Assembly (NCBI RefSeq): GCF_900114785.1
Contig: NZ_FOUG01000019.1
Coordinates: 1-64,000, forward strand
Reading direction: 5' to 3'
Origin: Variovorax sp. OV329
Lineage (GTDB): Bacteria; Pseudomonadota; Gammaproteobacteria; Burkholderiales; Burkholderiaceae_C
Length of the DNA: 64,000 bases
In this document: in pieces, positions 1 to 64,000 of the stretch
Layout: each line of letters begins with the position of its first letter
How positions within the stretch are numbered: position 1 is the first letter of the stretch
The notes under the pieces: generated by a model
What the model saw: only the letters and a program-made list of their open reading frames with translations
Databases searched by the model: none
Told to the model about the DNA's origin: nothing
Made by a program: the position numbers and the translations under genes

Positions 1-91
1 CACTAAAAGCAGCAGGTTAGGGTTCTTACGTGGGTCAGATTTAGATGGAAATCGCCGGGGTTAGTGGGTCACTTCTAGATGGAAATCAACA
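1..91. mobile_element. Terminus of an IS21-family insertion sequence (rest lies outside the window)
   Basis: Two imperfect direct copies of a 24-bp unit sit at 30-53 and 64-87; both begin GTGGGTCA and end AGATGGAAATC, with 21 of 24 positions identical. The outer copy is followed by AACA at 88-91, so that read inward the end starts TGTTGATTTCC. Multiple terminal repeats and TG..CA tips are typical of IS21-family (IstA/IstB) elements. The transposase genes would lie to the left of base 1. The neighbouring coding sequence begins abruptly at 92, so the insertion appears to have broken it. Family assignment rests on the end structure only. Confidence 0.7.
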
Positions 92-1259
92 GTCCGTCGT
101 CTGGAGCAGGATGATCGTCCATGGCGCCAACCCTTTCGCGATCCCCTTCCCGCAGGGGCTGGCGAGCGATCTCCCCTTGAACCACGACTCGTTCTCCATG
201 ACGTACGGGCCGCTGTGGGCCTTGATCTCCTCGGCCGTCGTGCTCGCAACCAGCGGCGTACCGTGGGCCAGTTGGTTGATTCTGAAGTTGATCCTGGCGG
301 CGTCCTGGATTGCCTGTCTGCTGCTCACCGGGAAGCTGACGACCCCCTGGCCGGCCTGGCGCAGGTGCATGGCCATCGCGGTCGTCGGCTGGCTGCCCCT
401 CGGTGTCCACAGCAGCGTTGCCGAGGGGCACAACGACGTGACCATGATCGCTGCCGCGCTGCTCTGGATGGCCCTCCTGGGTTCACAATTGGCAGCTGGC
501 CCGCTCATGCTGGCCATGTCCGTGCTGACAAAGTACGTGACCGCGCCCCTTGCACTGGCCGACGCCATCTACCACCGGGGCGCACGAATGTTGTCCGTCG
601 CGCAGTATGTGCGGCGCGTGCTTCCGGCCATTGTCATCATGGCCGTGGCCGGCCTGTTCCTGTTCCGGTCGCTCAGCGGCTTGCAGCAGACGGCGTCGAT
701 GGTGGAGTGGAAATTCCTGCGGCCCGTGGACGCGCTGCTGATTCTGGAACACCTCTGGGGAGTACAGATTCCGGGCGCATCCTTCGCGTTCATGCTGCTG
801 TTCGTCGGCATTGCCGCGATCGAAATCTACCGGCTTTGGAAAGACACCACTTCCGAGAATCTGGCCCGCGCCCAACTCGCCGTGCTCACGGCCGTTCTGA
901 TGGGCGCGGTAGGCCACGTGTTCTGCTGGTTCTTCGTCTGGTGCATTGTGTACGCGGCCCTGGCCCCGCGTTTCTGGCTTTCCTGGTTCATCGTTGGTGC
1001 TGCAGTCATCGCGCCGTTCAGCGTCGTTCCGCGACTGCTGGCACGCGGTAGCGGCGAGCTCCTCGGCAATGCAGTTCCTTCTCTCCTGATGTATGGATTC
1101 GCAGTGGGGATGGTGTTGCTGTACCTGCGATTCGGGTGGCACAGTGAAGCGCCCTTGCGCTTTTCCTTCGACAGGGAGCGCAGTCCGGATGCGGTCGAGC
1201 CCCGGGTCTGCGTGGTCCGCGCCGAAGCCTCCGTCGAAGCGACCGACAGGGCCGCATAG
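45..1259 (+). CDS. 5'-truncated polytopic membrane protein, glycosyltransferase (mannosyltransferase)-like
   Basis: The open frame starts at an ATG inside the IS end; roughly residues 1-16 are IS-encoded and the native protein begins around SVVWSRMIVHGANPF. That segment resembles the conserved luminal loop (WDG..AGxNPY) that follows the first helix in polyprenol-phosphate-dependent mannosyltransferase-like membrane proteins (GT87/GT39-type). About eight or nine hydrophobic segments follow, and the C-terminal 35 residues are polar. The N-terminal helix and probable catalytic acidic residues are missing, so the product is probably non-functional; this can be treated as a pseudogene. The family call is inferred from topology and the NPF loop, not from a diagnostic catalytic motif. 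Confidence 0.55.
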   Translation: MEIAGVSGSLLDGNQQSVVWSRMIVHGANPFAIPFPQGLASDLPLNHDSFSMTYGPLWALISSAVVLATSGVPWASWLILKLILAASWIACLLLTGKLTTPWPAWRRCMAIAVVGWLPLGVHSSVAEGHNDVTMIAAALLWMALLGSQLAAGPLMLAMSVLTKYVTAPLALADAIYHRGARMLSVAQYVRRVLPAIVIMAVAGLFLFRSLSGLQQTASMVEWKFLRPVDALLILEHLWGVQIPGASFAFMLLFVGIAAIEIYRLWKDTTSENLARAQLAVLTAVLMGAVGHVFCWFFVWCIVYAALAPRFWLSWFIVGAAVIAPFSVVPRLLARGSGELLGNAVPSLLMYGFAVGMVLLYLRFGWHSEAPLRFSFDRERSPDAVEPRVCVVRAEASVEATDRAA

Positions 1260-1401
1260 CCGCGACGGCGGCTTTCACCGCGCCAAGAATGGGCACGCGA
1301 ACGTCCCGCTACCAGCGAAACGTCGCCCCGATCATCGGACCGTTGAAGTTAGTGTCCTCAAGGTTCGCGGGCGCAGGAGCCGAAAGAGCGAGAATTGCAG
1401 C

Positions 1402-1659
1402 ATGGCTACTGCAAAGTCCTTCGAGACCATCGACTACAAGCTCTTCCCCTCGCCACGCAACGTGCATCGGATGGTGTTCGAACACCAGGTGTTCGTGCCG
1501 CAGCCGTATGCGCTCATCGACCTCCCGAGCTATGACCTGCGTGGCCGCTACAGCCTCTTCGCCGCATGCCGGCTGTCGGACGGCAAGATGGGTCAACTCG
1601 TGACCCTGGAACAGCCGGATGACGTCGCCAGGTTCAAGGCAAGGTTCGTTCCGGACTAG
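1402..1659 (+). CDS. Small hypothetical protein (85 aa)
   Basis: An ATG at 1402 opens an 85-residue soluble protein with no signal peptide or membrane segment. It has a KLFPSPRNVHRMVFEHQVFVP stretch near the N-terminus and a charged C-terminus (DDVARFKARFVPD). I do not recognise the family. The Shine-Dalgarno sequence is weak, and an open frame continues upstream to 1093, but that part overlaps the previous gene and looks like chance coding. It is followed by about 230 bp with no convincing gene. It is probably real because codon third positions are G/C-rich and the protein composition is ordinary. Confidence 0.5.
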   Translation: MATAKSFETIDYKLFPSPRNVHRMVFEHQVFVPQPYALIDLPSYDLRGRYSLFAACRLSDGKMGQLVTLEQPDDVARFKARFVPD

Positions 1660-1888
1660 GCTTTCCGGCAAGACGGCTTTCGCGCCAGTCCTGCAGATAG
1701 CTGGTCACAAGCCGCGACTTCGCATTCACTGACGGGGCCGCTGGGCAGATGTCGCGCGAGGAAATGCTCATGCATGTTCTACAGCACTGGCCAAGACCAG
1801 CCTCTGGAGTACATCATCCCCGGTTCGGCGAGAGGTTGACCAGGAATCCATCTGCAGGTCACGAAAGATGATGGCGAAGGTCCGCGCG

Positions 1889-2284
1889 TCAACTCAGGCG
1901 TTTCCATTGCGGCAAGCAATGCCGTGCCAGCGCAGTCACCCATGACGGCTCCGAGGGGTCGAAGGCCAGGCCGAACCCGGGGCTGACCAGGAAGCCGGCG
2001 CGCTCGAACGCCGCCGGGTCGTGGGCGCGGACGAAGGCGGCGAGGCAGGCGAAGGGAACGGCCAGGTTGCCGATGCTCAGCACTTCGGCCTGCAGCGTGA
2101 TCTCCTCCAGGCGGCCGCAGTCCTGGAAGCGGTACACCACGTCGCCGTAGTCCATCTCGTTCAGGCCGACGTCGTTGCGCAGCGCGCGCCAGGGCTCACC
2201 GCGGTCGCGCAACAAGGCCTCTTTCGAGAGTGCGAACGGCGTGTCGTCCACACGTTCAAAGGGATCGAGCTTCATCTCGGGCAT
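1889..2284 (-). CDS. Hypothetical cytoplasmic protein (131 aa)
   Basis: The protein begins MPEMKLDPFERVDDTPF; an alternative ATG lies three codons downstream at 2275. The open frame extends further upstream to 2575 but that part overlaps the divergent gene on the other strand and has unnatural composition, so the short start is preferred. The protein is acidic, soluble, and ends with a WVTALARHCLPQWKRL segment. There is no signal peptide. It resembles in size and composition the small proteins found with polymorphic toxins, but no toxin is nearby and I do not assign a family. Confidence 0.55.
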   Translation of the reverse strand: MPEMKLDPFERVDDTPFALSKEALLRDRGEPWRALRNDVGLNEMDYGDVVYRFQDCGRLEEITLQAEVLSIGNLAVPFACLAAFVRAHDPAAFERAGFLVSPGFGLAFDPSEPSWVTALARHCLPQWKRLS

Positions 2285-2411
2285 TGCCACGCGAAGGGCC
2301 GCGCCGGCACCTTGAAGTACGCGAACCGCCCGCCCTTGGGGTCGGCCGCCCTTGCGCCGATCGGTTGAGTCGGTACATTGTGGCCACCACTTTGCGACGA
2401 TCGAACCCGCC

Positions 2412-3146
2412 TTGACTATCTCGCGCATATTCCCCTGGCTCCTGGCGATGTCTTGCATTTCGGCCGCCGCCGCCGCCCCGGACGCGGGCGAGGCATGCCA
2501 GGCACGCGATCTCGCTTTCGATGCCAAGGCTGCAGGCTGGTCTGCCGTGCCCCTGTCCAGGCTCAAGCGAGACACCGAATACAGCGTGGCACAAGAAAAC
2601 GGCCGCGCCGTGCTCAGGGCCGTGGCAGACCGATCGGCCTCCCTCTACGTGGCACGGCTGCAAGCCGCGCAGCGCACGCCGATGACGATCCATTGGGATT
2701 GGATGACCGACGCCCTGGTGCCGGGCGCCGACAACCGGGACAAGACCAAGGAGGACGCGCCGCTGCGCGTACTGGTGGCCTTCGACGGAGACGTCGCCAC
2801 GCTGCCCGAGGTGGAGCGCAAGCGCTTCAGCCGGGCAAAGAACCTGGCCCGTCGCGACCTGCCTTACGCGGTGCTCATGTACATCTGGTCCGACCATGTC
2901 CCCGTGGGCACGGTGATTCCTTCCGCGCATACGAGCCAGGTGAAGATGATGGTGGTGGCCTCGGGGCCCGGTGGCCTGGGCCGCTGGCAGTCTGTGCAGC
3001 GCAACGTGGCCGACGACTACAGGAAGGCCTGGGGCACCGAGCCGGGGCCGGTGCTGGGGGTCGCGGTGATGACGGACACGGACAACACCGGCGCCCAGGC
3101 AACTGGAAACTACGCCGGCATCCGGATCAGTTGCGGCAGCCCCTGA
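2412..3146 (+). CDS. Exported DUF3047-family protein
   Basis: A TTG at 2412 gives a protein of 244 residues with a good signal peptide (TISRIFPWLLAMSCISAAAAA, cleavage likely after the Ala run). The mature part has the DUF3047 hallmarks: an early WSAVPL segment, a HWDWMTDALVPGADNRDK loop, PLRVLVAFDGD, and a late VMTDTDNTGA segment. Function of the family is unknown; proteins of this type are found in the periplasm of Betaproteobacteria. The start is uncertain: an ATG at 2448 would truncate the signal peptide and a further TTG lies at 2352. The gene faces away from the hypothetical gene ending at 1889. Confidence 0.65.
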   Translation: MTISRIFPWLLAMSCISAAAAAPDAGEACQARDLAFDAKAAGWSAVPLSRLKRDTEYSVAQENGRAVLRAVADRSASLYVARLQAAQRTPMTIHWDWMTDALVPGADNRDKTKEDAPLRVLVAFDGDVATLPEVERKRFSRAKNLARRDLPYAVLMYIWSDHVPVGTVIPSAHTSQVKMMVVASGPGGLGRWQSVQRNVADDYRKAWGTEPGPVLGVAVMTDTDNTGAQATGNYAGIRISCGSP

Positions 3147-3164
3147 GCGGGGCTCTCGCGCCCG

Positions 3165-3518
3165 TCAGTTGCAGTGAATGAACTTGCCGACGGACTGGCA
3201 TGGCCGTCCTTCCGGGCTCACGAGCCTGGAACCTTCCCCGGTGCTGTTGTATCGATTGCCCTGGCTGTCCCAGCAGCCGCCGGCATTGCAGGTGCCCATG
3301 GGCACCGGCGGCGGGCTGGATTGCGGCACTGCGGGTTGCGCCGTCCGGTTCTCGGCTCGCGCCGGCTTCCCGTCGATCGCCGCACCGTCGGCGGGGCGGC
3401 CAATCTGCACGGGTGGGACTGCGATCGGTGCCCCCGCGCCTGACCCCGCAATCGGGACCTGGGCAGCGGCGCCCGTGATGGCGAGCAACCCGACGAGGAA
3501 GAGGAGTGGTCGAATCAT
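3165..3518 (-). CDS. Small secreted protein with C-terminal Cys-rich domain
   Basis: An ATG at 3518, preceded by an AGGA, gives a 117-residue protein. Residues 1-19 (MIRPLLFLVGLLAITGAAA) are a signal peptide. A Pro/Ala-rich linker follows, then a compact C-terminal domain with four cysteines (GTCNAGGCWDSQGNRY ... PCQSVGKFIHC) that could form two disulfides. This type of domain is common in small periplasmic proteins of Burkholderiales with no assigned role. The upstream in-frame extension lacks any signal and is discarded. It converges with the DUF3047 gene, 18 bp away. Confidence 0.65.
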   Translation of the reverse strand: MIRPLLFLVGLLAITGAAAQVPIAGSGAGAPIAVPPVQIGRPADGAAIDGKPARAENRTAQPAVPQSSPPPVPMGTCNAGGCWDSQGNRYNSTGEGSRLVSPEGRPCQSVGKFIHCN

Positions 3519-3727
3519 TCCTGATACATCGGAGGCATGGCTTTTGGACGTGCAAGCGAGTCGGAGGTTCATCGCGATCCGCGAAGAATGGCGTCGCGAC
3601 TTTCCGCGGCGCTCCATCCTGCACGCCCGTGCACCGCTTTCCTACTCGACTGGGAGCAAAACACGCGCGCCTGTGCGCGCTCCCGCGGGATAAGTTGGCA
3701 GCGTCGATCTACATCCTGGGTCATTCC

Positions 3728-3955
3728 ATGCGCGCAATTCGCTCTGCCTCTTTCGTCATCGCCGTCCCACTGATGCTCGTCGCCTGCGGCTCATCCGGGC
3801 CCCGTTACGCCAAACAGGGCGTCGGCGAGGAAGACGCAAAGACGGCCATGTCCGAATGCGAATACCAGATCCGGCTCAACAAGACACCGAAGGGTGAGCA
3901 GGACGAACTGCGCAACCTGTGCATGCAGGGCAAGGGCTACCGCGCCGGCAAATGA
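3728..3955 (+). CDS. Small lipoprotein (75 aa)
   Basis: Begins MRAIRSASFVIAVPLMLVACG: a type II signal peptide with lipobox LVAC and acylated Cys at residue 20. The mature chain of about 56 residues is charged (EEDAKTAMSECEYQIRLNKTPKGEQDELRNLCMQGKGY) and has two further cysteines. Small lipoproteins with this E-C-x(n)-C-MxGKGY pattern occur in many proteobacteria without a known role. It lies divergently from the secreted Cys-rich protein, with about 210 bp between the starts. Confidence 0.7.
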   Translation: MRAIRSASFVIAVPLMLVACGSSGPRYAKQGVGEEDAKTAMSECEYQIRLNKTPKGEQDELRNLCMQGKGYRAGK

Positions 3956-3991
3956 GGCAGGAGGGGCCTCGACAACACGAGCCTCCTCTCT

Positions 3992-4290
3992 TCAATTAGC
4001 CGGCACCTGCAACTTCTCCAGTTGCTGGCGCAGTCGATAGGCGCCTGTCGACGTGTCGATTGCCACGTCACTCCAACTGAGGCTCTGCCCTTCCTTCACC
4101 GGCCGTACGAGCTTGATGCCGTGGGCCAGGCCCAGCGGCGCGCCGCCGATGCGAAGGGAGGTCTCGGCTGGCAGCAGCTTGCCCCAGACCGTGTAGCCGC
4201 CTTCGCCGTCCAGCATCTCGCCCGCCTGCAGGTCGCGCTTGGCAGTGGCCACGACGTCGGCGCAATGGCGGGCGCCGGCCTGCTGATCAT
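3992..4290 (-). pseudogene. C-terminal remnant of a SAF-domain oxidoreductase (homoserine-dehydrogenase-like)
   Basis: From about 4290 down to the stop at 3992 the frame reads ...ADVVATAKRDLQAGEMLD, GEGGYTVWGKLLPAET, LAHGIKLVRPVKEGQSLSWSDVAID. This matches the C-terminal SAF module of the NAD(P)-dependent homoserine-dehydrogenase-like oxidoreductases, proteins normally over 400 residues long. Only about 95 residues remain; the Rossmann and catalytic domains are absent and the sequence changes abruptly at about 4285-4297 into a different gene remnant on the other strand. A GTG at 4252 could start an 86-residue product but it would lack the enzyme core. Confidence 0.7.
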
Positions 4291-4296
4291 CTATGG

Positions 4297-4470
4297 CTTG
4301 CCACGGCTGACGACCATCGCATCGACCTCAGCGACGCCCATTTCTGGGACATCACCGCAGTGAACGCCCTGGACAAGATCTGCCAGCGCCTTCGCAAGCA
4401 CGGCAGCACCGTGGAGGTCGTCGGCATGAGCGAGCACAGTCGCGCCCTGGTCTCCAGGCTGGACCGGGCA
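4297..4470 (+). pseudogene. Remnant of a SulP-family anion transporter (STAS domain)
   Basis: The frame starting at 4297 reads LATADDHRIDLSDAHFWDI and then TAVNALDKICQRLRKHG, STVEVVGMSEHSRALVSRLD. This is the signature of the C-terminal STAS domain of SulP sulfate/bicarbonate transporters (the DLS.AHFWD.TAV.ALD segment with the phosphorylatable-loop region). All membrane helices and the beginning of the STAS domain are missing, no start codon precedes it, and after about 4470 the match stops. The fragment abuts the SAF remnant on its left and the DHFR-like remnant on its right. Confidence 0.65.
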
Positions 4471-4504
4471 TCGAATAGGTTGTGCCGTAGAGGCGGCGCG
4501 GCCA

Positions 4505-4690
4505 ATTGCGCTGGAGCAAGTGGACTGGAACGCCCAGGTCGTGCGCGGCAATCAACTGGAGCACACCGTCCGGCAACTCGGGCAGCAGCCCGGCAGGCTC
4601 TGTTCGCGGGCGGCGTGAAGCTTCCGATGGCGTTGGCGGAGCTTGGCTTGATCGACGAGTACGAGTTCATCGAAACCGATCGGCAAGGGT
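4505..4690 (+). pseudogene. Frameshifted remnant of a dihydrofolate-reductase-family (RibD_C) protein
   Basis: Two adjoining frames together give a DHFR-like/RibD C-terminal domain. From 4505 the frame reads IALEQVDWNAQVVRGNQLEH then TVRQLGQQPG; from about 4597, in a different frame, it continues ALFAGGVKLPMALAELGLID then EYEFIE. In the family these are contiguous (..W..A..VRG...E....LKQQPG....GG..L...L...GLIDEY). A frameshift near 4594-4597 and loss of both ends show that the gene is dead. It ends about 70 bp before the TauE permease start. Confidence 0.6.
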
Positions 4691-4762
4691 GTGTCGCCGG
4701 GCATCTGCGCATCCGCGCACCGGCGCACCGAAGCGCAGGCCCGATCGCTTCATACTCCGGGG

Positions 4763-5557
4763 ATGACCTGGATAGCGATCTACTTTGCCGTTGGCGCCTT
4801 TATCGGCTTTCTGGCCGGCTTGCTCGGAATTGGCGGCGGCATGACGCTGGTGCCCGTGCTGGCGTCGATGTTCGCTGCGCAAAAATTCGCGCCGGACCAC
4901 GTGGTGCATCTCGCCTTGGGAACGGGCATGGCGTCCATCATGTTCACCTCCAGTGCGAGCGTGCGCGCACATCATCGCTTGGGCGGCGTGGACTGGTCCC
5001 TGGTCCGCCGCGTGGGTCCGGCGATGGTCGTCGGGACCCTGCTGTCCACTGCGCTTTCGGCGTGGATTCCTCAGCGCGCGCTCGCATTGGCCTTCAGCGC
5101 GATCGTGTTCGCGGGTGCGACGCAGATCCTGCTCGGTCGGAAGCCATCGGCTGCGCGGACCTTGCCTGGCACGCCGGTGCTGATCGCGATCGGGGTCGTC
5201 ATCGGCGTGATCTGCGGCCTTGTTTCAGCGGGTGGCGCCTTCCTCACCGTGCCGTTCATGCTGTTCTGCGGTGTTTCCATCACCACCGCGATCGGCACTG
5301 GCGCCGCGCTCGGCGTTCCGGTGGCCGTGATGGGCACGCTCGGGTATGTGTTCAGCGGCTGGAATGTCCCTGGTCTTCCGCCTCTGGCCGTCGGATTCGT
5401 GTATGCCCCCGCGCTCGTCGGCATTGTGGCCGGCAGCGTGCTGACGGCACCCATCGGCGCCCGGACTGCCCATCGACTGCCCCTGGGCATCCTTCGGCGG
5501 GTCTTCGCCTGCCTGCTGTACGCACTGGCAACGAAGATGTTGTGGACCTACTTGTAA
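4763..5557 (+). CDS. TauE/SafE-family sulfite/organosulfonate exporter-like permease
   Basis: 264-residue integral inner-membrane protein, the usual length for the family. It begins MTWIAIYFAVGAFIGFLAGLLG with the family's glycine-rich motif GIGGGMTLVPVL in the first repeat; the second repeat has GLVSAGGAFLTVPFMLF. About eight membrane segments can be drawn. TauE/SafE proteins move sulfur-containing anions or other small anions; the substrate here is unknown. The ATG at 4763 is chosen because the in-frame GTG at 4691 would add a non-conserved tail read from the adjacent gene remnant. It appears monocistronic. Confidence 0.85.
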   Translation: MTWIAIYFAVGAFIGFLAGLLGIGGGMTLVPVLASMFAAQKFAPDHVVHLALGTGMASIMFTSSASVRAHHRLGGVDWSLVRRVGPAMVVGTLLSTALSAWIPQRALALAFSAIVFAGATQILLGRKPSAARTLPGTPVLIAIGVVIGVICGLVSAGGAFLTVPFMLFCGVSITTAIGTGAALGVPVAVMGTLGYVFSGWNVPGLPPLAVGFVYAPALVGIVAGSVLTAPIGARTAHRLPLGILRRVFACLLYALATKMLWTYL

Positions 5558-5694
5558 GGTTCAAGCCGGCCGAAACCGCTCGTTGACACGGTCGCCTTCC
5601 CCATCGGCCTGGCGTAACACCTGCCTCGACGCTGGAATCCCCGGCCCGGCAGCGACGCGCCTGTGGCAGGTGTAGGCTGCCCGCGGAGGCTGCC

Positions 5695-7175
5695 GTGACG
5701 ATCCGCTTGTGCTTCCTGGGTGCGCTGCTGGCGCTGTTGCTGCCATGGGGTGCCGCTGCGCCACAGCAGCGGCAGCAGGGACAGCAACAAGACAGCAGCC
5801 TTGCTGCCTCACCCCCGGTTCTGGTGCTGCAGATCGACGGCGCCATCGGCCCCGTCGCCGTGGATCGGGTGCAGCGCACCCTGGACCGCGCCGCACGCGA
5901 GCAGGCTCGGCTGGTGGTGCTGGAGATCAACACACCGGGTGGACTGGACACCGCGATGCGCAGCATCGTCCAGGCCATCCTGGCCTCGCCGGTGCCGGTG
6001 GCCGGCTACGTGGCACCGCCAGGTGCCCGCGCTGCCAGCGCCGGCACCTACATCCTCTACGCCTGCCATGTCGCAGCGATGGCACCGGCCACGAACCTCG
6101 GGCCGCGACCCCGGTCGCTGTCGGAATACCAGGCGTCGGCCCGGACAAGGAGCCCAGGGATGGCAAGGACGCCAAGGAGGGCAAGGACAGCGCCACCGGT
6201 CCCGCCGCCGACAAATCGCAGGACACGATGAGCGCCAAGCGGGTGCAGGACGCCAGCGCCTATCTGCGCAGCCTGGCGCAGCTGCGCGGCCGCGACGCGG
6301 CATGGGCCGATCAGGCGGTGAAGGAATCCGCCAGCCTGGCGGCCCCCGAGGCGCTGGCGCGCAAGGTCGTCGACCTGGTGGCGGCCGATCGCACCGACTT
6401 GCTGCGCCAGCTCGATGGGCGTGAAGTTCGCCTGGGCGGCGCCGGCAAGCCCGAGGGGCCCGCCGTGAAGCTGGCCACCACCCAGGCCCCGGTGCTGGTG
6501 ATGGAACTCAATTGGCGCGACCGGCTGCTCGGCGCATTGAGCGATCCGAGCCTGGCGCTCCTCCTGATGATGGTGGGCATCTACGGCCTGGTGTTCGAGT
6601 TCATGAACCCGGGTTTCGTCGCGCCGGGCGTGATCGGCGGCGTGTGCCTGCTGCTGGCCCTGTGGGGGCTCCAGATGCTGCCGATCAACTACACCGGCCT
6701 GGCGCTGCTCCTTCTGGGCATCGCCTTCTTCGTGGCGGAGGCCTTCGTGCCCAGCTATGGCGCGCTGGGCCTGGGCGGCATTGCTGCCTTCGTGTTCGGC
6801 GCGCTGCTGCTGATCGACAGCGAACTGCCCGGGTTCGGCGTACCGCTGCCTTTTGTGGCGACGCTTGCCGGGCTCTTCGCCCTGGCCCTTGTCGCGCTGA
6901 TCCGAATGGCCGTCAAGGCGCACGCTCGACCGGTGGTGACCGGCGCTCCGCAACTGTTCGGCACGCATGCAGTGGTGATCGAGTTCGACCCCCGGGACGG
7001 CGAAGGCTGGGCCCTGCTGAACGGCGAACGCTGGTGCATTCACGCCGGCCAGCCGCTGGCGCCGGGCCAGATCGTTCGAGTCGTGCGCATGGACGGGCTG
7101 CGCCTGGAGGTGCAACCCATCGTTGGCGCGGACGCGGCTTCCCAACAACAGCAACAACCAGCGAGCGCACCATGA
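5695..7175 (+). pseudogene. NfeD-type membrane-bound serine protease (ClpP class), frameshifted
   Basis: The reading frame from 5695 encodes a signal peptide ([21 protein letters not shown]) and a ClpP-like protease domain: [23 protein letters not shown] and [12 protein letters not shown] with the catalytic Ser in the SAG motif. At the GGG run 6100-6102 the frame is lost. The frame that ends at 7175 resumes exactly ([11 protein letters not shown] after MAPATNLG) and carries the rest of the protease domain, four or five membrane helices ([18 protein letters not shown] and following) and the C-terminal NfeD OB-fold. One missing G explains the break. It could be a true mutation or an assembly error. 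The stop overlaps the slipin ATG. Confidence 0.8.
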
Positions 7176-7945
7176 CCCACCTGATCGTCCCGCCCCTGCT
7201 CATCCTGCTGCTGGTGCTGCTGGCAGCCAGCTCGCTACGCATCCTGCGCGAGTACGAGCGCGGCGTGGTGTTTCAGCTGGGCCGCTTCTGGCGCGTGAAA
7301 GGACCGGGCCTGGTGATCCTCGTTCCCGGCATCCAGCAGATGGTGCGAATCGATCTGCGCATCGTGACCCTGGACGTTCCTTCGCAGGACGTGATCTCGC
7401 GCGACAACGTCACGCTCAAGGTCAACGCCGTGCTGTACTTCAAGGTGGTCGTTCCGGAGCGGGCAGTCATCCAGGTGGAACACTACCTGGCAGCCACCAG
7501 CCAGCTGGCACAGACCACGCTGCGCGCGGTGCTGGGCAAGCACACGCTGGACGAAATGCTGTCCGAGCGCGAACGGCTCAACCTCGACCTGCAGAAGATC
7601 CTCGACAGCCAGACCGACGCCTGGGGCATCAAGGTGACCAATGTCGAGATCAAGCACGTGGACCTGAATGACTCCATGATCCGGGCCATCGCCCGCCAGG
7701 CAGAAGCCGAGCGCGAGCGGCGCGCCAAGGTGATCCATGCCGAAGGAGAATTGCAGGCTTCCGAGAAGCTCGCCCAGGCGGCGCAGGTCCTCGCACGCGA
7801 GCCGCAGGCGCTGCAGCTGCGCTACCTGGAGACGCTCACGGTGATCGCGGCCGACAAGAACTCCACCATCGTCTTCCCGCTGCCGCTGGACATCGTCGGC
7901 CCGCTGCTGGACGTGCTGCGAAGGAGCCCCCCGCCGGCGGCGTGA
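7172..7945 (+). CDS. Slipin (stomatin-like SPFH/Band 7 membrane protein)
   Basis: 257 residues. An N-terminal membrane anchor ([22 protein letters not shown]) is followed by the SPFH domain: [40 protein letters not shown], and the oligomerising helical stretch [19 protein letters not shown]. Slipins partner with long NfeD proteases in membrane quality control; the archaeal homologue is cleaved by its NfeD protease. The ATG overlaps the NfeD stop (ATGA), so the two are translationally coupled. If the NfeD frameshift is real, this slipin has lost its protease partner at this locus. Confidence 0.9.
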
Positions 7946-8044
7946 GTCGACCTGGTCCGGGGCAACGTGCGCACCCGCACGCTGCGCGCATACTCCGCCG
8001 GGGCGCAGCCAACGCCCGCTGTCGCAAGGTTCCGGGGGTTCTCC

Positions 8045-9289
8045 ATGTCCGTTGAGCAAGTCGAAACCGTCGTGATCGGTGGTGGCCAGGCTGGCCTGGC
8101 GATGAGCTACCACCTGAGCCGCCTGGGCTGCGAACACCTCGTGCTCGAGCGCGGACAGCTGGCGGAGCGCTGGCGCAGCGAGCGCTGGGATTCGCTGCAC
8201 TTCCAGTCGCCCAACTGGAACATGAACCTTCCGGGCTGGCCCGGCATGACGGCCGACCCGCTCGCCGACCCCGATGCCTTCTCGCCACTGCGCGAGGTGA
8301 CCGACTACATCGAGCGCTACGCAGCGGCCATCCGCGCGCCCGTGCGAACCCAGTGCGCAGCGCTTTCGCTTGCGCGCAAGCCGGGGTCGGGCGAGTTGCA
8401 AGTGCAGACCGACGGCACTCTTTTCGTCGCACGCAACGTCGTCGTGGCGACGGGCCCTTACCAGGTGCCGCGGGCGACAGCGTCATTGGGCGCGGGCGTG
8501 TTCGAGCTTCATTCGACCGGGTACCGCAATCCGGGGCAGCTGCCATCGGGCGCCGTGCTCGTGGTCGGCGCCGGGAACTCCGGCGTGCAGATTGCCGAGG
8601 AGTTGTGCCGCGCCGGCCGGCGCGTGTTCCTGTCCGTCAGCTCGCACGAGCGGATCCGGCGCAGCTATCGCGGCAAGGACTGCATCTGGTGGCTGATCGC
8701 AACGGGCTCGGCCGATTCAACGCTTCGCGAGTGGAAGGGCGCCCGCCTGTCCCGCCTGATGACCGGCGTGAACGGCGGGCATGACATCGACCTGCGCCAG
8801 TTGGCCGCCGACGGCGTCGTGCTGCTCGGGCGCGTCAGGGCCGCCCGGGACGGCAGGATCGAGATTGCCGACGACCTTGCTGCCAGCGTCGCTCATGGCG
8901 ACGAATCGCTGCAGGCGTTCACACTTCGGTGCGACGAGGTGGTTCGGGCGCAGCAACTGGATGTGGAACCTGCGGAGGATTCGCCGGAAGACCCCTTGCC
9001 GGATCCGCCGGAACTCAAGGAGCCCATCCGCACCCTCGATCTCGCTCGCGAAGGTATCGGCGCTGTGATCTGGGCCAACGGTGCACACGCGGAGTTCAGC
9101 TGGATCGACCTTCCTGTATTCGGCGAATCACCTGCGTCCAAGAGAACACCTGTGCATGAGCGCGGCGTGACCTCCGAAGCCGGTCTCTACTTCCTGGGCT
9201 TGCCTTGGCTCCACAAGTGGAAGTCGGGCTTCTTGTTCGGGGCGGATGAGGATGCGGGCTACCTGGCGGGGCGGATCGTCTTGCGGTAG
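8045..9289 (+). CDS. FAD/NAD(P)-dependent flavin monooxygenase-like oxidoreductase (CzcO-type)
   Basis: 414 residues. An N-terminal FAD-binding Rossmann motif (VVIGGGQAGLAMSYHL, residues about 8-23) is followed by ERWRSERWDSLHFQSPNW, a conserved segment of the class B flavoprotein monooxygenase-like group. A second dinucleotide motif (VVGAGNSGVQIAEEL, about residue 172) binds NAD(P)H. The C-terminus has the typical GLYFLGLPWLHKWKSGFLFG. These enzymes hydroxylate or N/S-oxygenate small molecules, but the substrate here cannot be told. The upstream 26-codon extension is not conserved. The gene stands alone, about 100 bp after the slipin. Confidence 0.85.
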   Translation: MSVEQVETVVIGGGQAGLAMSYHLSRLGCEHLVLERGQLAERWRSERWDSLHFQSPNWNMNLPGWPGMTADPLADPDAFSPLREVTDYIERYAAAIRAPVRTQCAALSLARKPGSGELQVQTDGTLFVARNVVVATGPYQVPRATASLGAGVFELHSTGYRNPGQLPSGAVLVVGAGNSGVQIAEELCRAGRRVFLSVSSHERIRRSYRGKDCIWWLIATGSADSTLREWKGARLSRLMTGVNGGHDIDLRQLAADGVVLLGRVRAARDGRIEIADDLAASVAHGDESLQAFTLRCDEVVRAQQLDVEPAEDSPEDPLPDPPELKEPIRTLDLAREGIGAVIWANGAHAEFSWIDLPVFGESPASKRTPVHERGVTSEAGLYFLGLPWLHKWKSGFLFGADEDAGYLAGRIVLR

Positions 9290-9299
9290 AGGCAAAGTC

Positions 9300-9467
9300 T
9301 CATGGTGAGGCAGGGGGCTGGCCCGCTCGGACGCGTGCAGCAGTACGCTGCACCTGCTCCGCCCACTCCTGCGCGCGCGCCTCGCTGAGAAATCCGGACT
9401 CGATGAGGGCGCCGAAGTAGTGCTCCCGAATCAGCGAAAGCCATCGAGGGTTGTCTGACGTACGCAT
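9300..9467 (-). CDS. Possible small protein (55 aa), unknown
   Basis: An ATG at 9467 opens a 55-residue frame rich in helical charged residues (NPRWLSLIREHYFGALIESG, FLSEARAQEWAEQVQRTAAR). The amino-acid make-up is protein-like, and the frame runs open upstream to 9659 with REVLATLHPDSAIHRQW directly before the ATG, so it may be the tail of a decayed larger gene. No Shine-Dalgarno sequence is visible. No family recognised. The remaining sequence up to 9694 shows nothing convincing. Confidence 0.3.
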   Translation of the reverse strand: MRTSDNPRWLSLIREHYFGALIESGFLSEARAQEWAEQVQRTAARVRAGQPPASP

Positions 9468-9694
9468 CCATTGGCGATGGATCGCACTGTCCGGGTGAAG
9501 TGTCGCAAGCACCTCGCGTGCAGGCCCCAGGCGCCCGAGACGGTGCCTGACATTCGGTCCGGGCTGGGGCGTCGTCTCGGGCGAGGAACGTGCTTGGCAG
9601 CATTGTCGGCGTCGATCGTCCGGGTCCCTTGCGACAACCACGACTAGACATGCCAGCATGCAGGTGACTAGCAGCTTCGGGGGGACGTCGGCGA

Positions 9695-10405
9695 CTACCC
9701 TGAAAGGCCCACGAACACGTTCTGCACGTCGTCGTTCGCATCGATGGCGGCCAGGAAGGTCTCGACCTCTTCCAACGCCTCAGCGCTCAGGCTGCTCGGA
9801 TCGATCGGATTCTTGGCCTTGTAGCCCAGCTTCGCCGAAAGCACGCGGAAGCCCTGCGCCGGCAGCGCCCGGCTAACCAGGTCGAGATCGACCGGGTCGG
9901 TCAGGAAAACCGTGACCCCCTCCTCACCGCGCTCGAAATCCTGTGCACCCGCCTCGATGGCGGCAACTTCAGGGTCGGCCCCTGCTTGCTGCGGTTCGGC
10001 CTCGATCATGCCGAGATGGTCGAAATCCCAGGCAACCGAACCTGAAGCGCCTAACTGGCCCTTGCGGAACAGCACGCGCATTTCCGGCGCGGTACGGTTC
10101 ACGTTGTCGGTCAGGCATTCGACCATCACCGGCACCCGGTGCGGCGCGAAGCCTTCGTAGACCACATGCTCGAAATGCACCGACTCGCCGGTCAGGCCGG
10201 CGCCCTTCTTGATGGCTCGCTCCAGCGTGTCCTTGGGCATCGAGACCTTGCGCGCCTGCTCAACCACCAGCCGCAGCCGAGCATTCGATGCCGGATCTGC
10301 CCCATTGCGGGCGGCGATCATGATTTCCTTCGCAAGCTTCCCGAACAAGCGTCCCCGGGCATTGGCCGCCAGGTCCTTGTGCTTGGCTTTCCATTGCGCG
10401 CCCAT
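9695..10405 (-). CDS. YebC/PmpR-family protein (YeeN-like paralogue)
   Basis: 236 residues, full length for the family. It starts [20 protein letters not shown], the form seen in the YeeN-like branch; canonical YebC starts MAGHSKWANIKHRK. The core has [35 protein letters not shown], and [20 protein letters not shown], where the conserved YEGxxP loop lies. YebC-family proteins act as DNA-binding regulators and as ribosome-associated factors that relieve stalling at proline-rich stretches. The ATG at 10405 is the only well-placed start. It is monocistronic. Confidence 0.92.
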
Positions 10406-10788
10406 GTGTGATGTTCCTTAGGTTCCGGCATTGCCACTGGCTGAGGATTCTGCCGTAGGCCCGACGGACCACGAAACAAAAACGCCTACAGATCCCAGGC
10501 GGGACAGATCGGCGAATCGCTCCCGGTGGAACTGAACGCCACTTCTGTTCCGCCGGCGTGCGCCCGCTTTGTAGCGAGAGCAGCCGATAGAGAGGGCAGG
10601 GCGCAACTGCTGGATCTTCCAAGACTTGGCTTAGGTTGCGCTCGCGGCAAGGTTGCGGACAGCGTCTATGGCTTGGGGATCCTCGATCCGCTGAGAAACC
10701 GCGAAGGCAAGGGTGTCGGATGCTCTCGGTCGACGACCTCGCCTGCGACCATGGCGCGAGCCCTCAAGATCATTCGGCAGATACTTCG
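10406..10788. other. Intergenic stretch, no gene seen
   Basis: 383 bp between the start of the YebC-family gene and the end of the GDSL hydrolase gene. Several short frames are open but none has protein-like composition, a ribosome site or a recognisable motif. It must hold the promoter of the YebC-family gene at its left end. No hairpin followed by a T run was found. Confidence 0.5.
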
Positions 10789-12042
10789 TTAACTGCCGCC
10801 GAGCAGGCCTTGGAGATCAATCAGTTCCGCCATCGCTTTGTAGCCCGCATCGTTGGGATGCAAATGATCGCCGGAGTCGTAGGCCTCGCGCATCCGGCTC
10901 GGGCGGCTTTCGTCGCGCAGCAACCGGTCGAAGTCGGCCACCCCGTCAAAGGTGCCAGAGGTGCGGATCCACTGGTTGAGTGCGTTGCGCAGTGCATCCT
11001 TCTGGCGACTGTAGTGGCCTTCGAACGGCGTCCCTTTCAGCGCGTCTTCGAAAGGCGGCAAGGTCGCGCCGATCACCCGCACACCGCGCACGTGCGCTTG
11101 CGCAACGAACTGGCGAAAGCCTTGCGTCAGCTCATCGAGGTCCGGCAACGCCTCGCCGGGCGCGAAGGCCGCGCCGGGCCAGCCGATGTCGTTCGTTCCG
11201 AGCAGGGCGACCACCCCTCGCACGCCCGTCTGCTGGAGCGCGTCGCGCTCGAGGCGCGCCATGGCGCTCTCGCCCATGCCGGGCCGCAGAAGGCGATTGC
11301 CCGAGATGCCGGCATTGAGCACGGCGACGCCGTGCGATTGCATGCGACGGGCCAGGAAGTCTGGCCAGCGGTGGTCGGCACCCGGCGTGGAGCCGTTGCC
11401 ATCGGTGATCGAGTCCCCCAGCGTCACGACCGTGGCCGGTTCGCGGCTGGACTCGACCTGCACGGCCGAGAGGAATGCGCGGGTACCGAGCGCCTGGCCC
11501 TGGGCCGGACCGACCTTTCCGGCGACGTTGCCGGTCAGCAGGGTCGAGAGATCCCGCGCATCCCAGTGAAAGCCGCCGATGCGTGCAGCGCCTGGAAGGT
11601 AGATGTCCACCTTCAGGCGGGATCCATCCCGCACCTGGAGGTCAATGGGGTCGCTCAAAGCCTTCGCGCCGGCCGCCACGAAGACTCCGTGCGCGCCCTG
11701 GAAAAGGACGTCAGCGCCGACGGGATGGCCCTCGACTGCGACGTGCACGGCGCCGACCTTGAGCGGCTGGCCGCTGTACTCGTTGCTGATCACGAGCCTG
11801 ATGCGCTCGCCGCCGAGGCTCACGCGCAGGTGCTGGCGCAGCGTGGAGTCCTTCAGTTCCTCGGCCATTCCAAGGGGCAGGGCGAAGTCCTTGTCCCATG
11901 TGGGCTCGGCGGGGGCGATCCAACTGGTCGTCCAGTGCTTGCGCTGGGCTTGGTCGGTCGGTCGCACCGCTTGTGCCGAGCTCATGGCCGCGCAGACGGC
12001 GAGCGCTGCGCCGAGTGCGAAATGAGTCACGCGTGTCGTCAT
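10789..12042 (-). CDS. Exported SGNH/GDSL-family hydrolase
   Basis: 417 residues with a signal peptide (MTTRVTHFALGAALAVCAAM, cleavage near SSAQA). A beta-sandwich-like N-terminal domain precedes the catalytic SGNH domain. Block I is VVTLGDSITDG with the nucleophile Ser about residue 211; block III is ALLGTND; block V is HLHPNDAGY near the end, supplying Asp and His. Such proteins are periplasmic or secreted esterases acting on acylated carbohydrates or lipids. The ATG at 12042 has AAGGTGA five bases upstream and is preferred to the GTG three codons earlier. It is divergent from a LysR gene, a likely regulator. Confidence 0.9.
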   Translation of the reverse strand: MTTRVTHFALGAALAVCAAMSSAQAVRPTDQAQRKHWTTSWIAPAEPTWDKDFALPLGMAEELKDSTLRQHLRVSLGGERIRLVISNEYSGQPLKVGAVHVAVEGHPVGADVLFQGAHGVFVAAGAKALSDPIDLQVRDGSRLKVDIYLPGAARIGGFHWDARDLSTLLTGNVAGKVGPAQGQALGTRAFLSAVQVESSREPATVVTLGDSITDGNGSTPGADHRWPDFLARRMQSHGVAVLNAGISGNRLLRPGMGESAMARLERDALQQTGVRGVVALLGTNDIGWPGAAFAPGEALPDLDELTQGFRQFVAQAHVRGVRVIGATLPPFEDALKGTPFEGHYSRQKDALRNALNQWIRTSGTFDGVADFDRLLRDESRPSRMREAYDSGDHLHPNDAGYKAMAELIDLQGLLGGS

Positions 12043-12142
12043 GAAGTTCACCTTGGATGTATCGGTCGCCTCACTGTCGATGATTCCAACTTTGATGTGA
12101 AGGCGGCAAAATGGAAGACGACCTCAAAGAAACTGGAATGAC

Positions 12143-13024
12143 GTGGATCGATTGAAAGCAATGGGCGCTTTCGTGCGGGCCGTTGAACTGGGCAGCATCT
12201 CCGCGGTGGCCCGGGAGATGGGCACGACGCAGCCCACCGTGAGCAAGCTCGTCGCCGCCCTGGAAGGCTCGGTTGGCGTTCGGCTTCTCGAGCGCAGCAG
12301 TTTCCGGGTGCTGCCCACGGACGAAGGTGTGCGCTTTCTGGTCAGCGCAAAGCAACTGCTGGAGGCCTACGACGAGGCCGTATCCGACCTTGGTGATCGG
12401 GTGCGAACGCCCCGCGGCCCCGTACGCGTCGCAGCCCCCGTTGCATTGGGCGAATTGCGCCTGAACAGCCTCATGCTGCAGGCCTTGGAGGAATTTCCAC
12501 TGCTGCAGATCGAGCTGGTGCTGGAAGATCGTTTCGTCGACCCCGTGGAGGAACGCATCGACCTTGCGGTTCGCATCGGAGGCGCTTTGCCGCCTGACCT
12601 CGTCGCCCGGCAGTTGGCGATCTGGCCGCGCTACCTGGTCGCCACGCGCGAGTACCTGAAGCAGCATGGGCGCCCGAGGCGCCCAGAGGACTTGGCCAAA
12701 CACCGCTACCTCCGATACGGCGGGCGCGATGACGCCGTGGTCCTCACAGGGCGTGCCGGGGACGTGAGCGTCGTCATCTCGAGCCGCTATCGGGTCAACA
12801 GCGCGGTGGCCTTGCTGCAGGCCGTTCAGTCAAGCGCCGGAATTGCGTTGCAGCCGAGCTGGATGGTCAATGAGCTTCTGCGCGACGGGTCGCTCGTGCG
12901 CGTACTACCGCAATGGACGGGTCCTTCCCAGACGGCGCATCTGGTTCATGCGCCGCGACGCAGGCAGCCGATGCGCGTGCAAGCCGTCATGGCGCTGCTT
13001 CTCGCTCACATGCCGAACTGGTGA
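12143..13024 (+). CDS. LysR-family transcriptional regulator
   Basis: 293 residues. The N-terminal winged helix-turn-helix (MDRLKAMGAFVRAVELGSIS, then AVAREMGTTQPTVSKLVAAL) is followed by the LysR substrate-binding domain (from about residue 90). It belongs to the CrgA/PA3398-like group judged by the GPVRVAAPVALGE segment. A GTG at 12143 is the start; the next in-frame ATG (12161) would cut the helix-turn-helix. It faces away from the GDSL hydrolase with 100 bp between the starts, so it probably controls that gene. Confidence 0.9.
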   Translation: MDRLKAMGAFVRAVELGSISAVAREMGTTQPTVSKLVAALEGSVGVRLLERSSFRVLPTDEGVRFLVSAKQLLEAYDEAVSDLGDRVRTPRGPVRVAAPVALGELRLNSLMLQALEEFPLLQIELVLEDRFVDPVEERIDLAVRIGGALPPDLVARQLAIWPRYLVATREYLKQHGRPRRPEDLAKHRYLRYGGRDDAVVLTGRAGDVSVVISSRYRVNSAVALLQAVQSSAGIALQPSWMVNELLRDGSLVRVLPQWTGPSQTAHLVHAPRRRQPMRVQAVMALLLAHMPNW

Positions 13025-13235
13025 GGGGACCCGATCGCGGTGCCCGTCGGCTCAGGCATCCGGCACGTGGCGAACGTCGCTGTCTATACGGCGTGTTCAT
13101 GTCTAACCGGGCGCACCCGGGGTTTGGCTGCTTGCCCTTCCGAAAGGCGACATTAGCGGGTGGTTTTCTGAGCTTCCGCTGGTGGCCGACTGAAGCCGGC
13201 CGAGGCACTTGACTGGCGCCTTGAGGCATCCGCAT

Positions 13236-13709
13236 TCAAGTGCCGCCTCTGAACAGGACGCGGAATCGCTCGCACGCAACAGGCATGACCAGACTTGGCT
13301 CTCGGCCCAAGCGCATGCACTCGCGGCCAAAGTAAGCCCAGTGAACGCGCCGCCAATACGCGAGCGTCCCGTCGCCTTCCCCCTCGCAGGCCGCGAATTC
13401 GGTACTGACCTGCTCGAATGTTGAGACCTCGACCTCCCGGGTCTCTATCACACACGCCGGCCTTCCATCCCAGTCGGTGACGACGCTGAGAGCGCCCGGC
13501 TTGGGTAGCGGGCGTTTGTCGTTCTCGAAGGACCAGACCAGGCTGGCTGTTGCCCGCTTTCCGCCCGCGAGTACGAGGGTCGCAAGTGCATTGGCGTCAG
13601 ATTCGTTGTCGGCGAAATGGAACGCTTCGTAGAACCGGTCGGAGCAATCGGCTCCGACCTCAGCGCAGAAGGCTGCCCAGAACGTCGAGATGCTTGGAGG
13701 AATGCTCAT
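13236..13709 (-). CDS. ASCH-domain protein
   Basis: 157 residues. The ATG at 13709 has AGGA five bases upstream. The sequence has the features of the ASCH fold: FWAAFCAEVGAD at the N-terminus, then KRATASLVWSFENDKRPLPK, PGALSVVTDWDGRPACVIET, and a late GDGTLAYWRRVHWAYFGREC. The G-x-K-x-A/T-x-x-S motif is visible as GGKRATASL. ASCH proteins are PUA-like, and some hydrolyse N4-acylated cytidine or bind RNA; no specific activity can be given here. It is a single gene with no obvious partner. Confidence 0.85.
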   Translation of the reverse strand: MSIPPSISTFWAAFCAEVGADCSDRFYEAFHFADNESDANALATLVLAGGKRATASLVWSFENDKRPLPKPGALSVVTDWDGRPACVIETREVEVSTFEQVSTEFAACEGEGDGTLAYWRRVHWAYFGRECMRLGREPSLVMPVACERFRVLFRGGT

Positions 13710-14410
13710 GGTCATCCTGTCGGGCGGGCAATCCAGGCAGTGAGGACTAGAGGCCAGCCCGCACAAGATTCTGAACCCGACCCATGCCAGAAGTGCCCCG
13801 TTCCATAGACTGCATGGTAGACGGGTAGTCCGTCCTTTGTTCCGAAAAGGTTCGACAGCCCCTGAACCAGAGGCGAAGCGCCTTTGCCCACCGGGATAAC
13901 CTGCGTCTGACTAGCCAGCCCGAGAAGCAAGCAGAGATGCGAGAACTCCGCTGCAACCTAAAATTTCAAGGCATTCCCGTTGAGCCGTGAACGGCCAGGA
14001 GCAGTCTTTCAGCTCAGGGCCCCCGATGTCCGGTGACTGGCGTTAAGCAGTCTCAAGATAGGGACCCGTTCTGCAGGAATGTGCTCCAAGCGGATATTGA
14101 CGGCCGTGGAGACCATTCTCAGGCAGTCGCGTACGCCTGCGCGGCACCGTACTCGGCATGCTGCGCCGTCACGATGTCTGTCGATCAGGTTGTTCTTCGC
14201 CAGCCGATCCAGCTGGGCGAGTTCGTGGCATTCCTCGAGCGGTGAACCACACAGTCCATCCAAGGACCATGAGCCGTCCGACGTCTTTCTAGTCGACAGC
14301 CGCGCGGCGGCTGAACGAACTTGGGAGCAGGATCTGACGCAGGGCGCGCGAGCTGGTGTGCATGAGCATTTGCAAAAGGCGAAGTTGCGCTCCCTGCCAG
14401 TCGAAATGCT
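13710..14410. other. Gene-poor 700-bp stretch
   Basis: Between the ASCH gene and the first Bug receptor gene no frame has convincing coding character on either strand, and stop codons are frequent in all frames for this GC-rich genome. The composition is a little less GC-rich than the neighbouring genes. A few short open frames (for example 14009-14263 minus) have no ribosome site or recognisable motif. It may hold decayed genes; I could not identify any parent. Confidence 0.5.
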
Positions 14411-15370
14411 TTAGATCATTCCGGCCTTGGTCATGGTGGCACGCAAGCCTGCAAATTCGTCTTCCACGAACTTGCTGAACTCGTCGCCAGTCAGCAACGC
14501 GGGTGTCCACCCGTTCTGTTCAACGGCTTGCTGCCAGGCTTTCGTCTTGGTCGCCTTCACGATGCCCTCGATGAGCGCCGTGCGCTGCGCCGGGGTGATG
14601 TCTGGAGCGCCGTGGACACCACGCCAGTTGCCGATCACGACGTTCAGGCCCTGTTCTTTGAGGGTTGGTGCGTCGACGCCCTTCAAGCGCGCATCGGAGG
14701 TCACTGCGATGGCGCGCATCTTGCCGGCCTTGATGTATTCGCCAAACTCGGTGTAGCCGCTTCCGCCCACCGTGACGTTGCCCCCGAGGATGGAGGCGAC
14801 GGCCTCACCGCCGCCCCGGAACGCGACATAGTTCACTTTGGTGGGTTCGATGCCAGCTTCCCGCGCGATCATGACCGCGGCGATGTGCTCCGTCGTCCCA
14901 CGCGAGCCGCCGGCCCATTTGACGCTGCCAGGGTCCTTCTTCATCTGATCGACCACATCCTTCATCGTCTTGATGGGCGAGTCGGTTGGCACTACGAACA
15001 CCTGGTATTCGCTCATGAGTCGCACCAGCGGCGTGGCCGCCTGCAACTGCGAAGCTTGCTTGCTGGCGATGATGCCGCCTACCATTGTTGCGCCGGTCAT
15101 GATGATCGCGTTCGGATCCTTCTTGGTGCTGTTGACGAACTGCGCCAAGCCAATCGTCCCGGAGGCGCCGCCCTTGTTTTCGTAGTTGACCGACGAGGCG
15201 AACCCGGCCTCCTGCATGGCTTTGCCCAGAGCCCGGGCGGTCGTGTCCCAGCCTCCTCCAGGGTTGGCGGGGATCATCGTCTTGATGTCGGCGGCGGCCC
15301 AGGCTGACAGGGGAAGCGCACCGGTGACCGATAGCGCTGCGAGAGATTTCAGGAATGTGCTGCGATGCAT
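14411..15370 (-). CDS. Bug/TctC-family tricarboxylate-transport substrate-binding receptor (1)
   Basis: 319 residues. The ATG at 15370 follows an excellent AAGGAG site (spacing six). The signal peptide is MHRSTFLKSLAALSVTGALP up to SAWAA. The mature protein has the Bug hallmarks: IPANPGGGWDTTARALG in the first ligand loop, ENKGGASGTIGLAQF, and a late AVTSDARLKGVDAPTLKEQG. Bug receptors deliver carboxylates to a TctA/TctB permease; no permease gene is in this window, so it is an orphan receptor, as is common in Burkholderiales. Its first loop (NPGGGWD) differs from the second receptor, implying a different ligand. It is the last gene of a lactonase-Bug-Bug operon. Confidence 0.93.
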   Translation of the reverse strand: MHRSTFLKSLAALSVTGALPLSAWAAADIKTMIPANPGGGWDTTARALGKAMQEAGFASSVNYENKGGASGTIGLAQFVNSTKKDPNAIIMTGATMVGGIIASKQASQLQAATPLVRLMSEYQVFVVPTDSPIKTMKDVVDQMKKDPGSVKWAGGSRGTTEHIAAVMIAREAGIEPTKVNYVAFRGGGEAVASILGGNVTVGGSGYTEFGEYIKAGKMRAIAVTSDARLKGVDAPTLKEQGLNVVIGNWRGVHGAPDITPAQRTALIEGIVKATKTKAWQQAVEQNGWTPALLTGDEFSKFVEDEFAGLRATMTKAGMI

Positions 15371-15422
15371 GTTGTCTCCTTGGGTTGAGCGAGGTTGTGG
15401 CAAGAGCGGCCTGCAAGGCCTC

Positions 15423-16406
15423 TCAGTTTTCCGGGGTGATCTTTGCGGCTTCGACGATACGGGCGTACTGCACCGACTCGGCCTTGATGAACGTGCGGAA
15501 CTGATCGATGGTCATGGGTGCGGGCTCGCCGCCCTGATCGTTCAACTTTTTCGCCAGAGCGGGGTCACGCAGCGCCTGCGTCACTGCGGCGTTGAGCTTC
15601 TGCTGCACATCTGGCGGTGTTTTGGCAGGCGCGAACAGTCCGAACCAGTTGTCCAGGTTGTAGGCAGCCATCGGCTTGTACTCGGCAATGCTCGGAACTT
15701 CAGGCGCAAAGCTGGCGCGCTTGGCCGACGTCACGGCCAGCGCCTTCAGCCGGCCGCCCTTGATGAACGGCGCCGCGCCGGCCATGCTGACAAAACTCAG
15801 GTCGACGTTGCCACCAGCGACGTCGACGAGTTGTCCGGCTGAACCCTTGTAAGGAATGTGATTCATCTGGATACCGGCCAGCGAATTGAACAGCTCGCCA
15901 TTCAGGTGCTGCGGGTTCCCCACGCCACTGGTCGCGTACGACACCTTGCCCGGGTTCTTCTTCGCGTAGGCAATCAACTCCTCGACGTTCTTGACCGGCA
16001 GCGCCGAGTTAGCCACCAGCACATTCGGCACCCGCGTGACCAACGTGATCGGCGCCAGATCCTTCTCAGGCGCGTATTGCATGCGACCCTTGTAGACGAA
16101 AGGGTTGATTGCTGTTTCACCGGCCGAGCCGAGCAGCAGCGTGTAGCCATCAGGTGCGGCCTTGACCACCGCCTGCGCGCCCAGCATGCCGCTGGCACCC
16201 GGCTTGTTGTCGATCACGATCGTCTGCTTGAGTGTGGTGCGCAACTGTTCGGCCAACAGACGCGCAATGTTGTCCACGCCACCGCCAGCCGAAAACGGGA
16301 CGACGATGGTGATGGTCTTGGCGGGATAGTCGGCGCCCTGCGCAAAGGTCGAGGTCGTTGCGGCAGCGGCGAGGCCGAGTGCGAGGATGGAGCGTTTGAA
16401 AGTCAT
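15423..16406 (-). CDS. Bug/TctC-family tricarboxylate-transport substrate-binding receptor (2)
   Basis: 327 residues starting at the ATG at 16406, with AAGGACC five bases upstream. The signal peptide ends near TTSTFAQG. The mature chain starts DYPAKTITIVVPFSAGGGVD, the classical Bug ligand loop, followed by IDNKPGASGMLGAQAVVKA and DGYTLLLGSA. The upstream open frame toward 17618 is out of register with the lactonase gene and is chance coding. It lies 52 bp upstream of receptor 1 and 41 bp downstream of the lactonase gene, so the three form an operon. Two different receptors suggest uptake of two related carboxylates. Confidence 0.93.
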   Translation of the reverse strand: MTFKRSILALGLAAAATTSTFAQGADYPAKTITIVVPFSAGGGVDNIARLLAEQLRTTLKQTIVIDNKPGASGMLGAQAVVKAAPDGYTLLLGSAGETAINPFVYKGRMQYAPEKDLAPITLVTRVPNVLVANSALPVKNVEELIAYAKKNPGKVSYATSGVGNPQHLNGELFNSLAGIQMNHIPYKGSAGQLVDVAGGNVDLSFVSMAGAAPFIKGGRLKALAVTSAKRASFAPEVPSIAEYKPMAAYNLDNWFGLFAPAKTPPDVQQKLNAAVTQALRDPALAKKLNDQGGEPAPMTIDQFRTFIKAESVQYARIVEAAKITPEN

Positions 16407-16447
16407 GAGAGGTCCTTGAACGGTTCGGATGGGAGAGGCGGTGCCCC

Positions 16448-17686
16448 TCAGGCGGAGAACACCATGCACACCGGGCTGCCGGAGCTCACCCGGGCCCCGG
16501 TTGGTTCGAGCAGTCCGGTCTTCGAATCCACTGCGAGCGTTTCGATCGAGTCGCTGTCCTCGTTGAGAGCAAACATGAAGCGCCCGTCGGGCGCCAGCGC
16601 GAAGAAGCGCGGGGTCTTGCCCGAGGTCTGCTGCGCGCCCTGGAAGCTCAGGCGTCCAGTCGCGCTGTCGATGGCGAACACGGCGACGCAGTCGTAGCCC
16701 CTGTTGGAGGCGTAGAGGAAGCGGCCGCTGGCGTCGACCTCGATCTCGGATGCCCGGCTGTTGCCGATGAAGCTGTCCGGCAGCGACGAGACGATCTGGA
16801 AGGCGTCGAGCGCACCGGTGCTTGCGTCGAAGCGGTAGGCGGTGACGGTGGAATCGAGTTCGTTCACGACGTAGGCCCATGGCGACTTCGGATGGAAGGC
16901 CAGGTGGCGCGGCCCGGCCGTCTCGCGTGTGACCGCGAAGGCCTTTTCCGCCGGCACGAGTTGCCCCTGCTCGAACCGGAAGCTGAAAACGCGGTCCAGG
17001 CCCTTGTCGGGCACCACCACGAATCGTCCGGACGGATCGAAGGGATTGAAGTGCGGCTTGGCCTGCTTCTGCTCGGCGCGGTGGGGGCCGATCGGGCCCT
17101 CGAGCTTCACCAGTTGAGTCAGCGGCGCGAGCGTGCCGTCGGCATTGACCGGCACCACCGCCAGGCTGGCGCCGATGTGGTTGGAGATGACCAGGTAGCG
17201 GCCGCTCGGGTCGAAGGCCAGGTGCACGGGGTTCTTGCCCTGCGTGCTCTGCCGGTTGAGGAAGTCCAGGCGGCCCGTCTGGCGATCGACCTTGAAGGCA
17301 CTGACTTCGCTCTCGTCGCCGTGCACGGTGTAGAGGAAGTTGCCGTCGCGGCTGAGCGCCAGGAAGGACGGGTTGACCAGCCCCTTCTCGATGCCGACGA
17401 GTTGCAGCGTTCCGCGCTCGGGATCGAAGCGGAAGATGCTGATGCCCTCGCCGCGCGCGTTTCTTTCCTTGGTGGTTCGGCTGCCGACATAGGCGTACAT
17501 GGGAAATCCTTTGGAAGCGGTAGAGGTGGTCGCAGGCGTGGCGCCGAGCCCGGCGCAACCGGCCAATACGCCCACCACGGCCGGGCCTGTCAGCGTCAGC
17601 CCAAGGCCGACGCCGCACTGCTGCAGCGCGCGGCGCCTGCTGGGCAGCGCCTGCGCGACCTTGTTTCGCGAGATGTCAGAAGTCAC
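16448..17686 (-). CDS. Exported lactonase of the YbhE/6-phosphogluconolactonase beta-propeller family
   Basis: 412 residues, about 60 longer than cytoplasmic family members because of an export signal. The signal has SRRRALQQC (twin-arginine-like, residues 17-24) and a lipobox LAGC at residues 41-44, suggesting a Tat-exported lipoprotein. The rest is a seven-bladed propeller: YAYVGSRTTKERNARGEGIS, NPSFLALSRDGNFLYTV, GPRHLAFHPKSPWAYVVNE, TPRFFALAPDGRFMFALNE. Family members open sugar or carboxylic-acid lactones. With two carboxylate receptors downstream and an aconitase across the promoter, a periplasmic lactone of a tricarboxylic acid is a reasonable but unproven substrate. A GTG start is used at 17686. 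Confidence 0.85.
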   Translation of the reverse strand: MTSDISRNKVAQALPSRRRALQQCGVGLGLTLTGPAVVGVLAGCAGLGATPATTSTASKGFPMYAYVGSRTTKERNARGEGISIFRFDPERGTLQLVGIEKGLVNPSFLALSRDGNFLYTVHGDESEVSAFKVDRQTGRLDFLNRQSTQGKNPVHLAFDPSGRYLVISNHIGASLAVVPVNADGTLAPLTQLVKLEGPIGPHRAEQKQAKPHFNPFDPSGRFVVVPDKGLDRVFSFRFEQGQLVPAEKAFAVTRETAGPRHLAFHPKSPWAYVVNELDSTVTAYRFDASTGALDAFQIVSSLPDSFIGNSRASEIEVDASGRFLYASNRGYDCVAVFAIDSATGRLSFQGAQQTSGKTPRFFALAPDGRFMFALNEDSDSIETLAVDSKTGLLEPTGARVSSGSPVCMVFSA

Positions 17687-17747
17687 TGGGAGGGCTCATT
17701 GCCGGGCGCAGTGCGGCGCCGCGGAGGAATCTGAGGGTTTGCACTGG

Positions 17748-17775
17748 TTTGCATTTTATGAACGGCAAATGCAAA
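17748..17775. promoter_or_regulatory. Inverted repeat, probable operator of the aconitase/lactonase divergent promoter
   Basis: Perfect 9-bp arms TTTGCATTT (17748-17756) and AAATGCAAA (17767-17775) separated by 10 bp, ending nine bases before the aconitase ATG. A further TTTGCA lies at 17738-17743. The arm centres are 19 bp apart, close to two helical turns, as expected for a dimeric regulator. The GntR-type regulator encoded in the same operon is the obvious candidate ligand. Regulation of the lactonase-Bug operon on the other side is possible. Confidence 0.55.
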
Positions 17776-17784
17776 ATCCAAATC

Positions 17785-20424
17785 ATGGAAAACACTGAGA
17801 TGCCTCCCAGGCTTGGCTTGAAGGTGGGCGGCAGGGGCTATCAGGCGGTCAACCTTGCCCGCCTGGCAGGAGCGCGTCTGGATCGCTTGCCCGTGGTGTT
17901 GCGGCTGCTGCTGGAAAACGTGGCGCGCAACATGCGCGGCGAAGAACGGCATGCGGCCATCGAGGCCTTGCTGGCGTGGGCGGACCACGGCACCAGCGAT
18001 GCCGAGGTGGCGTTCCAGCCCGGCCGCGTGCTGATGCACGACACGACCAGCACACCGGCGCTGGTGGACCTGGCCGCCATGCGCAGCACGCTGGCCGAGG
18101 CAGGCATCGACCCTGCGCTGCTCAACTCCAGCCTTCCCGTGGACGTCTCGGTGGACCACTCGCTGGCGGTGGAAGCTTTCGGCCGCCCCGATGCGCCTGA
18201 GCGCAACATGGCGTTCGAGATCCGCCGCAATGCCGAGCGCTACGGCTTCCTGCGCTGGGCGTCCAAGGTCCTCAAGGGCGTGCGCATCAATCCGCCGGGG
18301 ACGGGGATCATGCACACCATCAACCTGGAGCAGCTCGCCACCGTCGTCACCACGCAGGAGCGCGACGGTGCCCACTGGCTGGTACCGGACATGATGATCG
18401 GCACCGACAGCCACACCCCCATGGTCAACGGCATCGGCGTGCTGGGCTGGGGCGTCGGCGGCCTGGAAGCGCAGACGGTGATGTTCGGCATGCCCACCAT
18501 GCTGCGCATCCCCGACGTGATCGGCGTGCGCCTCTCGGGCCGCCTGCGGCCCGGGGTGCTCGCCACCGATCTGGCGCTGACGGTCACCAGCAGATTGCGC
18601 GCCACCGGCGTCTCCGGTGAGTTCGTCGAGTTCTTCGGGCCGGGCGTGGCGGCGCTCAGTGCGGGCGACCGCTGCGTGGTCGCCAACATGGCACCCGAAT
18701 ACGGGGCGACCACCGGCTTCTTTCCCGTGGACGAGCACACCCTCGCCTACCTTCGGGGCACGGGCCGAAGCGCCGAGGCGGTCGAGAGGGTGCGCGTGCT
18801 CACGCAGGCGACCGGCCTCTGGTTCGATCCCTCGGCCAGCCCCCGCTACACGCGCAGCATCGAGATCGACCTGGATGCCGTGCAGATGCACGTGGCCGGC
18901 CCGCGCCGCCCGCAGGACCTACATGGCTACGGCGACACGGCCGCACAACTCCGCGCCCTGGGCTTCCAACCCAAGGCGCCGGCTGCTGGCGGCATGCCCA
19001 GGCATCCGGTGGCGATTGCTGCGATCACCAGCTGCACCAACACCTCGGACCCTCGCCTACTGATCGCCGCCGGGCTCGTCGCCCGCAAGGCGCGGGCCCT
19101 CGGCCTGAAGGCGCCGTCGTGGGTGAAGACGTCCACGGGGCCGGGCTCTCCTGCGGCCGCTGCCTATCTGCTGAGGGCGGGGCTCACGGAAGATCTGGCC
19201 GCTGTCGGGTTTGACATCGTGGGCTACGGCTGCACCACCTGCATCGGAAATTCGGGGCAACTGCTGCCGCAGGTGCAGGCGGCGATGGCAGCCGAAGCGA
19301 TCCATCCGGTGGCCATGCTCTCGGGCAACCGCAACTTTCCGGGCCGAGTGCACCCGGACCTGGATCTCGGGTTCCTGATGTCTCCGCCCCTGGTTATCGC
19401 TTTCGGGTTGGCCGGCGACGCGGAGAAGGATTTCCGCACCGACCCGGTCCAGATCACAGCGGCGGGCCAGCCAATTTTCCTGAAGGACCTGTGGCCGACG
19501 CCCGAGGAGATCGACGCCTGCCTAGCTGCCTCCCAGGACCCGGCCGACTACCGCCGCGCCTTCACGCTGGCCTCCCAGAACCCCCTGTGGCACCAGCTGC
19601 CCGCCCCCGATTCGGCGCTCTATCCCTGGGATGAAAAATCCACCGCGCTGCGGCGCCCGCCCTTTGCCGCCATGGACGAGGGCAGCCTGCTGGGCAACTA
19701 CACCGCCTACCCGCTGCTGGTGGTGGGCGACGACATCACCACCGACCACATCTCGCCGGCCAGCGCCATCCCCCGCAACAGCATGGTGGCCGACTTCCTG
19801 GTCGAGCGCGGCGACGACCGCGACGACCTGAACGTCTTCGCCTCGCGCCGCGGCAACTGGGAAGTGATGGTGCGCGGGGCCTTCCACAGCAAGACGCTGA
19901 AGAACCTGCTGGCACCGGGCGTGCCGGTGGCCCACACCATCCATGCGCCCAGCGGCGATGTCATGCCCCTGTACGACGCGGCGCGCCGCCATGCGGGCGA
20001 CGGCGAGGCCGTGGTGCTCGTGGCCGGCGAGCGCTACGGCACGGGGTCTTCGCGCGACTGGGCCGCCAAGGGCCAGCGCCTGCTGGGCATCCGCGCCGTG
20101 CTGGCCAACAGCTTCGAGCGCATCCACCGCTCCAACCTCATCGGCATGGGGATCCTGCCGCTGAAGTTCCCGGCCGGCATCACCCCCGCTTCCCTGGACC
20201 TGGTCCCTGGCGACCGGATCTCGGTCGATGCGAAGCCCCAGGACATCTCGCCGCGCTGCACCGTCGAAGTCCGGGTTCTGCGCGCCGATGGAAGGAGCGA
20301 AGCGCTCTCGGCGACGGCGGCCGTGGAGACCCAGCTCGAAGTCGACCTGCTGCGCAAGGGCGGCGTGATCCCCTCCACCCTCCGGCGCATGGTGGCCGAG
20401 CACGGCAAGCCGGCGCAGCCATGA
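17785..20424 (+). CDS. acnA: Aconitate hydratase (AcnA type)
   Basis: 879 residues, normal length for bacterial AcnA/IRP-type aconitase. It carries the three [4Fe-4S] cysteines: SCTNTS near residue 416 and GYGCTTCIGNSG near 482-485. Other signatures are MIGTDSHTPMVNGIGVLGWG, VGDDITTDHISPAS, and GERYGTGSSRDWAAKGQRLL with the swivel-domain active-site Ser. It interconverts citrate, cis-aconitate and isocitrate, or a related tricarboxylate. The position beside carboxylate receptors and a lactonase, with a dedicated regulator, suggests a catabolic paralogue and not the TCA-cycle copy. The ATG at 17785 is used; another at 17800 is possible. Its stop overlaps the regulator start. Confidence 0.93.
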   Translation: MENTEMPPRLGLKVGGRGYQAVNLARLAGARLDRLPVVLRLLLENVARNMRGEERHAAIEALLAWADHGTSDAEVAFQPGRVLMHDTTSTPALVDLAAMRSTLAEAGIDPALLNSSLPVDVSVDHSLAVEAFGRPDAPERNMAFEIRRNAERYGFLRWASKVLKGVRINPPGTGIMHTINLEQLATVVTTQERDGAHWLVPDMMIGTDSHTPMVNGIGVLGWGVGGLEAQTVMFGMPTMLRIPDVIGVRLSGRLRPGVLATDLALTVTSRLRATGVSGEFVEFFGPGVAALSAGDRCVVANMAPEYGATTGFFPVDEHTLAYLRGTGRSAEAVERVRVLTQATGLWFDPSASPRYTRSIEIDLDAVQMHVAGPRRPQDLHGYGDTAAQLRALGFQPKAPAAGGMPRHPVAIAAITSCTNTSDPRLLIAAGLVARKARALGLKAPSWVKTSTGPGSPAAAAYLLRAGLTEDLAAVGFDIVGYGCTTCIGNSGQLLPQVQAAMAAEAIHPVAMLSGNRNFPGRVHPDLDLGFLMSPPLVIAFGLAGDAEKDFRTDPVQITAAGQPIFLKDLWPTPEEIDACLAASQDPADYRRAFTLASQNPLWHQLPAPDSALYPWDEKSTALRRPPFAAMDEGSLLGNYTAYPLLVVGDDITTDHISPASAIPRNSMVADFLVERGDDRDDLNVFASRRGNWEVMVRGAFHSKTLKNLLAPGVPVAHTIHAPSGDVMPLYDAARRHAGDGEAVVLVAGERYGTGSSRDWAAKGQRLLGIRAVLANSFERIHRSNLIGMGILPLKFPAGITPASLDLVPGDRISVDAKPQDISPRCTVEVRVLRADGRSEALSATAAVETQLEVDLLRKGGVIPSTLRRMVAEHGKPAQP

Positions 20425-21347
20425 CCGAGTTGAATGGACAATTCAGGCCCATGCGGCCCGAACAACCCATCACCACCCAGATCATCGACCTGATCAAGGC
20501 CGAGGCCATGCCCGTGGGCAGCCACCTGCCGGCCCAATTGCTCGCGGACCGGCTGCGGGTGTCCCGCTCGCCGATCAACGACGCCCTGTCGCTGCTGGCG
20601 GAGAAAGGCGTGCTCAAGCGCGAGCCCAATCGCGGCTACTTCCTTGCCCAGACGGTCGACTCGACGGCCAAGGACTTCGCGGAGAAGCTGGGCATCGACG
20701 AGACGGACGTCATCACCGAGGTGTACTTCCGCATCGCCGACGACCGCCTGCGCGGCCTGCTGCCGGCCGAGTTCACCGAGACCCTGATCAAGCAGCGCTA
20801 CAACCTCACGCCTGCCCAGCTCAACGGCGTGCTGGGCCGCATCGCCAACGAAGGCTGGGCGGAGAAGAAGCCGGGCTACGGCTGGATCTTCTCTTCCATG
20901 CTCACGACCGCGGACAGCCTGCTGCAGTCCTACCGGCTTCGTTTGGCGCTCGAGCCTGCGGCGCTGCTGGAGCCGAACTACCGGCTTGCGCCCGAGGTGA
21001 TCGCGCGCTGCCGCGCGGCCGAAAAGCACCTGCTGGACGGTGGCATCGAGACCGACAGCGCCGACGCGCTGCACGAGCGCGGGGTGCGCTTCCACGAATC
21101 GCTTGTCGAGGGCTCGGGAAACGCCTTCTTCATCGACACCATCCGGCGCGTCAACCGCGTGCGCCGCCTGCTGTCCTACCGCTCGATGCAGAACCGCACG
21201 CGCTACAAGGAGCACTGCAAGCAGCACCTGCAGCTGCTGGACCTGCTGGAGCGCGAGCGCAACGAAGAGGCGGCCGAGGCCATGCGCGAACACTTGAGGA
21301 TCACGTTGCGCAACCACACGAAGATCCGCGAGATCCTGACCCCCTGA
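20421..21347 (+). CDS. GntR-family regulator with apparent tandem winged helices
   Basis: 308 residues, about 80 more than a usual FCD-type GntR protein. Residues about 15-75 are a GntR winged helix (PITTQIIDLIKAEAMPVGSH, LLADRLRVSRSPINDALSLL, NRGYFLA). Residues about 95-158 look like a second winged helix (LLPAEFTETLIKQRYNLTPA, QLNGVLGRIANEGWAEKKPG, YGWIFS). A helical FCD-type effector domain with conserved histidines (ERGVRFHESL, EEAAEAMREHLRI) completes it. It overlaps the aconitase gene by four bases, so they are co-expressed, and probably binds the dyad at 17748-17775. The ligand is likely a carboxylate. Confidence 0.88.
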   Translation: MTELNGQFRPMRPEQPITTQIIDLIKAEAMPVGSHLPAQLLADRLRVSRSPINDALSLLAEKGVLKREPNRGYFLAQTVDSTAKDFAEKLGIDETDVITEVYFRIADDRLRGLLPAEFTETLIKQRYNLTPAQLNGVLGRIANEGWAEKKPGYGWIFSSMLTTADSLLQSYRLRLALEPAALLEPNYRLAPEVIARCRAAEKHLLDGGIETDSADALHERGVRFHESLVEGSGNAFFIDTIRRVNRVRRLLSYRSMQNRTRYKEHCKQHLQLLDLLERERNEEAAEAMREHLRITLRNHTKIREILTP

Positions 21348-21356
21348 GCCCCTTCC

Positions 21357-22103
21357 ATGCCTGTTTCTCCGGACATCGTCAAAGCTTTCACGCCCACCGG
21401 CGTGCTTCGCGCCTCCATCAACCTCGGGAACCCGATCCTCGCGAATTGGAATCCGCAGACGGCGGCGGTGGGTGGCGTCTCGGTGGACCTGGCCCGGGCC
21501 TTCGCCAGCCACTTGGGCGTGGCCGTGGAACTGGTGGTTTTCGACGCTGCCGGCAAGTCCGTGGAGGCCGTCACCGCCGAGCAGGCCGACATCGGATTCT
21601 TCGCCATCGACCCGCTTCGCGGCCAGGGCATCCGCTTCACCGCGCCCTATGTGCTGATCGAAGGCGCGTACCTGGTACGCAGCGACTCGCCCCTGCAAGA
21701 CAACGAGGAAGTCGACCGTGCGGGCACGCGGGTCACCGTGGGCAAGGGCAGCGCCTACGACCTTTATCTCACGCGCGCGATGAAGGCCGCGTCCATCGAG
21801 CGGGCGCCCACCTCCCCTGCCGTGGTGGACACCTTCCTGGAGCAGGGCTCGGACGTGGCCGCGGGCGTGAAGCAGCAACTCGAGGCCGACGCCCGGCGCC
21901 TGGGCGGGCTTCGCTTGCTGCCCGGTCGCTTCATGTTGATCCAGCAGGCCATGGGCACGCCGGCCAGCCGCGGCCCGGGCGCGGAGCAGGCCCTGAAGGA
22001 CTTCGTCGAGGAATGCAAGCGCAATGGCTTCGTGGCCGAAGCCTTAGCCCGGCATGGCATCCAGGGCGCCGCGGTGGCGCCGCCCGCAAGAGCTGCACAG
22101 TAG
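21357..22103 (+). CDS. Periplasmic-binding-protein-like (family 3) protein lacking a signal peptide
   Basis: 248 residues. The fold resembles amino-acid-type solute-binding proteins: FTPTGVLRASINLGNPILAN, VGGVSVDLARAFASHLGVAV, AVTAEQADIGFFAIDPLRGQ, IRFTAPYVLIEGAYLV. The N-terminus (MPVSPDIVKAFTPTG) has no hydrophobic segment, so the protein is predicted to stay in the cytoplasm, where it could sense or sequester a ligand or act as an enzyme such as a dehydratase-like PBP. It starts nine bases after the GntR stop and is the last gene of the acnA-gntR operon. No ABC permease genes are adjacent. Confidence 0.8.
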   Translation: MPVSPDIVKAFTPTGVLRASINLGNPILANWNPQTAAVGGVSVDLARAFASHLGVAVELVVFDAAGKSVEAVTAEQADIGFFAIDPLRGQGIRFTAPYVLIEGAYLVRSDSPLQDNEEVDRAGTRVTVGKGSAYDLYLTRAMKAASIERAPTSPAVVDTFLEQGSDVAAGVKQQLEADARRLGGLRLLPGRFMLIQQAMGTPASRGPGAEQALKDFVEECKRNGFVAEALARHGIQGAAVAPPARAAQ

Positions 22104-22543
22104 GCCGCCACTCTCGAAGCGCCCGCGCTCGCCCACACATGCGTCGGCATGCCGGAAACGCGGCGAGGCCCTTTTAGGAGGTTAGCCAAGTGTCCGATCA
22201 GGACGAGCAGGGGCCAAAGTGCCTGAGCTCGATCGTTGACTGCTTAGCCCTCAGAAATCGGCCCTTTCGACCGGGCCGCTTCTACGTCCGCAAGGGGCCC
22301 ATTTGGGACACTTCCCGCAGTTTCCGTAATCCGATCTCGGCTAGTCTACTTAAGTGCAGGGGAGAGCCGTCCCTGCTGAATTCAAGTCTGTGAAAGTCGG
22401 CGACCAGGGAGTCTGAGCCAGTCACCGGCTTCGCGAGCGCTACGCGCCGCGTAGAAGCTCCCTCGGCCCGGTTGAAAGGCCCGCGACTTGGCACCAGCGT
22501 TCAACGGGCGCCGACGCCGCGCCAACGTCGCCTTCCCGAGAAT
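22104..22543. other. Intergenic stretch, no gene seen
   Basis: 440 bp between the 3' ends of the binding-protein-like gene and the XRE regulator gene, which converge here. Short open frames such as 22190-22393 have no ribosome site and unnatural composition. No T-tailed terminator hairpin could be identified, although the convergent arrangement calls for termination. Confidence 0.5.
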
Positions 22544-22828
22544 TCATCCACTCAACCGGCTCGCTCTACGGTTTCCACCAAGCACCGGCAGCAGTTCCCT
22601 CCCAATCTGCTCCACCAACGCGGCCGGTGACACCCCCAGTGCCTGGCACACCGTGACGAAGTCGATCACATCCAGGTTCCGCTCCCCGTTTTCGTACTTC
22701 GACACATAGGACTGCGGCCGTCCGAGCCGCTCGCCGACCTGCATCTGCGTCAGCCCCGCCGCCTTGCGCGCAGCCACCAGCAGCCGCTGGAGCTTGCGGT
22801 ATTCAGACGAGGACAGAGTGCGCGGCAC
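22544..22828 (-). CDS. XRE-family helix-turn-helix regulator (94 aa)
   Basis: A single Cro/C1-type helix-turn-helix covers residues about 13-70: LQRLLVAARKAAGLTQMQVG, ERLGRPQSYVSKYENGERNL, DVIDFVTVCQALGVSPAALV. There is no sensor domain. Small proteins of this form are regulators of restriction-modification, phage or toxin-antitoxin genes, or solitary repressors. Its start lies 13 bases from a perfect inverted repeat, so autoregulation is likely. A gene of unknown function is divergent. Confidence 0.88.
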   Translation of the reverse strand: MPRTLSSSEYRKLQRLLVAARKAAGLTQMQVGERLGRPQSYVSKYENGERNLDVIDFVTVCQALGVSPAALVEQIGRELLPVLGGNRRASRLSG

Positions 22829-22841
22829 TTCCCCAGCGTGA

Positions 22842-22871
22842 ATCCTGATTCGGAATAACCCGAATCAGGAT
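22842..22871. promoter_or_regulatory. Perfect 12-bp inverted repeat, probable operator of the XRE regulator
   Basis: Arms ATCCTGATTCGG (22842-22853) and CCGAATCAGGAT (22860-22871) with the 6-bp spacer AATAAC. It lies in the 90-bp gap between the divergent starts of the XRE regulator (22828) and the unknown gene (22919), next to an AT-richer segment that could hold both promoters. A long perfect dyad in this position is typical of a self-regulated Cro/C1-type repressor. Confidence 0.65.
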
Positions 22872-22918
22872 CGACACTCCGCGCCACACAAACTGCAAGC
22901 GACAGGGAGGAGGAGGTG

Positions 22919-23341
22919 ATGCGCTTTCTGAACAAGTTCCGAGCGGCCGAGGCCATCGCGCTCGCGGCAGAACTCATCGACAGGAATCTGCAGCTTCTTG
23001 CAGGCGCCAATCCGATCGCAGTCGGTTCAAAGGGGAAGGGTGCTGCACTGGTCATGGATCTGTGGCGCACGATCCCGAAGGTCGCCGATGGTCCGGAAAA
23101 GCCGGCGCCGGTCCTGCTTGCGGCGGGCGCGCTGGCCAAGGCGATCCGCGAGTCGGAACTCGATGGCGACGGGCAGAAGTGCGACGTGTTGCACGGCACC
23201 CTGCAACTGCTATGGATCTCCGACCTGGGTCGGTCGCTCGACGCCAGGCGCCTCAGCGGAATCGACAAACGCCTCTTCGACTCGGCACTTTCGGTCCTGC
23301 GTCTGTCTTGGTTGTCGAAGCTGGAAATGCGGCCCGATTGA
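22919..23341 (+). CDS. Hypothetical protein (140 aa) divergent from the XRE regulator
   Basis: The ATG at 22919 follows a purine-rich GGGAGGAGGAGG tract. The protein is mostly helical and soluble: FLNKFRAAEAIALAAELIDR, GKGAALVMDLWRTIPKVADG, then ALSVLRLSWLSKLEMRPD. No signal peptide, membrane segment or known motif is seen. Its start faces the XRE operator, so expression is probably controlled by that regulator. No toxin-like catalytic motif could be identified. Confidence 0.6.
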   Translation: MRFLNKFRAAEAIALAAELIDRNLQLLAGANPIAVGSKGKGAALVMDLWRTIPKVADGPEKPAPVLLAAGALAKAIRESELDGDGQKCDVLHGTLQLLWISDLGRSLDARRLSGIDKRLFDSALSVLRLSWLSKLEMRPD

Positions 23342-23601
23342 TCCCCGACCACGGGCGCATTCCACTCGCATCTGTCACGCTGCCGGCCTGCTTCTCTCAG
23401 GCGGCGCCGCCCCGCTATCCGAGCAGAACACTCCGTAACCAAGTGTTCATCACAACACACTATTGACAAACGAATTTGTATGATGATCGGGCAACTTGTC
23501 ATGGGCGCAGGGCAGGTTGCAGATGGGGATGTGCGCCGATCCGCCCTCGTCGCGGCGCTGTCCGCGCTCCGTGGGTTCGTCACCAACGACAGGAGACAAC
23601 A

Positions 23602-24726
23602 ATGAGCCTTCGCACTGGCATTGCGGCCGCGGTTGCGGCATGTCTGGCCTCTTTCGCAGCCTCGGCCGCCGGTCCTTCGGTCGTCAAGGGCCCCGGCGAG
23701 AACCCGGCCTGCTTCAAGCCCTGGGACGCCAACACCAAGTACTTCCAGTGGCCGGCCAAGAAGGGCCCCTATCGCATTGCCCTGGCCAACGGCTTCGTTG
23801 GCAACACCTGGCGCATCCAGATGATCAAGATGGCCAAGGCCTATGCGGCCACGCCCGAGATCAAGCCGCAGATCAAGGAGTTCAAGATCGTCTCCACCGG
23901 CACCGACGTAGCGGCGCAGATCGCGGCCATCGACAACTTCATCAACTCGGGCTACGACGCCATCGTGACCATCGCGGTCAACCCCACCGCCTTCGCGCCG
24001 GTGATCAAGCGCGCCAACGCGGCCGGCGTGGTGCTGGTGCCCTTCGACAACGTGCTCGACAGCACCGACGTGATGATGGTGAATGAAGACCAGCTGGCCA
24101 TGGGTGTGCAGTCGGGCGAATGGGTGGTGAAGAACATCCCGGCCAAGAGCGGCAAGTTGCTGGAAGTGCGCGGCGTGCCGGGCAACTCGGTGGACCGCGA
24201 CCGGCACCTGGGCTTCCGCAAGGTCGTCGAGTCGCCGGGCAACAAGTTCGAGGTGGTCGAGGTGGTGGGCAACTGGGACGACGGCACCGCGCAGAAGGTG
24301 GTGGCCGACGCGCTGGCAGTGCACAAGAACTTCGACGGCATGTTCGTCCAGGGCGGCTCCACCGGCGCGGTGCGCGCACTCATCGACGCGAAGCACAAGA
24401 TGATTCCTGTGGCGGGCGAGGCCGAGAACGGCTTCCGCAAGCTGTGCGCCGAGCGCGCCAAGGACGGGTTGCTGTGCGCCTCGCTCGGCCAGTCGCCGGG
24501 CCTGGTGGCCATCTCGATGAAGGCGGCCCTCTCGGCGCTGGAAGGCAAGGTCATGCCGCAGATGATCTCGGTGCCCATCCCCATGGCAGCGCACCCCGAC
24601 TTCAAGGCGGGCGAGAACTACTTCCCCGACCTTACCGACAACTTCTTCACCACCAACGACTTCCCGCCCTGTGGCGTGAACCTGAAGGCCATCGACATCA
24701 TGTCGAAGGACGAGAAGAACAGCTGA
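23602..24726 (+). CDS. Sugar ABC transporter periplasmic binding protein (family 1, RbsB-like)
   Basis: 374 residues, starting at an ATG with AGGAGA seven bases upstream. The signal peptide is MSLRTGIAAAVAACLASFAA to SAAG. The mature protein has a PBP1 sugar-binding fold: PYRIALANGFVGNTWRIQMI, DNFINSGYDAIVTIAVNP, ANAAGVVLVPFDNV, DGMFVQGGSTGAVRAL. Four cysteines (including ENPACFKPW near the start and DFPPCG near the end) suggest a disulfide not usual in RbsB. First gene of a five-gene importer operon; the exact sugar cannot be read from sequence. Confidence 0.92.
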   Translation: MSLRTGIAAAVAACLASFAASAAGPSVVKGPGENPACFKPWDANTKYFQWPAKKGPYRIALANGFVGNTWRIQMIKMAKAYAATPEIKPQIKEFKIVSTGTDVAAQIAAIDNFINSGYDAIVTIAVNPTAFAPVIKRANAAGVVLVPFDNVLDSTDVMMVNEDQLAMGVQSGEWVVKNIPAKSGKLLEVRGVPGNSVDRDRHLGFRKVVESPGNKFEVVEVVGNWDDGTAQKVVADALAVHKNFDGMFVQGGSTGAVRALIDAKHKMIPVAGEAENGFRKLCAERAKDGLLCASLGQSPGLVAISMKAALSALEGKVMPQMISVPIPMAAHPDFKAGENYFPDLTDNFFTTNDFPPCGVNLKAIDIMSKDEKNS

Positions 24727-24757
24727 ACAACAGGAAGCAAGAAGAAGCCGATCGGGC

Positions 24758-26341
24758 GTGCGCGTGGATCCGCAGCAGCAACCCCTTCTTCAGCTGGTCG
24801 ACGTCTCCAAGCGCTATGGCGGCGTGCGCGCGCTCGAGGGCGCGCAGTTCGCCTGCGCGCCGGGGCGCATCCACGCGCTGCTGGGCGAGAACGGCGCGGG
24901 CAAGTCCACGCTGATCAAGATCATGGCCGGCGTGGTGCAGCCCGATGCGGGCCGCATCCTGCTGGAAGGGCAGGCGCGCCGCTTCGCGCACCCGCAGGAC
25001 GCGGTGGCCGCGGGCATCGCCTGCATCTTCCAGGAGCTGTCGCTCATGCCCGAGCTGAGCGTGGCCGACAACATCTGCATCACCAACCCGCCGCGCCGCT
25101 TCGGGCCTTTCATCGACCGCAAGGCGCAGCGGCGCATCGCCGAGGCGGCACTGGCCCGCGCGGGCGCGGAGGACATCCATCCGCTGGCGCCCGTGGGCAG
25201 TCTTTCGCTCTCGCGCCGGCAGATGGTGGAGATCGCCAAGGCCCTGGCGCGCTCGCCCAAGATCCTCATCCTTGACGAGGCCACCTCGGCGCTTACCGCC
25301 GCCGACGTGGAGCGGGTGCAGGCGCTGCTCAAGCGCCTGCGCGGCGAGGGCATGGCCATCGTCTACATCTCGCACCGTATGAAGGAGATCGCGGCGCTGG
25401 CGGATGACTGTTCGGTGTTCCGCAATGGCCGCCACGTCGCCACCTTCCCCGCCGGCAGCCGCAGCCATGCGCAGACGGTGGAGATGATGATCGGGCGCGA
25501 CATCGCCCATGCCTTCCCGCCCAAGTCGCAGGTGGCCGATACGGCTGCCAACGATGCAGCGGCGCCCGCGCTGGAAGTACGTGGCCTGTCGTGGAATGAC
25601 CGCCTGCACGATATCGACCTGCAGCTGCGCCCCGGCGAGATCGTGGGCCTGGGCGGGCTCGACGGCCAGGGCCAGCGCGAGTTCTTCCTCGCCCTGTTCG
25701 GCGTGCTGCGCGGCGTGAGCGGCGAGCTGCAGCTGTCGGGCCGCCCGGCCTCGGTGAAGAGCCCCCGCCGCGCCAAGGCTGCGCGCATCGGCATCGCGCT
25801 GGTGCCGGAAGACCGCAAGACCGATGGCCTGATGCTGCCCATGTCGGTGAAGGACAACCTCAGCTTCGCGGCGCTGGAAAGCCTGTCGCGCGGCGGCGTG
25901 GTGAGCCGTGCCCGCGAGTCGCAGGCGGTGGCCGAGATGGTGCGCAGGCTGTCGATCAAGGCGCCGGCGCTGGACGATCCGGTGGGCCAGCTCTCGGGCG
26001 GCAACCAGCAGAAGGTGGTGATCGCCAAGTGGCTGATGAACGCGCCGCGCATCGTGCTGCTCAACGACCCCACGCGCGGCATCGACGTGGGCACCAAGCA
26101 GGAGATCTACGTGCTGCTGCGCCAGCTGGCGCAGGAGGGCGCTGCGGTGCTGCTGTATTCCACCGACTACGCCGAACTCATCGGTTGCTGCGACCGCGTG
26201 GCCGTGTTCTACGACGGGCGCATCGTGCGCTGGCTGGCCGGCGAGGCGCTGACCGAGCACGCACTGGTGGCCAGCGCCCTCAACCTCGGCGACGAGTCGA
26301 CGACGGCAACGAACCAAGTGCAAGAGGAGGAAAGCGCATGA
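24758..26341 (+). CDS. Sugar ABC transporter ATP-binding protein (double-domain, RbsA/MglA type)
   Basis: 527 residues with two ATP-binding cassettes. The first has a full Walker A (GENGAGKSTLIKIM), signature SLSRRQMVEIAKAL and Walker B ILILDEATSAL. The second has GLGGLDGQGQREFFLALFGV, in which the Walker A lysine is absent as usual for this family, and signature LSGGNQQKVVIAKWL. It energises the two permeases that follow. The start is a GTG at 24758. Its stop overlaps the next start by four bases. Confidence 0.93.
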   Translation: MRVDPQQQPLLQLVDVSKRYGGVRALEGAQFACAPGRIHALLGENGAGKSTLIKIMAGVVQPDAGRILLEGQARRFAHPQDAVAAGIACIFQELSLMPELSVADNICITNPPRRFGPFIDRKAQRRIAEAALARAGAEDIHPLAPVGSLSLSRRQMVEIAKALARSPKILILDEATSALTAADVERVQALLKRLRGEGMAIVYISHRMKEIAALADDCSVFRNGRHVATFPAGSRSHAQTVEMMIGRDIAHAFPPKSQVADTAANDAAAPALEVRGLSWNDRLHDIDLQLRPGEIVGLGGLDGQGQREFFLALFGVLRGVSGELQLSGRPASVKSPRRAKAARIGIALVPEDRKTDGLMLPMSVKDNLSFAALESLSRGGVVSRARESQAVAEMVRRLSIKAPALDDPVGQLSGGNQQKVVIAKWLMNAPRIVLLNDPTRGIDVGTKQEIYVLLRQLAQEGAAVLLYSTDYAELIGCCDRVAVFYDGRIVRWLAGEALTEHALVASALNLGDESTTATNQVQEEESA

Positions 26342-27357
26342 ACGACAAGCCCGCCACGCAGCGGACAACCGACTGGCTTCCCGACTGGCGCTACCGCCTG
26401 CACGAGCAGCGCGGCACCTGGGCGGCGGTGGCGATGTTCGTGCTGATCTTCACGCTCTACATCGCCAAGCATCCCTCGGGGCTCACGGTGCCGGTGCTCG
26501 TCACGGCGACCAACAAGGGCGTGCTGCTGGCCGTCGTGGCCATGGCGCAGACGCTGCCGGTGCTCACCTCGGGCATCGACCTGTCGGTGGGCATGGTGTT
26601 CGTGCTGGCCAACTGCCTGGCCTCGCACCTGGTGGTGGGCACGCCGGCGCAGGCGGCCTTCGGCGTGGTGGTGGTGCTGGCGGTGGGCTCGCTGTGCGGC
26701 TTCATCAACGGCGCGATCATCGTGTGGGGGCGGCTGCAGCCCATCATCACCACGCTGGCCACCGGCACGATCTACTTCGGCATCGCGCTGGGCCTGCGGC
26801 CGGTGCCCGGCGGCGACGTCAACGCGGAGCTGGCCGATGCGCTCACCGGCGCGCTGCCCGGCGGTGTGCCGGCGATGGTGGTGGTGCTCGTGGCCGTGAT
26901 CCTGCTGGTGTGGCTGCCCTACCGGCGCTCGGCGCTGGGACGCGCCGCGCTGGCCATCGGCTCGGCCGAGGGCGCGGCCTACATGTCGGGCGTGGACATC
27001 GGCCGCACCAAGCTGCTCACGTACACGCTGGCCGGGCTGCTGGCGGCCATCGGCGGGGTGCTGCTCACCTTCGTCACCTACTCGGGCGAGGCCTCCTCGG
27101 CCATCGGCGGGGTTTACACGCTCAACTCGATCGCGGCGGTGGTCATCGGCGGCACCTCACTGGCTGGCGGGGCGGGCAGCGCCATCGGCTCGGTGTTCGG
27201 CGCGATGGTGCTGCGCACCATCGGCGACCTGCTCTTCGTGTTTGATTTGGAGCCGCTGTGGCAGCCACTGTTCCAGGGGCTGATCCTGCTGACGGCGGTG
27301 AGCCTGGGTGCGGTGCAGTTGCTCAAGGTGAGCAACCGGCTCGAACTCTTCAAGTGA
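26338..27357 (+). CDS. Sugar ABC transporter permease (1)
   Basis: 339 residues; starts at the ATG that overlaps the ATPase stop (ATGA). After a 30-residue polar N-terminus it has eight to ten membrane helices and the RbsC-type signature LTSGIDLSVGMVFVLANCLA; near the C-terminus there is SIAAVVIGGTSLAGGAGSAI, the coupling-helix region contacting the ATPase. It pairs with permease 2 to form a heterodimeric channel. Confidence 0.92.
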   Translation: MNDKPATQRTTDWLPDWRYRLHEQRGTWAAVAMFVLIFTLYIAKHPSGLTVPVLVTATNKGVLLAVVAMAQTLPVLTSGIDLSVGMVFVLANCLASHLVVGTPAQAAFGVVVVLAVGSLCGFINGAIIVWGRLQPIITTLATGTIYFGIALGLRPVPGGDVNAELADALTGALPGGVPAMVVVLVAVILLVWLPYRRSALGRAALAIGSAEGAAYMSGVDIGRTKLLTYTLAGLLAAIGGVLLTFVTYSGEASSAIGGVYTLNSIAAVVIGGTSLAGGAGSAIGSVFGAMVLRTIGDLLFVFDLEPLWQPLFQGLILLTAVSLGAVQLLKVSNRLELFK

Positions 27358-28340
27358 GCAAGGCGCACGCCATGCAGGCCCTGGTGCTGCGGCTTCGCCA
27401 ATCGGGGCACCTGCCGGTGCTGGCGGCGGCGGCCTGCACGCTGGCGTTGCTGCTGCTGGGCAGCCTCTATTCGAAAAACTTCCTGTCGGCGCAGTACCTG
27501 CTGCAGCAGCTGCAGATTGCGTCCTTCCTCGGCATCGTCGCCACCGGCGCCATGCTGGTGATCCTGCTGGGCGGCATCGATCTGTCGGTGCCCTGGGTGG
27601 TGACGGTGGGCGGCGTGATGTCCGCGGCGGCGGCCGGCTGGTGGGGCAGCACGGGCGAGATGCTGGCCATTCCCTTCGGCATCGCCTGCGGCTGCCTGTT
27701 CGGCGCCATCAATGGCATCGGCGTGGCCTATCTGCGCGTGCCTTCGATGATCTTCACACTGGGCATGAACGCGGTGGCGCAGGGGCTGATCGTGGTGCAG
27801 ACCGGCGGCTTCGCGCCGCAGGACCGGTCTACGCCCGCCATGCATGTGCTGGCCACGGGGCGCGCACTGCTGGGCATTCCCAATGCGCTGCTGGTGTGGT
27901 TGATGGTGGGGGCGTGCACCGTGTTCCTGCTGCATCGAACCACGCTGGGGCGCGCCATCTACGCCGTGGGCAACCGCGAGCGGGCGGCCTACCTGTCGGG
28001 GGTGGACACGCGTCGCGTCACTTTCCTGTGCTTCCTGATCGCGGGCGGCTGCTCGGCCGCCACCGGCGTGCTGCTCACCGGCTATGCCACCAAGGCCTAC
28101 CAGGCGATGGGCGATGCCTACCTGTTGCCCGCCATTGCCGCCGTGGTGCTGGGCGGCACGCATATCCTCGGCGGGCGAGGCTCGTACCTGGGCACGGTGG
28201 TCGGCGTGCTGCTCATCACGCTGCTGCAGTCCATCCTGTCGGTGATGCAGATTCCGGAGATGGGGCGGCAGGTGATCTACGGCGTGGTCATCATCTCGAT
28301 GCTGCTGGTCTACGGGCGTGGCCAGCGGCTGGCACAGTAG
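27354..28340 (+). CDS. Sugar ABC transporter permease (2)
   Basis: About 328 residues. The GTG at 27354 overlaps the previous stop; an ATG at 27372 with an AAGG upstream is an equally good start (322 residues). Eight or more membrane helices, the motif LVILLGGIDLSVPWVVTVGG, and LPAIAAVVLGGTHILGGRGS near the end identify an RbsC-type permease. Two separate permeases in one operon suggest a heterodimer, as in several Burkholderiales sugar importers. Confidence 0.92.
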   Translation: MSKAHAMQALVLRLRQSGHLPVLAAAACTLALLLLGSLYSKNFLSAQYLLQQLQIASFLGIVATGAMLVILLGGIDLSVPWVVTVGGVMSAAAAGWWGSTGEMLAIPFGIACGCLFGAINGIGVAYLRVPSMIFTLGMNAVAQGLIVVQTGGFAPQDRSTPAMHVLATGRALLGIPNALLVWLMVGACTVFLLHRTTLGRAIYAVGNRERAAYLSGVDTRRVTFLCFLIAGGCSAATGVLLTGYATKAYQAMGDAYLLPAIAAVVLGGTHILGGRGSYLGTVVGVLLITLLQSILSVMQIPEMGRQVIYGVVIISMLLVYGRGQRLAQ

Positions 28341-28374
28341 CGACAACAACAGATCAGAAGAAAGGACGGAGACC

Positions 28375-29310
28375 TTGGCCCTCGACCCCAGCCCCACCAC
28401 CTTCGAGGTGCGCGATGCGCGCTTTCGCAAGCTCTTCTTCGGCAATGCGCACCTGGAGAAGCTCTACACCGGCTGCCGCTGGGCCGAAGGGCCGGTGTGG
28501 TTCGCGGCAGGCCGCTACCTGCTGTGGTCCGACATTCCCAACGACCGCATGCTGCGCTGGGACGAGTGCGACGGCTCGGTCGCAGTATTCCGCCAGCCGG
28601 CCATGAACACCAACGGCCACACGGTGGACCACGAGGGCCGGCTGGTGTCCTGCGAGCACCGCGGCCGCTGCGTCTCGCGCACAGAGCACGACGGCAGCCG
28701 GCGGGTGTTGGCCTCGCACGTCGAGGGCAAGCGCCTCAGTTCGCCCAACGACCTGGTGGTGAAGTCCGACGGCAGCATCTGGTTCACCGACCCGAGCTAC
28801 GGCATCGACAGCGACTACGAAGGCGACGCCTCGCCCAACGAGATCGGCGCCCAGTGCGTCTACCGCATCGCGCCCGACCTGGCCAGCGTGCGCCGCGTAG
28901 CCGAGGGCTTCGTGCAGCCCAACGGCATTGCCTTCTCGCCCGACGAGCGGCTGCTCTACGTGGCCGACACCGGCGCCACGCACGTGGACAACGGGCCGCG
29001 CCACATCCGTCGCTTCACCGTTGGCGCGGACGGCGCGAGCGTGCAGGGCGGCGAGGTGTTCGCCGACTGCGAGGCGGGGCTCTTCGACGGCTTTCGCATC
29101 GACGTGCACGGCAACCTGTGGACCAGTGCCGGCGACGGCGTGCACTGCTTCGCGCCCGACGGCACGCTGCTGGGCAAGGTGCGCGTGCCCGAGGTGGTGG
29201 CCAACGTGTGCTTCGGCGGGCAGAAGCTCAATAGGCTTTTCATCTGCGGCACGACCTCGCTGTACTCGGTGTACCTGAACACGCGGGGGGCGGTGCGGCC
29301 GGCGGGTTGA
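28375..29310 (+). CDS. SMP-30/gluconolactonase-family sugar lactonase
   Basis: 311 residues from a TTG at 28375 that has a GGACGGAG site in place. A six-bladed propeller with the metal ligands of the family: Glu in RWAEGPVWF, Asn in SSPNDLVVKSDGSIWFTDPS, and Asn/Asp in FVQPNGIAFSPDERLLYVAD. These enzymes hydrolyse aldonolactones made by sugar dehydrogenases. It is the last gene of the importer operon (35 bp after permease 2), so the imported sugar is probably oxidised to a lactone and then opened here; the dehydrogenase is not in the window. Confidence 0.9.
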   Translation: MALDPSPTTFEVRDARFRKLFFGNAHLEKLYTGCRWAEGPVWFAAGRYLLWSDIPNDRMLRWDECDGSVAVFRQPAMNTNGHTVDHEGRLVSCEHRGRCVSRTEHDGSRRVLASHVEGKRLSSPNDLVVKSDGSIWFTDPSYGIDSDYEGDASPNEIGAQCVYRIAPDLASVRRVAEGFVQPNGIAFSPDERLLYVADTGATHVDNGPRHIRRFTVGADGASVQGGEVFADCEAGLFDGFRIDVHGNLWTSAGDGVHCFAPDGTLLGKVRVPEVVANVCFGGQKLNRLFICGTTSLYSVYLNTRGAVRPAG

Positions 29311-29344
29311 TGGGCGCGCAACAAGGTCGCCAGCCCTCGGCAGC

Positions 29345-30565
29345 TCAGAAGTCCACCAGCCGCAGCCCCACGCCGAACACCGTGCGGCTGCGGTTGTAGT
29401 CCACCAGCGTGTCGCCATACCCGTGGAAGATCTGCGCCACGAAGCGCAGGTTGGTGGTGGCCGGGTCCCCGATGGCGCGGGTGTATTCCAGGCGCTGCGA
29501 GCCCTTGCCCCAGGTGCGCCAGGTCAGGCCGATGGCGTTCTTCGCGTCCGGATACCACCAGCCCGACAGCTCGACGCGGCCGATGTAGTCGGTGATGTCG
29601 GGGTTGTCGTCGTTCTCCGGGTCCTCGCTGATGCGCTTCCACGCGCGGGCGTTGAACACGAAGCGGTTGTCAAGTTCGATGCCGCCCATCAGGTAGATGC
29701 GGTTCCAACTGCGCGAGTACGGGTCGCTCTGGCCGTTGGACTGGTGTGCGATGCCGGCGCCCGCGTAGCGCCAGCGCCAGCCGCCGGGCAGCTTCAGGTC
29801 GGTCGGATAGACATACATCATCTCCGGCTCGTGGTCGGTGGTGCGGAAGGGCCGAGACAGCTCGGAGTTGAACACTTGCCAGGTCGACTGCTGCGTGTAG
29901 CCGAACCACAGCGAATCCTTGCGCGTCGGGTCGGCGCCGGTGAGCAGGCCCTGGGCAACCTTGGTGCGCAGCGACAGGTTCAACCGCATCTCGCCCGGCT
30001 GGTAGTCCTGCGGCGTGCCGGTGTGGTTGGGCGCGGGCGAGGTGGGCGTCTGCGGACGGTCGGTGGCCATCGCGAAAGTGACGTCGATCGGGCGGTAGCC
30101 GCGAAGACCGAAGGTGCCGCAGCTGGTGCCGTCTTCCAGTTCCCAGAAGCGCGACAAGGTGGAGTACTGCCGGTCGCGACAGGCATCGCCGCTGGCCTCG
30201 ACGATGCGTGTGACGGGCTGGCTCGCATCCACCGGGATCGGGTTCGCCTCGGCCGAGGCAGCGTTCGCCGATGCGGCCGATGTCGCTGGCGCGCTGACCA
30301 CCGGCGGCGGCGTGGACCGCGCTGCGGCCGGCGCGGCCGTGGTGCCGGCGGAGGGCTGGAGCATCTGCCGGTTCGACCAGCGGTCGAAGCAATTCAGGCG
30401 CGCGTCCTTGTCACCGGTGATGCGCTGGCACTGCTGCCAGCCCAGGTCTTCGGACGATGCGTCCTGCGCCTGCGCTCTGGCGGGTGTCACGGAAAGAATG
30501 AGAAAGGCGCAGCTCGTGGCCAACAGGCCAGCTGCCGCCACGTCGCCGCGGAGGCTGGTTTGCAT
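29345..30565 (-). CDS. pldA: Outer-membrane phospholipase A (OMPLA)
   Basis: 406 residues. Signal peptide at the N-terminus (ending near PARAQAQ), then a long Ala/Pro/Ser-rich linker (about residues 60-110) not present in E. coli PldA, then the 12-strand barrel. The catalytic triad is in GIAHQSNGQSDPYSRSWNR: His274, Ser276 and Asn288, with the same spacing as His142/Ser144/Asn156 of E. coli. The last residue is Phe, as expected for a BAM substrate. It hydrolyses phospholipids in the outer leaflet. It follows the next upstream gene by 14 bp and is third in an operon with the helicase gene. Confidence 0.9.
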   Translation of the reverse strand: MQTSLRGDVAAAGLLATSCAFLILSVTPARAQAQDASSEDLGWQQCQRITGDKDARLNCFDRWSNRQMLQPSAGTTAAPAAARSTPPPVVSAPATSAASANAASAEANPIPVDASQPVTRIVEASGDACRDRQYSTLSRFWELEDGTSCGTFGLRGYRPIDVTFAMATDRPQTPTSPAPNHTGTPQDYQPGEMRLNLSLRTKVAQGLLTGADPTRKDSLWFGYTQQSTWQVFNSELSRPFRTTDHEPEMMYVYPTDLKLPGGWRWRYAGAGIAHQSNGQSDPYSRSWNRIYLMGGIELDNRFVFNARAWKRISEDPENDDNPDITDYIGRVELSGWWYPDAKNAIGLTWRTWGKGSQRLEYTRAIGDPATTNLRFVAQIFHGYGDTLVDYNRSRTVFGVGLRLVDF

Positions 30566-30579
30566 AGGGGTCGGGTTCC

Positions 30580-31023
30580 TTATCGCCAGCTGCCGGATCG
30601 GTGCAGGACGAAGTCGTGGCTGCTGTCGTCGGACGAGCGATACCAGGTGCCTTTGAATTCCTTGCCGCAGGTGCCGGGCACCAGCGCGCCGGACCAGCTG
30701 GCGCTGATCGACTTGCCGTCCTGCGACTCGTCCAGCGCGAGCTGGCCATCAGGGTCGATGTCGCCCGCCAGTTGCGCGGGCGGCTGCCCGGCGCGCTTCA
30801 GCGTGCCGCGAAAGCCGTCGTATTCGGGGTGGCGCTCCAGCACCATCGTGGCGATGCCGGCCTGGCCCTCGATGCGCGCCTCCCAGCTGCCATAGAAGGA
30901 CTGGGTCGGTATGTCTCGTGCGTTCTCGGGGCAGGCGGCAGCCGGCTTGTCCTGCGCCCATGCCGCGGGCACGGCGAGGAAGCAGGACGCCAGGGCGGCG
31001 ACCAGGAGATGCCGCCGCGTCAT
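30580..31023 (-). CDS. Small exported protein, unknown function
   Basis: 147 residues. Signal peptide MTRRHLLVAALASCFLAVPA to AWAQ. The mature domain has a lipocalin-like or beta-rich look: FYGSWEARIEGQAGIATMVL, GFRGTLKRAGQPPAQLAGDI, CGKEFKGTWYRS, with two cysteines. Its ATG overlaps the helicase stop (ATGA) and it is followed by pldA, so it may be periplasmic and connected with envelope lipids. The family is not recognised. Confidence 0.75.
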   Translation of the reverse strand: MTRRHLLVAALASCFLAVPAAWAQDKPAAACPENARDIPTQSFYGSWEARIEGQAGIATMVLERHPEYDGFRGTLKRAGQPPAQLAGDIDPDGQLALDESQDGKSISASWSGALVPGTCGKEFKGTWYRSSDDSSHDFVLHRSGSWR

Positions 31024-33122
31024 GGTTGGTTGGGCGCCGCGGGGGGCGTGGCAGAGGAGGCGGCCGTCGCGGCGGCGGTGTCCGCCGCGCGCTTGGCGAA
31101 CTCGGCGCGCAGCGCCTTGAGCTTCTCGCGCGGGTCTTCCCGCACCGTGGCCTTGTCCAGCGCCATCTCGGCGATGAAGCGGCTGGGCTGCGCGGCCACC
31201 ATCTCGCGGCCCTTCTTGCGCCGCTTGGTCCAGCTCACCGCGAGGGTACGCTGGGCGCGGGTGATGCCCACGTACATCAGGCGGCGCTCTTCCTGCAGCC
31301 GCTCCAGCGTGTTCTCGGCCACCTTTTCCTGCCGGCCCTCGTCGTCGTCGAGCTTGAAGGGCAGCAGGCCTTCGTTCACACCCACCAGCATCACGTGCGG
31401 CCACTCCAGGCCCTTGGAGGCATGCAGGGTAGAGAGGGTGACCACGTTCTGGTCCTGCTCGCGCTCGCTGATGGTGGACAGCAGCGAGATGGTCTGCGCG
31501 ACTTCCATCAGGCTCTTCTGCTCGCGGTCGGCCGCGGTGACGCCGGCCGCGTCGTCGATCTGGCCGCCGCAGCGTTGCGACATCCAGTCGCAGAACTCCA
31601 GCACGTTCGTCCAGCGGCTGGCCGCGGCCTGCTCGCTGTCCTCGCCGTCGTAAAGGTGCTTCTCGTATTCGATTTCCTTGAGCCAGGTGGTGAGGAAGGC
31701 GAGTGCGTTCTCGGCGCCCATGGTTTGGCGGGCGCGGTATTCCAGGTCGTTGATGTAGCGGCCGAACTCGAGCAGGCCGTCCAGCGCGCGCTTGTTCATC
31801 ACGCTGGGCAGGGACGCGCTGAACAGCGACTCGAACAGGCTCAGCTTGTACTGAGTGGCGAACACGCCCAGGCTCTGCAGCGTGGTGTGGCCGATGCCGC
31901 GCTTGGGCGTGGTCACGGCGCGCAGGAACGCCGGGTCGTCGTCGTTGTTGACCCACAGCCGGAACCAGCCGCACAGGTCCTTGATCTCGGCGCGGTCGAA
32001 GAAGCTCTGGCCGCCCGAGACCTTGTAGGGAATCTGCGCCTTGCGCAGCGCCTGCTCGAAGACCCGGGCCTGGTGGTTGGCGCGGTAGAGGATGGCGAAG
32101 TCGCGGAATTCCTTGTGCTGCGAGCTCTCGCGCAGGCTGGTGATGCGGGCGGCCACGCGTTCGGCCTCGTGCTGCTCGTTGTCGCAGTCGACCACGCGCA
32201 CCGGCTCGCCCGCGCCCAGTTCGCTGAACAGCGTCTTGGGAAAGAGCTTGGGGTTGGGGCCGATCACGTTGTTGGCCGCGTCCAGGATGGCGCTGGTGCT
32301 GCGGTAGTTCTGCTCCAGCTTCACCACCTTGAGCTCGGGGAAGTCGATGGGCAGCTTGCGCAGGTTGTCCAGCGTGGCGCCGCGCCAGCCGTAGATGGAC
32401 TGGTCGTCGTCGCCCACCGCGGTAAAGCGCCCGCGCTCGCCCACCAGGGCCTTGAGCACCTCGTACTGGGTGGCGTTGGTGTCCTGGTATTCGTCCACCA
32501 GCACGTGGCCCAGGGCGGCCTGCCACTTGTTGCGCACTTCCTCATGCTCGGCCAGCAGCTTGAGCGGCATGCCGATGAGGTCGTCGAAGTCCACGCTCTG
32601 GTAGGCCACCAGGCGTTCCTCGTAGCGCGCCATGATGCGGGCGCAGATGCGCTCGCTGTCGTCCGCCGCCTGCGCCTCGGCCTGGGCCGCGTTCAGGCCC
32701 ATGTTCTTCCACTTGCTGATGGTCCACTGCCAGATGCGTGCGGTGGCCGCGTCGGTGGTGCCGCCGGCGTCCTTCAGGATGCGGATGATGTCGTCCGAAT
32801 CGAGGATGCTGAACTGGCGCTTCAGGCCCAGCACCTCGCCGTCCTCGCGCATCATGCGCACGCCCAGGGCGTGGAAGGTGCAGATCACCACCTTGCGCGC
32901 GTCCTTGCCGATCAGCCCCTTGGCCCGCTCGCGCATCTCGGCCGCCGCCTTGTTGGTGAAGGTGATGGCTGCGATGCGCTCGGGCGCCAGGCCGGCCTGG
33001 ATCAGCCGGGCCACCTTCATCGTGATCACCCGCGTCTTGCCCGAGCCCGCGCCGGCCAGCACGAGGCAGGGCCCGTGCATGTAATTGACAGCTTCCTGTT
33101 GCGAAAGATTGAGGCCGGACAT
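31020..33122 (-). CDS. rep: ATP-dependent 3'-5' DNA helicase (Rep/UvrD family)
   Basis: 700 residues from the ATG at 33122 (MSGLNLSQQEAVNYM), the normal start for Rep-type proteins; the upstream extension to 33167 is not conserved. Superfamily 1 motifs in order: AGAGSGKT (residues 23-30), TFTNKAAAEM, VDEYQDTN, VGDDDQSIYGWRGA, QNYRST, TLHASKGLEW, EERRLMYVGITRA. It unwinds DNA at stalled forks. The C-terminal tail is Ala-rich. First gene of an operon with a small exported protein and pldA, an odd pairing. The subtype Rep versus UvrD is judged from the N-terminus and length. Confidence 0.9.
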   Translation of the reverse strand: MSGLNLSQQEAVNYMHGPCLVLAGAGSGKTRVITMKVARLIQAGLAPERIAAITFTNKAAAEMRERAKGLIGKDARKVVICTFHALGVRMMREDGEVLGLKRQFSILDSDDIIRILKDAGGTTDAATARIWQWTISKWKNMGLNAAQAEAQAADDSERICARIMARYEERLVAYQSVDFDDLIGMPLKLLAEHEEVRNKWQAALGHVLVDEYQDTNATQYEVLKALVGERGRFTAVGDDDQSIYGWRGATLDNLRKLPIDFPELKVVKLEQNYRSTSAILDAANNVIGPNPKLFPKTLFSELGAGEPVRVVDCDNEQHEAERVAARITSLRESSQHKEFRDFAILYRANHQARVFEQALRKAQIPYKVSGGQSFFDRAEIKDLCGWFRLWVNNDDDPAFLRAVTTPKRGIGHTTLQSLGVFATQYKLSLFESLFSASLPSVMNKRALDGLLEFGRYINDLEYRARQTMGAENALAFLTTWLKEIEYEKHLYDGEDSEQAAASRWTNVLEFCDWMSQRCGGQIDDAAGVTAADREQKSLMEVAQTISLLSTISEREQDQNVVTLSTLHASKGLEWPHVMLVGVNEGLLPFKLDDDEGRQEKVAENTLERLQEERRLMYVGITRAQRTLAVSWTKRRKKGREMVAAQPSRFIAEMALDKATVREDPREKLKALRAEFAKRAADTAAATAASSATPPAAPNQP

Positions 33123-33226
33123 GGAAAAGACGGGAACGCGCGAAGCAGGGGATGGGAGTCCGGTCAATCATACGGGGGGCGCTTTTCGCATGACGAAGGG
33201 GCCGGGCGGCGACAATCCGCCTCCTC

Positions 33227-34198
33227 GTGCTGCAGATCTTCCTCGTCACCATCCCCTTCTTTGCACTGGTTGCCGCCGGCTACGTGGCCGCCCGCAGCCG
33301 CGTGCTGCCGCTGGAGGCCATTCCGGGGCTCAACGCCTTCGTCCTGTACTTCGCTCTGCCCTGCATGCTGTACCGCTTCGGGGCCAACACGCCCATCGCG
33401 CAGCTGCTGGACGGCAGCGTGGCGTTGGTCTGGGGCCTGTGCGGGCTGGCCACGGTGGCCGCGGTGGTGGCCTTCAGCCGCAACGAGCGCATCCGCTGGA
33501 ACGACGCTTCCTTCGGGGCGCTGGTTGCGGCGTTCCCCAATACCGGCTTCATGGGCGTGCCGCTGCTCACCGCCATCCTGGGCACGCAGGTGGCCGGGCC
33601 GGTGATCATCACCATCACCTTCGACATGGTGGTGACCTCCTCGCTGTGCATCGCGCTCTCGCGGCTGGACGCCGCCGGATCGCACGGTGCCGCGCAGGCC
33701 ATGCGCAAGGCGCTGGCGGGCGTGCTGCGCAACCCGATGCCGTGGTCCATCCTGCTGGGCGGCGTGGCCTCGGCCGCGAGCTACGAGCTGCCCGGTCCGG
33801 TGGACCGCACGGTGACCATGCTGGGCGACGCCGCCTCGCCGGTGGCTCTGTTCACCATCGGCGCGGTGCTGGCGCGCTCGGCCATGCTCGCGGCGCATGC
33901 CCGCGGCCGCGCGCCCGTGCGCGACGTGCTGCCAGTGGTGCTGGTCAAGCTGGTGGTGCATCCGCTGCTCGTGTGCGCGGTGGCGCTGGCGGCGCGCGCC
34001 ATGGGCCTGCCCCTGAGCCTGCCGGCCTGCGTGGCGCTGGTGCTGGTGGCGGCGCTGCCGAGCGCGAGCAATGTCTCCATGCTGGCGGAGCGCTTCGGTG
34101 CGGACAACGGCCGCATCGCACGCATCATCCTGTGGACGACGGCGGCGGCCTTCTTCACCTTCCCGCTGGTGGTGGGCCAGGCGGAGCGCCTGCGTTGA
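33227..34198 (+). CDS. AEC-family auxin/malonate-efflux-carrier-like transporter
   Basis: 323 residues, all membrane: about ten helices. The family hallmarks are the N-terminal ALVAAGYVAARSRVLPLEAI, FVLYFALPCMLYRF, the AAFPNTGFMGVPLL segment and the late ALPSASNVSMLAERFGAD. It probably moves dicarboxylates or similar small acids across the inner membrane. A GTG at 33227 starts it; divergent from the helicase gene with 104 bp between. Confidence 0.88.
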   Translation: MLQIFLVTIPFFALVAAGYVAARSRVLPLEAIPGLNAFVLYFALPCMLYRFGANTPIAQLLDGSVALVWGLCGLATVAAVVAFSRNERIRWNDASFGALVAAFPNTGFMGVPLLTAILGTQVAGPVIITITFDMVVTSSLCIALSRLDAAGSHGAAQAMRKALAGVLRNPMPWSILLGGVASAASYELPGPVDRTVTMLGDAASPVALFTIGAVLARSAMLAAHARGRAPVRDVLPVVLVKLVVHPLLVCAVALAARAMGLPLSLPACVALVLVAALPSASNVSMLAERFGADNGRIARIILWTTAAAFFTFPLVVGQAERLR

Positions 34199-34220
34199 CC
34201 GGACGCGCTGGCGCGCAGGC

Positions 34221-34874
34221 TCAGTCGGAGATCACGCCCAGCTTGCGCGGGTCGGCATCCGCCAGCAGTTCGCAGCGGGTGAAATCCCGGCCCTGCGAGC
34301 CGTCGCAGTAGTAGGTGTTGTAGACGCGGCCGAAGAGGGTGGGGCTGGCCACGAAGAGCACGCCGTGCTCGGGCCGCCACTTTTCCTTGGGCGGCGCGTC
34401 GGTGGCGTCCACCATTTCGCCGTCCTGCGGGGGTTCGGTGAACTCGGCCAGGGTCCGGTAGGACTCCTCGCCGCGCCAGCGCGATGCCAGCTCGGCCGGT
34501 TTGGGCCGCGTGCCCACCGGGATCAGCAGGGCGTTGACCTGCTCGCCCTCGCCGAAGCGATGCACCTTGCCTGCCAGATAGGCGTAGGCGCAGGCCGCAT
34601 GGCACTGGCCGATCACCTCGGTGTTGACGCCGGTCTCCCGGATGGCCTGCGCGTAGAGGCCGGCCGCCTCGGCAGTGCCGCCCATCGAATCGACGAAGAC
34701 CACCGTCTGCACGTTGCCACGGCGCAGGTTCTCGACGAAGACCTGCACCGCGCTGCCGTCGAGCATGCCCTCCACCAGCAAGCGGCGGCCCTCCATGGAA
34801 ATTTCCGCCGGCTGCACCGCGACACCGGTGCCGACGAATACCAAGCCCAAGCAGAGTCTGTGCAGGGTTCTCAT
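34221..34874 (-). CDS. Exported ClpP-fold-like protein, probably catalytically inactive
   Basis: 217 residues; the ATG at 34874 has GGGGAG six bases upstream. A short signal peptide (MRTLHRLCLGLVFVGTGVAV) is followed by a Clp/crotonase-like fold: VVFVDSMGGTAEAAGLYAQA, then NTEVIGQCHAACAYAYLAGK. In related proteins the second segment carries the nucleophilic Ser before the Cys (ASAC); here it is AAC, so the catalytic Ser seems absent. The C-terminal part ends with a disulfide-like pair (YYCDGSQGRDFTRCEL). Role unknown. It converges with the AEC gene. Confidence 0.65.
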   Translation of the reverse strand: MRTLHRLCLGLVFVGTGVAVQPAEISMEGRRLLVEGMLDGSAVQVFVENLRRGNVQTVVFVDSMGGTAEAAGLYAQAIRETGVNTEVIGQCHAACAYAYLAGKVHRFGEGEQVNALLIPVGTRPKPAELASRWRGEESYRTLAEFTEPPQDGEMVDATDAPPKEKWRPEHGVLFVASPTLFGRVYNTYYCDGSQGRDFTRCELLADADPRKLGVISD

Positions 34875-35078
34875 TTTTCTCCCCATCAGGCTGGACAAAT
34901 GCGTACCAATTCCCTGGCTCGAAGCTCGCAGTGTGCAGCCAGGACGTCAACTGCTGTTTCACTATCTTGCGCCTGGGCCAACGTCCCCACCTTCGACCGG
35001 GTCGGCTCTAGAGCTTTAGGCTAGTTCTAAGGTACTCAAAATCACTTAGAGTGGGGTTCAATGAACGGGAGCTTCTCC

Positions 35079-35285
35079 ATGACAACACTTTTTCGACTCG
35101 TGTTGTGGGCCGTCTGGTGCGGCGCCATGGGCTGGCTGTGGTCGGCCCAGATGATGGGCGCGGGCATGGCCCTCACGGCCGGCGCGCTTGGCCTGGGCCT
35201 GTTTGCATGGCCCGGCAGCACCACCCGCCGGCGACGCGGCGGCGAGCTGCGCTACGTCGAGATGGCCAAGCAGCCTATCAGTTAG
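35079..35285 (+). CDS. Small membrane protein (68 aa)
   Basis: The ATG at 35079 has GGGAG nine bases upstream, preferred to 35061. Two hydrophobic segments (LFRLVLWAVWCGAMGWLWSA and MALTAGALGLGLFAWP) are followed by a basic RRRRGGELRYVEM tail, predicting a hairpin in the inner membrane with cytoplasmic tail. No family recognised. It is preceded by an AT-rich segment (about 34970-35050) likely to hold the promoter. Confidence 0.6.
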   Translation: MTTLFRLVLWAVWCGAMGWLWSAQMMGAGMALTAGALGLGLFAWPGSTTRRRRGGELRYVEMAKQPIS

Positions 35286-35300
35286 CCTCCCCGGCTACTC

Positions 35301-35380
35301 ACTTCGCTTCGCTTCGCTGCGTGTAGTTCGCCACTCCAGAGGAGGGGACCGCAGCTGCGGCCCGGCGGAGCCGGCTCCGC
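35301..35380. repeat. Palindromic intergenic element between convergent genes
   Basis: Three tandem CTTCG copies at 35302-35316 are followed by two perfect palindromes: CCGCAGCTGCGG (35348-35359) and a 16-mer GCGGAGCCGGCTCCGC (35364-35379). The element lies between two genes that end toward each other (35285 plus, 35441 minus), where a bidirectional terminator or a REP-like dispersed repeat would be expected. There is no T run. It resembles GC-rich palindromic intergenic sequences common in this bacterial family, but copy number cannot be checked here. Confidence 0.5.
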
Positions 35381-35440
35381 GGTGCGTCGCTGATACCGGC
35401 CGCGCGAACGTCGGGCCGTTTCGCTCAACCGCTGCAATGG

Positions 35441-36364
35441 CTAGTTGCCGCCTTCCTTCATGCGGCGGTACTCGTTGCGCTTCATGGTGATGTAGTCGTT
35501 GCGCTCGACCTCGTGCAGCTGCTTGGCGTACTGCTCGGTCGCATCGAACCAGCTGGCGAAACGCTTGTCCTGCTCGGGCGCGGTGGGGAAGTCGAGGAAG
35601 GAATCGATCGCCAGGTAGTAGCGCATGGTGTTGCGCTCCACCACGCCGCGCACGCCGCCGATGTACTGCGCGCTGCCGTCCCCTTCCTTGCCGGTGGCGG
35701 TGAAGCCCACCTTGTCGCTGCCCAGCGTGGCCAGGTAGGCCTGCATGGCCAGCCGCGCCGCGGTGCCGTAGGCATAGGAGTAGCTCAGGTGGATGAACGA
35801 CTTGCCGGCGTCGATGGGCGTGGCGGTCAGCTCGATGCGGTAGTTGCGCGTGGAGAGCGGTCCTTCGTCGGCGCTCAGCCGGGCATCCAGGTAGTCGGAC
35901 GTGGCGGCGGCCAGCCGGTAGTTGAACTTGACGACCTGCGCGTCGGACAGCGGCTGGTCGAACTTGCGGCCCAGCGCCACCGACAGCACGGCATTGCCGC
36001 CCTCGTTCTTCACCAGGCATTGCTTGGTGTTGAGGTGCAGCATCAGCACTTCGCACCAGTTGGCGCCGCTCTTGAGGCCGTCGCGCACACGCTCGAAGGG
36101 ATGGTCCACCACCGCGTAGATGTCGCCGGCCAGCCTGCTGGAGCTCTCGGTGGATTCCAGCGAGATGCGCCGCTTGAAGGGGTTGTTCGCCAGTTGCGGC
36201 TGCAGGGACTGGTACTTGGCCTTCAGCGTCGCGGCCCCGTCGCCACCACCCGCGGCGGGCTCGGCCGGTGCCTGCGTCTGCGCCTGCGCGCCGAGCGCCA
36301 GCATGAAAGCGAACAGCAGGCCGGCGCCCAGGCGCCGCGCGAAGGGTTGGGTGGGGTGCTTCAT
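35441..36364 (-). CDS. Exported hypothetical protein (307 aa)
   Basis: Starts at the ATG at 36364 with a signal peptide (LGAGLLFAFMLALGAQAQ region), then an Ala/Gly/Pro-rich linker and a conserved-looking domain: NNPFKRRISLESTESSSRLA, GDIYAVVDHPFERVRDGL, NWCEVLMLHLNTKQC, and FIHLSYSYAYGTAARLAMQA. The arrangement recalls START/polyketide-cyclase-like lipid-binding folds (DIYAVVDHPFERV), but I cannot assign a family. It lies 45 bp downstream of the priA stop in the same direction. Confidence 0.7.
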   Translation of the reverse strand: MKHPTQPFARRLGAGLLFAFMLALGAQAQTQAPAEPAAGGGDGAATLKAKYQSLQPQLANNPFKRRISLESTESSSRLAGDIYAVVDHPFERVRDGLKSGANWCEVLMLHLNTKQCLVKNEGGNAVLSVALGRKFDQPLSDAQVVKFNYRLAAATSDYLDARLSADEGPLSTRNYRIELTATPIDAGKSFIHLSYSYAYGTAARLAMQAYLATLGSDKVGFTATGKEGDGSAQYIGGVRGVVERNTMRYYLAIDSFLDFPTAPEQDKRFASWFDATEQYAKQLHEVERNDYITMKRNEYRRMKEGGN

Positions 36365-36409
36365 GGTGGCCGACACGATAGTCCTAAGCCCCCATGAACG
36401 CCAGTGCAA

Positions 36410-38533
36410 TCAGATGGCCTGCGGGTCCACGTCCACCAGCCAGCGCACCACGCCCTTGCCCGCCGGCCCCTGGCGCAGCTCATGCAGGATGGGCACGCAG
36501 CCCGCCAGGTACTTCTGCAGGGCGGCGCGCGAGCCGCTCTCGATGAGCATCTGCGCCCGCTCCACGTTGGCCACGCGCTGGATGGTGAGGGGCACCGCCG
36601 GAAAGCCGCTCACCTGCGCCGCCTCTGGCAGCGATGCCGCGCGCTCGGCCGCCGCCTGCAGGAAGGCCTGCGCCACTTCCTGTGTGCGCGCGTCCGCCCG
36701 CAGCAGCGCCTGGAAGGCGAAGGGCGGCATCCCGGCGGCGCGGCGCTCGTCCAGTTCCTGTGCGGCGAAGGCCGGGTAGTCGTGCCGGCGCAGTGCGCCG
36801 AACAGCGGGTGCTGCGGATGGTGCGTCTGTATCCACATCTGCGCTGCGCTGCCCTGGGCCGCCACGTAGGCGGCATCGCGCCCGGCTCGGCCCGCCGCCT
36901 GCATCAGAAGGCTGAACAGGCGCTCGGGCGCGCGGAAGTCGCTGGAGAACAGCGCGCCGTCCGGGTTGAGCGCAGCCACCAGCGTGATGCGGCGGAAGTC
37001 GTGGCCCTTGGCAATCATCTGCGTGCCCACCAGGATGTCGACCTCGCCCGAATGCACGGCGGCCAGCTGTTCCTGGAGCGCGCCCTGCTTGCGCGTGCTG
37101 TCGGCATCAATGCGCGCGATGCGCACTGCCTTGCCATCGGGCCGTTTCACGTCTGCGAATAGCTCGGCCAGGTGCTCCTCCAGCCGCTCGGTGCCGCGAC
37201 CGATGGGCGCGATGTCCAGGTTGCCGCAGCCCGGGCAGGCGCGCGGCACGCGCTCGGCGAAGCCGCAGTGGTGGCAGCGCAGGCTGCGGTCGATCTTGTG
37301 GAAGACGCGGTAGGCGCTGCAGTGCGGGCATTCACTCTTCCAGCCGCAGTCGCCGCAGCCCAGCACCGGGGCGTAGCCGCGCCGGTTGAGGAAGACCATG
37401 CTCTGCTCGCCACGCGCGACGCGCTGGCCGATGGCGTCCAGCAGGGCGGCCGAGAGCACGGTCTTGGCCGGCTGCAGGTTCATGTCGACCAGCTTCACTG
37501 CGGGCAGCGCGCCTTCCGCGTCGCCGCCCTGGGCCCGGATGCGCGAGGGCATCTCCAGCCGGGTGTAGCGCCCGGCGGCTTCCCCGGCAGTGGCCGGGCG
37601 GCTCTGATGCCAGCTTTCCAACGAAGGGGTGGCCGAGCCGAGGATCACCTTGGCCTCCTCGCGCCGGCCGCGCCACACCGCCAGGTCGCGCGCCGAGTAG
37701 CGGGCGCCTTCCTGCTGCTTGTAGCTGGGATCGTGCTCCTCGTCGACGACGATGAGCCGCAGGCGCGGCATCGAGGCGAACACCGCCATGCGGGTGCCCA
37801 GCACGATCCGGGCGGTGCCATGGTGCGCTGCCAGCCAGCTGGCCAGGCGCTGCGGATTGGTCATGCCGCTGTGCATGGAGACCACGGCGCCGGCGCCGAA
37901 GCGCTCGGCGAAGCGCGCCTCAAGCTGGGGCGTGAGGTTGATCTCCGGAACCATCACCATTGCCTGGGCCTGCGGGTCGCCTTCCAGCAGATCGGCCACC
38001 GCGCGCAGGTAGACCTCGGTCTTGCCGCTTCCGGTGCTGCCGAACAGCAGGAAGGGGCCGGGCTCCGCGGCGATGCGCTCCAGCGCCTGCGCCTGCTCGG
38101 CGGTGGGGGTGGGCACGTCCCCGCGCCCGGCCGGTGCTGCGGCCGTGTCGCCTTCCGCGGCGCGCCGCTTCAGCCGCCGCGCCAGCTGCACCGTGCTCAG
38201 GTCGCGCAGCTGGGGCGGCAGGGCGGCCAGCGCCACTTCGCCCAGCGAGCGCTGGTAGTAGCGGGCGGCAAATCCCACCAGCTCGCGCCAGGCTGCGCTT
38301 ACGGGCGGCAGAGCTTCCAGGGCCGCGGCAATCTCGCGCAGCGCCACGCGTTCGGCCTCCGGTGCGGGGGCCGCCGCCTCGGCCGACCAGACCACCCCCA
38401 GCACCTCCCGCCGGCCCAGCGGAACCCGCACCAGCGTGCCGGCCGCCAGCGGCTCGGGGCTGGCGTAGCTCAGCAGGTCGCCCAGGGCGCTGTGCGCCGG
38501 GGTTTGCAGCGCAATCTCAAGGCGCCAGGTCAT
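36410..38533 (-). CDS. priA: Primosomal protein N' (PriA helicase)
   Basis: 707 residues. The N-terminal 3'-DNA-binding domain starts MTWRLEIALQTPAHSALGDL. Helicase motifs: GSTGSGKTEVYLRAV (Walker A), VDEEHDPSYKQ (DEEH box), GSATPSLES. The zinc-binding region has paired cysteines in CGDCGWKSECPHCSAY and CHHCGFAERVPRACPGCG. It reloads the replisome at stalled or collapsed forks. The upstream gap has candidate DnaA boxes, so expression may respond to replication initiation. Confidence 0.96.
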   Translation of the reverse strand: MTWRLEIALQTPAHSALGDLLSYASPEPLAAGTLVRVPLGRREVLGVVWSAEAAAPAPEAERVALREIAAALEALPPVSAAWRELVGFAARYYQRSLGEVALAALPPQLRDLSTVQLARRLKRRAAEGDTAAAPAGRGDVPTPTAEQAQALERIAAEPGPFLLFGSTGSGKTEVYLRAVADLLEGDPQAQAMVMVPEINLTPQLEARFAERFGAGAVVSMHSGMTNPQRLASWLAAHHGTARIVLGTRMAVFASMPRLRLIVVDEEHDPSYKQQEGARYSARDLAVWRGRREEAKVILGSATPSLESWHQSRPATAGEAAGRYTRLEMPSRIRAQGGDAEGALPAVKLVDMNLQPAKTVLSAALLDAIGQRVARGEQSMVFLNRRGYAPVLGCGDCGWKSECPHCSAYRVFHKIDRSLRCHHCGFAERVPRACPGCGNLDIAPIGRGTERLEEHLAELFADVKRPDGKAVRIARIDADSTRKQGALQEQLAAVHSGEVDILVGTQMIAKGHDFRRITLVAALNPDGALFSSDFRAPERLFSLLMQAAGRAGRDAAYVAAQGSAAQMWIQTHHPQHPLFGALRRHDYPAFAAQELDERRAAGMPPFAFQALLRADARTQEVAQAFLQAAAERAASLPEAAQVSGFPAVPLTIQRVANVERAQMLIESGSRAALQKYLAGCVPILHELRQGPAGKGVVRWLVDVDPQAI

Positions 38534-38604
38534 GGGGGTGCAAGGTGCGAACGATTCTTAAAAATGCTTGTAAGAAGATGGACTAAGCCCTTGATCTGAT
38601 TGTG

Positions 38605-38824
38605 TTTTGCACACCGTCCAGAGTTTTTGTGGATAACTTTGTTGATATTGGGCCTCGATGCGCCCCCAAGCCCCGAAAAATCAAGGCCCGAGCTGGATTG
38701 CCTTCAAAAAGGGCAAAGTTCAAAGCATATATAAATCAACAACTTAGCCGCGCTATCGGTTTAGGAGCAAGGACACGAAGCGGCGCTGGGCAATGGCGCG
38801 CCGCAGCAAGATCTTTGTGCATAA
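38605..38824. promoter_or_regulatory. Cluster of three DnaA-box matches in AT-rich DNA before priA
   Basis: Within the 376-bp gap 38534-38909 three 9-mers fit TTWTNCACA exactly: TTTTGCACA (38605-38613, plus), TTATCCACA (38628-38636, minus) and TTATGCACA (38816-38824, minus). Between the last two lies an unusually AT-rich stretch around 38690-38750 (AAGCATATATAAATCAAC). Upstream is GATCTGATTGTGT, loosely like origin 13-mers. Possible roles are DnaA control of priA, a DnaA-titration site or a displaced origin segment. No dnaA, rpmH or dnaN is in the window. Confidence 0.5.
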
Positions 38825-38909
38825 GTCAGTCGGTCCTTACCTTTTCGGTCTTGACAAAGGCAGATCCGGCCCTCCCGGCTTACAACCGGCAACACTGCGT
38901 GAGTGGTCG

Positions 38910-40013
38910 CTATGCCCGCAGGGCACGCGACTGGCTGTGCACCGCTTCCACCAGGGCAGCCACGTGCTCGGGCGGCGTGTACTGGCTGATGCCGTGCCCC
39001 AGGTTGAAGATGTGCGTCGGGCCGCTTTGCGATACCTCCGCGTGCGGCTTTCCGAAACTTGCGAGCACCTTGCCCACCTCTTCGGCGATGGCCTTGGGGG
39101 GCGCAAACAACACATTCGGGTCAATATTTCCCTGCAGCGCCTTGCCCTGCGGACCTTCGCCCACGCGGCGGCGGGCTTCGCCCAGGTTCACCGTCCAGTC
39201 CAGGCCCAGCACCTCGCAGTCGAGCTGGCGCATGTCGTCCAGCCACAGGCCGCCGCCCTTGGTGAAGACGATGCGCGGCACCGGCTGGCCGTCCGCTCCC
39301 TGGCGCTTGAGCTGCTTCAGCACGCGGGCGGTGTAGGCCAGGCTGAACTCCTGGAAGGCGCCGTCGGCCAGCACGCCGCCCCAGCTGTCGAAGACCATGA
39401 CCGCCTGGGCGCCGGCGTCGATCTGGGCATTCAGGTAGGCGGCCACCGAGTCGGCGTTGACCGCCAGCACCCGGTGCATCAGGTCGGGGCGGCCGTAGAG
39501 CATGGACTTCACCAGGCGGTAGTCGCTGGAGCCAGCGCCTTCCACCATGTAGCAGGCCAGCGTCCAGGGGCTGCCCGAGAAGCCGATCAGCGGCACGCGG
39601 CCGTCCAGCGCCCGGCGGATGGAGGCGACGGCGTCGAAGACGTAGCGCAGCTTGTCCATGTCGGGCACGGCCAGCGCCTTGACGGCGACCTCGTCGCGCA
39701 AGGGCCTGGCGAAGCGCGGGCCTTCGCCCGCCTCGAAGGACAGGCCCAGGCCCATGGCGTCGGGCACGGTGAGGATGTCCGAGAACAGGATGGCCGCGTC
39801 CAGCGGAAAGCGTGCCAGCGGCTGCAGGGTGACTTCGGTTGCGTAGTCCACGTTGGTGGCCAGGCCCATGAAGCTGCCGGCCTTGGCGCGCGTGGCCACG
39901 TATTCGGGCAGGTAGCGCCCGGCCTGGCGCATCAGCCACAGGGGGGTGTAGTCGGTGGCCTGGCGCCAGCAGGCGCGCAGGAAAGTGTCGTTCTTCAGCG
40001 GAGCAAAAGCCAT
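38910..40013 (-). CDS. hemE: Uroporphyrinogen decarboxylase
   Basis: 367 residues. The N-terminal signature [15 protein letters not shown] binds the propionate groups; the catalytic Asp is in [28 protein letters not shown] and [10 protein letters not shown] are also conserved, and [18 protein letters not shown] is the C-terminal signature. It converts uroporphyrinogen III to coproporphyrinogen III in heme synthesis. It lies between a redoxin gene (upstream) and priA (downstream), all on the minus strand. A hairpin abuts its start codon. Confidence 0.97.
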
Positions 40014-40030
40014 CCTGCGATTGTCGCAGG
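40014..40030 (-). promoter_or_regulatory. Hairpin directly upstream of the hemE start codon
   Basis: Perfect 7-bp arms CCTGCGA and TCGCAGG with a 3-nt loop, immediately before the hemE ATG. In the mRNA the 3' arm ends in GCAGG right at the start codon, where a ribosome site would lie, so folding could hide it. A T run is absent, so it is not a typical terminator of the upstream gene. Confidence 0.4.
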
Positions 40031-40047
40031 CGGGTTGCCAGGCTGGC

Positions 40048-40743
40048 TCAGGCGGCCTTGTACTTGATGGAGCAGCCGTACGCGCGCGTGGTGGCGGCCG
40101 AGATCGGCTTGCCGCCGTAGGCTTCGCCCAGCGCCTGGTTCACGTAGTTGGTGGCGGCCTTGATGTCGTCCTGCCGCGCCGAGGCGATGCTGTCGATGCC
40201 GCCGGCATACACCAGCACGCCCTTGGGATCGATGATGAACATGTGCGGCGTGGTGCGCGCACCGTAGGCCTGGCCGATGGCGCCGTCGGGGTCCATCAGG
40301 GTGGCGGTGGGAGCGGCCTTGCGCTCCTTGAGCCAGTTGTCCAATGCCACCGGCTGCAGGTAGTCGGAGGACTCACGCTCGGTGGAGTTGATCGACAGCC
40401 ACACCACGCCCTTGGCCGTGGCCGACTTCTGCGTGGCCGGCATGTTGCCGCTGTTGTAGTGCTTCTGCACGAAGGGGCAGCCGGGGTTGGTCCATTCGAG
40501 CACCACGTACTTGCCCGCGAAGTCCGACAGCTTGTGCTGCTGACCCTTGGTGTCCACTGCCACGAAATCGGGCGCGGGCTGGCCTACGCCCGGTGCCGCA
40601 TGGGCAGCGCTGCCCATCAGCAGCGTGGCGCCCAGGGCCACGGCGGCCGTCATGATGGCGCGGCGCGAGGCTCGGGTGAGGGCGGCGCGGGCCTGGCGGG
40701 CGGCGCGAAGGGATCGGTCCGCGGAGGAGGAAAGCTTCGACAT
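40048..40743 (-). CDS. Tat-exported redoxin (AhpC/TSA-type thioredoxin-fold protein)
   Basis: 231 residues. The long N-terminus has a twin-arginine signal ([20 protein letters not shown], ending SAAHAA). The mature domain begins [20 protein letters not shown] and has [19 protein letters not shown], where GCPF holds the single active-site-like Cys of this redoxin group; another Cys is near the C-terminus (AYGCSIKY). It probably detoxifies peroxides or reduces thiols in the periplasm. The start at 40743 has AAGGAG 11 bases upstream. DsbD is encoded just upstream and could supply electrons. Confidence 0.83.
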
Positions 40744-40859
40744 CTGAGATTCGACTCCTTCGAAAATTCAATTGCCGCGAGAGCTTAGACCGGTTTTTTG
40801 AAGTCCCTGCTACAACCAGTAAGTGCCCATGGTCAAGCGCTGCCCGACTTCTCTCTTGC

Positions 40860-43073
40860 TCACAAGCCGGCCAGGGCGGCGTCGAGTTCATCCTTGCGCA
40901 GAATCTCGCTCAGCACCACCGGGGACTTGCCCGGAGCCTGCAGCACGTAGACCGGCACGCCGCTGCGGCCCAGGGCGGTGATCGCGGCGGTGATGGCCTG
41001 GTCGCGCCGGGTCCAGTCGGCGCGCAGCAGCGCCACGTTCCTGGCCTTGAACTGCGCCAGCACCTCGGCGTCGGCCAGCGTGGTCTTCTTGTTGTACTGG
41101 CAGGTGACGCACCAGGCCGCGGTGAAATCCACGAACACCGGGCGGCCTTCGGCATGCAGCTGCGCCACGCGCTGGGTGGACCAGGGCTGCCAGCGGTCCT
41201 GTGCGCCGGCCACCGCGGGAGCCGCGGGCGTGCCCTGCACGATGTTGCCGCCGATGCTGCCGGCCAGCAGGGCAGTGAAGACCAGCAGCACCGAGGCGAT
41301 CACCATGCGCGAGCGGCCGCGCAGCGTGAAGGACCAGACCAGCGCCGACAGGCACACCAGCAGCGCCAGCAGCGCGCCGGCGCCGTCGATGCCGCTTTGC
41401 TGCCCCAGCACCCACACCAGCCAGGCCACGGTGGCGAACATCGGGAAGGCCAATAGGCGCTGCAGCGTCTGCATCCAGGGGCCGGGCCGCGGCAGCAGGC
41501 GCGCCACGGCCGGGATGAAGCCTGCCAGCAGGTAGGGCAGCGCCAGGCCCAAGCCCAGGGCCGCGAACAGCAGCATGGCCTGCGCGGCCGGCAGCGTGAT
41601 GGCGAAGCCCAGCGAGGCGCCCATGAAAGGTGCGGTGCAGGGCGAGGCGATGACCACCGCCAGCACGCCCGAGAGGAAGTCATTGACCAGCGGCCGGCTG
41701 GACTGCGCCCCGCACAGGGCGGCCGGCGCCACGCGGCCGAACTCGAAGACGCCCGCCAGGTTCAGGCCGATCAGCGTGAACAGCGCCGCCAGGCCCGCCA
41801 CCACGGCCGGCGACTGCAGCTGGAAACCCCAGCCCAGTTGCGCACCTGCGGCGCGCAGCGCCAGCATGGCGCCCGCCAGGGCCAGCAGCGAAATCATCAC
41901 GCCGGCGGTGTAGGCCAGCGCGGCGCGCCGGTGGGCGCCGTGGTCGCCGGTCTGCCGGGCGAAGTTCAGCACCTTGATCGCCAGCACGGGGAACACGCAG
42001 GGCATCAGGTTGAGCAGCAGGCCGCCCAGCAGGGCGCCCACCAGCGCCATCGCCATGCTGCTGGCGGCGAACTGCGTAGTCATGGGCGCGGCGCGGGTTG
42101 CGTTCTCGTTGAGGGCCGCCTGCAGGGCCGCAGACACTTCCGCGCGGGCGGCGGGCGCGGACACGGTCGGCCACGTGCCCGACACGGGGGCCTCGACCCG
42201 CCAGGCCACCGGTTTCTCTCCGGCCCGGGGCTCGGCCAGGGCCAGCACCACCGGCATGGCCGCGGGGCTCTCGCTGCGCTGCTCGGCCAGCGGGTAGGTG
42301 GCGCTCCAGGTGCTGCCTTCCCAGGCCTGCGTCCAGTCGCGGCCGGACACGGCGGCGTTGTGCACCACCTCGCCGGTTTCCGGCAGGAATTCCAGCTTGC
42401 GCCCCTGGGCCGAGGCCGGCAGTCCGCCGATGCGCAGCTTGAGCTGCTGGCCCTCGACCTGGATCTGGCCCGACTGCGCAACGGCAGCGGGCTGCGCGTC
42501 GAAGGCGGCTTCGAAGGCGGATCGGTTCAGGGCCGTGGTGCCCTGCACCGGCACCTTGAGCGAGAAGCTGCCTTCCTCCGGGATGCACTCCTGCTTGCAC
42601 ACCAGCCAGGTAGCTTTCAGGCGCACGTCCAGGCTGGCGCCCCCGGTCAAAGACGTGGGCGCCTTGAAATCAGGGGAGACGGTGAGCGGCACCGGCAGCA
42701 GCACCGTGTCCTCGTAGCCGAAGTTGGCCAGGCTGCCCACCGGGATCTTGTGCGGCGTGGGCCAGGCGATCTCGCCGGCCGTGACGCCGGCCGGCAGCGT
42801 CCAGCTCAGCTCGGTGGGCAGGCCCGAATCGCCGGCGTTCTTCCAGTAGGTGTGCCACTGCGGCTGGTGCTGCAGCTGCAGGCCCACCCACACCTGCGCT
42901 CCGGGCGCGACGCCATCGGGCGCGTAGGCCATGAGTTCGGCTCGCACCCGCGGGGTGTTCACCACTGGCGAGGCCTGGCTGCCCGTCAACTGGGCGACCG
43001 CCGGCAGCGCGGCGGCGGCAGCGGCGATCAGGACGGACGCGCCTAGCGCCCGGCGAAGAAAGGAATACAGCAT
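40860..43073 (-). CDS. Thiol:disulfide interchange protein DsbD/ScsB-type
   Basis: 737 residues from the ATG at 43073. A signal peptide (FLRRALGASVLIAAAAAALP) precedes an N-terminal periplasmic domain larger than in E. coli DsbD, with a Cys pair in WLVCKQECIPEEGSF. The membrane domain of about eight helices has the two functional cysteines in NLMPCVFPVLAIK and ASPCTAPFMGASLG. The C-terminal thioredoxin domain has VDFTAAWCVTCQYNK (CVTC). It passes electrons from cytoplasmic thioredoxin to periplasmic thiol proteins. The architecture fits ScsB more than classical DsbD. The tail of the preceding AlaX gene is 23 bp upstream. Confidence 0.9.
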   Translation of the reverse strand: MLYSFLRRALGASVLIAAAAAALPAVAQLTGSQASPVVNTPRVRAELMAYAPDGVAPGAQVWVGLQLQHQPQWHTYWKNAGDSGLPTELSWTLPAGVTAGEIAWPTPHKIPVGSLANFGYEDTVLLPVPLTVSPDFKAPTSLTGGASLDVRLKATWLVCKQECIPEEGSFSLKVPVQGTTALNRSAFEAAFDAQPAAVAQSGQIQVEGQQLKLRIGGLPASAQGRKLEFLPETGEVVHNAAVSGRDWTQAWEGSTWSATYPLAEQRSESPAAMPVVLALAEPRAGEKPVAWRVEAPVSGTWPTVSAPAARAEVSAALQAALNENATRAAPMTTQFAASSMAMALVGALLGGLLLNLMPCVFPVLAIKVLNFARQTGDHGAHRRAALAYTAGVMISLLALAGAMLALRAAGAQLGWGFQLQSPAVVAGLAALFTLIGLNLAGVFEFGRVAPAALCGAQSSRPLVNDFLSGVLAVVIASPCTAPFMGASLGFAITLPAAQAMLLFAALGLGLALPYLLAGFIPAVARLLPRPGPWMQTLQRLLAFPMFATVAWLVWVLGQQSGIDGAGALLALLVCLSALVWSFTLRGRSRMVIASVLLVFTALLAGSIGGNIVQGTPAAPAVAGAQDRWQPWSTQRVAQLHAEGRPVFVDFTAAWCVTCQYNKKTTLADAEVLAQFKARNVALLRADWTRRDQAITAAITALGRSGVPVYVLQAPGKSPVVLSEILRKDELDAALAGL

Positions 43074-43096
43074 GCGCTGGGTCGGAGCGTGCGCGG

Positions 43097-43870
43097 TCAC
43101 TGAAGTTCCGGCGCGCCCTCGGCGCCCCAGCCGAGCACCACACGGCGGGTGCGGGCGCTCTTCTTCTCGATCTTGCTGACCACGACGGGGCCGATCTCGC
43201 GGGTGTTGGCCACGTGGGTGCCACCGCAGGGCTGGAAGTCGACGTGCGCCTGGGCGCCGTCGCCGCCGATCCGGATGGTACGCACCTGGCCGGTGCCGCG
43301 GGGCGGCTGCACGCTCATGCTCTTGACCAGGGCCGGATTGGCGTCGAGATCGGCGTCGCTGATCGCGCCCACCAGCAGCGGATGTGCTTCTGCCACCAGG
43401 CGGGCCAGGCCGGCGCTCAAGGCGTCCTTGTCCAGCGCATCGGTCATGTGGAAGTCCAGCCGCGCGTACTCCGGCGTGATGGAGCAGCCGTCCACCGGTT
43501 GGGGCACCAGGTGGCACAGCAGGTGGGTGGCCGTGTGGAAGCGCATCAGCTTGTGCCGGCGTTCCCAGTCGATGCGTGCGGTCACGGTGTCGCCAACCTG
43601 CAGTTTTGCCAGGGTGGATTCCTGCCCCGGGGCCGGCACGTGCAGGATGTCCGCCGTGGGCTTGCCTTCCGCGTCCTTGGCCTTGCGGGTGTCGGCGATG
43701 GCAACGGCCAGACCGTCGGGGCCGTCCAGACTGCCGGCGTCGCCGGCTTGGCCGCCGCCCAGGGGATAGAACACCGTGCGGTCCAGCACGATGCCGTTTT
43801 CGTCGATACGCAACACCTTCGCCGCGCATTCGCGCAGGTAGGCATCGGAACGGAACAGATCCTCGGTCAT
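43097..43870 (-). CDS. alaX: Alanyl-tRNA editing protein (AlaX family)
   Basis: 257 residues. It has the AlaRS-related editing site: FYPLGGGQAGDAG, the zinc motif MRFHTATHLLCHL (HxxxH), and QPCGGTHVANTREIG (Cys...His). It hydrolyses mischarged Ser- or Gly-tRNA(Ala) in trans. AlaX of this length corresponds to type II with part of the glycine-rich N-terminal region. It begins an operon with the DsbD-type gene and is divergent from the sugar dehydrogenase gene. Confidence 0.93.
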   Translation of the reverse strand: MTEDLFRSDAYLRECAAKVLRIDENGIVLDRTVFYPLGGGQAGDAGSLDGPDGLAVAIADTRKAKDAEGKPTADILHVPAPGQESTLAKLQVGDTVTARIDWERRHKLMRFHTATHLLCHLVPQPVDGCSITPEYARLDFHMTDALDKDALSAGLARLVAEAHPLLVGAISDADLDANPALVKSMSVQPPRGTGQVRTIRIGGDGAQAHVDFQPCGGTHVANTREIGPVVVSKIEKKSARTRRVVLGWGAEGAPELQ

Positions 43871-43900
43871 GGAACAGGATGGTAGCGGGCTCTCTGTTTG

Positions 43901-43918
43901 GGCGCGCCGACGCGCCCA
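43901..43918. promoter_or_regulatory. GC-rich inverted repeat in the alaX/sorbosone-dehydrogenase divergent gap
   Basis: Arms GGGCGCG (43901-43907) and CGCGCCC (43912-43918) around CCGA. It lies 31 bases from the alaX start and 73 bases from the other gene. It could be an operator or a transcript hairpin; there is no adjacent T run. Confidence 0.3.
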
Positions 43919-43990
43919 GGGGCTTCCTGCCGACAGGGAATTGGCCGCCCGGCGCCCATCATCGTCTGGCTGTCACCCAAGGAACCTGCC

Positions 43991-45325
43991 ATGTCGACCC
44001 TGCATCTTCCCGTCCGCCTCGCCTGCCTGTCGGCGATGGCGCTGGCGCTCGCCGCCTGCGGCGAAACCGCCAAGCTGCCCTTCGACGCCGGGGTCGGCCC
44101 CAGCCCGCAATTGCCACCGCCGAACAAGACCCTGCTGCCCACCATGAAGGTGTCGACCGCCATCGGCTGGACGGACAAGGCGGCGCCCACCCCCGCGTCC
44201 GGCTTCAAGGTCGCGCCGATGGCGCGCGCGCTGGACCATCCGCGCTGGGTCTACGTGTTGCCCAACGGCGATGTGCTGGTGGCCGAGAGCAACAAGCCGC
44301 CCAAGCCGAAGGAAGAACAGTCGCTGTTCGCCAAGGTGCGTGGAATGGTGCAGGGTGCGGTGATGAAGCGGGCCGGCGCCGAGGTGCCCAGCGCCGACCG
44401 CATCACCCTGCTGCGCGACACCGATGGCGACGGCGTGGCCGATTCGCGCACCGTATTCCTCGAGGGCCTTCATTCGCCATTCGGCATGGCGCTGGTGGGC
44501 AACGAACTGTTCATCGCCAATGCGAATGCGCTGGTGAAGGTGCCCTACAGCGCCGGCCAGACCACCGCCGGCGCCGCGCCGGTGAAGGTGACGGACCTGC
44601 CGGCCGGCGTGAACCACCACTGGACCAAGAACGTGGTCGCCAGCCCCGACGGACGCAAGCTCTACGTGACGGTCGGTTCCAACAGCAACGTCGGCGAGCG
44701 TGGTCAGGAAGCCGAGGAAGGCCGTGCCGCGATCTGGGAGGTGGACCCGAAGACCGGCAGCAAGCGCCTGTTCGCCTCCGGACTGCGCAACCCCAATGGC
44801 ATGGCCTGGGAGCCGGCCAGCGGCACGCTGTGGACGGTGGTGAACGAGCGCGACGAGATCGGCAGCGACTTGGTGCCTGACTACCTCACATCGGTGCGCG
44901 ACGGCGCCTTCTACGGCTGGCCCTGGAGCTACTACGGCAGCCACGTGGACGAGCGCGTCAAGCCGCAGCGGCCCGACATGGTGTCCAAGGCCGTGGTGCC
45001 CGACTACGCACTGGGCACCCACGTCGCGGCGCTGGGCCTGAGCTTCTCCGATGGCCGCGGCATGCCGCCGGCCTTCGCCTCCGGCGCTTTCATCGGGCAA
45101 CACGGCTCGTGGAACCGCCGTCCGCAGTCGGGCTACAAGGTGGTGTTCGTGCCCTTCCAGGGCGGGCGGCCGTCCGGGCCGCCGGTGGACGTGCTCACCG
45201 GCTTCCTCAGCGAGGACGGCAAGGCCCAGGGGCGCCCGGTGGGCGTGACGCTGGACAAGTCCGGGGCCCTGCTGGTGGCGGACGACGTGGGCAACGTGGT
45301 CTGGCGCGTGTCGCGCGCGCAGTGA
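43991..45325 (+). CDS. Lipoprotein sugar dehydrogenase, sorbosone-dehydrogenase/PQQ-GDH-like
   Basis: 444 residues; the ATG has AAGGAA six bases upstream. Lipobox LAAC with Cys at residue 23. The propeller has family features: [73 protein letters not shown] and [20 protein letters not shown]. Such proteins are periplasmic, often PQQ-dependent oxidoreductases on sugars or aldehydes; substrate unknown. Single gene. Confidence 0.85.
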
Positions 45326-45494
45326 TCAGGGCGGCGGACGACTGGCTGTCCGCAGCGACCGTCCAGGCGACGCATCCAGCAGCGAAGCCGTGGCCCGAGG
45401 CGGCCATGGCGGGAGCGCGAGGCCCATCCCCCGCCAGAGGCGCCCGCGCCAAACACCTTGGGCGAGGTTGGCGTGACGGGCCTATAAAGCGGCC

Positions 45495-46349
45495 ATGCCC
45501 GTGCTCCGCACCGCCCTGCTGACCGCGGCGGCCATGCTGGCCTTTGCCGCCAACTCCATCCTGTGCCGCCTCGCGCTGGCGCAGGGCGCAATCGACCCGG
45601 CCAGCTTCGGCAGCATTCGGCTGGTCTCAGGCGCGCTGATGCTGCTGCTGGTGCTGCGCTTGCGCCCGGCCTTGGCTGCCAGCGGAGCACGCGCGGACTG
45701 GCTGGCATCGGCCATGCTCTTCGCCTACGTCGCCTTCTTCTCCTTCGCCTACCTGAGCCTGCCGGCGGGCACCGGTGCGCTGATCCTGTTCGGTGCGGTG
45801 CAGCTCACCATGCTCGCCGCCGGCTTGCGCGCGGGCGAAAGCTTCGGCCGGGCGGGCTGGCTGGGCTTCGTGCTCGCGGCCGGCGGCTTCGTCGGCCTGG
45901 TGGCGCCCGGCGTCAGCGCGCCTGCGCCGACGGGTGCCGCGCTGATGGCGCTCGCGGGCGTGGCCTGGGGCATCTATTCGCTGCGTGGGCGTGGCGTGGC
46001 CGATCCGCTGGCGGCCACCGCCGCCAACTTCCTGCGGGCGGCGCCGCTGGCGCTGCTGCTGAGCCTGCTGCTGGCATTGCAGGCGCATGCCGACCTGAGG
46101 GGCGCGCTGCTGGCGGTCGCGTCGGGCGCCATCACTTCCGGGCTGGGCTACGTCATCTGGTATGCCGCGCTGCCAAGGCTGGGGGCCTTGCGCGCCGCCA
46201 CCGTGCAGCTGTCGGTGCCCCTGATCGCCGCCCTGGGTGGCGTTCTCTTCATGGCGGAACAGCCCGGGCCGCGCCTGGTGCTGGCGGGCGTGGCCATCCT
46301 GGGTGGAATCGGGCTGGTGTTGCTCGGGAAAAAGCGGCGCCCCGTCTGA
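45495..46349 (+). CDS. EamA/DMT-family inner-membrane transporter
   Basis: 284 residues with ten predicted helices, in two EamA halves: MLAFAANSILCRLALAQGAI at the start and ALMALAGVAWGIYSLRGRGV at the beginning of the second half. The C-terminus (LGKKRRPV) is basic. It likely exports small metabolites. The stop directly abuts the stop of the convergent alcohol dehydrogenase gene with no spacer. Confidence 0.88.
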   Translation: MPVLRTALLTAAAMLAFAANSILCRLALAQGAIDPASFGSIRLVSGALMLLLVLRLRPALAASGARADWLASAMLFAYVAFFSFAYLSLPAGTGALILFGAVQLTMLAAGLRAGESFGRAGWLGFVLAAGGFVGLVAPGVSAPAPTGAALMALAGVAWGIYSLRGRGVADPLAATAANFLRAAPLALLLSLLLALQAHADLRGALLAVASGAITSGLGYVIWYAALPRLGALRAATVQLSVPLIAALGGVLFMAEQPGPRLVLAGVAILGGIGLVLLGKKRRPV

Positions 46350-47360
46350 TCAGAAGCCCTGAAGCACCACCTTGCCTTGCGCCCGGCCGCTCTCGACCAG
46401 CGCATGAGCCCGGCGCAGGTTGGCCGCGTTGATCACGCCGAAGTTCTCGCTCGCGGTGCTGCGGATGCGGCCATCGTCCACCAGCGCGGCCACCTCGGCC
46501 AGCAGCTTGCCCTGCTCGGCCATGTCGGACGTCTGGTAGCGCGAGCGCGCGAACATCATTTCCCAGTGCAGCGACAGGCTCTTGGCCTTCAGCGGCATCG
46601 CGTCGAGCGTGGGCATGTCGTCGATCACGGCGATCTTTCCCTGCGGCTTGAGGGCCTCGACGATCTGCGGGTAGTGCGTGGCGGTCTGCGTCAGGCTGGC
46701 GACCATGTCCACCTCGCCGATGCCGGCTGCGCGCAGGCCCTCGGTGAGCGGGCGCGAATGGTCGATGACGATGTGCGCGCCCAGCGCCAGGCACCACTCC
46801 CGCGTCTGCGGCCGCGAGGCCGTGGCCACGATGCGCAACTGGGTGAGGTGGCGCGCCAGCTGAATCAGGATGGAGCCGACGCCGCCGGCGCCGCCCACCA
46901 CCAGCAGCGTCTGGTTCGAGCCGCCGCCGCGCGCCACGCCCAGGCGGTCGAAGAGCAGCTCCCAGGCGGTGATGGTGGTCAGCGGCAGGGCGGCGGCCTG
47001 GGCGTCGTCCAGGCTGGCTGGAGCGCGCGCCGCAATGCGTTCGTCCACGACGTGAAGCTCCGAGTTGGCGCCCGGCCGCACGATGGAGCCGGCGTAGTAG
47101 ACGCGGTCACCCGGCGCAAATCCCTGTACCTGCGGACCCACGGCCTGCACGGTGCCCACTGCGTCCCAGCCCAGCACCTTGGCCTGGCCAGCCTCCGGCT
47201 GGCTGTGGCGGCGCACCTTGGTGTCGACCGGGTTGACCGAGACGGCGCCCACCCGAACCAGCAGGTCGTGGGGGCCGGCGACCGGCTCTGGCAGGTCCAG
47301 GTCCTGCAGGGCTGCCGGATCGTCGATGGGAAGGGATTGGTAGTAGCCGATGGCTTTCAT
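46350..47360 (-). CDS. Zinc-type alcohol dehydrogenase-like/quinone oxidoreductase (MDR superfamily)
   Basis: 336 residues from the ATG at 47360 (MKAIGYYQSLPIDDPAALQD), with AAAGG upstream. MDR features: LLVRVGAVSVNPVDTKVRR and GWDAVGTVQAVGPQVQGF in the catalytic domain, and LLVVGGAGGVGSILIQLARH for NADPH. The catalytic zinc ligands are missing (NPVDTK in the position of the Cys), so it belongs to the zinc-free quinone-oxidoreductase-like branch. It is divergent from a LysR regulator with a 92-bp AT-rich gap. Confidence 0.88.
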   Translation of the reverse strand: MKAIGYYQSLPIDDPAALQDLDLPEPVAGPHDLLVRVGAVSVNPVDTKVRRHSQPEAGQAKVLGWDAVGTVQAVGPQVQGFAPGDRVYYAGSIVRPGANSELHVVDERIAARAPASLDDAQAAALPLTTITAWELLFDRLGVARGGGSNQTLLVVGGAGGVGSILIQLARHLTQLRIVATASRPQTREWCLALGAHIVIDHSRPLTEGLRAAGIGEVDMVASLTQTATHYPQIVEALKPQGKIAVIDDMPTLDAMPLKAKSLSLHWEMMFARSRYQTSDMAEQGKLLAEVAALVDDGRIRSTASENFGVINAANLRRAHALVESGRAQGKVVLQGF

Positions 47361-47452
47361 GGCAAACCTTTGTAGTGCGTGAATCGATGAAGCCGGAGCG
47401 TATGCTCGCAATGGATGGTTGATAAGTTGGTCAAAATCGAGATCATCTTCAA

Positions 47453-48373
47453 ATGAAAATTGATAATCTGGGCGACCTGCAGGTGCTGCTGCACACCGCG
47501 CGCACCGGTACCCTCAGCTCCGCCGCGAGGGCGCTGGGCATGACGCCCGCGGCGGCCAGCGCCGCCCTCAAGCGGCTGGAGGCGCAATTGGGCGCGCGCC
47601 TGTTCGAGCGCTCGACCCGCGCCATGCGGATCACCCCGCAGGGCCAGACGCTGCTGGACTACGCCGGTCGTGCCTTCGAATTGCTGGCCGAGGGCGAAGC
47701 CCTGGTGGTGGCCGACCGCGGTGCGCTGGTCGGCGGCATCCGCGTGGCAGCGCCCTCGGACCTCGCGCGCAACGTGTTGCTGCCCTGGTTCGATGCCTTC
47801 CTGGCGCTGCATCCCGGCGTCGAGCTTGCCCTGTCGGTGGGCGACCGCCCCCTGGACGTGACGCGCGACGAGGTCGATGTTGCCCTGCGCTACGGCCCAT
47901 TGGCCGACTCGCGCCTGGTCGCCCGGCCACTGCAGCAGTCGCGCCCGCGCCTGTTCGCCTCGCCTGCTTACCTGGCGCGGCATCCGCCGCCGCGCACGCC
48001 GCAGGACCTGCTTTCACACAACTGCCTCACCTTCCACCGCGGCGGGCGGCGCCAGCAGGTCTGGCGCTTCGGCCTCAAGGGCCAGTGGGTCGACGTGCGG
48101 GTGCAGGGCGACCGCAGCAGCGACGACGCTTCGCTGGCCCGGCTGTGGGCGCTGGCGGGCCAGGGCATCACCTTCAAGTCGGAGCTGGACCTGCGCGCCG
48201 AGGCGGCCCGCGGCGAACTGGTGGAACTGCTGCCCGAATGGGACACCGAGCCTTATCCGCTGCATGCCCTGCTGCCCAGCGGCCGCTTCGTGCCGGCGCG
48301 GGTGCGCGCCCTCATCGACTTCCTGATAGCGTGCTTTGCCGCCGGCCACGCGCCCGCTGCCCCTGCTCACTAA
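47453..48373 (+). CDS. LysR-family transcriptional regulator
   Basis: 306 residues. Winged helix: MKIDNLGDLQVLLHTARTGT, AARALGMTPAAASAALKRLE, then the LysR effector domain. It is of the CrgA-like group that often controls a divergent quinone oxidoreductase, as here. The gap 47361-47452 is AT-rich and would hold the shared promoters. The gene ends nine bases before the creatininase-like gene, so read-through is likely. Confidence 0.9.
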   Translation: MKIDNLGDLQVLLHTARTGTLSSAARALGMTPAAASAALKRLEAQLGARLFERSTRAMRITPQGQTLLDYAGRAFELLAEGEALVVADRGALVGGIRVAAPSDLARNVLLPWFDAFLALHPGVELALSVGDRPLDVTRDEVDVALRYGPLADSRLVARPLQQSRPRLFASPAYLARHPPPRTPQDLLSHNCLTFHRGGRRQQVWRFGLKGQWVDVRVQGDRSSDDASLARLWALAGQGITFKSELDLRAEAARGELVELLPEWDTEPYPLHALLPSGRFVPARVRALIDFLIACFAAGHAPAAPAH

Positions 48374-48382
48374 GATGCGGGG

Positions 48383-49204
48383 ATGACTGCACCGCGCCAC
48401 CGCTTCTGGGCCCAGCTGGGCACCCGCGACTTCGCCGCCCTCGACCCGGCGACCGCGGTGGCCGTGCTGCCCCTGGGCGCCACCGAGCAGCACGGGCCGC
48501 ACCTGCCGCTGGGGGTGGACAGCGCGCTGGTCGATGGCATCGTGCAGGCGGCGTTGCCTCAGCTGCCTGCCGAACTGCCGGTGCTTTTCCTGCCCACGCA
48601 GCAGATCGGCCTGAGTCCCGAGCACGCGCGCTTCCCCGGCACGCTCACGCTCTCGGCCGAGACGCTGATGCGCATGTGGAAGGAGATTGGCGCCGGCGTA
48701 GCCCGCGCCGGCGTGCGCAAGCTGGTGCTCTTCAATGCGCACGGCGGCCACGTGGGCGCCATGGACGTGGTGGCGCGCGAACTGCGCGAGGCTCACGACC
48801 TCATCGTCTACAGCGTGAGCTGGTTCAACCTGCCGCTGGGTGAGCTGGCGCCAGGGCGCTTCGACGTGCACGCCGGCGAATCCGAGACGGCCATGATGCT
48901 GGCACTGGCGCCGCAGCTGGTGCGCATGGGCGCCGCGAAGAACTTCGATTCCACCTCGCAGCATCGGGCCGACGCCTATCCGCTCTTGGGCAATGGCCGC
49001 AGCGCCAAGCTGGGCTGGGCCATGCAGGACTACAACGCCGAGGGCGCCGCCGGCAACGCCGCCGCGGCGACGCCACAGCAGGGCCAGGCCCTGGTGGATG
49101 CGGCCGCGCGGCAGCTGGCGCTGCTGCTTGCGGAGGTGTCGCGGCTTCCGCTGACAACGCTGGTGGACGCGCCACGCTGGACCGATCCGAAGCCGCCGCT
49201 ATGA
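48383..49204 (+). CDS. Creatininase-family amidohydrolase
   Basis: 273 residues. Metal-ligand motifs of the family: LGATEQHGPHLPLGVDSAL (Glu, His, Asp), LVLFNAHGGHVGAMDVV (NxHGGH), and DVHAGESETAMMLALAP (HAGxxET). These enzymes cleave cyclic amides or formamides such as creatinine or the FAPy intermediate in deazaflavin and riboflavin-type pathways; the substrate here is unknown. The ATG follows a weak ribosome site and the gene may be co-transcribed with the LysR gene. Confidence 0.9.
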   Translation: MTAPRHRFWAQLGTRDFAALDPATAVAVLPLGATEQHGPHLPLGVDSALVDGIVQAALPQLPAELPVLFLPTQQIGLSPEHARFPGTLTLSAETLMRMWKEIGAGVARAGVRKLVLFNAHGGHVGAMDVVARELREAHDLIVYSVSWFNLPLGELAPGRFDVHAGESETAMMLALAPQLVRMGAAKNFDSTSQHRADAYPLLGNGRSAKLGWAMQDYNAEGAAGNAAAATPQQGQALVDAAARQLALLLAEVSRLPLTTLVDAPRWTDPKPPL

Positions 49205-49256
49205 TGGCCCGGACCGGCCGCACCGCAGCCGGCTACCTCTAAGAAGGGCCGCAGTC

Positions 49257-49508
49257 ATGAGCATTGTCTGGACCATCCTGATCGGCTTCGTCGCGGGGCT
49301 CATTGCCCGCGCCATCAAGCCGGGTAACGACTCGATGGGGATCATCATGACCACCGTCGTCGGCATCCTTGGCGCGCTGGCTGCCACCTATCTAGGCCAG
49401 GCCATGGGCTGGTACACCGCCGGCCAGGGCGCCGGCTTCATCGCCTCGGTGGTGGGCGCCATCGTGCTGCTGTTCCTCTGGAGCCTGATCGCGAAGAACA
49501 GGTCCTGA
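49257..49508 (+). CDS. GlsB/YeaQ/YmgE-family membrane protein
   Basis: 83 residues with three hydrophobic segments and the glycine-rich family pattern: IVWTILIGFVAGLIARAIKP, GIIMTTVVGILGALAATYLG, GFIASVVGAIVLLFLWSLI. Transglycosylase-associated in old nomenclature; linked with general stress responses. AAGAAGGG precedes the ATG at a good distance. Four bases separate it from cutA. Confidence 0.93.
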   Translation: MSIVWTILIGFVAGLIARAIKPGNDSMGIIMTTVVGILGALAATYLGQAMGWYTAGQGAGFIASVVGAIVLLFLWSLIAKNRS

Positions 49509-49512
49509 GCCC

Positions 49513-49860
49513 ATGAGCGCTGCCCCCGCGGACCATCCCTGTGTCGTCACCACCGCCCTCGGCACCGAGGACGAGGCCGAGTCGCTCGCGGGCGCGCTGG
49601 TGGAAGCCGGCCTGGCCGCCTGCGTGCAGGTCATGCAGGTTCGCAGCATCTACCGCTGGAAAGGCGAGGTGAAGCGCGAGCCCGAATGGGTGCTGCTGGT
49701 CAAGACCCGCAGCGCGCTCTTCGAGAAAATCGAGGCGCTGATCCGCGAGAGGCACAGCTACGAACTGCCCGAGATCCTGCAATTACCCGTCAGCGGCGGC
49801 TCGCCCGACTACCTGCGCTGGCTTCTCGAGGCCACCCCCGGCAAGCCTCCTCAGGCGTAG
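49513..49860 (+). CDS. cutA: Divalent-cation tolerance protein CutA
   Basis: 115 residues, the usual length. Core segments: VVTTALGTEDEAESLAGALV, EAGLAACVQVMQVRSIYRWK and GEVKREPEWVLLVKT, with HSYELPEILQLPVSGGSPDY near the end. CutA forms a very stable trimer and binds metals; its true function is unsettled. The stop overlaps the convergent histidine-phosphatase gene by 10 bp. Confidence 0.95.
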   Translation: MSAAPADHPCVVTTALGTEDEAESLAGALVEAGLAACVQVMQVRSIYRWKGEVKREPEWVLLVKTRSALFEKIEALIRERHSYELPEILQLPVSGGSPDYLRWLLEATPGKPPQA

Positions 49861-50525
49861 CTGACCCAGTCTTCCCATGCCGGACCGTCCAGGTGCGGCA
49901 GGGTGTTGTAGGTCAGCAGCATGTGGCGCTTGGGTGTGAAGGCGAATTCGGTCACCGCCGTGTTGCGGATGCGCAGGTTCAGCTCGATGGTCGTCTCCGG
50001 GCTGGTGCCCAGCACGTGCCCGACAGCCGTGCTGATCGGCCCGCCGCTGGAAACCACCAACACCTTCGCGCCGTGGTGGCGGTCGCGCACGTGGTCCAGG
50101 GCTGAAGTCACCCCCGTCAGGAAGTCCAGGTAGCTGGGCATGCCCGTTGGGGCGGTCCTGCCCTGCATCCAGGCGCCCAGGCCGTCGCGCAACAGGCGGA
50201 AGTGGTGCCTGTACATCTCCGGCGTGTCGGGCCTGGCCAGCTTTTCGGGGTGGATGGCGGCGATCACCGCCTCGCTGTCGTACTCGTTCAGGCCCGGCCA
50301 GGGCAGCACGTCGTCGCGCGTGAGGCCCAGGCCCTTGGCGATGCCCTCCCAGGTCTGGCGGTGGCGCTTGAGGGTGCCGGTGATGACAGCGTCGAACTGC
50401 ATGCCCCGCTCGCGCCAGTACTCGCCCAGGCGCTCGCTCTGGCGGCGGCCGAGGTCACTGAGCTGGTCGTAGTCGTCGGCGCCGAAGGAGGCCTGGCCGT
50501 GGCGCACGAGGTAGAGGGTTCCCAT
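49851..50525 (-). CDS. Histidine-phosphatase (phosphoglycerate-mutase-like) family protein
   Basis: 224 residues. The phosphorylated-histidine motif LYLVRHGQASFG is at residues 4-15, SDLGRRQSERLGEYW follows, and the second catalytic His is in KVLVVSSGGPI where the usual SHGG has become SSGG. The missing second His may mark a reduced or altered activity. The rest of the fold is normal. It ends 10 bp inside cutA. Confidence 0.85.
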   Translation of the reverse strand: MGTLYLVRHGQASFGADDYDQLSDLGRRQSERLGEYWRERGMQFDAVITGTLKRHRQTWEGIAKGLGLTRDDVLPWPGLNEYDSEAVIAAIHPEKLARPDTPEMYRHHFRLLRDGLGAWMQGRTAPTGMPSYLDFLTGVTSALDHVRDRHHGAKVLVVSSGGPISTAVGHVLGTSPETTIELNLRIRNTAVTEFAFTPKRHMLLTYNTLPHLDGPAWEDWVSYA

Positions 50526-50593
50526 GCCGGGAATTCTGGCAAAGGGCCAACGCCAAGTCGGTCTCTTCTGCGACCGGAAGATCTATCACATTT

Positions 50594-50609
50594 CGTGACA
50601 ATGTTCACG
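50594..50609. promoter_or_regulatory. CRP/FNR-like dyad upstream of the autotransporter
   Basis: CGTGA-N6-TCACG (50594-50609) resembles the CRP consensus TGTGA-N6-TCACA with one symmetric change per half. It lies 170 bp before the autotransporter start and 69 bp from the start of the histidine-phosphatase gene, so it could serve either. Only sequence symmetry supports it. Confidence 0.35.
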
Positions 50610-50635
50610 CATGAGAACTTTTGACCCACATCCGT

Positions 50636-50661
50636 AGATACGAGACGTTTCATTCGTATCT
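50636..50661. promoter_or_regulatory. Inverted repeat in the autotransporter leader
   Basis: Perfect 8-bp arms AGATACGA (50636-50643) and TCGTATCT (50654-50661) with a 10-bp spacer, in AT-rich DNA that continues to TTAGTACTAATTGATTCATG. Probably an operator close to the promoter of the autotransporter gene. No regulator gene is adjacent. Confidence 0.4.
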
Positions 50662-50778
50662 GTTAGTGCGATAGTTAACACTTAGTACTAATTGATTCAT
50701 GCCGCCGGCCTTCGCCCGACGGCATCCCATGCGGGTCCGCTGACCTCCCGGCGTTCTCGGCACGGGAAGGAAAAACGA

Positions 50779-53700
50779 ATGAACACTTCTTATCGCAGCA
50801 TTTATAGCCACGTTCTAGGTACTTGGGTCGCAGTTGCAGAAAACACGCGCGCGCATGGCAAGCGCGCCGGCTGCGCTGTCGGATTGACCGCAGCGCTGGC
50901 GCTGCTCGCCGCCACGCCGGCAGGCGCACAGAGCACGGTCTACTGGGATCAGAACGGCATTGCATCCGGGTCCGGTGCCGTGCCGACTGGGACTTGGAGC
51001 ACCAGCACCGGCGGTTGGACGGAATCCGCCACGGGCACCACCGGCACCTCCGCGCTCTGGGTAAACAACGGCTCACACGCAGTTTTCTCCGCTGGCGCCG
51101 ACGCAGTCGGCAACTACACCGTCACGGTGGACAACGTGTCGGCCGGTGCGGTCTTCTATCGGAACGCTGCACCGAGCAGCCAACTCACGCTCACCGGCAG
51201 CACGCTCACCCTGGCCGCCAACACCGGTATCCCCCAAGTCGATGTGGCCAGCGGAACCCTGCGCATCGACTCCGGCATTGCCGGCACCCAGGGCCTGCAA
51301 AAGACCGGGACCGGCACGCTGGTGCTTTCCGGGACCAACAACTACACCGGCGGCACAACGATTACCGGCGGAACGGTCGATGTTTCCAGCACCGCGAACA
51401 TCGGTGGCCCCACCGCCGGCCTCGCCTTCGACGGCGGCGCCCTGCGCCTGAACGCCAGCAACTTTGCATCCGACGGCACCGTGCAACTCACGGGCGCCGG
51501 CGTCATCGACGTCAACGCGACTCAGGACAACTGGCTGGGCGGGCGCATCACGGGCGCGGGCTCCCTGGCGCTCGTCAACACGGGTGCGGCGGTGTTCGAC
51601 GAGACCCTGCGCATCACGGTCGGCGGCAAGACCAACGACTACACCGGCGGCACGCGCATCGGCATCCAGGGCGTGCTGGACGCGCGCACCAACGCGCGGG
51701 TGTGGAACTCGGCCAGCGCCCTGGGCACGGGCCCGGTGAACATCTACTTCAACAGCGAGCTGAAGTTCTACGGCAGCGATTCCAGCGCCAGCGGCCTGAG
51801 CATCACCACCCACGAGTCCAGCAACCATCTGGGCACCAACTCGGGCGTCTACTTCGAAGGGGGGGCGAACGCCGGCAATGCCCACCTCACCAACCAGGCC
51901 CAGGGCAGCTACGTCATGTTCGACACCGGCACCAGCGCCGCGAACGCACGGATCGACAACTTCGGCGGCCGTGTCAACTTCTTCAACGGCAGCAGCGGCG
52001 GCAACGCCACCATCACCAACGGCGCGGTCACCGGCAGCCCGGCCATCGGCGGCATGGTCGACCTGCGCGATGCCGACATGTCCGGAACCACGGTGGTCAA
52101 CAACGCCGGCACGGTGTTCATCAGCAACGCGACGACCGGCGTGGCGATCGGCTCGCTCAGCGGCGCGGGCGCGGTGGCGCTGGGCAGCAAGCAGCTGACC
52201 GTGGGCGGGCTCGGCCAGAGCGCTGCCATCAGCGGCCGCATCTCGGACGCCGGCAGCGGCTACCTCGACATCTTCGGCGGTACCTACGTGATTCCGGCCG
52301 CCGCCGCCGGCGGCTCTCTGGTGAAGGTGGGCGCCGGCACGCTGACCCTGAGCGGCAGCAATGACTACACAGGCACCACGACCGTCAACGCCGGCACCCT
52401 GCGCGTCGAAGGCGACCAGTCGGCCGCCACCGGCACCACCACGGTCAACAGCGGCGGCACGCTCAGCAGCAGCGGCACCGGCGTGGTCGGTGGCGCGGTG
52501 AACGTGCTGGGCGGCGGCACGCTGGCCGGCAGCGGCACGGTGCTGGGCGCCGTCAGCATTGCCAGCGGCGGCCACCTGGCGCCGGGCAACAGTCCCGGCA
52601 CCCTCACCCTGGGCTCGCTGGCGCTGGTCCCGGGCTCGCAGATGGACTTCGAACTGGGCCAGGCCGGGGTGCCGGGCGGTCCGCTCAACGACCTGGTCAA
52701 CGTCACGGGCAACCTCACGCTGGCCGGAACGCTGAATGTGGCCACCCCGTCGGGCGGCACTTTCGGTCCGGGCCTGTACCGTCTCTTCAATTACGGCGGC
52801 ACCCTGGTCAACAACGGAGTGAGCTTCGGCACCGTGCCCGGCTCGGCCGCCGACCTGTACCTGCAGACCTCGGTCGCCCAGCAGGTCAACCTGGTCAACA
52901 GCACCGGCGTGCAGCTCAATTTCTGGGACGGCAGCAACCTGACCAGCATCAACAACGGCCAGGTCGACGGCGGCTCGGGCGTGATGCAGCTGGGCGCAGG
53001 CCTGGACCGCTGGACCACCGCCAGCGGCGCGATGAACGCGCCCTGGCTCAACGGCGGCTTCGCGATCTTCCAGGGCACGCCCGGCACGGTCACGGTGAGC
53101 AATGCCGGCGGCGCCGTCGAATTCAGCGGCGCGCAGTTCGCGGTGGACGGCTACACCCTGGCAGGTGCCCCCATCACCACCAACACGCCGGCCACGATCA
53201 TCCGCGTGGGCGACGGCACTGCGGCTGGCGCGGGCTACACGGCCACCGTCAGCGCGCAGGTCACCGGCAGCGGCGGCCTGGTCAAGCAGGACCTGGGCAC
53301 GCTCGTGCTGTCCGGCACCAACGACTACACCGGCGGCACGCACCTGGACGAAGGCACGCTGCTGGCCAACAACAACCAGGCACTGGGCACCGGCACGCTC
53401 ACCATCCAGGGCGGCACGCTGGGCAGCCAGACCCACGCCGTGCTGGCCAACGGCGTGGCGGTGGCCGGCGACTTCGCGGTCGCCAACGCTGGCGCGACGC
53501 CAGGCCTCACGCTGGCCGGCAACGTGGCGCTCGACGTCACGGCCAAGGTCACGCAGACGACCGCCGGCACGGTGGATTTCGCCGGCGTCATCAGCGGCGG
53601 CAGCAACGGCCTGACGCTGGACGCCACGGCGGCCGGCGCGCGCTACATCTATTCGGGCAGCGCTTCCAACACCTACACCGGCGCCACCACGGTGCAGGGC

Positions 53701-55617
53701 AATGCGGTTCTGGAACTGGCACGCACCGGCGGCGCCACGGCGGTCGCAGGCGACCTGAACGTCGCGGGGCAGGGCGCCGTGCTTCTCAACGGCAGCGAAC
53801 AGATCGCCAACACGGCGACCGTCACGCTCAACGGCAGCGGCCAGGGCGGCAACGACGCCCTGCAGTTCGCCGGCGCCGGCCTGACCGAAACCGTGGGCAC
53901 GCTCATGGGCAGCGGCAACGTCGGCCTGGCCGGCAGCAAGCTGGTGGTGGGCAGCGGCGACTTCGGCGGCCAGATCCGCGACAACGGCGCGGTCGGCGGC
54001 GGCATCGAGAAGGTCGGCAGCGGCGTGCTGCGCCTGTCGGGCGCCAACAGCTACAGCGGCGCCACCACCGTCACCGGCGGCACCCTGCAGGCCGGCGCGG
54101 CCAATGCCTTCAGCGCCAACTCGGCCCACAGCGTGGCCAGCGGCGCGGTGCTGGACACCGGCGGCTTCAGCCAGACGGTCGCGTCACTGAGCAACAGCGG
54201 CACCGTGTCGCTGCTGGGCAGCGCGCCGGGCTCCTCGCTCACCGTACGCGGCGCCTACGTGGGCAACAACGGCCTGCTGCGCGTGGGCACGGCCCTCAAC
54301 GCCACCGGTCCCTCGGACCGCCTGGTGATCGACGGCGCCACGGCCTCGGCGAGCGGCCGCACGAACGTGCAGGTCACCAACCTGGGCGGCCTGGGCGCGC
54401 TGACCACGGGCGCCGGCATCGAGGTGATCGCCGCCCGCAACGGCGCCACCACCACCGCGCAATCCACCCGCGACGCCTTCACCCTGGTGGGCGGCCACGT
54501 GGACGCCGGCGCCTACGAGTACCAACTGCAGGCCGCCGACCAGAACGGCGCCGGCGAAAGCTGGTACCTGCGCTCGCATTCCACGGCGGTCCCGCCCACC
54601 GACCCGTCGGTGAACCCCAACCAGGCGCCCGGCGTCTCGCCGCAAGAGACGCCCCGCTACCGCGCCGAGGTGCCGCTGTTCGCCGCCGTGCCCGCGCAGC
54701 TGCGCCAGGCCGACCTGGCGATGCTGGGCAACCTGCACCGCCGCATCGGCGACGACGATGCGCGCCTGCCGGGCGTGGACTTCGGCGAGCGCCGCGCCTG
54801 GGCGCGCCTGATCGGCGCCGACCTGGACGTCCGCCAGGAAGGCACCGTGTCGCAAGCCAGCAGCGGCCACCTGCAGGGCCTGCAGGCCGGCACCGACCTG
54901 TTCGCCATGCCCTCGAGCAACTGGCGCGCCGGCATCTACGTCGGCCAGATGGACGGCGATGCCGACGTGAGCGGCCTGGCGCGGGACGGCTGGGGCGCGG
55001 TCGGCAAGACCGACCTGCGCTCGCGCTACGTCGGCGCCTATGCCACCTACGCCGCGCCCACCGGCTTCTACGCCGACGCGGTGCTGCAGTACGGCCGCCA
55101 CGACTACACCCTGCATCCGGACGGCAACTCGCCGGTCACCGGCAAGGGCGATGGCGTCCAGGCCTCGATCGAAGTGGGCCAGTCCTTCCCGCTCGGCGGC
55201 GGCTGGTTCATCGAGCCGCAGCTGCAGCTGATCCACGAACAGCTGAACCTGGACGGCGTCAACCTGGCCGGCACGCAGGTCAACAGCGACGCCGACAGCG
55301 GCTGGATCGGCCGCGCCGGCGTGCGCATCAAGGGCGAGATGAGCACCGGCATCGGCCGGCTGCAGCCCTATGCCCGCGTGAACCTCTACCGCACCTCCAG
55401 CGGCCAGGACCTGGTGCGCTTCAGCACGGCGGCGGCCAGCACCACCGTCTCCAGCGCCACGGGTTCCACTTCGGCCGAGCTGGCGGGCGGCCTGACGCTG
55501 ACGCTGAACCAGAGCATCAGCGTCTATGGCGAACTGGGACGGCTGTTCGACGTGGGTGGCGACACCCGCGTGAAGTCCTCGGTCGAAGGCTCGGCCGGGC
55601 TGCGGGTGCGCTGGTAA
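50779..55617 (+). CDS. Large type V autotransporter with extended signal peptide and PATR repeats
   Basis: 1612 residues from an ATG with AAGGA seven bases upstream. The N-terminus MNTSYRSIYSHVLGTWVAVA is an extended signal-peptide region (ESPR) followed by a hydrophobic core ending AATPAGAQ. The passenger is a long Gly/Thr/Asn-rich beta-helix with five passenger-associated repeats near residues 172, 514, 834, 955 and 1075 (for example KTGTGTLVLSGTNNYTGGTT). The barrel starts near residue 1337 (RRAWARLIGADLDVRQEGTV) and ends in LRVRW with an aromatic last residue. No protease or RGD motif noticed. Likely a surface adhesin or biofilm factor; the function of the passenger is not determinable. 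Confidence 0.93.
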   Translation: MNTSYRSIYSHVLGTWVAVAENTRAHGKRAGCAVGLTAALALLAATPAGAQSTVYWDQNGIASGSGAVPTGTWSTSTGGWTESATGTTGTSALWVNNGSHAVFSAGADAVGNYTVTVDNVSAGAVFYRNAAPSSQLTLTGSTLTLAANTGIPQVDVASGTLRIDSGIAGTQGLQKTGTGTLVLSGTNNYTGGTTITGGTVDVSSTANIGGPTAGLAFDGGALRLNASNFASDGTVQLTGAGVIDVNATQDNWLGGRITGAGSLALVNTGAAVFDETLRITVGGKTNDYTGGTRIGIQGVLDARTNARVWNSASALGTGPVNIYFNSELKFYGSDSSASGLSITTHESSNHLGTNSGVYFEGGANAGNAHLTNQAQGSYVMFDTGTSAANARIDNFGGRVNFFNGSSGGNATITNGAVTGSPAIGGMVDLRDADMSGTTVVNNAGTVFISNATTGVAIGSLSGAGAVALGSKQLTVGGLGQSAAISGRISDAGSGYLDIFGGTYVIPAAAAGGSLVKVGAGTLTLSGSNDYTGTTTVNAGTLRVEGDQSAATGTTTVNSGGTLSSSGTGVVGGAVNVLGGGTLAGSGTVLGAVSIASGGHLAPGNSPGTLTLGSLALVPGSQMDFELGQAGVPGGPLNDLVNVTGNLTLAGTLNVATPSGGTFGPGLYRLFNYGGTLVNNGVSFGTVPGSAADLYLQTSVAQQVNLVNSTGVQLNFWDGSNLTSINNGQVDGGSGVMQLGAGLDRWTTASGAMNAPWLNGGFAIFQGTPGTVTVSNAGGAVEFSGAQFAVDGYTLAGAPITTNTPATIIRVGDGTAAGAGYTATVSAQVTGSGGLVKQDLGTLVLSGTNDYTGGTHLDEGTLLANNNQALGTGTLTIQGGTLGSQTHAVLANGVAVAGDFAVANAGATPGLTLAGNVALDVTAKVTQTTAGTVDFAGVISGGSNGLTLDATAAGARYIYSGSASNTYTGATTVQGNAVLELARTGGATAVAGDLNVAGQGAVLLNGSEQIANTATVTLNGSGQGGNDALQFAGAGLTETVGTLMGSGNVGLAGSKLVVGSGDFGGQIRDNGAVGGGIEKVGSGVLRLSGANSYSGATTVTGGTLQAGAANAFSANSAHSVASGAVLDTGGFSQTVASLSNSGTVSLLGSAPGSSLTVRGAYVGNNGLLRVGTALNATGPSDRLVIDGATASASGRTNVQVTNLGGLGALTTGAGIEVIAARNGATTTAQSTRDAFTLVGGHVDAGAYEYQLQAADQNGAGESWYLRSHSTAVPPTDPSVNPNQAPGVSPQETPRYRAEVPLFAAVPAQLRQADLAMLGNLHRRIGDDDARLPGVDFGERRAWARLIGADLDVRQEGTVSQASSGHLQGLQAGTDLFAMPSSNWRAGIYVGQMDGDADVSGLARDGWGAVGKTDLRSRYVGAYATYAAPTGFYADAVLQYGRHDYTLHPDGNSPVTGKGDGVQASIEVGQSFPLGGGWFIEPQLQLIHEQLNLDGVNLAGTQVNSDADSGWIGRAGVRIKGEMSTGIGRLQPYARVNLYRTSSGQDLVRFSTAAASTTVSSATGSTSAELAGGLTLTLNQSISVYGELGRLFDVGGDTRVKSSVEGSAGLRVRW

Positions 55618-55634
55618 GCGATGGGTGCGGGGCC

Positions 55635-56345
55635 TCAGTGGCCCTGCGACTCCAGCGTGACGAGGCCGCGCGGCGTGCGCAGCGTGGCCACCAGGTCGGG
55701 TGGCCCGCGCTGCACGTCCACGCCAGCCAGCCCGATGCGGCCGTAGGCCTCGCGCAGCAGTTCCGCGCGTGGATGGCGAGCGGCCAGCGACACCAGTTCC
55801 AGCCCGCAGACCGGCATGCTGTCGGTGGGATGCACCGCGCCCCATTCGATGAGCGTCGGCAGCGCGCCGTACATCAGGCGCTGGCCGTCATCGCGCACGG
55901 TGATGCGCCATTCGAGCCGGCCAGCCGGCGTGTCGCGCGCAGCCTCGATCACCGTGCCGCGGTCGATGCCCGGCGCACCGCCGGCTAGGGCCTGCACGGC
56001 ACGCTGCGCATCCCCCACGCGGGCAACGAAATGGATCAGGCGCGGGCCCTCGCGCTGCAGGGTGGCACGCAGCGACTCGTCATCCAGGTCGAACCAGCGC
56101 TTGAGCCCCTTGGCCCGCGTCGGCGGCTTGCCGCGCTCGATGGCGATCAGTTCCAGGTAGGTGCGCGCAAAGCCCTGGCCCGAGCACAGCAGCAGCCGGT
56201 TGTGCGTGCCCATGAGCGGGTGCGTACCGCCCGGCCCGGGCAGCAGGCCCAGCGTGGCTTCGCACCACGTCACGCATTCATCGAGCGTTCGGCCGGCCAC
56301 CACCAGGTGGTCGACTTCGGCATGCGGCGTGGCGGGCTTGGACAT
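55635..56345 (-). CDS. VOC-superfamily protein (glyoxalase-like domain)
   Basis: 236 residues from the ATG at 56345. EVDHLVVAGRTLDECVTWCE at the start, then GGTHPLMGTHNRLLLCSGQG and RTYLELIAIERG are typical of the glyoxalase-like domain with one divergent half. No clear full metal triad, although His13, His52-type and Glu residues are present. Last gene of the seven-gene operon, 35 bp after the threonine-dehydratase-like gene. Confidence 0.82.
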   Translation of the reverse strand: MSKPATPHAEVDHLVVAGRTLDECVTWCEATLGLLPGPGGTHPLMGTHNRLLLCSGQGFARTYLELIAIERGKPPTRAKGLKRWFDLDDESLRATLQREGPRLIHFVARVGDAQRAVQALAGGAPGIDRGTVIEAARDTPAGRLEWRITVRDDGQRLMYGALPTLIEWGAVHPTDSMPVCGLELVSLAARHPRAELLREAYGRIGLAGVDVQRGPPDLVATLRTPRGLVTLESQGH

Positions 56346-56380
56346 GGCGGCGATTCTGGCAGCGCCACGCCCGCCGCGGA

Positions 56381-57355
56381 CTAGCTGGCCTGCAGAACCT
56401 TGGCGAACACCGGGGCATCGACGTTGCCGCCGCTCACGGTGATGCCCACGGTCTTGCCGGCCCATCGTGCGCGCTGCTGCAACGCGCCGGCCAGGGCGGC
56501 GGCGCCTGCGCCCTCGGCCAGGTTGTGGGTGTCGCGGTAGAGGGCGCGCATGGCGTGGGCGACTTCCTCGTCGGTGACGGCGATCACTTCCTCCGCCTCG
56601 CTGCGCACGATCTCCAGCGCCTGCGCATCCGGCGAGCGGCAGGCCATGCCGTCGGCCAGCGCGGTGTTGGCTGGCGCCCGCACCACCTGGCCGCTGCGCC
56701 AGGATTCGAGGTAGGCCGGCGCGTGCGCCGACACCACGCCCACCAACTTCGTCGACATCACGCCGCAATGCGCGCGTGCCGCCGCCGCGGCGGCAAAGCC
56801 TGAGCCCATGCCGATGGGGACGAAGACCACGTCCGGCACCGCGTCCGCCTTCTTCAGGTGCTCGAAGAACTCCACCCAGTAGGTGCTCACGCCGCGCACC
56901 AGTTCGCGCGCGAAGGAGGGAATCATGTGCAGGCCTTCGTCGGCCGCGCGCTGGCGCGCATGGTCGGCCGAGGCCTGGAAGTCCTCGCCGTGCTCCACCA
57001 GCTCCACGCCCAGGGCGCGCATGGCCGCGTTCTTCTCCACCGAGTTGCCGTGCGGCACCACGATGGTGGCGGTTAGACCTTCGCGCGCCGCCGCCAGGCC
57101 GATGGACTGGCCGTGGTTGCCGCGGGTGGCGCTGATCACGTGGCGCAGCGCAGGTTGTTCGCGGCGCAGCGTCTGCAGGTAGGTCAGGCCGCCGCGCATC
57201 TTGAAGGCACCGGCTGGCGTGTGGTTCTCGTGCTTGACCCACACCCGGCTGCCCAGGCGCTGCGCCAGCAGGGGCCAGGCGTACTGCGGCGTGGGCGGCA
57301 TCACCGAATAGACGGTGCGCTGGGCGTCTGCGATCTCCTCGGGCGTGAACCGCAT
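56381..57355 (-). CDS. PLP-dependent threonine/serine dehydratase-like enzyme
   Basis: 324 residues, the short catalytic-only form without a regulatory ACT domain. AAGGAA precedes the ATG. The PLP lysine is K52 in AGAFKMRGGLTYL; TRGNHGQSIGLAA binds the substrate carboxylate; VPIGMGSGFAAAAAA is the phosphate-binding glycine loop with one glycine replaced; TVSGGNVDAP ends it. It deaminates a hydroxy-amino acid to a 2-oxoacid. Sixth gene of the MocR-divergent operon, 22 bp after phzF. Confidence 0.9.
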   Translation of the reverse strand: MRFTPEEIADAQRTVYSVMPPTPQYAWPLLAQRLGSRVWVKHENHTPAGAFKMRGGLTYLQTLRREQPALRHVISATRGNHGQSIGLAAAREGLTATIVVPHGNSVEKNAAMRALGVELVEHGEDFQASADHARQRAADEGLHMIPSFARELVRGVSTYWVEFFEHLKKADAVPDVVFVPIGMGSGFAAAAAARAHCGVMSTKLVGVVSAHAPAYLESWRSGQVVRAPANTALADGMACRSPDAQALEIVRSEAEEVIAVTDEEVAHAMRALYRDTHNLAEGAGAAALAGALQQRARWAGKTVGITVSGGNVDAPVFAKVLQAS

Positions 57356-57377
57356 GGGCGCTTCCTTGTTCCTGAAA

Positions 57378-58343
57378 TCAGAGCGTGGCGTGGCCGTCGA
57401 TGCAGATGACCGAGGCGCCGCCCACCCACACCTGGCCGCTTTCGTCGCGCTCGATGCGCACCCGGCCGTCGCGCCCCAGGCACTGGCCCTGCGCCGCCAC
57501 GTAGGACAGCGGCATGCGGTCGTCGGCGATGAGCCACTGCGCCAGGCTGGCATTGAGGCTGCCGGTGACCGGGTCTTCGTCGATGCCGGTGGCCGCGGCG
57601 AATGCGCGCACTTCCAGGTCGGCGGTGCAGGCCGGCGGCAGCGCATGCTGCTTGCCGCTGCGGCCGGCGCCGCCGGCGAAGGCGCGGGCCTCGCGGTTGG
57701 AGCGGCCGATGAGGGCGGGCGCTTCGTCCAGCGTGGCGGTCGGCAGGCCCGCCACGCCGATCTTCAGGCCGATGTCCTTGAGCACGCGGTGGTCCGGCGA
57801 CAGGGCCAGCACCGTGTCGGCGTCTTCCAGCAGCAGGCCCAGCCAGGTGGTGCCGTTGTCCAGCATCTGCGCAGCGATCACCTGGTGCGCCTTCAGGCCG
57901 AGCGCGGCCGCCACCTTGGCCAGCACCGTGGGGCTGGGCGAACTGCGGCGCAACGGCGGCGCCTCGAAGGCCAGGCTGTTCGCCTCGCCCGCATTGCGGC
58001 GGATGCGCACCAGGCCGACCTTGCATTGCTGCACGACAAGGTTGCGATTCTTCGGCGCGTTGCCGGCGGCCAGCCAGGCGTGGCAGGTGCCCAGCGTCGG
58101 ATGGCCGGCAAAGCCCAGCTCGCCGCCGGGCGTGAAGATGCGCACCTGGTAGTCGGCGCCGGCCTCGGTGGCCGGCAGCACGAAGGTGGTTTCCGACAGG
58201 TGGGTCCAGCGCGCGAAGCGCTGCATCTCCTCGTCGGACAGGCCGCTGCCGTCCAACACCACGGCCAGCGGGTTGCCGAAAAAGGGCGTGTCGGTGAAGA
58301 CGTCGAGCTGCGTGAAGGGGCGGGAGCGGGCCATGGCCGTCAT
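57378..58343 (-). CDS. PhzF-family isomerase
   Basis: 321 residues; the ATG at 58343 overlaps the GST stop (ATGA). PhzF signatures: TQLDVFTDTPFFGNPLAVVL at the start with the first half, THLSETTFVLP with the catalytic Glu, and TGIDEDPVTGSLNASLAQWL in the second half. The prototype isomerises a dihydro-hydroxyanthranilate, but most homologues have unknown epimerase/isomerase roles in amino-acid metabolism. No other phenazine gene is present. Confidence 0.92.
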   Translation of the reverse strand: MTAMARSRPFTQLDVFTDTPFFGNPLAVVLDGSGLSDEEMQRFARWTHLSETTFVLPATEAGADYQVRIFTPGGELGFAGHPTLGTCHAWLAAGNAPKNRNLVVQQCKVGLVRIRRNAGEANSLAFEAPPLRRSSPSPTVLAKVAAALGLKAHQVIAAQMLDNGTTWLGLLLEDADTVLALSPDHRVLKDIGLKIGVAGLPTATLDEAPALIGRSNREARAFAGGAGRSGKQHALPPACTADLEVRAFAAATGIDEDPVTGSLNASLAQWLIADDRMPLSYVAAQGQCLGRDGRVRIERDESGQVWVGGASVICIDGHATL

Positions 58344-58981
58344 TCCAGTGTGAGGTCGAGCACGCCCAGCGCGCCCGAGCGCGTGCGCAGCTGGCCGAAC
58401 CAGCGCTCGACGTTCGGCCACGAGGGCCGGGTGTACTCGGTGGGCGGCAGGCCGAACCAGCGATGCGCCTCGCAGCCCAGCGGGATGTCGGCCATGGTGA
58501 AGCTGTCGCCCAGCATGTACTCGTTCTTCGCAAGGTGGCGGTCCAGCAGTGCGAAAAGCGGCTCGGTCGCGGCGATCGACTGCGCCAGCACCGCGGCGTC
58601 GCGCTTGTCGGCCGGCGTGCGCACCAGCTGGATGAAGCCGGGGCTGCCGGCGCGGTTCAGCGTGGTCTGCTGCCAGTCCATCCACCGCTCGGCGTCGAAG
58701 CGCGCGGGCAGCTCGTTGGGATAGAGCCCGCCGGGCGCGTACCTGGCGCTCAGGTAGCGCACGATCACGTTCGATTCCCACAGCTCCACCCGCTGCGCGC
58801 CTTCGCCGTCCTCGATGGCCGGCACCAGCGAGTTGGGGTTGATCTGGCGGTACTCGTCGGTCTGCACCACGCCGAACTTGCCGCCAGCCTCGGTGCGCTG
58901 GAAGCTCAGTCCGAGCTCCTGCGCGCACCAGACCACCTTGCGGACGTTGATCGAACTGATACGGCCCCAGATCTTCAGCAT
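58340..58981 (-). CDS. Glutathione S-transferase family protein
   Basis: 213 residues. N-terminal thioredoxin-like domain: MLKIWGRISSINVRKVVWCA, with PNSLVPAIEDGEG (cis-Pro) and ELWESNVIVRYLSARYAPGG for glutathione; C-terminal helical domain with EYMLGDSFTMADIPLGCEAH. Beta-like or theta-like class. Fourth gene of the operon, 40 bp after the aminotransferase gene; suggests detoxification of a reactive product. Confidence 0.92.
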   Translation of the reverse strand: MLKIWGRISSINVRKVVWCAQELGLSFQRTEAGGKFGVVQTDEYRQINPNSLVPAIEDGEGAQRVELWESNVIVRYLSARYAPGGLYPNELPARFDAERWMDWQQTTLNRAGSPGFIQLVRTPADKRDAAVLAQSIAATEPLFALLDRHLAKNEYMLGDSFTMADIPLGCEAHRWFGLPPTEYTRPSWPNVERWFGQLRTRSGALGVLDLTLE

Positions 58982-59021
58982 GGCGTGCGTTTCCTCGTGT
59001 GTTGGATGAGTGTGTGGCGGC

Positions 59022-60233
59022 TCAAGGCGTGGCCGCCAGCAATTGTTCCGTCTTTGCGGCCACCACGTGGGCCAGCTGCTCGCGCACGGCACCGGCCAGG
59101 GCGGCAATGGCCTTGTCGATCTCTTCCTCGCTTGCGGTGACGAAGGACAGGCGCATGGTGCGCGCATCGCCTTCGCCGGCGTAGAAAGGCAGGCCTGGCA
59201 CGAAGGCCACGCCGCGGTCCACCGCCTTGGGCAGCAAAGCGACCGTGTCCATGCCTTCGGGCATTCGCAGCCACAGGAACATGCCGCCGGCGGGAACATT
59301 GAACTCCACGTCCAGGCCCTTCATCTCGCGGCGCAGCGCGGCCACCATGGCATCGCGCTGGCCCTTGTAGCGGGCGCGGATGGTGGGCACGTGGCGCTCC
59401 AGGAAGCCGTCCTTCATCACCTCGCACACCATGCGCTGGTTGAAGATGGGGCTGTGCAGGTCGGCCGCCTGCTTGGCCTGAAGCAGCTTGGGGTAGATGG
59501 ACTTGGGCGCCACCATGAAGCCCAGGCGCAGGCCGGGCGCGAGCACCTTGGAGAAGGAGCCCAGGTAGATGCAGCCCTCGGGGTTGCGCGCCGTCAGCGG
59601 CAGCGGAGGGGCCTCGTCGAACCACAGCTCGCCGTAGGGGTTGTCTTCCACGATGGGCAGGCCGGCCTTCTTCGCGGCGGCGATCACCGCCACGCGGCGT
59701 GCTTCGGTCATGGTGCGGCCGGTGGGGTTCTGGAAGTTGGGCAGCAGGTAGGCGAAGCGCGCGCCCTCGGCCTTGGCGGCCAGGTCCTCGGAAATCACGC
59801 CTTCGGCATCGCTGGCCACCGAGACGGCCTGCGGCTCCATCGGCGAGAAGGCCTGCAGCGCGCCCAGGTAGGTGGGCGTTTCCACCAGCACGCGGCTGCC
59901 CGGGTCCAGCAGCACCTTGGCGATCAGGTCCAGGCCCTGCTGCGAGCCGGTGGTGATCAGCACCTGGTCGGGGTCCACTTTCCAGGGCAGCATCTTCGCG
60001 ACCGCCTCGCGCAGCGGCGCATGGCCTTCGCTGGCCGCGTATTGAAGGGCGGCCTCGCCGTCGTTGTGCAGGACCGCGGCGCAGGCCTCGGCGAAGGCCT
60101 TCACCGGGAAGGTCTTGGGCGAGGGCAGGCCGCCGGCCAGGCTGATGATGCCGGGGCGCTCGGTGACCTTGAGGATTTCGCGGATCACCGAGGGGTTCAT
60201 CTTTTCGGCGCGTGCGGCGAGTTTCCAGTTCAT
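59022..60233 (-). CDS. PLP-dependent aminotransferase (class I/II, 2-aminoadipate-type)
   Basis: 403 residues. ERPGIISLAGGLPSPKTFPV near the start and LQYAASEGHAPLREAV are typical of the LysN/ARO8-like group; TTGSQQGLDLIAKVLL, LPNFQNPTGRTM, and the Schiff-base lysine K229 in GSFSKVLAPGLRLGF follow. It transfers the amino group of an amino acid such as 2-aminoadipate, leucine or an aromatic to 2-oxoglutarate. Overlaps the DMT gene stop by four bases. Confidence 0.93.
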   Translation of the reverse strand: MNWKLAARAEKMNPSVIREILKVTERPGIISLAGGLPSPKTFPVKAFAEACAAVLHNDGEAALQYAASEGHAPLREAVAKMLPWKVDPDQVLITTGSQQGLDLIAKVLLDPGSRVLVETPTYLGALQAFSPMEPQAVSVASDAEGVISEDLAAKAEGARFAYLLPNFQNPTGRTMTEARRVAVIAAAKKAGLPIVEDNPYGELWFDEAPPLPLTARNPEGCIYLGSFSKVLAPGLRLGFMVAPKSIYPKLLQAKQAADLHSPIFNQRMVCEVMKDGFLERHVPTIRARYKGQRDAMVAALRREMKGLDVEFNVPAGGMFLWLRMPEGMDTVALLPKAVDRGVAFVPGLPFYAGEGDARTMRLSFVTASEEEIDKAIAALAGAVREQLAHVVAAKTEQLLAATP

Positions 60234-61216
60234 GGCTTTTCCTTGGGGGTTGCGGTCGTCGGGGATTCGGATGGCAGCGATGGGCGCGCCTGGGACAGCT
60301 TCTTGCCGGCCACCACGGTGGCCACCACGGCGCCGGCGAAGCCGATGGTGAGCATGTCGATGGATTCTCCCAGCAGCGGCAAGGCCGCCAGGATCGAGAG
60401 GAAGGGCTGCAGCAACTGCGTCTGGCTCACCCGCAGCGCGCCGCCCAGGGCCAGGCCTCGATACCAGGCGAAGAAGCCCATCCACATGGAGAAGACCCCC
60501 ACGTAGCAGAAGGCCAGCCAGGCCGAGGTGGCCACCGGCTGCTGCGGCCACAGCCAGATCGCGCCAGGCAGGGTGAAGGGCAGTGCAATCACGCAGACCC
60601 AGCAGATCACCCGTTCCGCGCCCAACTCGGGCGTGACCTGAGCACCGTAGATGTAGCCGAAGGAAGCGGCCAGCACGGCGGCCACCAGCAGCACGTCGGC
60701 CCACTCGAAGAAGGAAGCACCCGCGCCGCCCTGGTGGGCGCGGATGAGCGAGAAGGCCACCACCAGCGCGCTCCCCGCCACCGCGCACAGCCAGAAGCCC
60801 AGGCGGGCGCGCTGGTGCAGCACCCAGGCCGCGACGGCGGCGGTGGCCAGCGGCAGCAGCGCCGTGACGACGGCCGCATGGCTGGCGCTGACCACGCGCA
60901 GGGCGTAGGCCAGCAGCAGCGGGTAGCCCAGCGCATTGCCCAGCACCGCCAGCGACAGCGGCTTCCAGTGATGGGACCTGGGCAGCGGCGAGCGCGTCGC
61001 CAGCAGGAACGCGAGCGAAAGAACGCCCGCCAGCGCCGCGCGGCCCAGCGTCACGAACCAGGGCGAGAGCTGGGGTGCGGCCTGCGTGCCGGTGGCCAGT
61101 CGCGTCATCGGCAGGGTGAGCGCGAAGATCGCGACGCCCAGCACGCCCAGCCACATGCCTAGCGTTTCATCGCGCAGGCCGGCGCTGCGCCGGGGGCTCA
61201 CGGTGGTGCCGCTCAT
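60230..61216 (-). CDS. EamA/DMT-family exporter
   Basis: 328 residues, ten helices in two EamA halves (GVLGVAIFALTLPMTRLATG and WADVLLVAAVLAASFGYIYG). Its position between LysE and aminotransferase genes with four-base overlaps on both sides suggests an amino-acid or related exporter. Related genes are frequent targets of divergent MocR regulators. Confidence 0.9.
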   Translation of the reverse strand: MSGTTVSPRRSAGLRDETLGMWLGVLGVAIFALTLPMTRLATGTQAAPQLSPWFVTLGRAALAGVLSLAFLLATRSPLPRSHHWKPLSLAVLGNALGYPLLLAYALRVVSASHAAVVTALLPLATAAVAAWVLHQRARLGFWLCAVAGSALVVAFSLIRAHQGGAGASFFEWADVLLVAAVLAASFGYIYGAQVTPELGAERVICWVCVIALPFTLPGAIWLWPQQPVATSAWLAFCYVGVFSMWMGFFAWYRGLALGGALRVSQTQLLQPFLSILAALPLLGESIDMLTIGFAGAVVATVVAGKKLSQARPSLPSESPTTATPKEKP

Positions 61217-61812
61217 ACGCGTGCCATCCAGTAGGCGGTGAGCACGAGCACGAGCGCCATCGCGCGGTTGAACCACAGCAGGCGCCGGCCCTGCGCCAGC
61301 CAGTTGCGCAGCAGGGCGCCGGCCAGGGCGTAGGTGAAGTTGCTGGTGAAGGCGTACATCAGCATCACCGGCGCCACGATGACGAAGCGGTGCAGCGCAT
61401 CGGGCTGCCCGACGATCCAGCCGGCCGCGATGGTGAGGGCCAGCAGCCAGGCCTTGATGTTGAGGAACTGCAGCGCCACGCCCTGCCAGAAGCCCACCCG
61501 CAGCGGCGCGTCCTTGGCCGAAGCGAGCGAGCCGCTGCCCGCCAGCTTCCAGGCCAGGTAGAGCAGGTAGGCGATGCCCACGGCCTGTACGGCGATGCGC
61601 AGCGCCGGCGCCGCCATCACCAGGGCGCCGACGCCGGCGGCGCACAGGGCCAGCAGCAGCGTCCAGCCCACGGGCACCGCGAAGATGAAGCGCATGGCCC
61701 GCGGCAGCCCGCCGTTGGCGGCCAGGGTGGTCGACAAGGTGGTGTTGGGGCCGGGCGAGAAACTCATCGCCGTGGCCAGCACCAGCAGCGCGGTGAATTC
61801 TTGCCAGTTCAT
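61213..61812 (-). CDS. LysE-family amino-acid exporter
   Basis: 199 residues from the ATG at 61812; upstream extension to 61863 is not conserved. Six helices and the RhtB/LysE signature AMSFSPGPNTTLSTTLAANG near residue 20, FWQGVALQFLNIKAWLLAL in the middle. Exports amino acids such as threonine, homoserine or lysine. First gene of the operon; its promoter lies in the 99-bp gap shared with the MocR gene. Confidence 0.9.
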   Translation of the reverse strand: MNWQEFTALLVLATAMSFSPGPNTTLSTTLAANGGLPRAMRFIFAVPVGWTLLLALCAAGVGALVMAAPALRIAVQAVGIAYLLYLAWKLAGSGSLASAKDAPLRVGFWQGVALQFLNIKAWLLALTIAAGWIVGQPDALHRFVIVAPVMLMYAFTSNFTYALAGALLRNWLAQGRRLLWFNRAMALVLVLTAYWMARV

Positions 61813-61911
61813 TGGGCACACTTTAAACTTGGTGACCATTACAGTACCAGTACAGACGGGCACACAACGTCCCGAGCTGTATCGGTTCTCCGCTAGACAC
61901 AGATTGGCGCC
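61813..61911. promoter_or_regulatory. Divergent promoter of the LysE operon and the MocR gene
   Basis: 99-bp gap, less GC-rich than its surroundings. The segment CAGTACCAGTACAG repeats CAGTAC with a 7-bp shift and is itself partly symmetric. Closely spaced direct repeats are the usual kind of MocR-family operator. No confident -10/-35 pair is assigned. Confidence 0.4.
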
Positions 61912-63333
61912 ATGCTGACCCGCACCTCCGGCCTATCGCTCACCGACCAGCTTTCCGCCCGCTTCGCCGAGCGCATCCGCACGCGCCTGCTGCCGCCGGG
62001 CGCACGGCTGCCTTCGGTGCGCGAATGCGCCCGCCAGCAGGGCGTGAGCCCGCACACCGTGGTGGCAGCTTACGACCAGCTGCTGGCCCAGGGCCTGGTG
62101 GAGGCACGTCGGCAACGCGGCTTCTTCGTGCGCGACGTCGCGCCGCCGCAGGCCGCAGCGGCCACCGTCCCGCGCGCCGGCGGCATGCCTGCGGCGCCGG
62201 TGGCGGCCGATGCCAGCTCCCTCATCCGCGGCATGTTCCACCGCCAGAGCGACAAGCCGCAGCCGGGCATGGGCGTGTTCCCGCCCGACTGGATGGAATC
62301 GACCTTCATGCCGGCCGCGGTGCGCCGCGTCACCAGCGGGCCGATGCTGCAGGAACTGTCGCTGCAGTACGGCGACCCGGCCGGCGACCTGGCGCTGCGC
62401 CAGAGCCTGTCGCAGAAGCTCATGGGCATCAACGTCCCGGCAGGGCCCGACCAGATCATCACCACCGTGGGCGCCACGCATGCGCTGGACATCGTCAGCC
62501 GCACGCTGCTGCGGCCCGGCGACCCGGTGATGGTGGAGGAGCCGGGCTGGGCCATCGAGTTCGCGCGGCTGGAATCGCTGGGCATGCGCATCCTGCCGGT
62601 GCCCCGCCGCGCCGACGGGCCGGACCTGGAGGTAATGGCGCGCTACTGCGAGGCCGGCGAGGGCCACCGCCCCAAGCTCTTCGTGAGTGTCAGCGTGCTG
62701 CACAACCCCACCGGCTACAGCCTCACGCCGGGCAGCGCGCACCGGGTGCTGCAACTGGCCAACCAGCACGACTTCCACATCGTCGAGGACGATACCTACA
62801 GCCACCTGGCGCCGGACCACGCCACGCGCCTGAGCGCCATGGACGGTTTGCAGCGCACGATCTACGTCGGCGGTTTCGCCAAGATCCTGGCGCCCAACTG
62901 GCGCATCGGCTTCATGGCCGCGCCGCCGCAGGTGTTCGGGCGCCTGCTGGAAACCAAGCTGATGGCCACGCTCACCACGCCCGCCATCTTCGAACGGGCG
63001 CTGGCCTGGTGCATCGACCAGGGGCAGCTGCGCCGGCATTGCGAGCGCATCCGCGCGCGGCTGGATGCGGCGCGTGCCCGCACCGTCAAGCTGGCGCTGG
63101 CGGCCGGCTGCTCCTTCGCGGCCGAGCCCGCGGGCCTGTTCGGCTGGGTGGAGACCGGCATTGACACCGACGCCATGACCCAGCGCATGCTGGACGAGGG
63201 CTTCCTCATCGCGCCGGGCTCGCTCTTCCATGCGCGCCGCCCGCCCAGCACCCTGATGCGGGTGAACTTCGCCACCGCGCAGGACGCGGCCTTCTGGAAG
63301 ACCTTCGCGCGGGTGCGCGACGAGCTGCGCTAG
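61912..63333 (+). CDS. MocR-family regulator (GntR winged helix fused to an aminotransferase fold)
   Basis: 473 residues. Winged helix at residues about 8-75 (LSLTDQLSARFAERIRTRLL, LPSVRECARQQGVSPHTVVA, RRQRGFFVRD), a linker rich in Ala/Pro, and an aminotransferase-like domain with LQYGDPAGDLALRQSL, HNPTGYSLTP, and K324 in GGFAKILAPNWRIGF that would bind PLP. MocR proteins sense an amino acid or vitamin B6 through PLP. It is divergent from the LysE-to-VOC operon and is its likely regulator. Confidence 0.93.
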   Translation: MLTRTSGLSLTDQLSARFAERIRTRLLPPGARLPSVRECARQQGVSPHTVVAAYDQLLAQGLVEARRQRGFFVRDVAPPQAAAATVPRAGGMPAAPVAADASSLIRGMFHRQSDKPQPGMGVFPPDWMESTFMPAAVRRVTSGPMLQELSLQYGDPAGDLALRQSLSQKLMGINVPAGPDQIITTVGATHALDIVSRTLLRPGDPVMVEEPGWAIEFARLESLGMRILPVPRRADGPDLEVMARYCEAGEGHRPKLFVSVSVLHNPTGYSLTPGSAHRVLQLANQHDFHIVEDDTYSHLAPDHATRLSAMDGLQRTIYVGGFAKILAPNWRIGFMAAPPQVFGRLLETKLMATLTTPAIFERALAWCIDQGQLRRHCERIRARLDAARARTVKLALAAGCSFAAEPAGLFGWVETGIDTDAMTQRMLDEGFLIAPGSLFHARRPPSTLMRVNFATAQDAAFWKTFARVRDELR

Positions 63334-63378
63334 AAGACCGGGCGGCTGAAGCCGACGCTGCGTCTGCCGCCCAGGCGC

Positions 63379-64000
63379 CTAGAGCAGGCGGTCGGGCGCG
63401 AGCGGCCCGATCACCCGCACCATCATGCGTTGCTTGAAGGTGGTCTGCGGCTCGGTGCTGCTGTCCTTCAGACCGCTGCCCTCCGGCGCGCGCCAGACCA
63501 GCTTGCCGTCCACTTTCTCCACGCGCCATGAGCCGGTGCGAAAGCTGGCCTCGATGCGCTCGTTGGCCTGGCGCGCCAGCTCGTCGCTGCGGATCAGCAG
63601 CGCGATCTCGGTGTTCTGCAGCTGCGAGCGCAGGTCCAGGTTCATCGAGCCGATGACGATCAGCCGCCCGTCGATGGTGAGCAGCTTGGAATGCAGCATG
63701 GAGCGCGAGGCGCCGCCGACCGCCGAACTGCCGGAGCTGCCGGAGCTGCCGAAGGGGCTGGAAGACTTGCCGGCGCCGCTTGAGGAGCCCGACATCCCGC
63801 TGCCGCTTCCCGACTTGCTCATGGCCGCCGCCGCCTCGGGGTCGCTGCGCATTTCGTGGAGCTCCACGCCCATCGCCAGCAACTCCTCTCGATGCCGTGC
63901 ATAGCCCGCGTGAGCGGCGACCGCGTCGTTGGACGCCAGCGAGTTCGTCAGCACCCGTACCTTCACGCCGCGCGCGCGGGCAGCGGCCAGTGCCCGTTTC
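63379..64000 (-). CDS. Phospholipase-D-family protein (cardiolipin-synthase-like), 5' end outside the window
   Basis: Only the C-terminal half is present; the frame runs through the right edge. It has the second HKD motif MLHSKLLTIDGRLIVIGSMN (HxK, D, GSxN) and LDLRSQLQNTEIALLI, as in the ClsC/YmdC group. Just before the motif is an unusual Ser/Gly-rich insertion of about 40 residues (from AAAMSKSGSGSGM to VGGASRS). Likely makes or hydrolyses cardiolipin-type phospholipids at the inner membrane. An internal GTG at 63966 is not the real start. Confidence 0.85.
   Translation of the reverse strand, partial: KRALAAARARGVKVRVLTNSLASNDAVAAHAGYARHREELLAMGVELHEMRSDPEAAAAMSKSGSGSGMSGSSSGAGKSSSPFGSSGSSGSSAVGGASRSMLHSKLLTIDGRLIVIGSMNLDLRSQLQNTEIALLIRSDELARQANERIEASFRTGSWRVEKVDGKLVWRAPEGSGLKDSSTEPQTTFKQRMMVRVIGPLAPDRLL

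Follow-up and report, generated by a model that had tools for sequence, protein, structure and literature searches.

Regulons of MocR-type regulators that contain DMT, LysE, aminotransferase, PhzF and GloA genes were predicted in 2016 and termed PdxQ (Suvorova & Rodionov, PMC5320631). The same article distinguishes six PdxQ orthologous groups, reports RidA in five MocR regulogs and names threonine dehydratase among MocR-regulated enzymes. We compared these systems with a MocR locus in the window, the whole 64,000-nucleotide stretch of DNA analyzed here. Like the PdxQ and function-unknown MocR regulons of that article, the locus combines MocR with DMT and LysE/YggA proteins, a PLP-dependent aminotransferase, a GloA-family lyase and a COG384 protein. 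The gene set that characterizes PdxQ (DMT/LysE, aminotransferase, GloA-type and COG384) was thus present, with the VOC protein and its Glyoxalase_3 domain taken as GloA-type. However, the published PdxQ regulons hold pdxO, pdxO2 or pdxH (PMC5320631), and the operon here is without them. Because such MocR regulons were predicted in 2016, this kind of operon is already known. The earlier note on this DNA did not recognize the full set as a described pathway. The general MocR, DMT/LysE, aminotransferase, PhzF and GloA set is in print (PMC5320631); on the link to AlaX, a search of the accessible papers pairing AlaX with MocR found none. The words 'AlaX', 'tRNA' and 'glutathione' are absent from the main text of PMC5320631.

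Two tRNA-editing systems are also relevant. Free-standing AlaXp proteins hydrolyze Ser- and Gly-tRNAAla (PMC11295145); the window encodes a protein of the same family with both zinc-type motifs. The editing protein CtdA is encoded beside a canavanine-degradation operon in rhizosphere bacteria (PMC10018355). A standalone tRNA-editing gene there adjoins an analogue-degradation operon, much as AlaX in some relatives of our locus adjoins an operon with a putative role of this kind. CtdA is a B3/4-domain protein acting on tRNA-Arg, and its analogue is canavanine, whereas here AlaX would act on tRNA-Ala and the analogue is putative.

Layout and protein families of the locus

All eight genes of the earlier note, seven in one direction with short gaps or four-base overlaps and a MocR gene opposite, were found where it had placed them (Table 1), and the layout of the seven bears out a single operon-like run. 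Three gene pairs overlap by 4 bases (LysE/DMT, DMT/aminotransferase and GST/PhzF, the last only if PhzF starts at the ATG at 58343), and the remaining gaps measure 40, 22 and 35 bp.

Table 1. Features of the MocR locus in window coordinates
Feature	Position	Strand	Remarks
VOC protein with Glyoxalase_3 domain	55635..56345	-	236 aa; PF13468, E 6.3e-32; last gene of the operon here
PRK06110-family PALP/threonine-dehydratase-like protein (TD), PLP fold-type II dehydratase/deaminase	56381..57355	-	324 aa
PhzF-family isomerase	57378..58343	-	321 aa (ATG 58343) or 318 aa (ATG 58334); PF02567
Glutathione S-transferase family protein (GST)	58340..58981	-	213 aa; PF02798/PF13410
Aminotransferase, fold-type I, LysN / 2-aminoadipate-kynurenine type	59022..60233	-	403 aa; overlaps DMT by 4 bases
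EamA/DMT-family exporter	60230..61216	-	328 aa; overlaps LysE by 4 bases; PF00892, E 3.7e-28
LysE/RhtB-family exporter	61213..61812	-	199 aa if started at ATG 61812, although upstream starts are possible; leads the operon
Three-box operator, MocR/LysE gap	61836..61885	-	inverted box CCGATACAG (61885-61877), 21 bp, direct repeat CTGTACTGG-TA-CTGTAATGG (61855-61836)
MocR-type regulator, GntR wHTH plus aminotransferase-fold domain	61912..63333	+	473 aa; divergent from the seven-gene run
AlaX-type (alanyl-tRNA editing) protein	43097..43870	-	257 aa; outside the operon, ~12 kb off

The regulator has the architecture of the MocR subfamily of GntR regulators (PF00392 at 11-73, PF00155 at 151-458). 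Its best NCBIfam model was PdxR, at 220 bits under a cut-off of 320. We observed the PLP-type lysine K324, together with D293 and N265, in 61/61 aligned rows each, and K324 is the predicted, conserved PLP-binding lysine. The LysE domain was present in the first gene (PF01810, E 5e-12), and the nearest NCBIfam model was a cysteine/O-acetylserine transporter (75 bits, far under its cut-off of 193). A domain search of the seven genes revealed no uptake-type transporter family.

Solved PDB relatives exist for TD, the aminotransferase, GST and PhzF, and a PDB search with VOC gave no match at E <= 0.001. The aminotransferase is closest in sequence to PDB 2egy (E 1.9e-99), a likeness to LysN and alpha-aminoadipate-kynurenine aminotransferases that places it in a family and implies no substrate; its catalytic-type lysine K229 was found in 73/73 rows. 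GST matched 6nv6 (E 3.8e-47). PhzF scored 206 bits against TIGR00654 (cut-off 76), with E51, H81 and D257 (321-aa numbering), which we take to be the Glu/His/Asp catalytic-site residues of the family, in 69/69 rows. TD matched NF004771 (PRK06110) at 496 bits, over the curated cut-off of 317, the 'threonine' substrate being annotation only. K52 and R78, the latter an arginine that is invariant in the loop at the PLP site, were present in 103/103 rows having a letter there. We dropped a substrate call from the nearest characterized enzyme, as the best PDB match of TD is from a different dehydratase family (E 3e-35). Phenylserine dehydratase may be a relative of TD, as a lead only. The window AlaX carries the zinc-type motifs HxxxH (HTATH at 112) and CxxxH (CGGTH at 215); with 172 bits against its best NCBIfam model, AlaXM (NF040865; cut-off 300), it appears to be AlaX-type and was not filed as AlaXM. 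AlaX, LysE and MocR all scored under the cut-offs of their nearest NCBIfam equivalogs.

A common operator and a conserved gene cluster

Repeated operator boxes before target genes are a trait of the MocR subfamily, and here we observed three boxes with 21-bp and 2-bp spacers (consensus CCRATACAG, 21 bp, CTGTAYYGG-N2-CTGTAATGG). The operator regex matched 50/64 intergenic stretches, and the inverted box lay exactly 21 bp away in 40/50; the inverted-box regex is loose enough for chance matches, and the argument rests on the fixed spacing. The operator was recovered in 38/39 held-out MocR fronts, each above the 99th percentile of mononucleotide shuffles (no MocR was called at locus L223 in this test). 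The window genome has one site with 0 mismatches (61836-61855), the next best having 2. Each of 12 same-genus genomes had exactly one site at <=1 mismatch, always in the MocR/LysE gap of the cluster. A search of the window's own genome for second regulon targets gave 13 sites at <=3 mismatches vs 34 for a reversed control, and these distant sites are thus noise. Separate regulation of the seven genes, which the earlier note had named as evidence against its reading, is not what we found; the operator common to relatives and the one close site per genome instead argue for its proposal of MocR control, as predicted from sequence.

Poor co-conservation, the other refuting outcome the note had named, was likewise not observed. 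Within a family sample of 150 genomes, of which 111 had a MocR match at E <= 1e-110, we scored co-location within 12 kb where both genes lay on one contig. Co-location was near total: MocR-TD in 42/42 genomes, TD-PhzF in 45/45 and MocR-PhzF in 95/96. Fisher tests of co-location ignore kinship and were not used as evidence. As gene order is also kept across relatives, the grouping exceeds chance. The order survey that the note had proposed showed order kept in same-genus genomes and, though with gains and losses, also in other Burkholderiales. The order of VOC and TD varies: VOC mostly precedes the dehydratase where both occur, and the window shares the reverse order with its nearest relatives (L119 and L039/L120, the latter two probably one genome).

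A long stretch of the cluster was recovered from 31 of 36 same-genus genomes; TD was present in 24 of these (L139 being cut before MocR at a contig end) and absent from 7 (L181 keeping a short TD remnant). The other 5 comprised one partial stretch, two genomes on short contigs that were searched for the aminotransferase only (G010, G022) and two with a lone TD within 18 kb and MocR outside the search (G019, G021).

Operon variants and the place of AlaX

We called 102 MocR runs and left out 11 with fewer than three genes. The resulting 91 include some genomes twice (L039/L120, L044/L130), and loci were taken from 40 of the 68 genomes having MocR without TD. Genes were called by a codon-score script, which misplaced some starts (L039, L129) and missed some genes (VOC in L123). 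TD was present in 52 of the 91 runs, GST in 49 and VOC in 57. These counts contradict the seven genes as a fixed pathway; the operon is modular, and TD is often absent. Most runs hold one to three LysE-type genes and a DMT protein, and some relatives add an N-acetyltransferase, a racemase, RidA or DJ-1.

RidA belongs to an enamine/imine hydrolase family. It was found in 6/6 runs with TD first, all six without GST and VOC. On a quick MocR tree (67/91 rows, 24 surplus close relatives dropped, with a long-branch warning), five of the six were placed, all in a single branch, and the remaining one (L067) was absent from the tree. RidA occurred without PhzF in 5 runs and with it in 1, and PhzF without RidA in 82. 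Because RidA-carrying runs mostly lack PhzF, a bold reading is that PhzF may provide the pathway's enamine/imine tautomerase activity.

AlaX lay within 2.5 kb of PhzF in 23/28 genomes without TD vs 1/22 with TD (both genes on one contig). Three genomes with AlaX and two PhzF copies (G063, G136, G206) have both copies more than 2.5 kb away, and the counts stand. Such a position would resemble the CtdA arrangement, but in the window AlaX lies about 12 kb away. AlaX as such occurred in 25/47 genomes with TD vs 32/103 without, and is thus not commoner where TD is missing. This rules out AlaX as a genome-level replacement of TD; only the place of AlaX alternates, not its presence in the genome. MocR was also present in 55/57 AlaX genomes (kinship ignored). 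The genus of the window keeps AlaX outside the operon, at a distance of about 3-17 kb in 14/15 genomes and with no close operator match, so its link to the operon there is synteny only. Under a strict rule, 29/91 runs had neither TD nor AlaX, in at least two cases (L123, L255) through truncation of the run by that rule. Many independent TD/AlaX swaps were considered and rejected, as the MocR tree needs at least only 2 changes for TD vs AlaX; the count is 17 once 'none' and 'both' are states.

Proposed function and alternatives

These data suggest that a conserved soil-bacterium cluster, with one MocR and one operator, probably both exports and degrades an unwanted amino acid. We lean, narrowly, towards a MocR-controlled operon for defence against, or overflow of, an unwanted free amino acid, and infer its inducer, direction of regulation and transport, substrates and toxicity as follows. 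MocR would act on the single three-box operator, with binding of the amino acid, or of its aldimine with the regulator's PLP, as the switch. The compound would be exported by LysE and EamA/DMT, its amino group removed or altered by the aminotransferase and the PRK06110 dehydratase, and the reactive products handled by PhzF, GST and VOC. In some relatives without an operon dehydratase, AlaX beside PhzF would strip the compound from mischarged tRNA-Ala. Such editing would make a small serine-like compound or beta-substituted alanine the most likely class, and AlaX in the clusters of some relatives hints at a target amino acid that corrupts protein synthesis. Variants with AlaX, RidA, a racemase or extra exporters lend weight to the earlier suggestion of relief from a toxic amino acid or analogue; toxicity and the enzyme activities stay presumptive.

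A more specific version, which we hold only tentatively, is a Burkholderiales-wide MocR mistranslation-defence operon that would couple export, degradation or modification and tRNA-Ala trans-editing, with a serine-like non-protein amino acid as the target. The last slot of the operon would hold either an amino-acid-destroying PRK06110 dehydratase or a tRNA-proofreading AlaX, many TD genomes keeping AlaX elsewhere, beyond the operator's reach. The genome counts above, in which AlaX is no more frequent where TD is missing, make it slightly less likely.

LysE and DMT families are mostly known as exporters. Their presence in most runs, and the lack of any uptake-type transporter family in the seven-gene set, argue against a nutritional operon for growth on an unusual amino acid, comparable to the ectoine, taurine and GABA MocR regulons. 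Nutrition also needs no tRNA editing protein, and we consider this the least probable account, although the aminotransferase and dehydratase would supply keto acids to metabolism and other MocR regulons are catabolic (PMC5320631). Another alternative to foreign-analogue defence is an overflow valve for a normal metabolite such as serine, cysteine, O-acetylserine or 2-aminoacrylate. The cysteine/O-acetylserine exporter model nearest to LysE, RidA in the TD-first variants and the clearance of serine from tRNA-Ala by AlaXp (PMC11295145) are consistent with such a valve, and the same picture would be expected if ordinary serine, glycine or cysteine overflowed. Yet the LysE match is far under the model's cut-off, and PhzF, the racemase and the N-acetyltransferase lack an obvious role in serine/cysteine overflow; the valve seems rather improbable.

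A PLP-homeostasis regulon of the PdxQ type, with MocR as the sensor of PLP or a B6 vitamer and the exporters and enzymes restraining PLP or its adducts, is unlikely, if less so than the valve. MocR regulons that combine DMT/LysE, aminotransferase, GloA and COG384 (PhzF) were so assigned and a PLP role suggested (PMC5320631), and PdxR is the best, sub-cut-off model of this MocR. Against this, the pdx genes of the published regulons (PMC5320631) are missing from this operon, a second close operator match is lacking in the genome, and variants with AlaX, RidA, racemase or dehydratase would suit amino acids better.

If amino-acid export and defence is the true function, it would provide testable functions for PhzF-like proteins not involved in phenazine synthesis and for PRK06110 'threonine dehydratases' with the invariant PLP-site-loop arginine, both of them orphan families. 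The operator offers a direct route to the inducer of a regulator common in the family. Bacterial AlaX would also gain a suggested setting, the response to an amino acid mischarged on tRNA-Ala. Among alphaproteobacterial loci drawn from the best 80 of 573 relatives, TD adjoins AlaX in 7/18, with PhzF next in 5 of those.

Layout and conservation of the operon

The genome around the window is 6.3 Mb, and among the best 80 of 573 loci its closest named relatives were Variovorax and other Comamonadaceae. Pfam and NCBIfam assigned the operon genes to the LysE, EamA (DMT exporter), class I/II aminotransferase, GST, PhzF and PALP families, and Pfam alone gave Glyoxalase_3 (the VOC protein). The PALP gene is a PRK06110 "threonine dehydratase" (TD; NCBIfam score above cut-off), and the aminotransferase most resembles enzymes of the LysN/kynurenine-aminoadipate kind (2egy, E 1.9e-99). 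We observed four-base overlaps at three junctions and gaps of 22-40 bp at the others; the genes are packed in one direction opposite MocR, as the earlier note describes.

Features of the window around the operon
Feature	Position	Orientation	Remark
AlaX (alanyl-tRNA editing family)	43097-43870	minus	about 12 kb from the operon
Histidine-phosphatase-family gene, SixA/GpmB-like	49851-50525		below cut-offs of all models listed
Large autotransporter-like ORF	50884-55617	plus	~1577 aa; by eye, with repeats and a barrel at the C terminus
Seven-gene operon	61812 down to 55635	leftward	opposite MocR
Predicted operator site	61836-61855		exact match
MocR gene	61912-63333	plus	opposite orientation to the operon

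We searched 36 other genomes of the genus. A long stretch of the cluster was read in 31, of which 24 carry TD at the end or close to it and 7 lack it; the others held a partial stretch (1), short contigs (2) or a lone TD (2). One genome otherwise without TD (G003) carries a short TD-like remnant (L181:12388-12492, 74% identity), which suggests recent TD loss there. Beyond the genus (among the best 80 of 573 loci), the order MocR / LysE-DMT-aminotransferase-(..)-GST-PhzF-VOC-TD recurs in Hydrogenophaga, Ramlibacter, Paracidovorax and others, some genes being gained or lost; Polaromonas keeps it without GST, and Piscinibacter without LysE and GST.

Across 150 genomes of the family (126 genera), MocR was matched in 111 (E <= 1e-110), TD in 47 (E cut-off 1e-80) and PhzF in 116 (E cut-off 1e-30). 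Poor co-conservation, named in the earlier note as a result that would refute its proposal, was not what we observed: where both genes lay on one contig, they were at most 12 kb apart in 42/42 genomes for MocR-TD, 45/45 for TD-PhzF and 95/96 for MocR-PhzF. Such co-location is far beyond chance.

A predicted operator in the MocR/LysE gap

Comparison of the gaps between MocR and the first gene yielded a predicted three-box operator, CCRATACAG, 21 bp, CTGTAYYGG-N2-CTGTAATGG. The pattern matched 50 of the 64 intergenic stretches from which it was itself derived, and several misses reflect script-called gene starts that shorten the stretch. Of the 50 matched sites, 40 had the inverted box at a spacing of exactly 21 bp and 2 at 22 bp. 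We then applied a weight matrix built from the 50 sites to 40 further loci from other genera. Of 39 held-out loci with a MocR call, 38 scored above the 99th percentile of mononucleotide shuffles; the spacer to the inverted box measured 21 bp in 32 loci and 22 bp in 3.

The window's genome contains one exact site (second-best, 2 mismatches), and all 12 further same-genus genomes contain exactly one site at <=1 mismatch, each inside the cluster's MocR/LysE gap. MocR therefore looks like a local, dedicated regulator, and the predicted sites support the proposal of an operon under one regulator. The operon is real and conserved and looks singly regulated.

Modular content and the AlaX link

We counted 91 of 102 MocR runs (operon-like gene strings beside MocR) that had >=3 genes, some of them redundant. 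The runs held the aminotransferase (90), DMT (85), PhzF (83), LysE (62), VOC (57), TD (52) and GST (49). A second LysE type occurred in 30 and a third in 27; accessory genes, verified with Pfam/NCBIfam on chosen members, were DJ-1 (16), AlaX (11), Asp/Glu-racemase (10) and RidA (6). Six TD-first runs of the Massilia, Duganella and Herbaspirillum type had RidA in 6/6 and PhzF in 1/6. The operon is thus modular in composition: the conserved run stands, but a fixed set of seven genes does not. By eye, two clusters hold extra class-V-aminotransferase-like genes (L247:4482-5645, L072:12397-13620).

The autotransporter-like ORF sits between the operon and the histidine-phosphatase gene and looks like an insertion. 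The phosphatase gene directly follows the operon in the near relatives L119 and L120, and in many relatives comes after it in the same orientation (16/91 runs by a strict rule); it could be a lost eighth member.

AlaX was matched in 57 of the 150 family genomes, 55 of which also had MocR. The runs held TD alone in 51 cases, AlaX alone in 10, both in 1 and neither in 29. With AlaX and PhzF on one contig, AlaX lay <=2.5 kb from PhzF in 23/28 genomes without TD vs 1/22 with TD. AlaX was nevertheless present in 25/47 genomes with TD vs 32/103 without, so its place alternates with TD and its presence does not. These counts, and an exchange that needs only 2 changes on the MocR tree, speak against a simple TD/AlaX swap. 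In Alphaproteobacteria (assigned by record title, among the best 80 of 573 loci), AlaX followed a TD orthologue in 7/18 loci; PhzF came next in 5 of these and preceded TD in one more. TD-AlaX-PhzF sets occur there in L110, L111, L112 and L118; GNAT is next in L111, and L110 has a divergent, distant MocR (27% identity). Editing of tRNA-Ala is genomically linked to the operon in relatives. In 14/15 genomes of the genus, about 3-17 kb separate AlaX from the cluster, which may be plain synteny.

Proposed role and precedents

The operon combines amino-acid exporter families with amino-acid enzymes whose catalytic-type residues are intact, in an operon-like run with one operator and one regulator bearing a PLP-type lysine. 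Among aligned rows, we found conservation of MocR K324 (61/61), aminotransferase K229 (73/73), PhzF E51/H81/D257 (69/69) and TD K52 (103/103 rows with a letter there). MocR would use its PLP to sense an amino acid. The operon products would export this amino acid, transaminate or deaminate it and clear the reactive products, and AlaX, where it is in the operon, would repair mischarged tRNA-Ala. TD, AlaX, RidA and the cysteine/O-acetylserine-type LysE would best fit a serine-like or beta-substituted alanine compound, each strand being weak alone. We offer this function as a well-founded hypothesis, not a finding. Competing explanations are a role in PLP homeostasis, in nutrition or in the overflow of normal serine-family metabolites. 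An EamA-type exporter is also encoded in the gene cluster of FthB, a protein for fluorothreonine.

The PdxQ MocR regulons of Suvorova and Rodionov (PMC5320631) hold DMT/LysE transporters, aminotransferases and GloA-type and PhzF-related proteins in common with the window operon, whereas their pdxO/pdxH are absent from it. The terms "AlaX", "tRNA" and "glutathione" do not occur in that paper's main text. In the non-subscription literature searched, it was the only paper on MocR, PhzF and threonine dehydratase, no paper joined AlaX with MocR, and the present gene set had no apparent description. MocR regulons of exporters and PLP enzymes are already known as a type; the AlaX connection adds interest. 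The closest working precedent for an editing gene beside an operon is CtdA beside the canavanine operon (PMC10018355), FthB is named for fluorothreonine, and AlaXp hydrolyses Ser- and Gly-tRNAAla (both PMC11295145).

TD R78 is invariant (103/103 rows) and sits in a "TRGNHGQS" loop, at the place of which Salmonella TdcB (2gn0) has "SAGNH"; this residue may be relevant to which substrate PRK06110 enzymes use.
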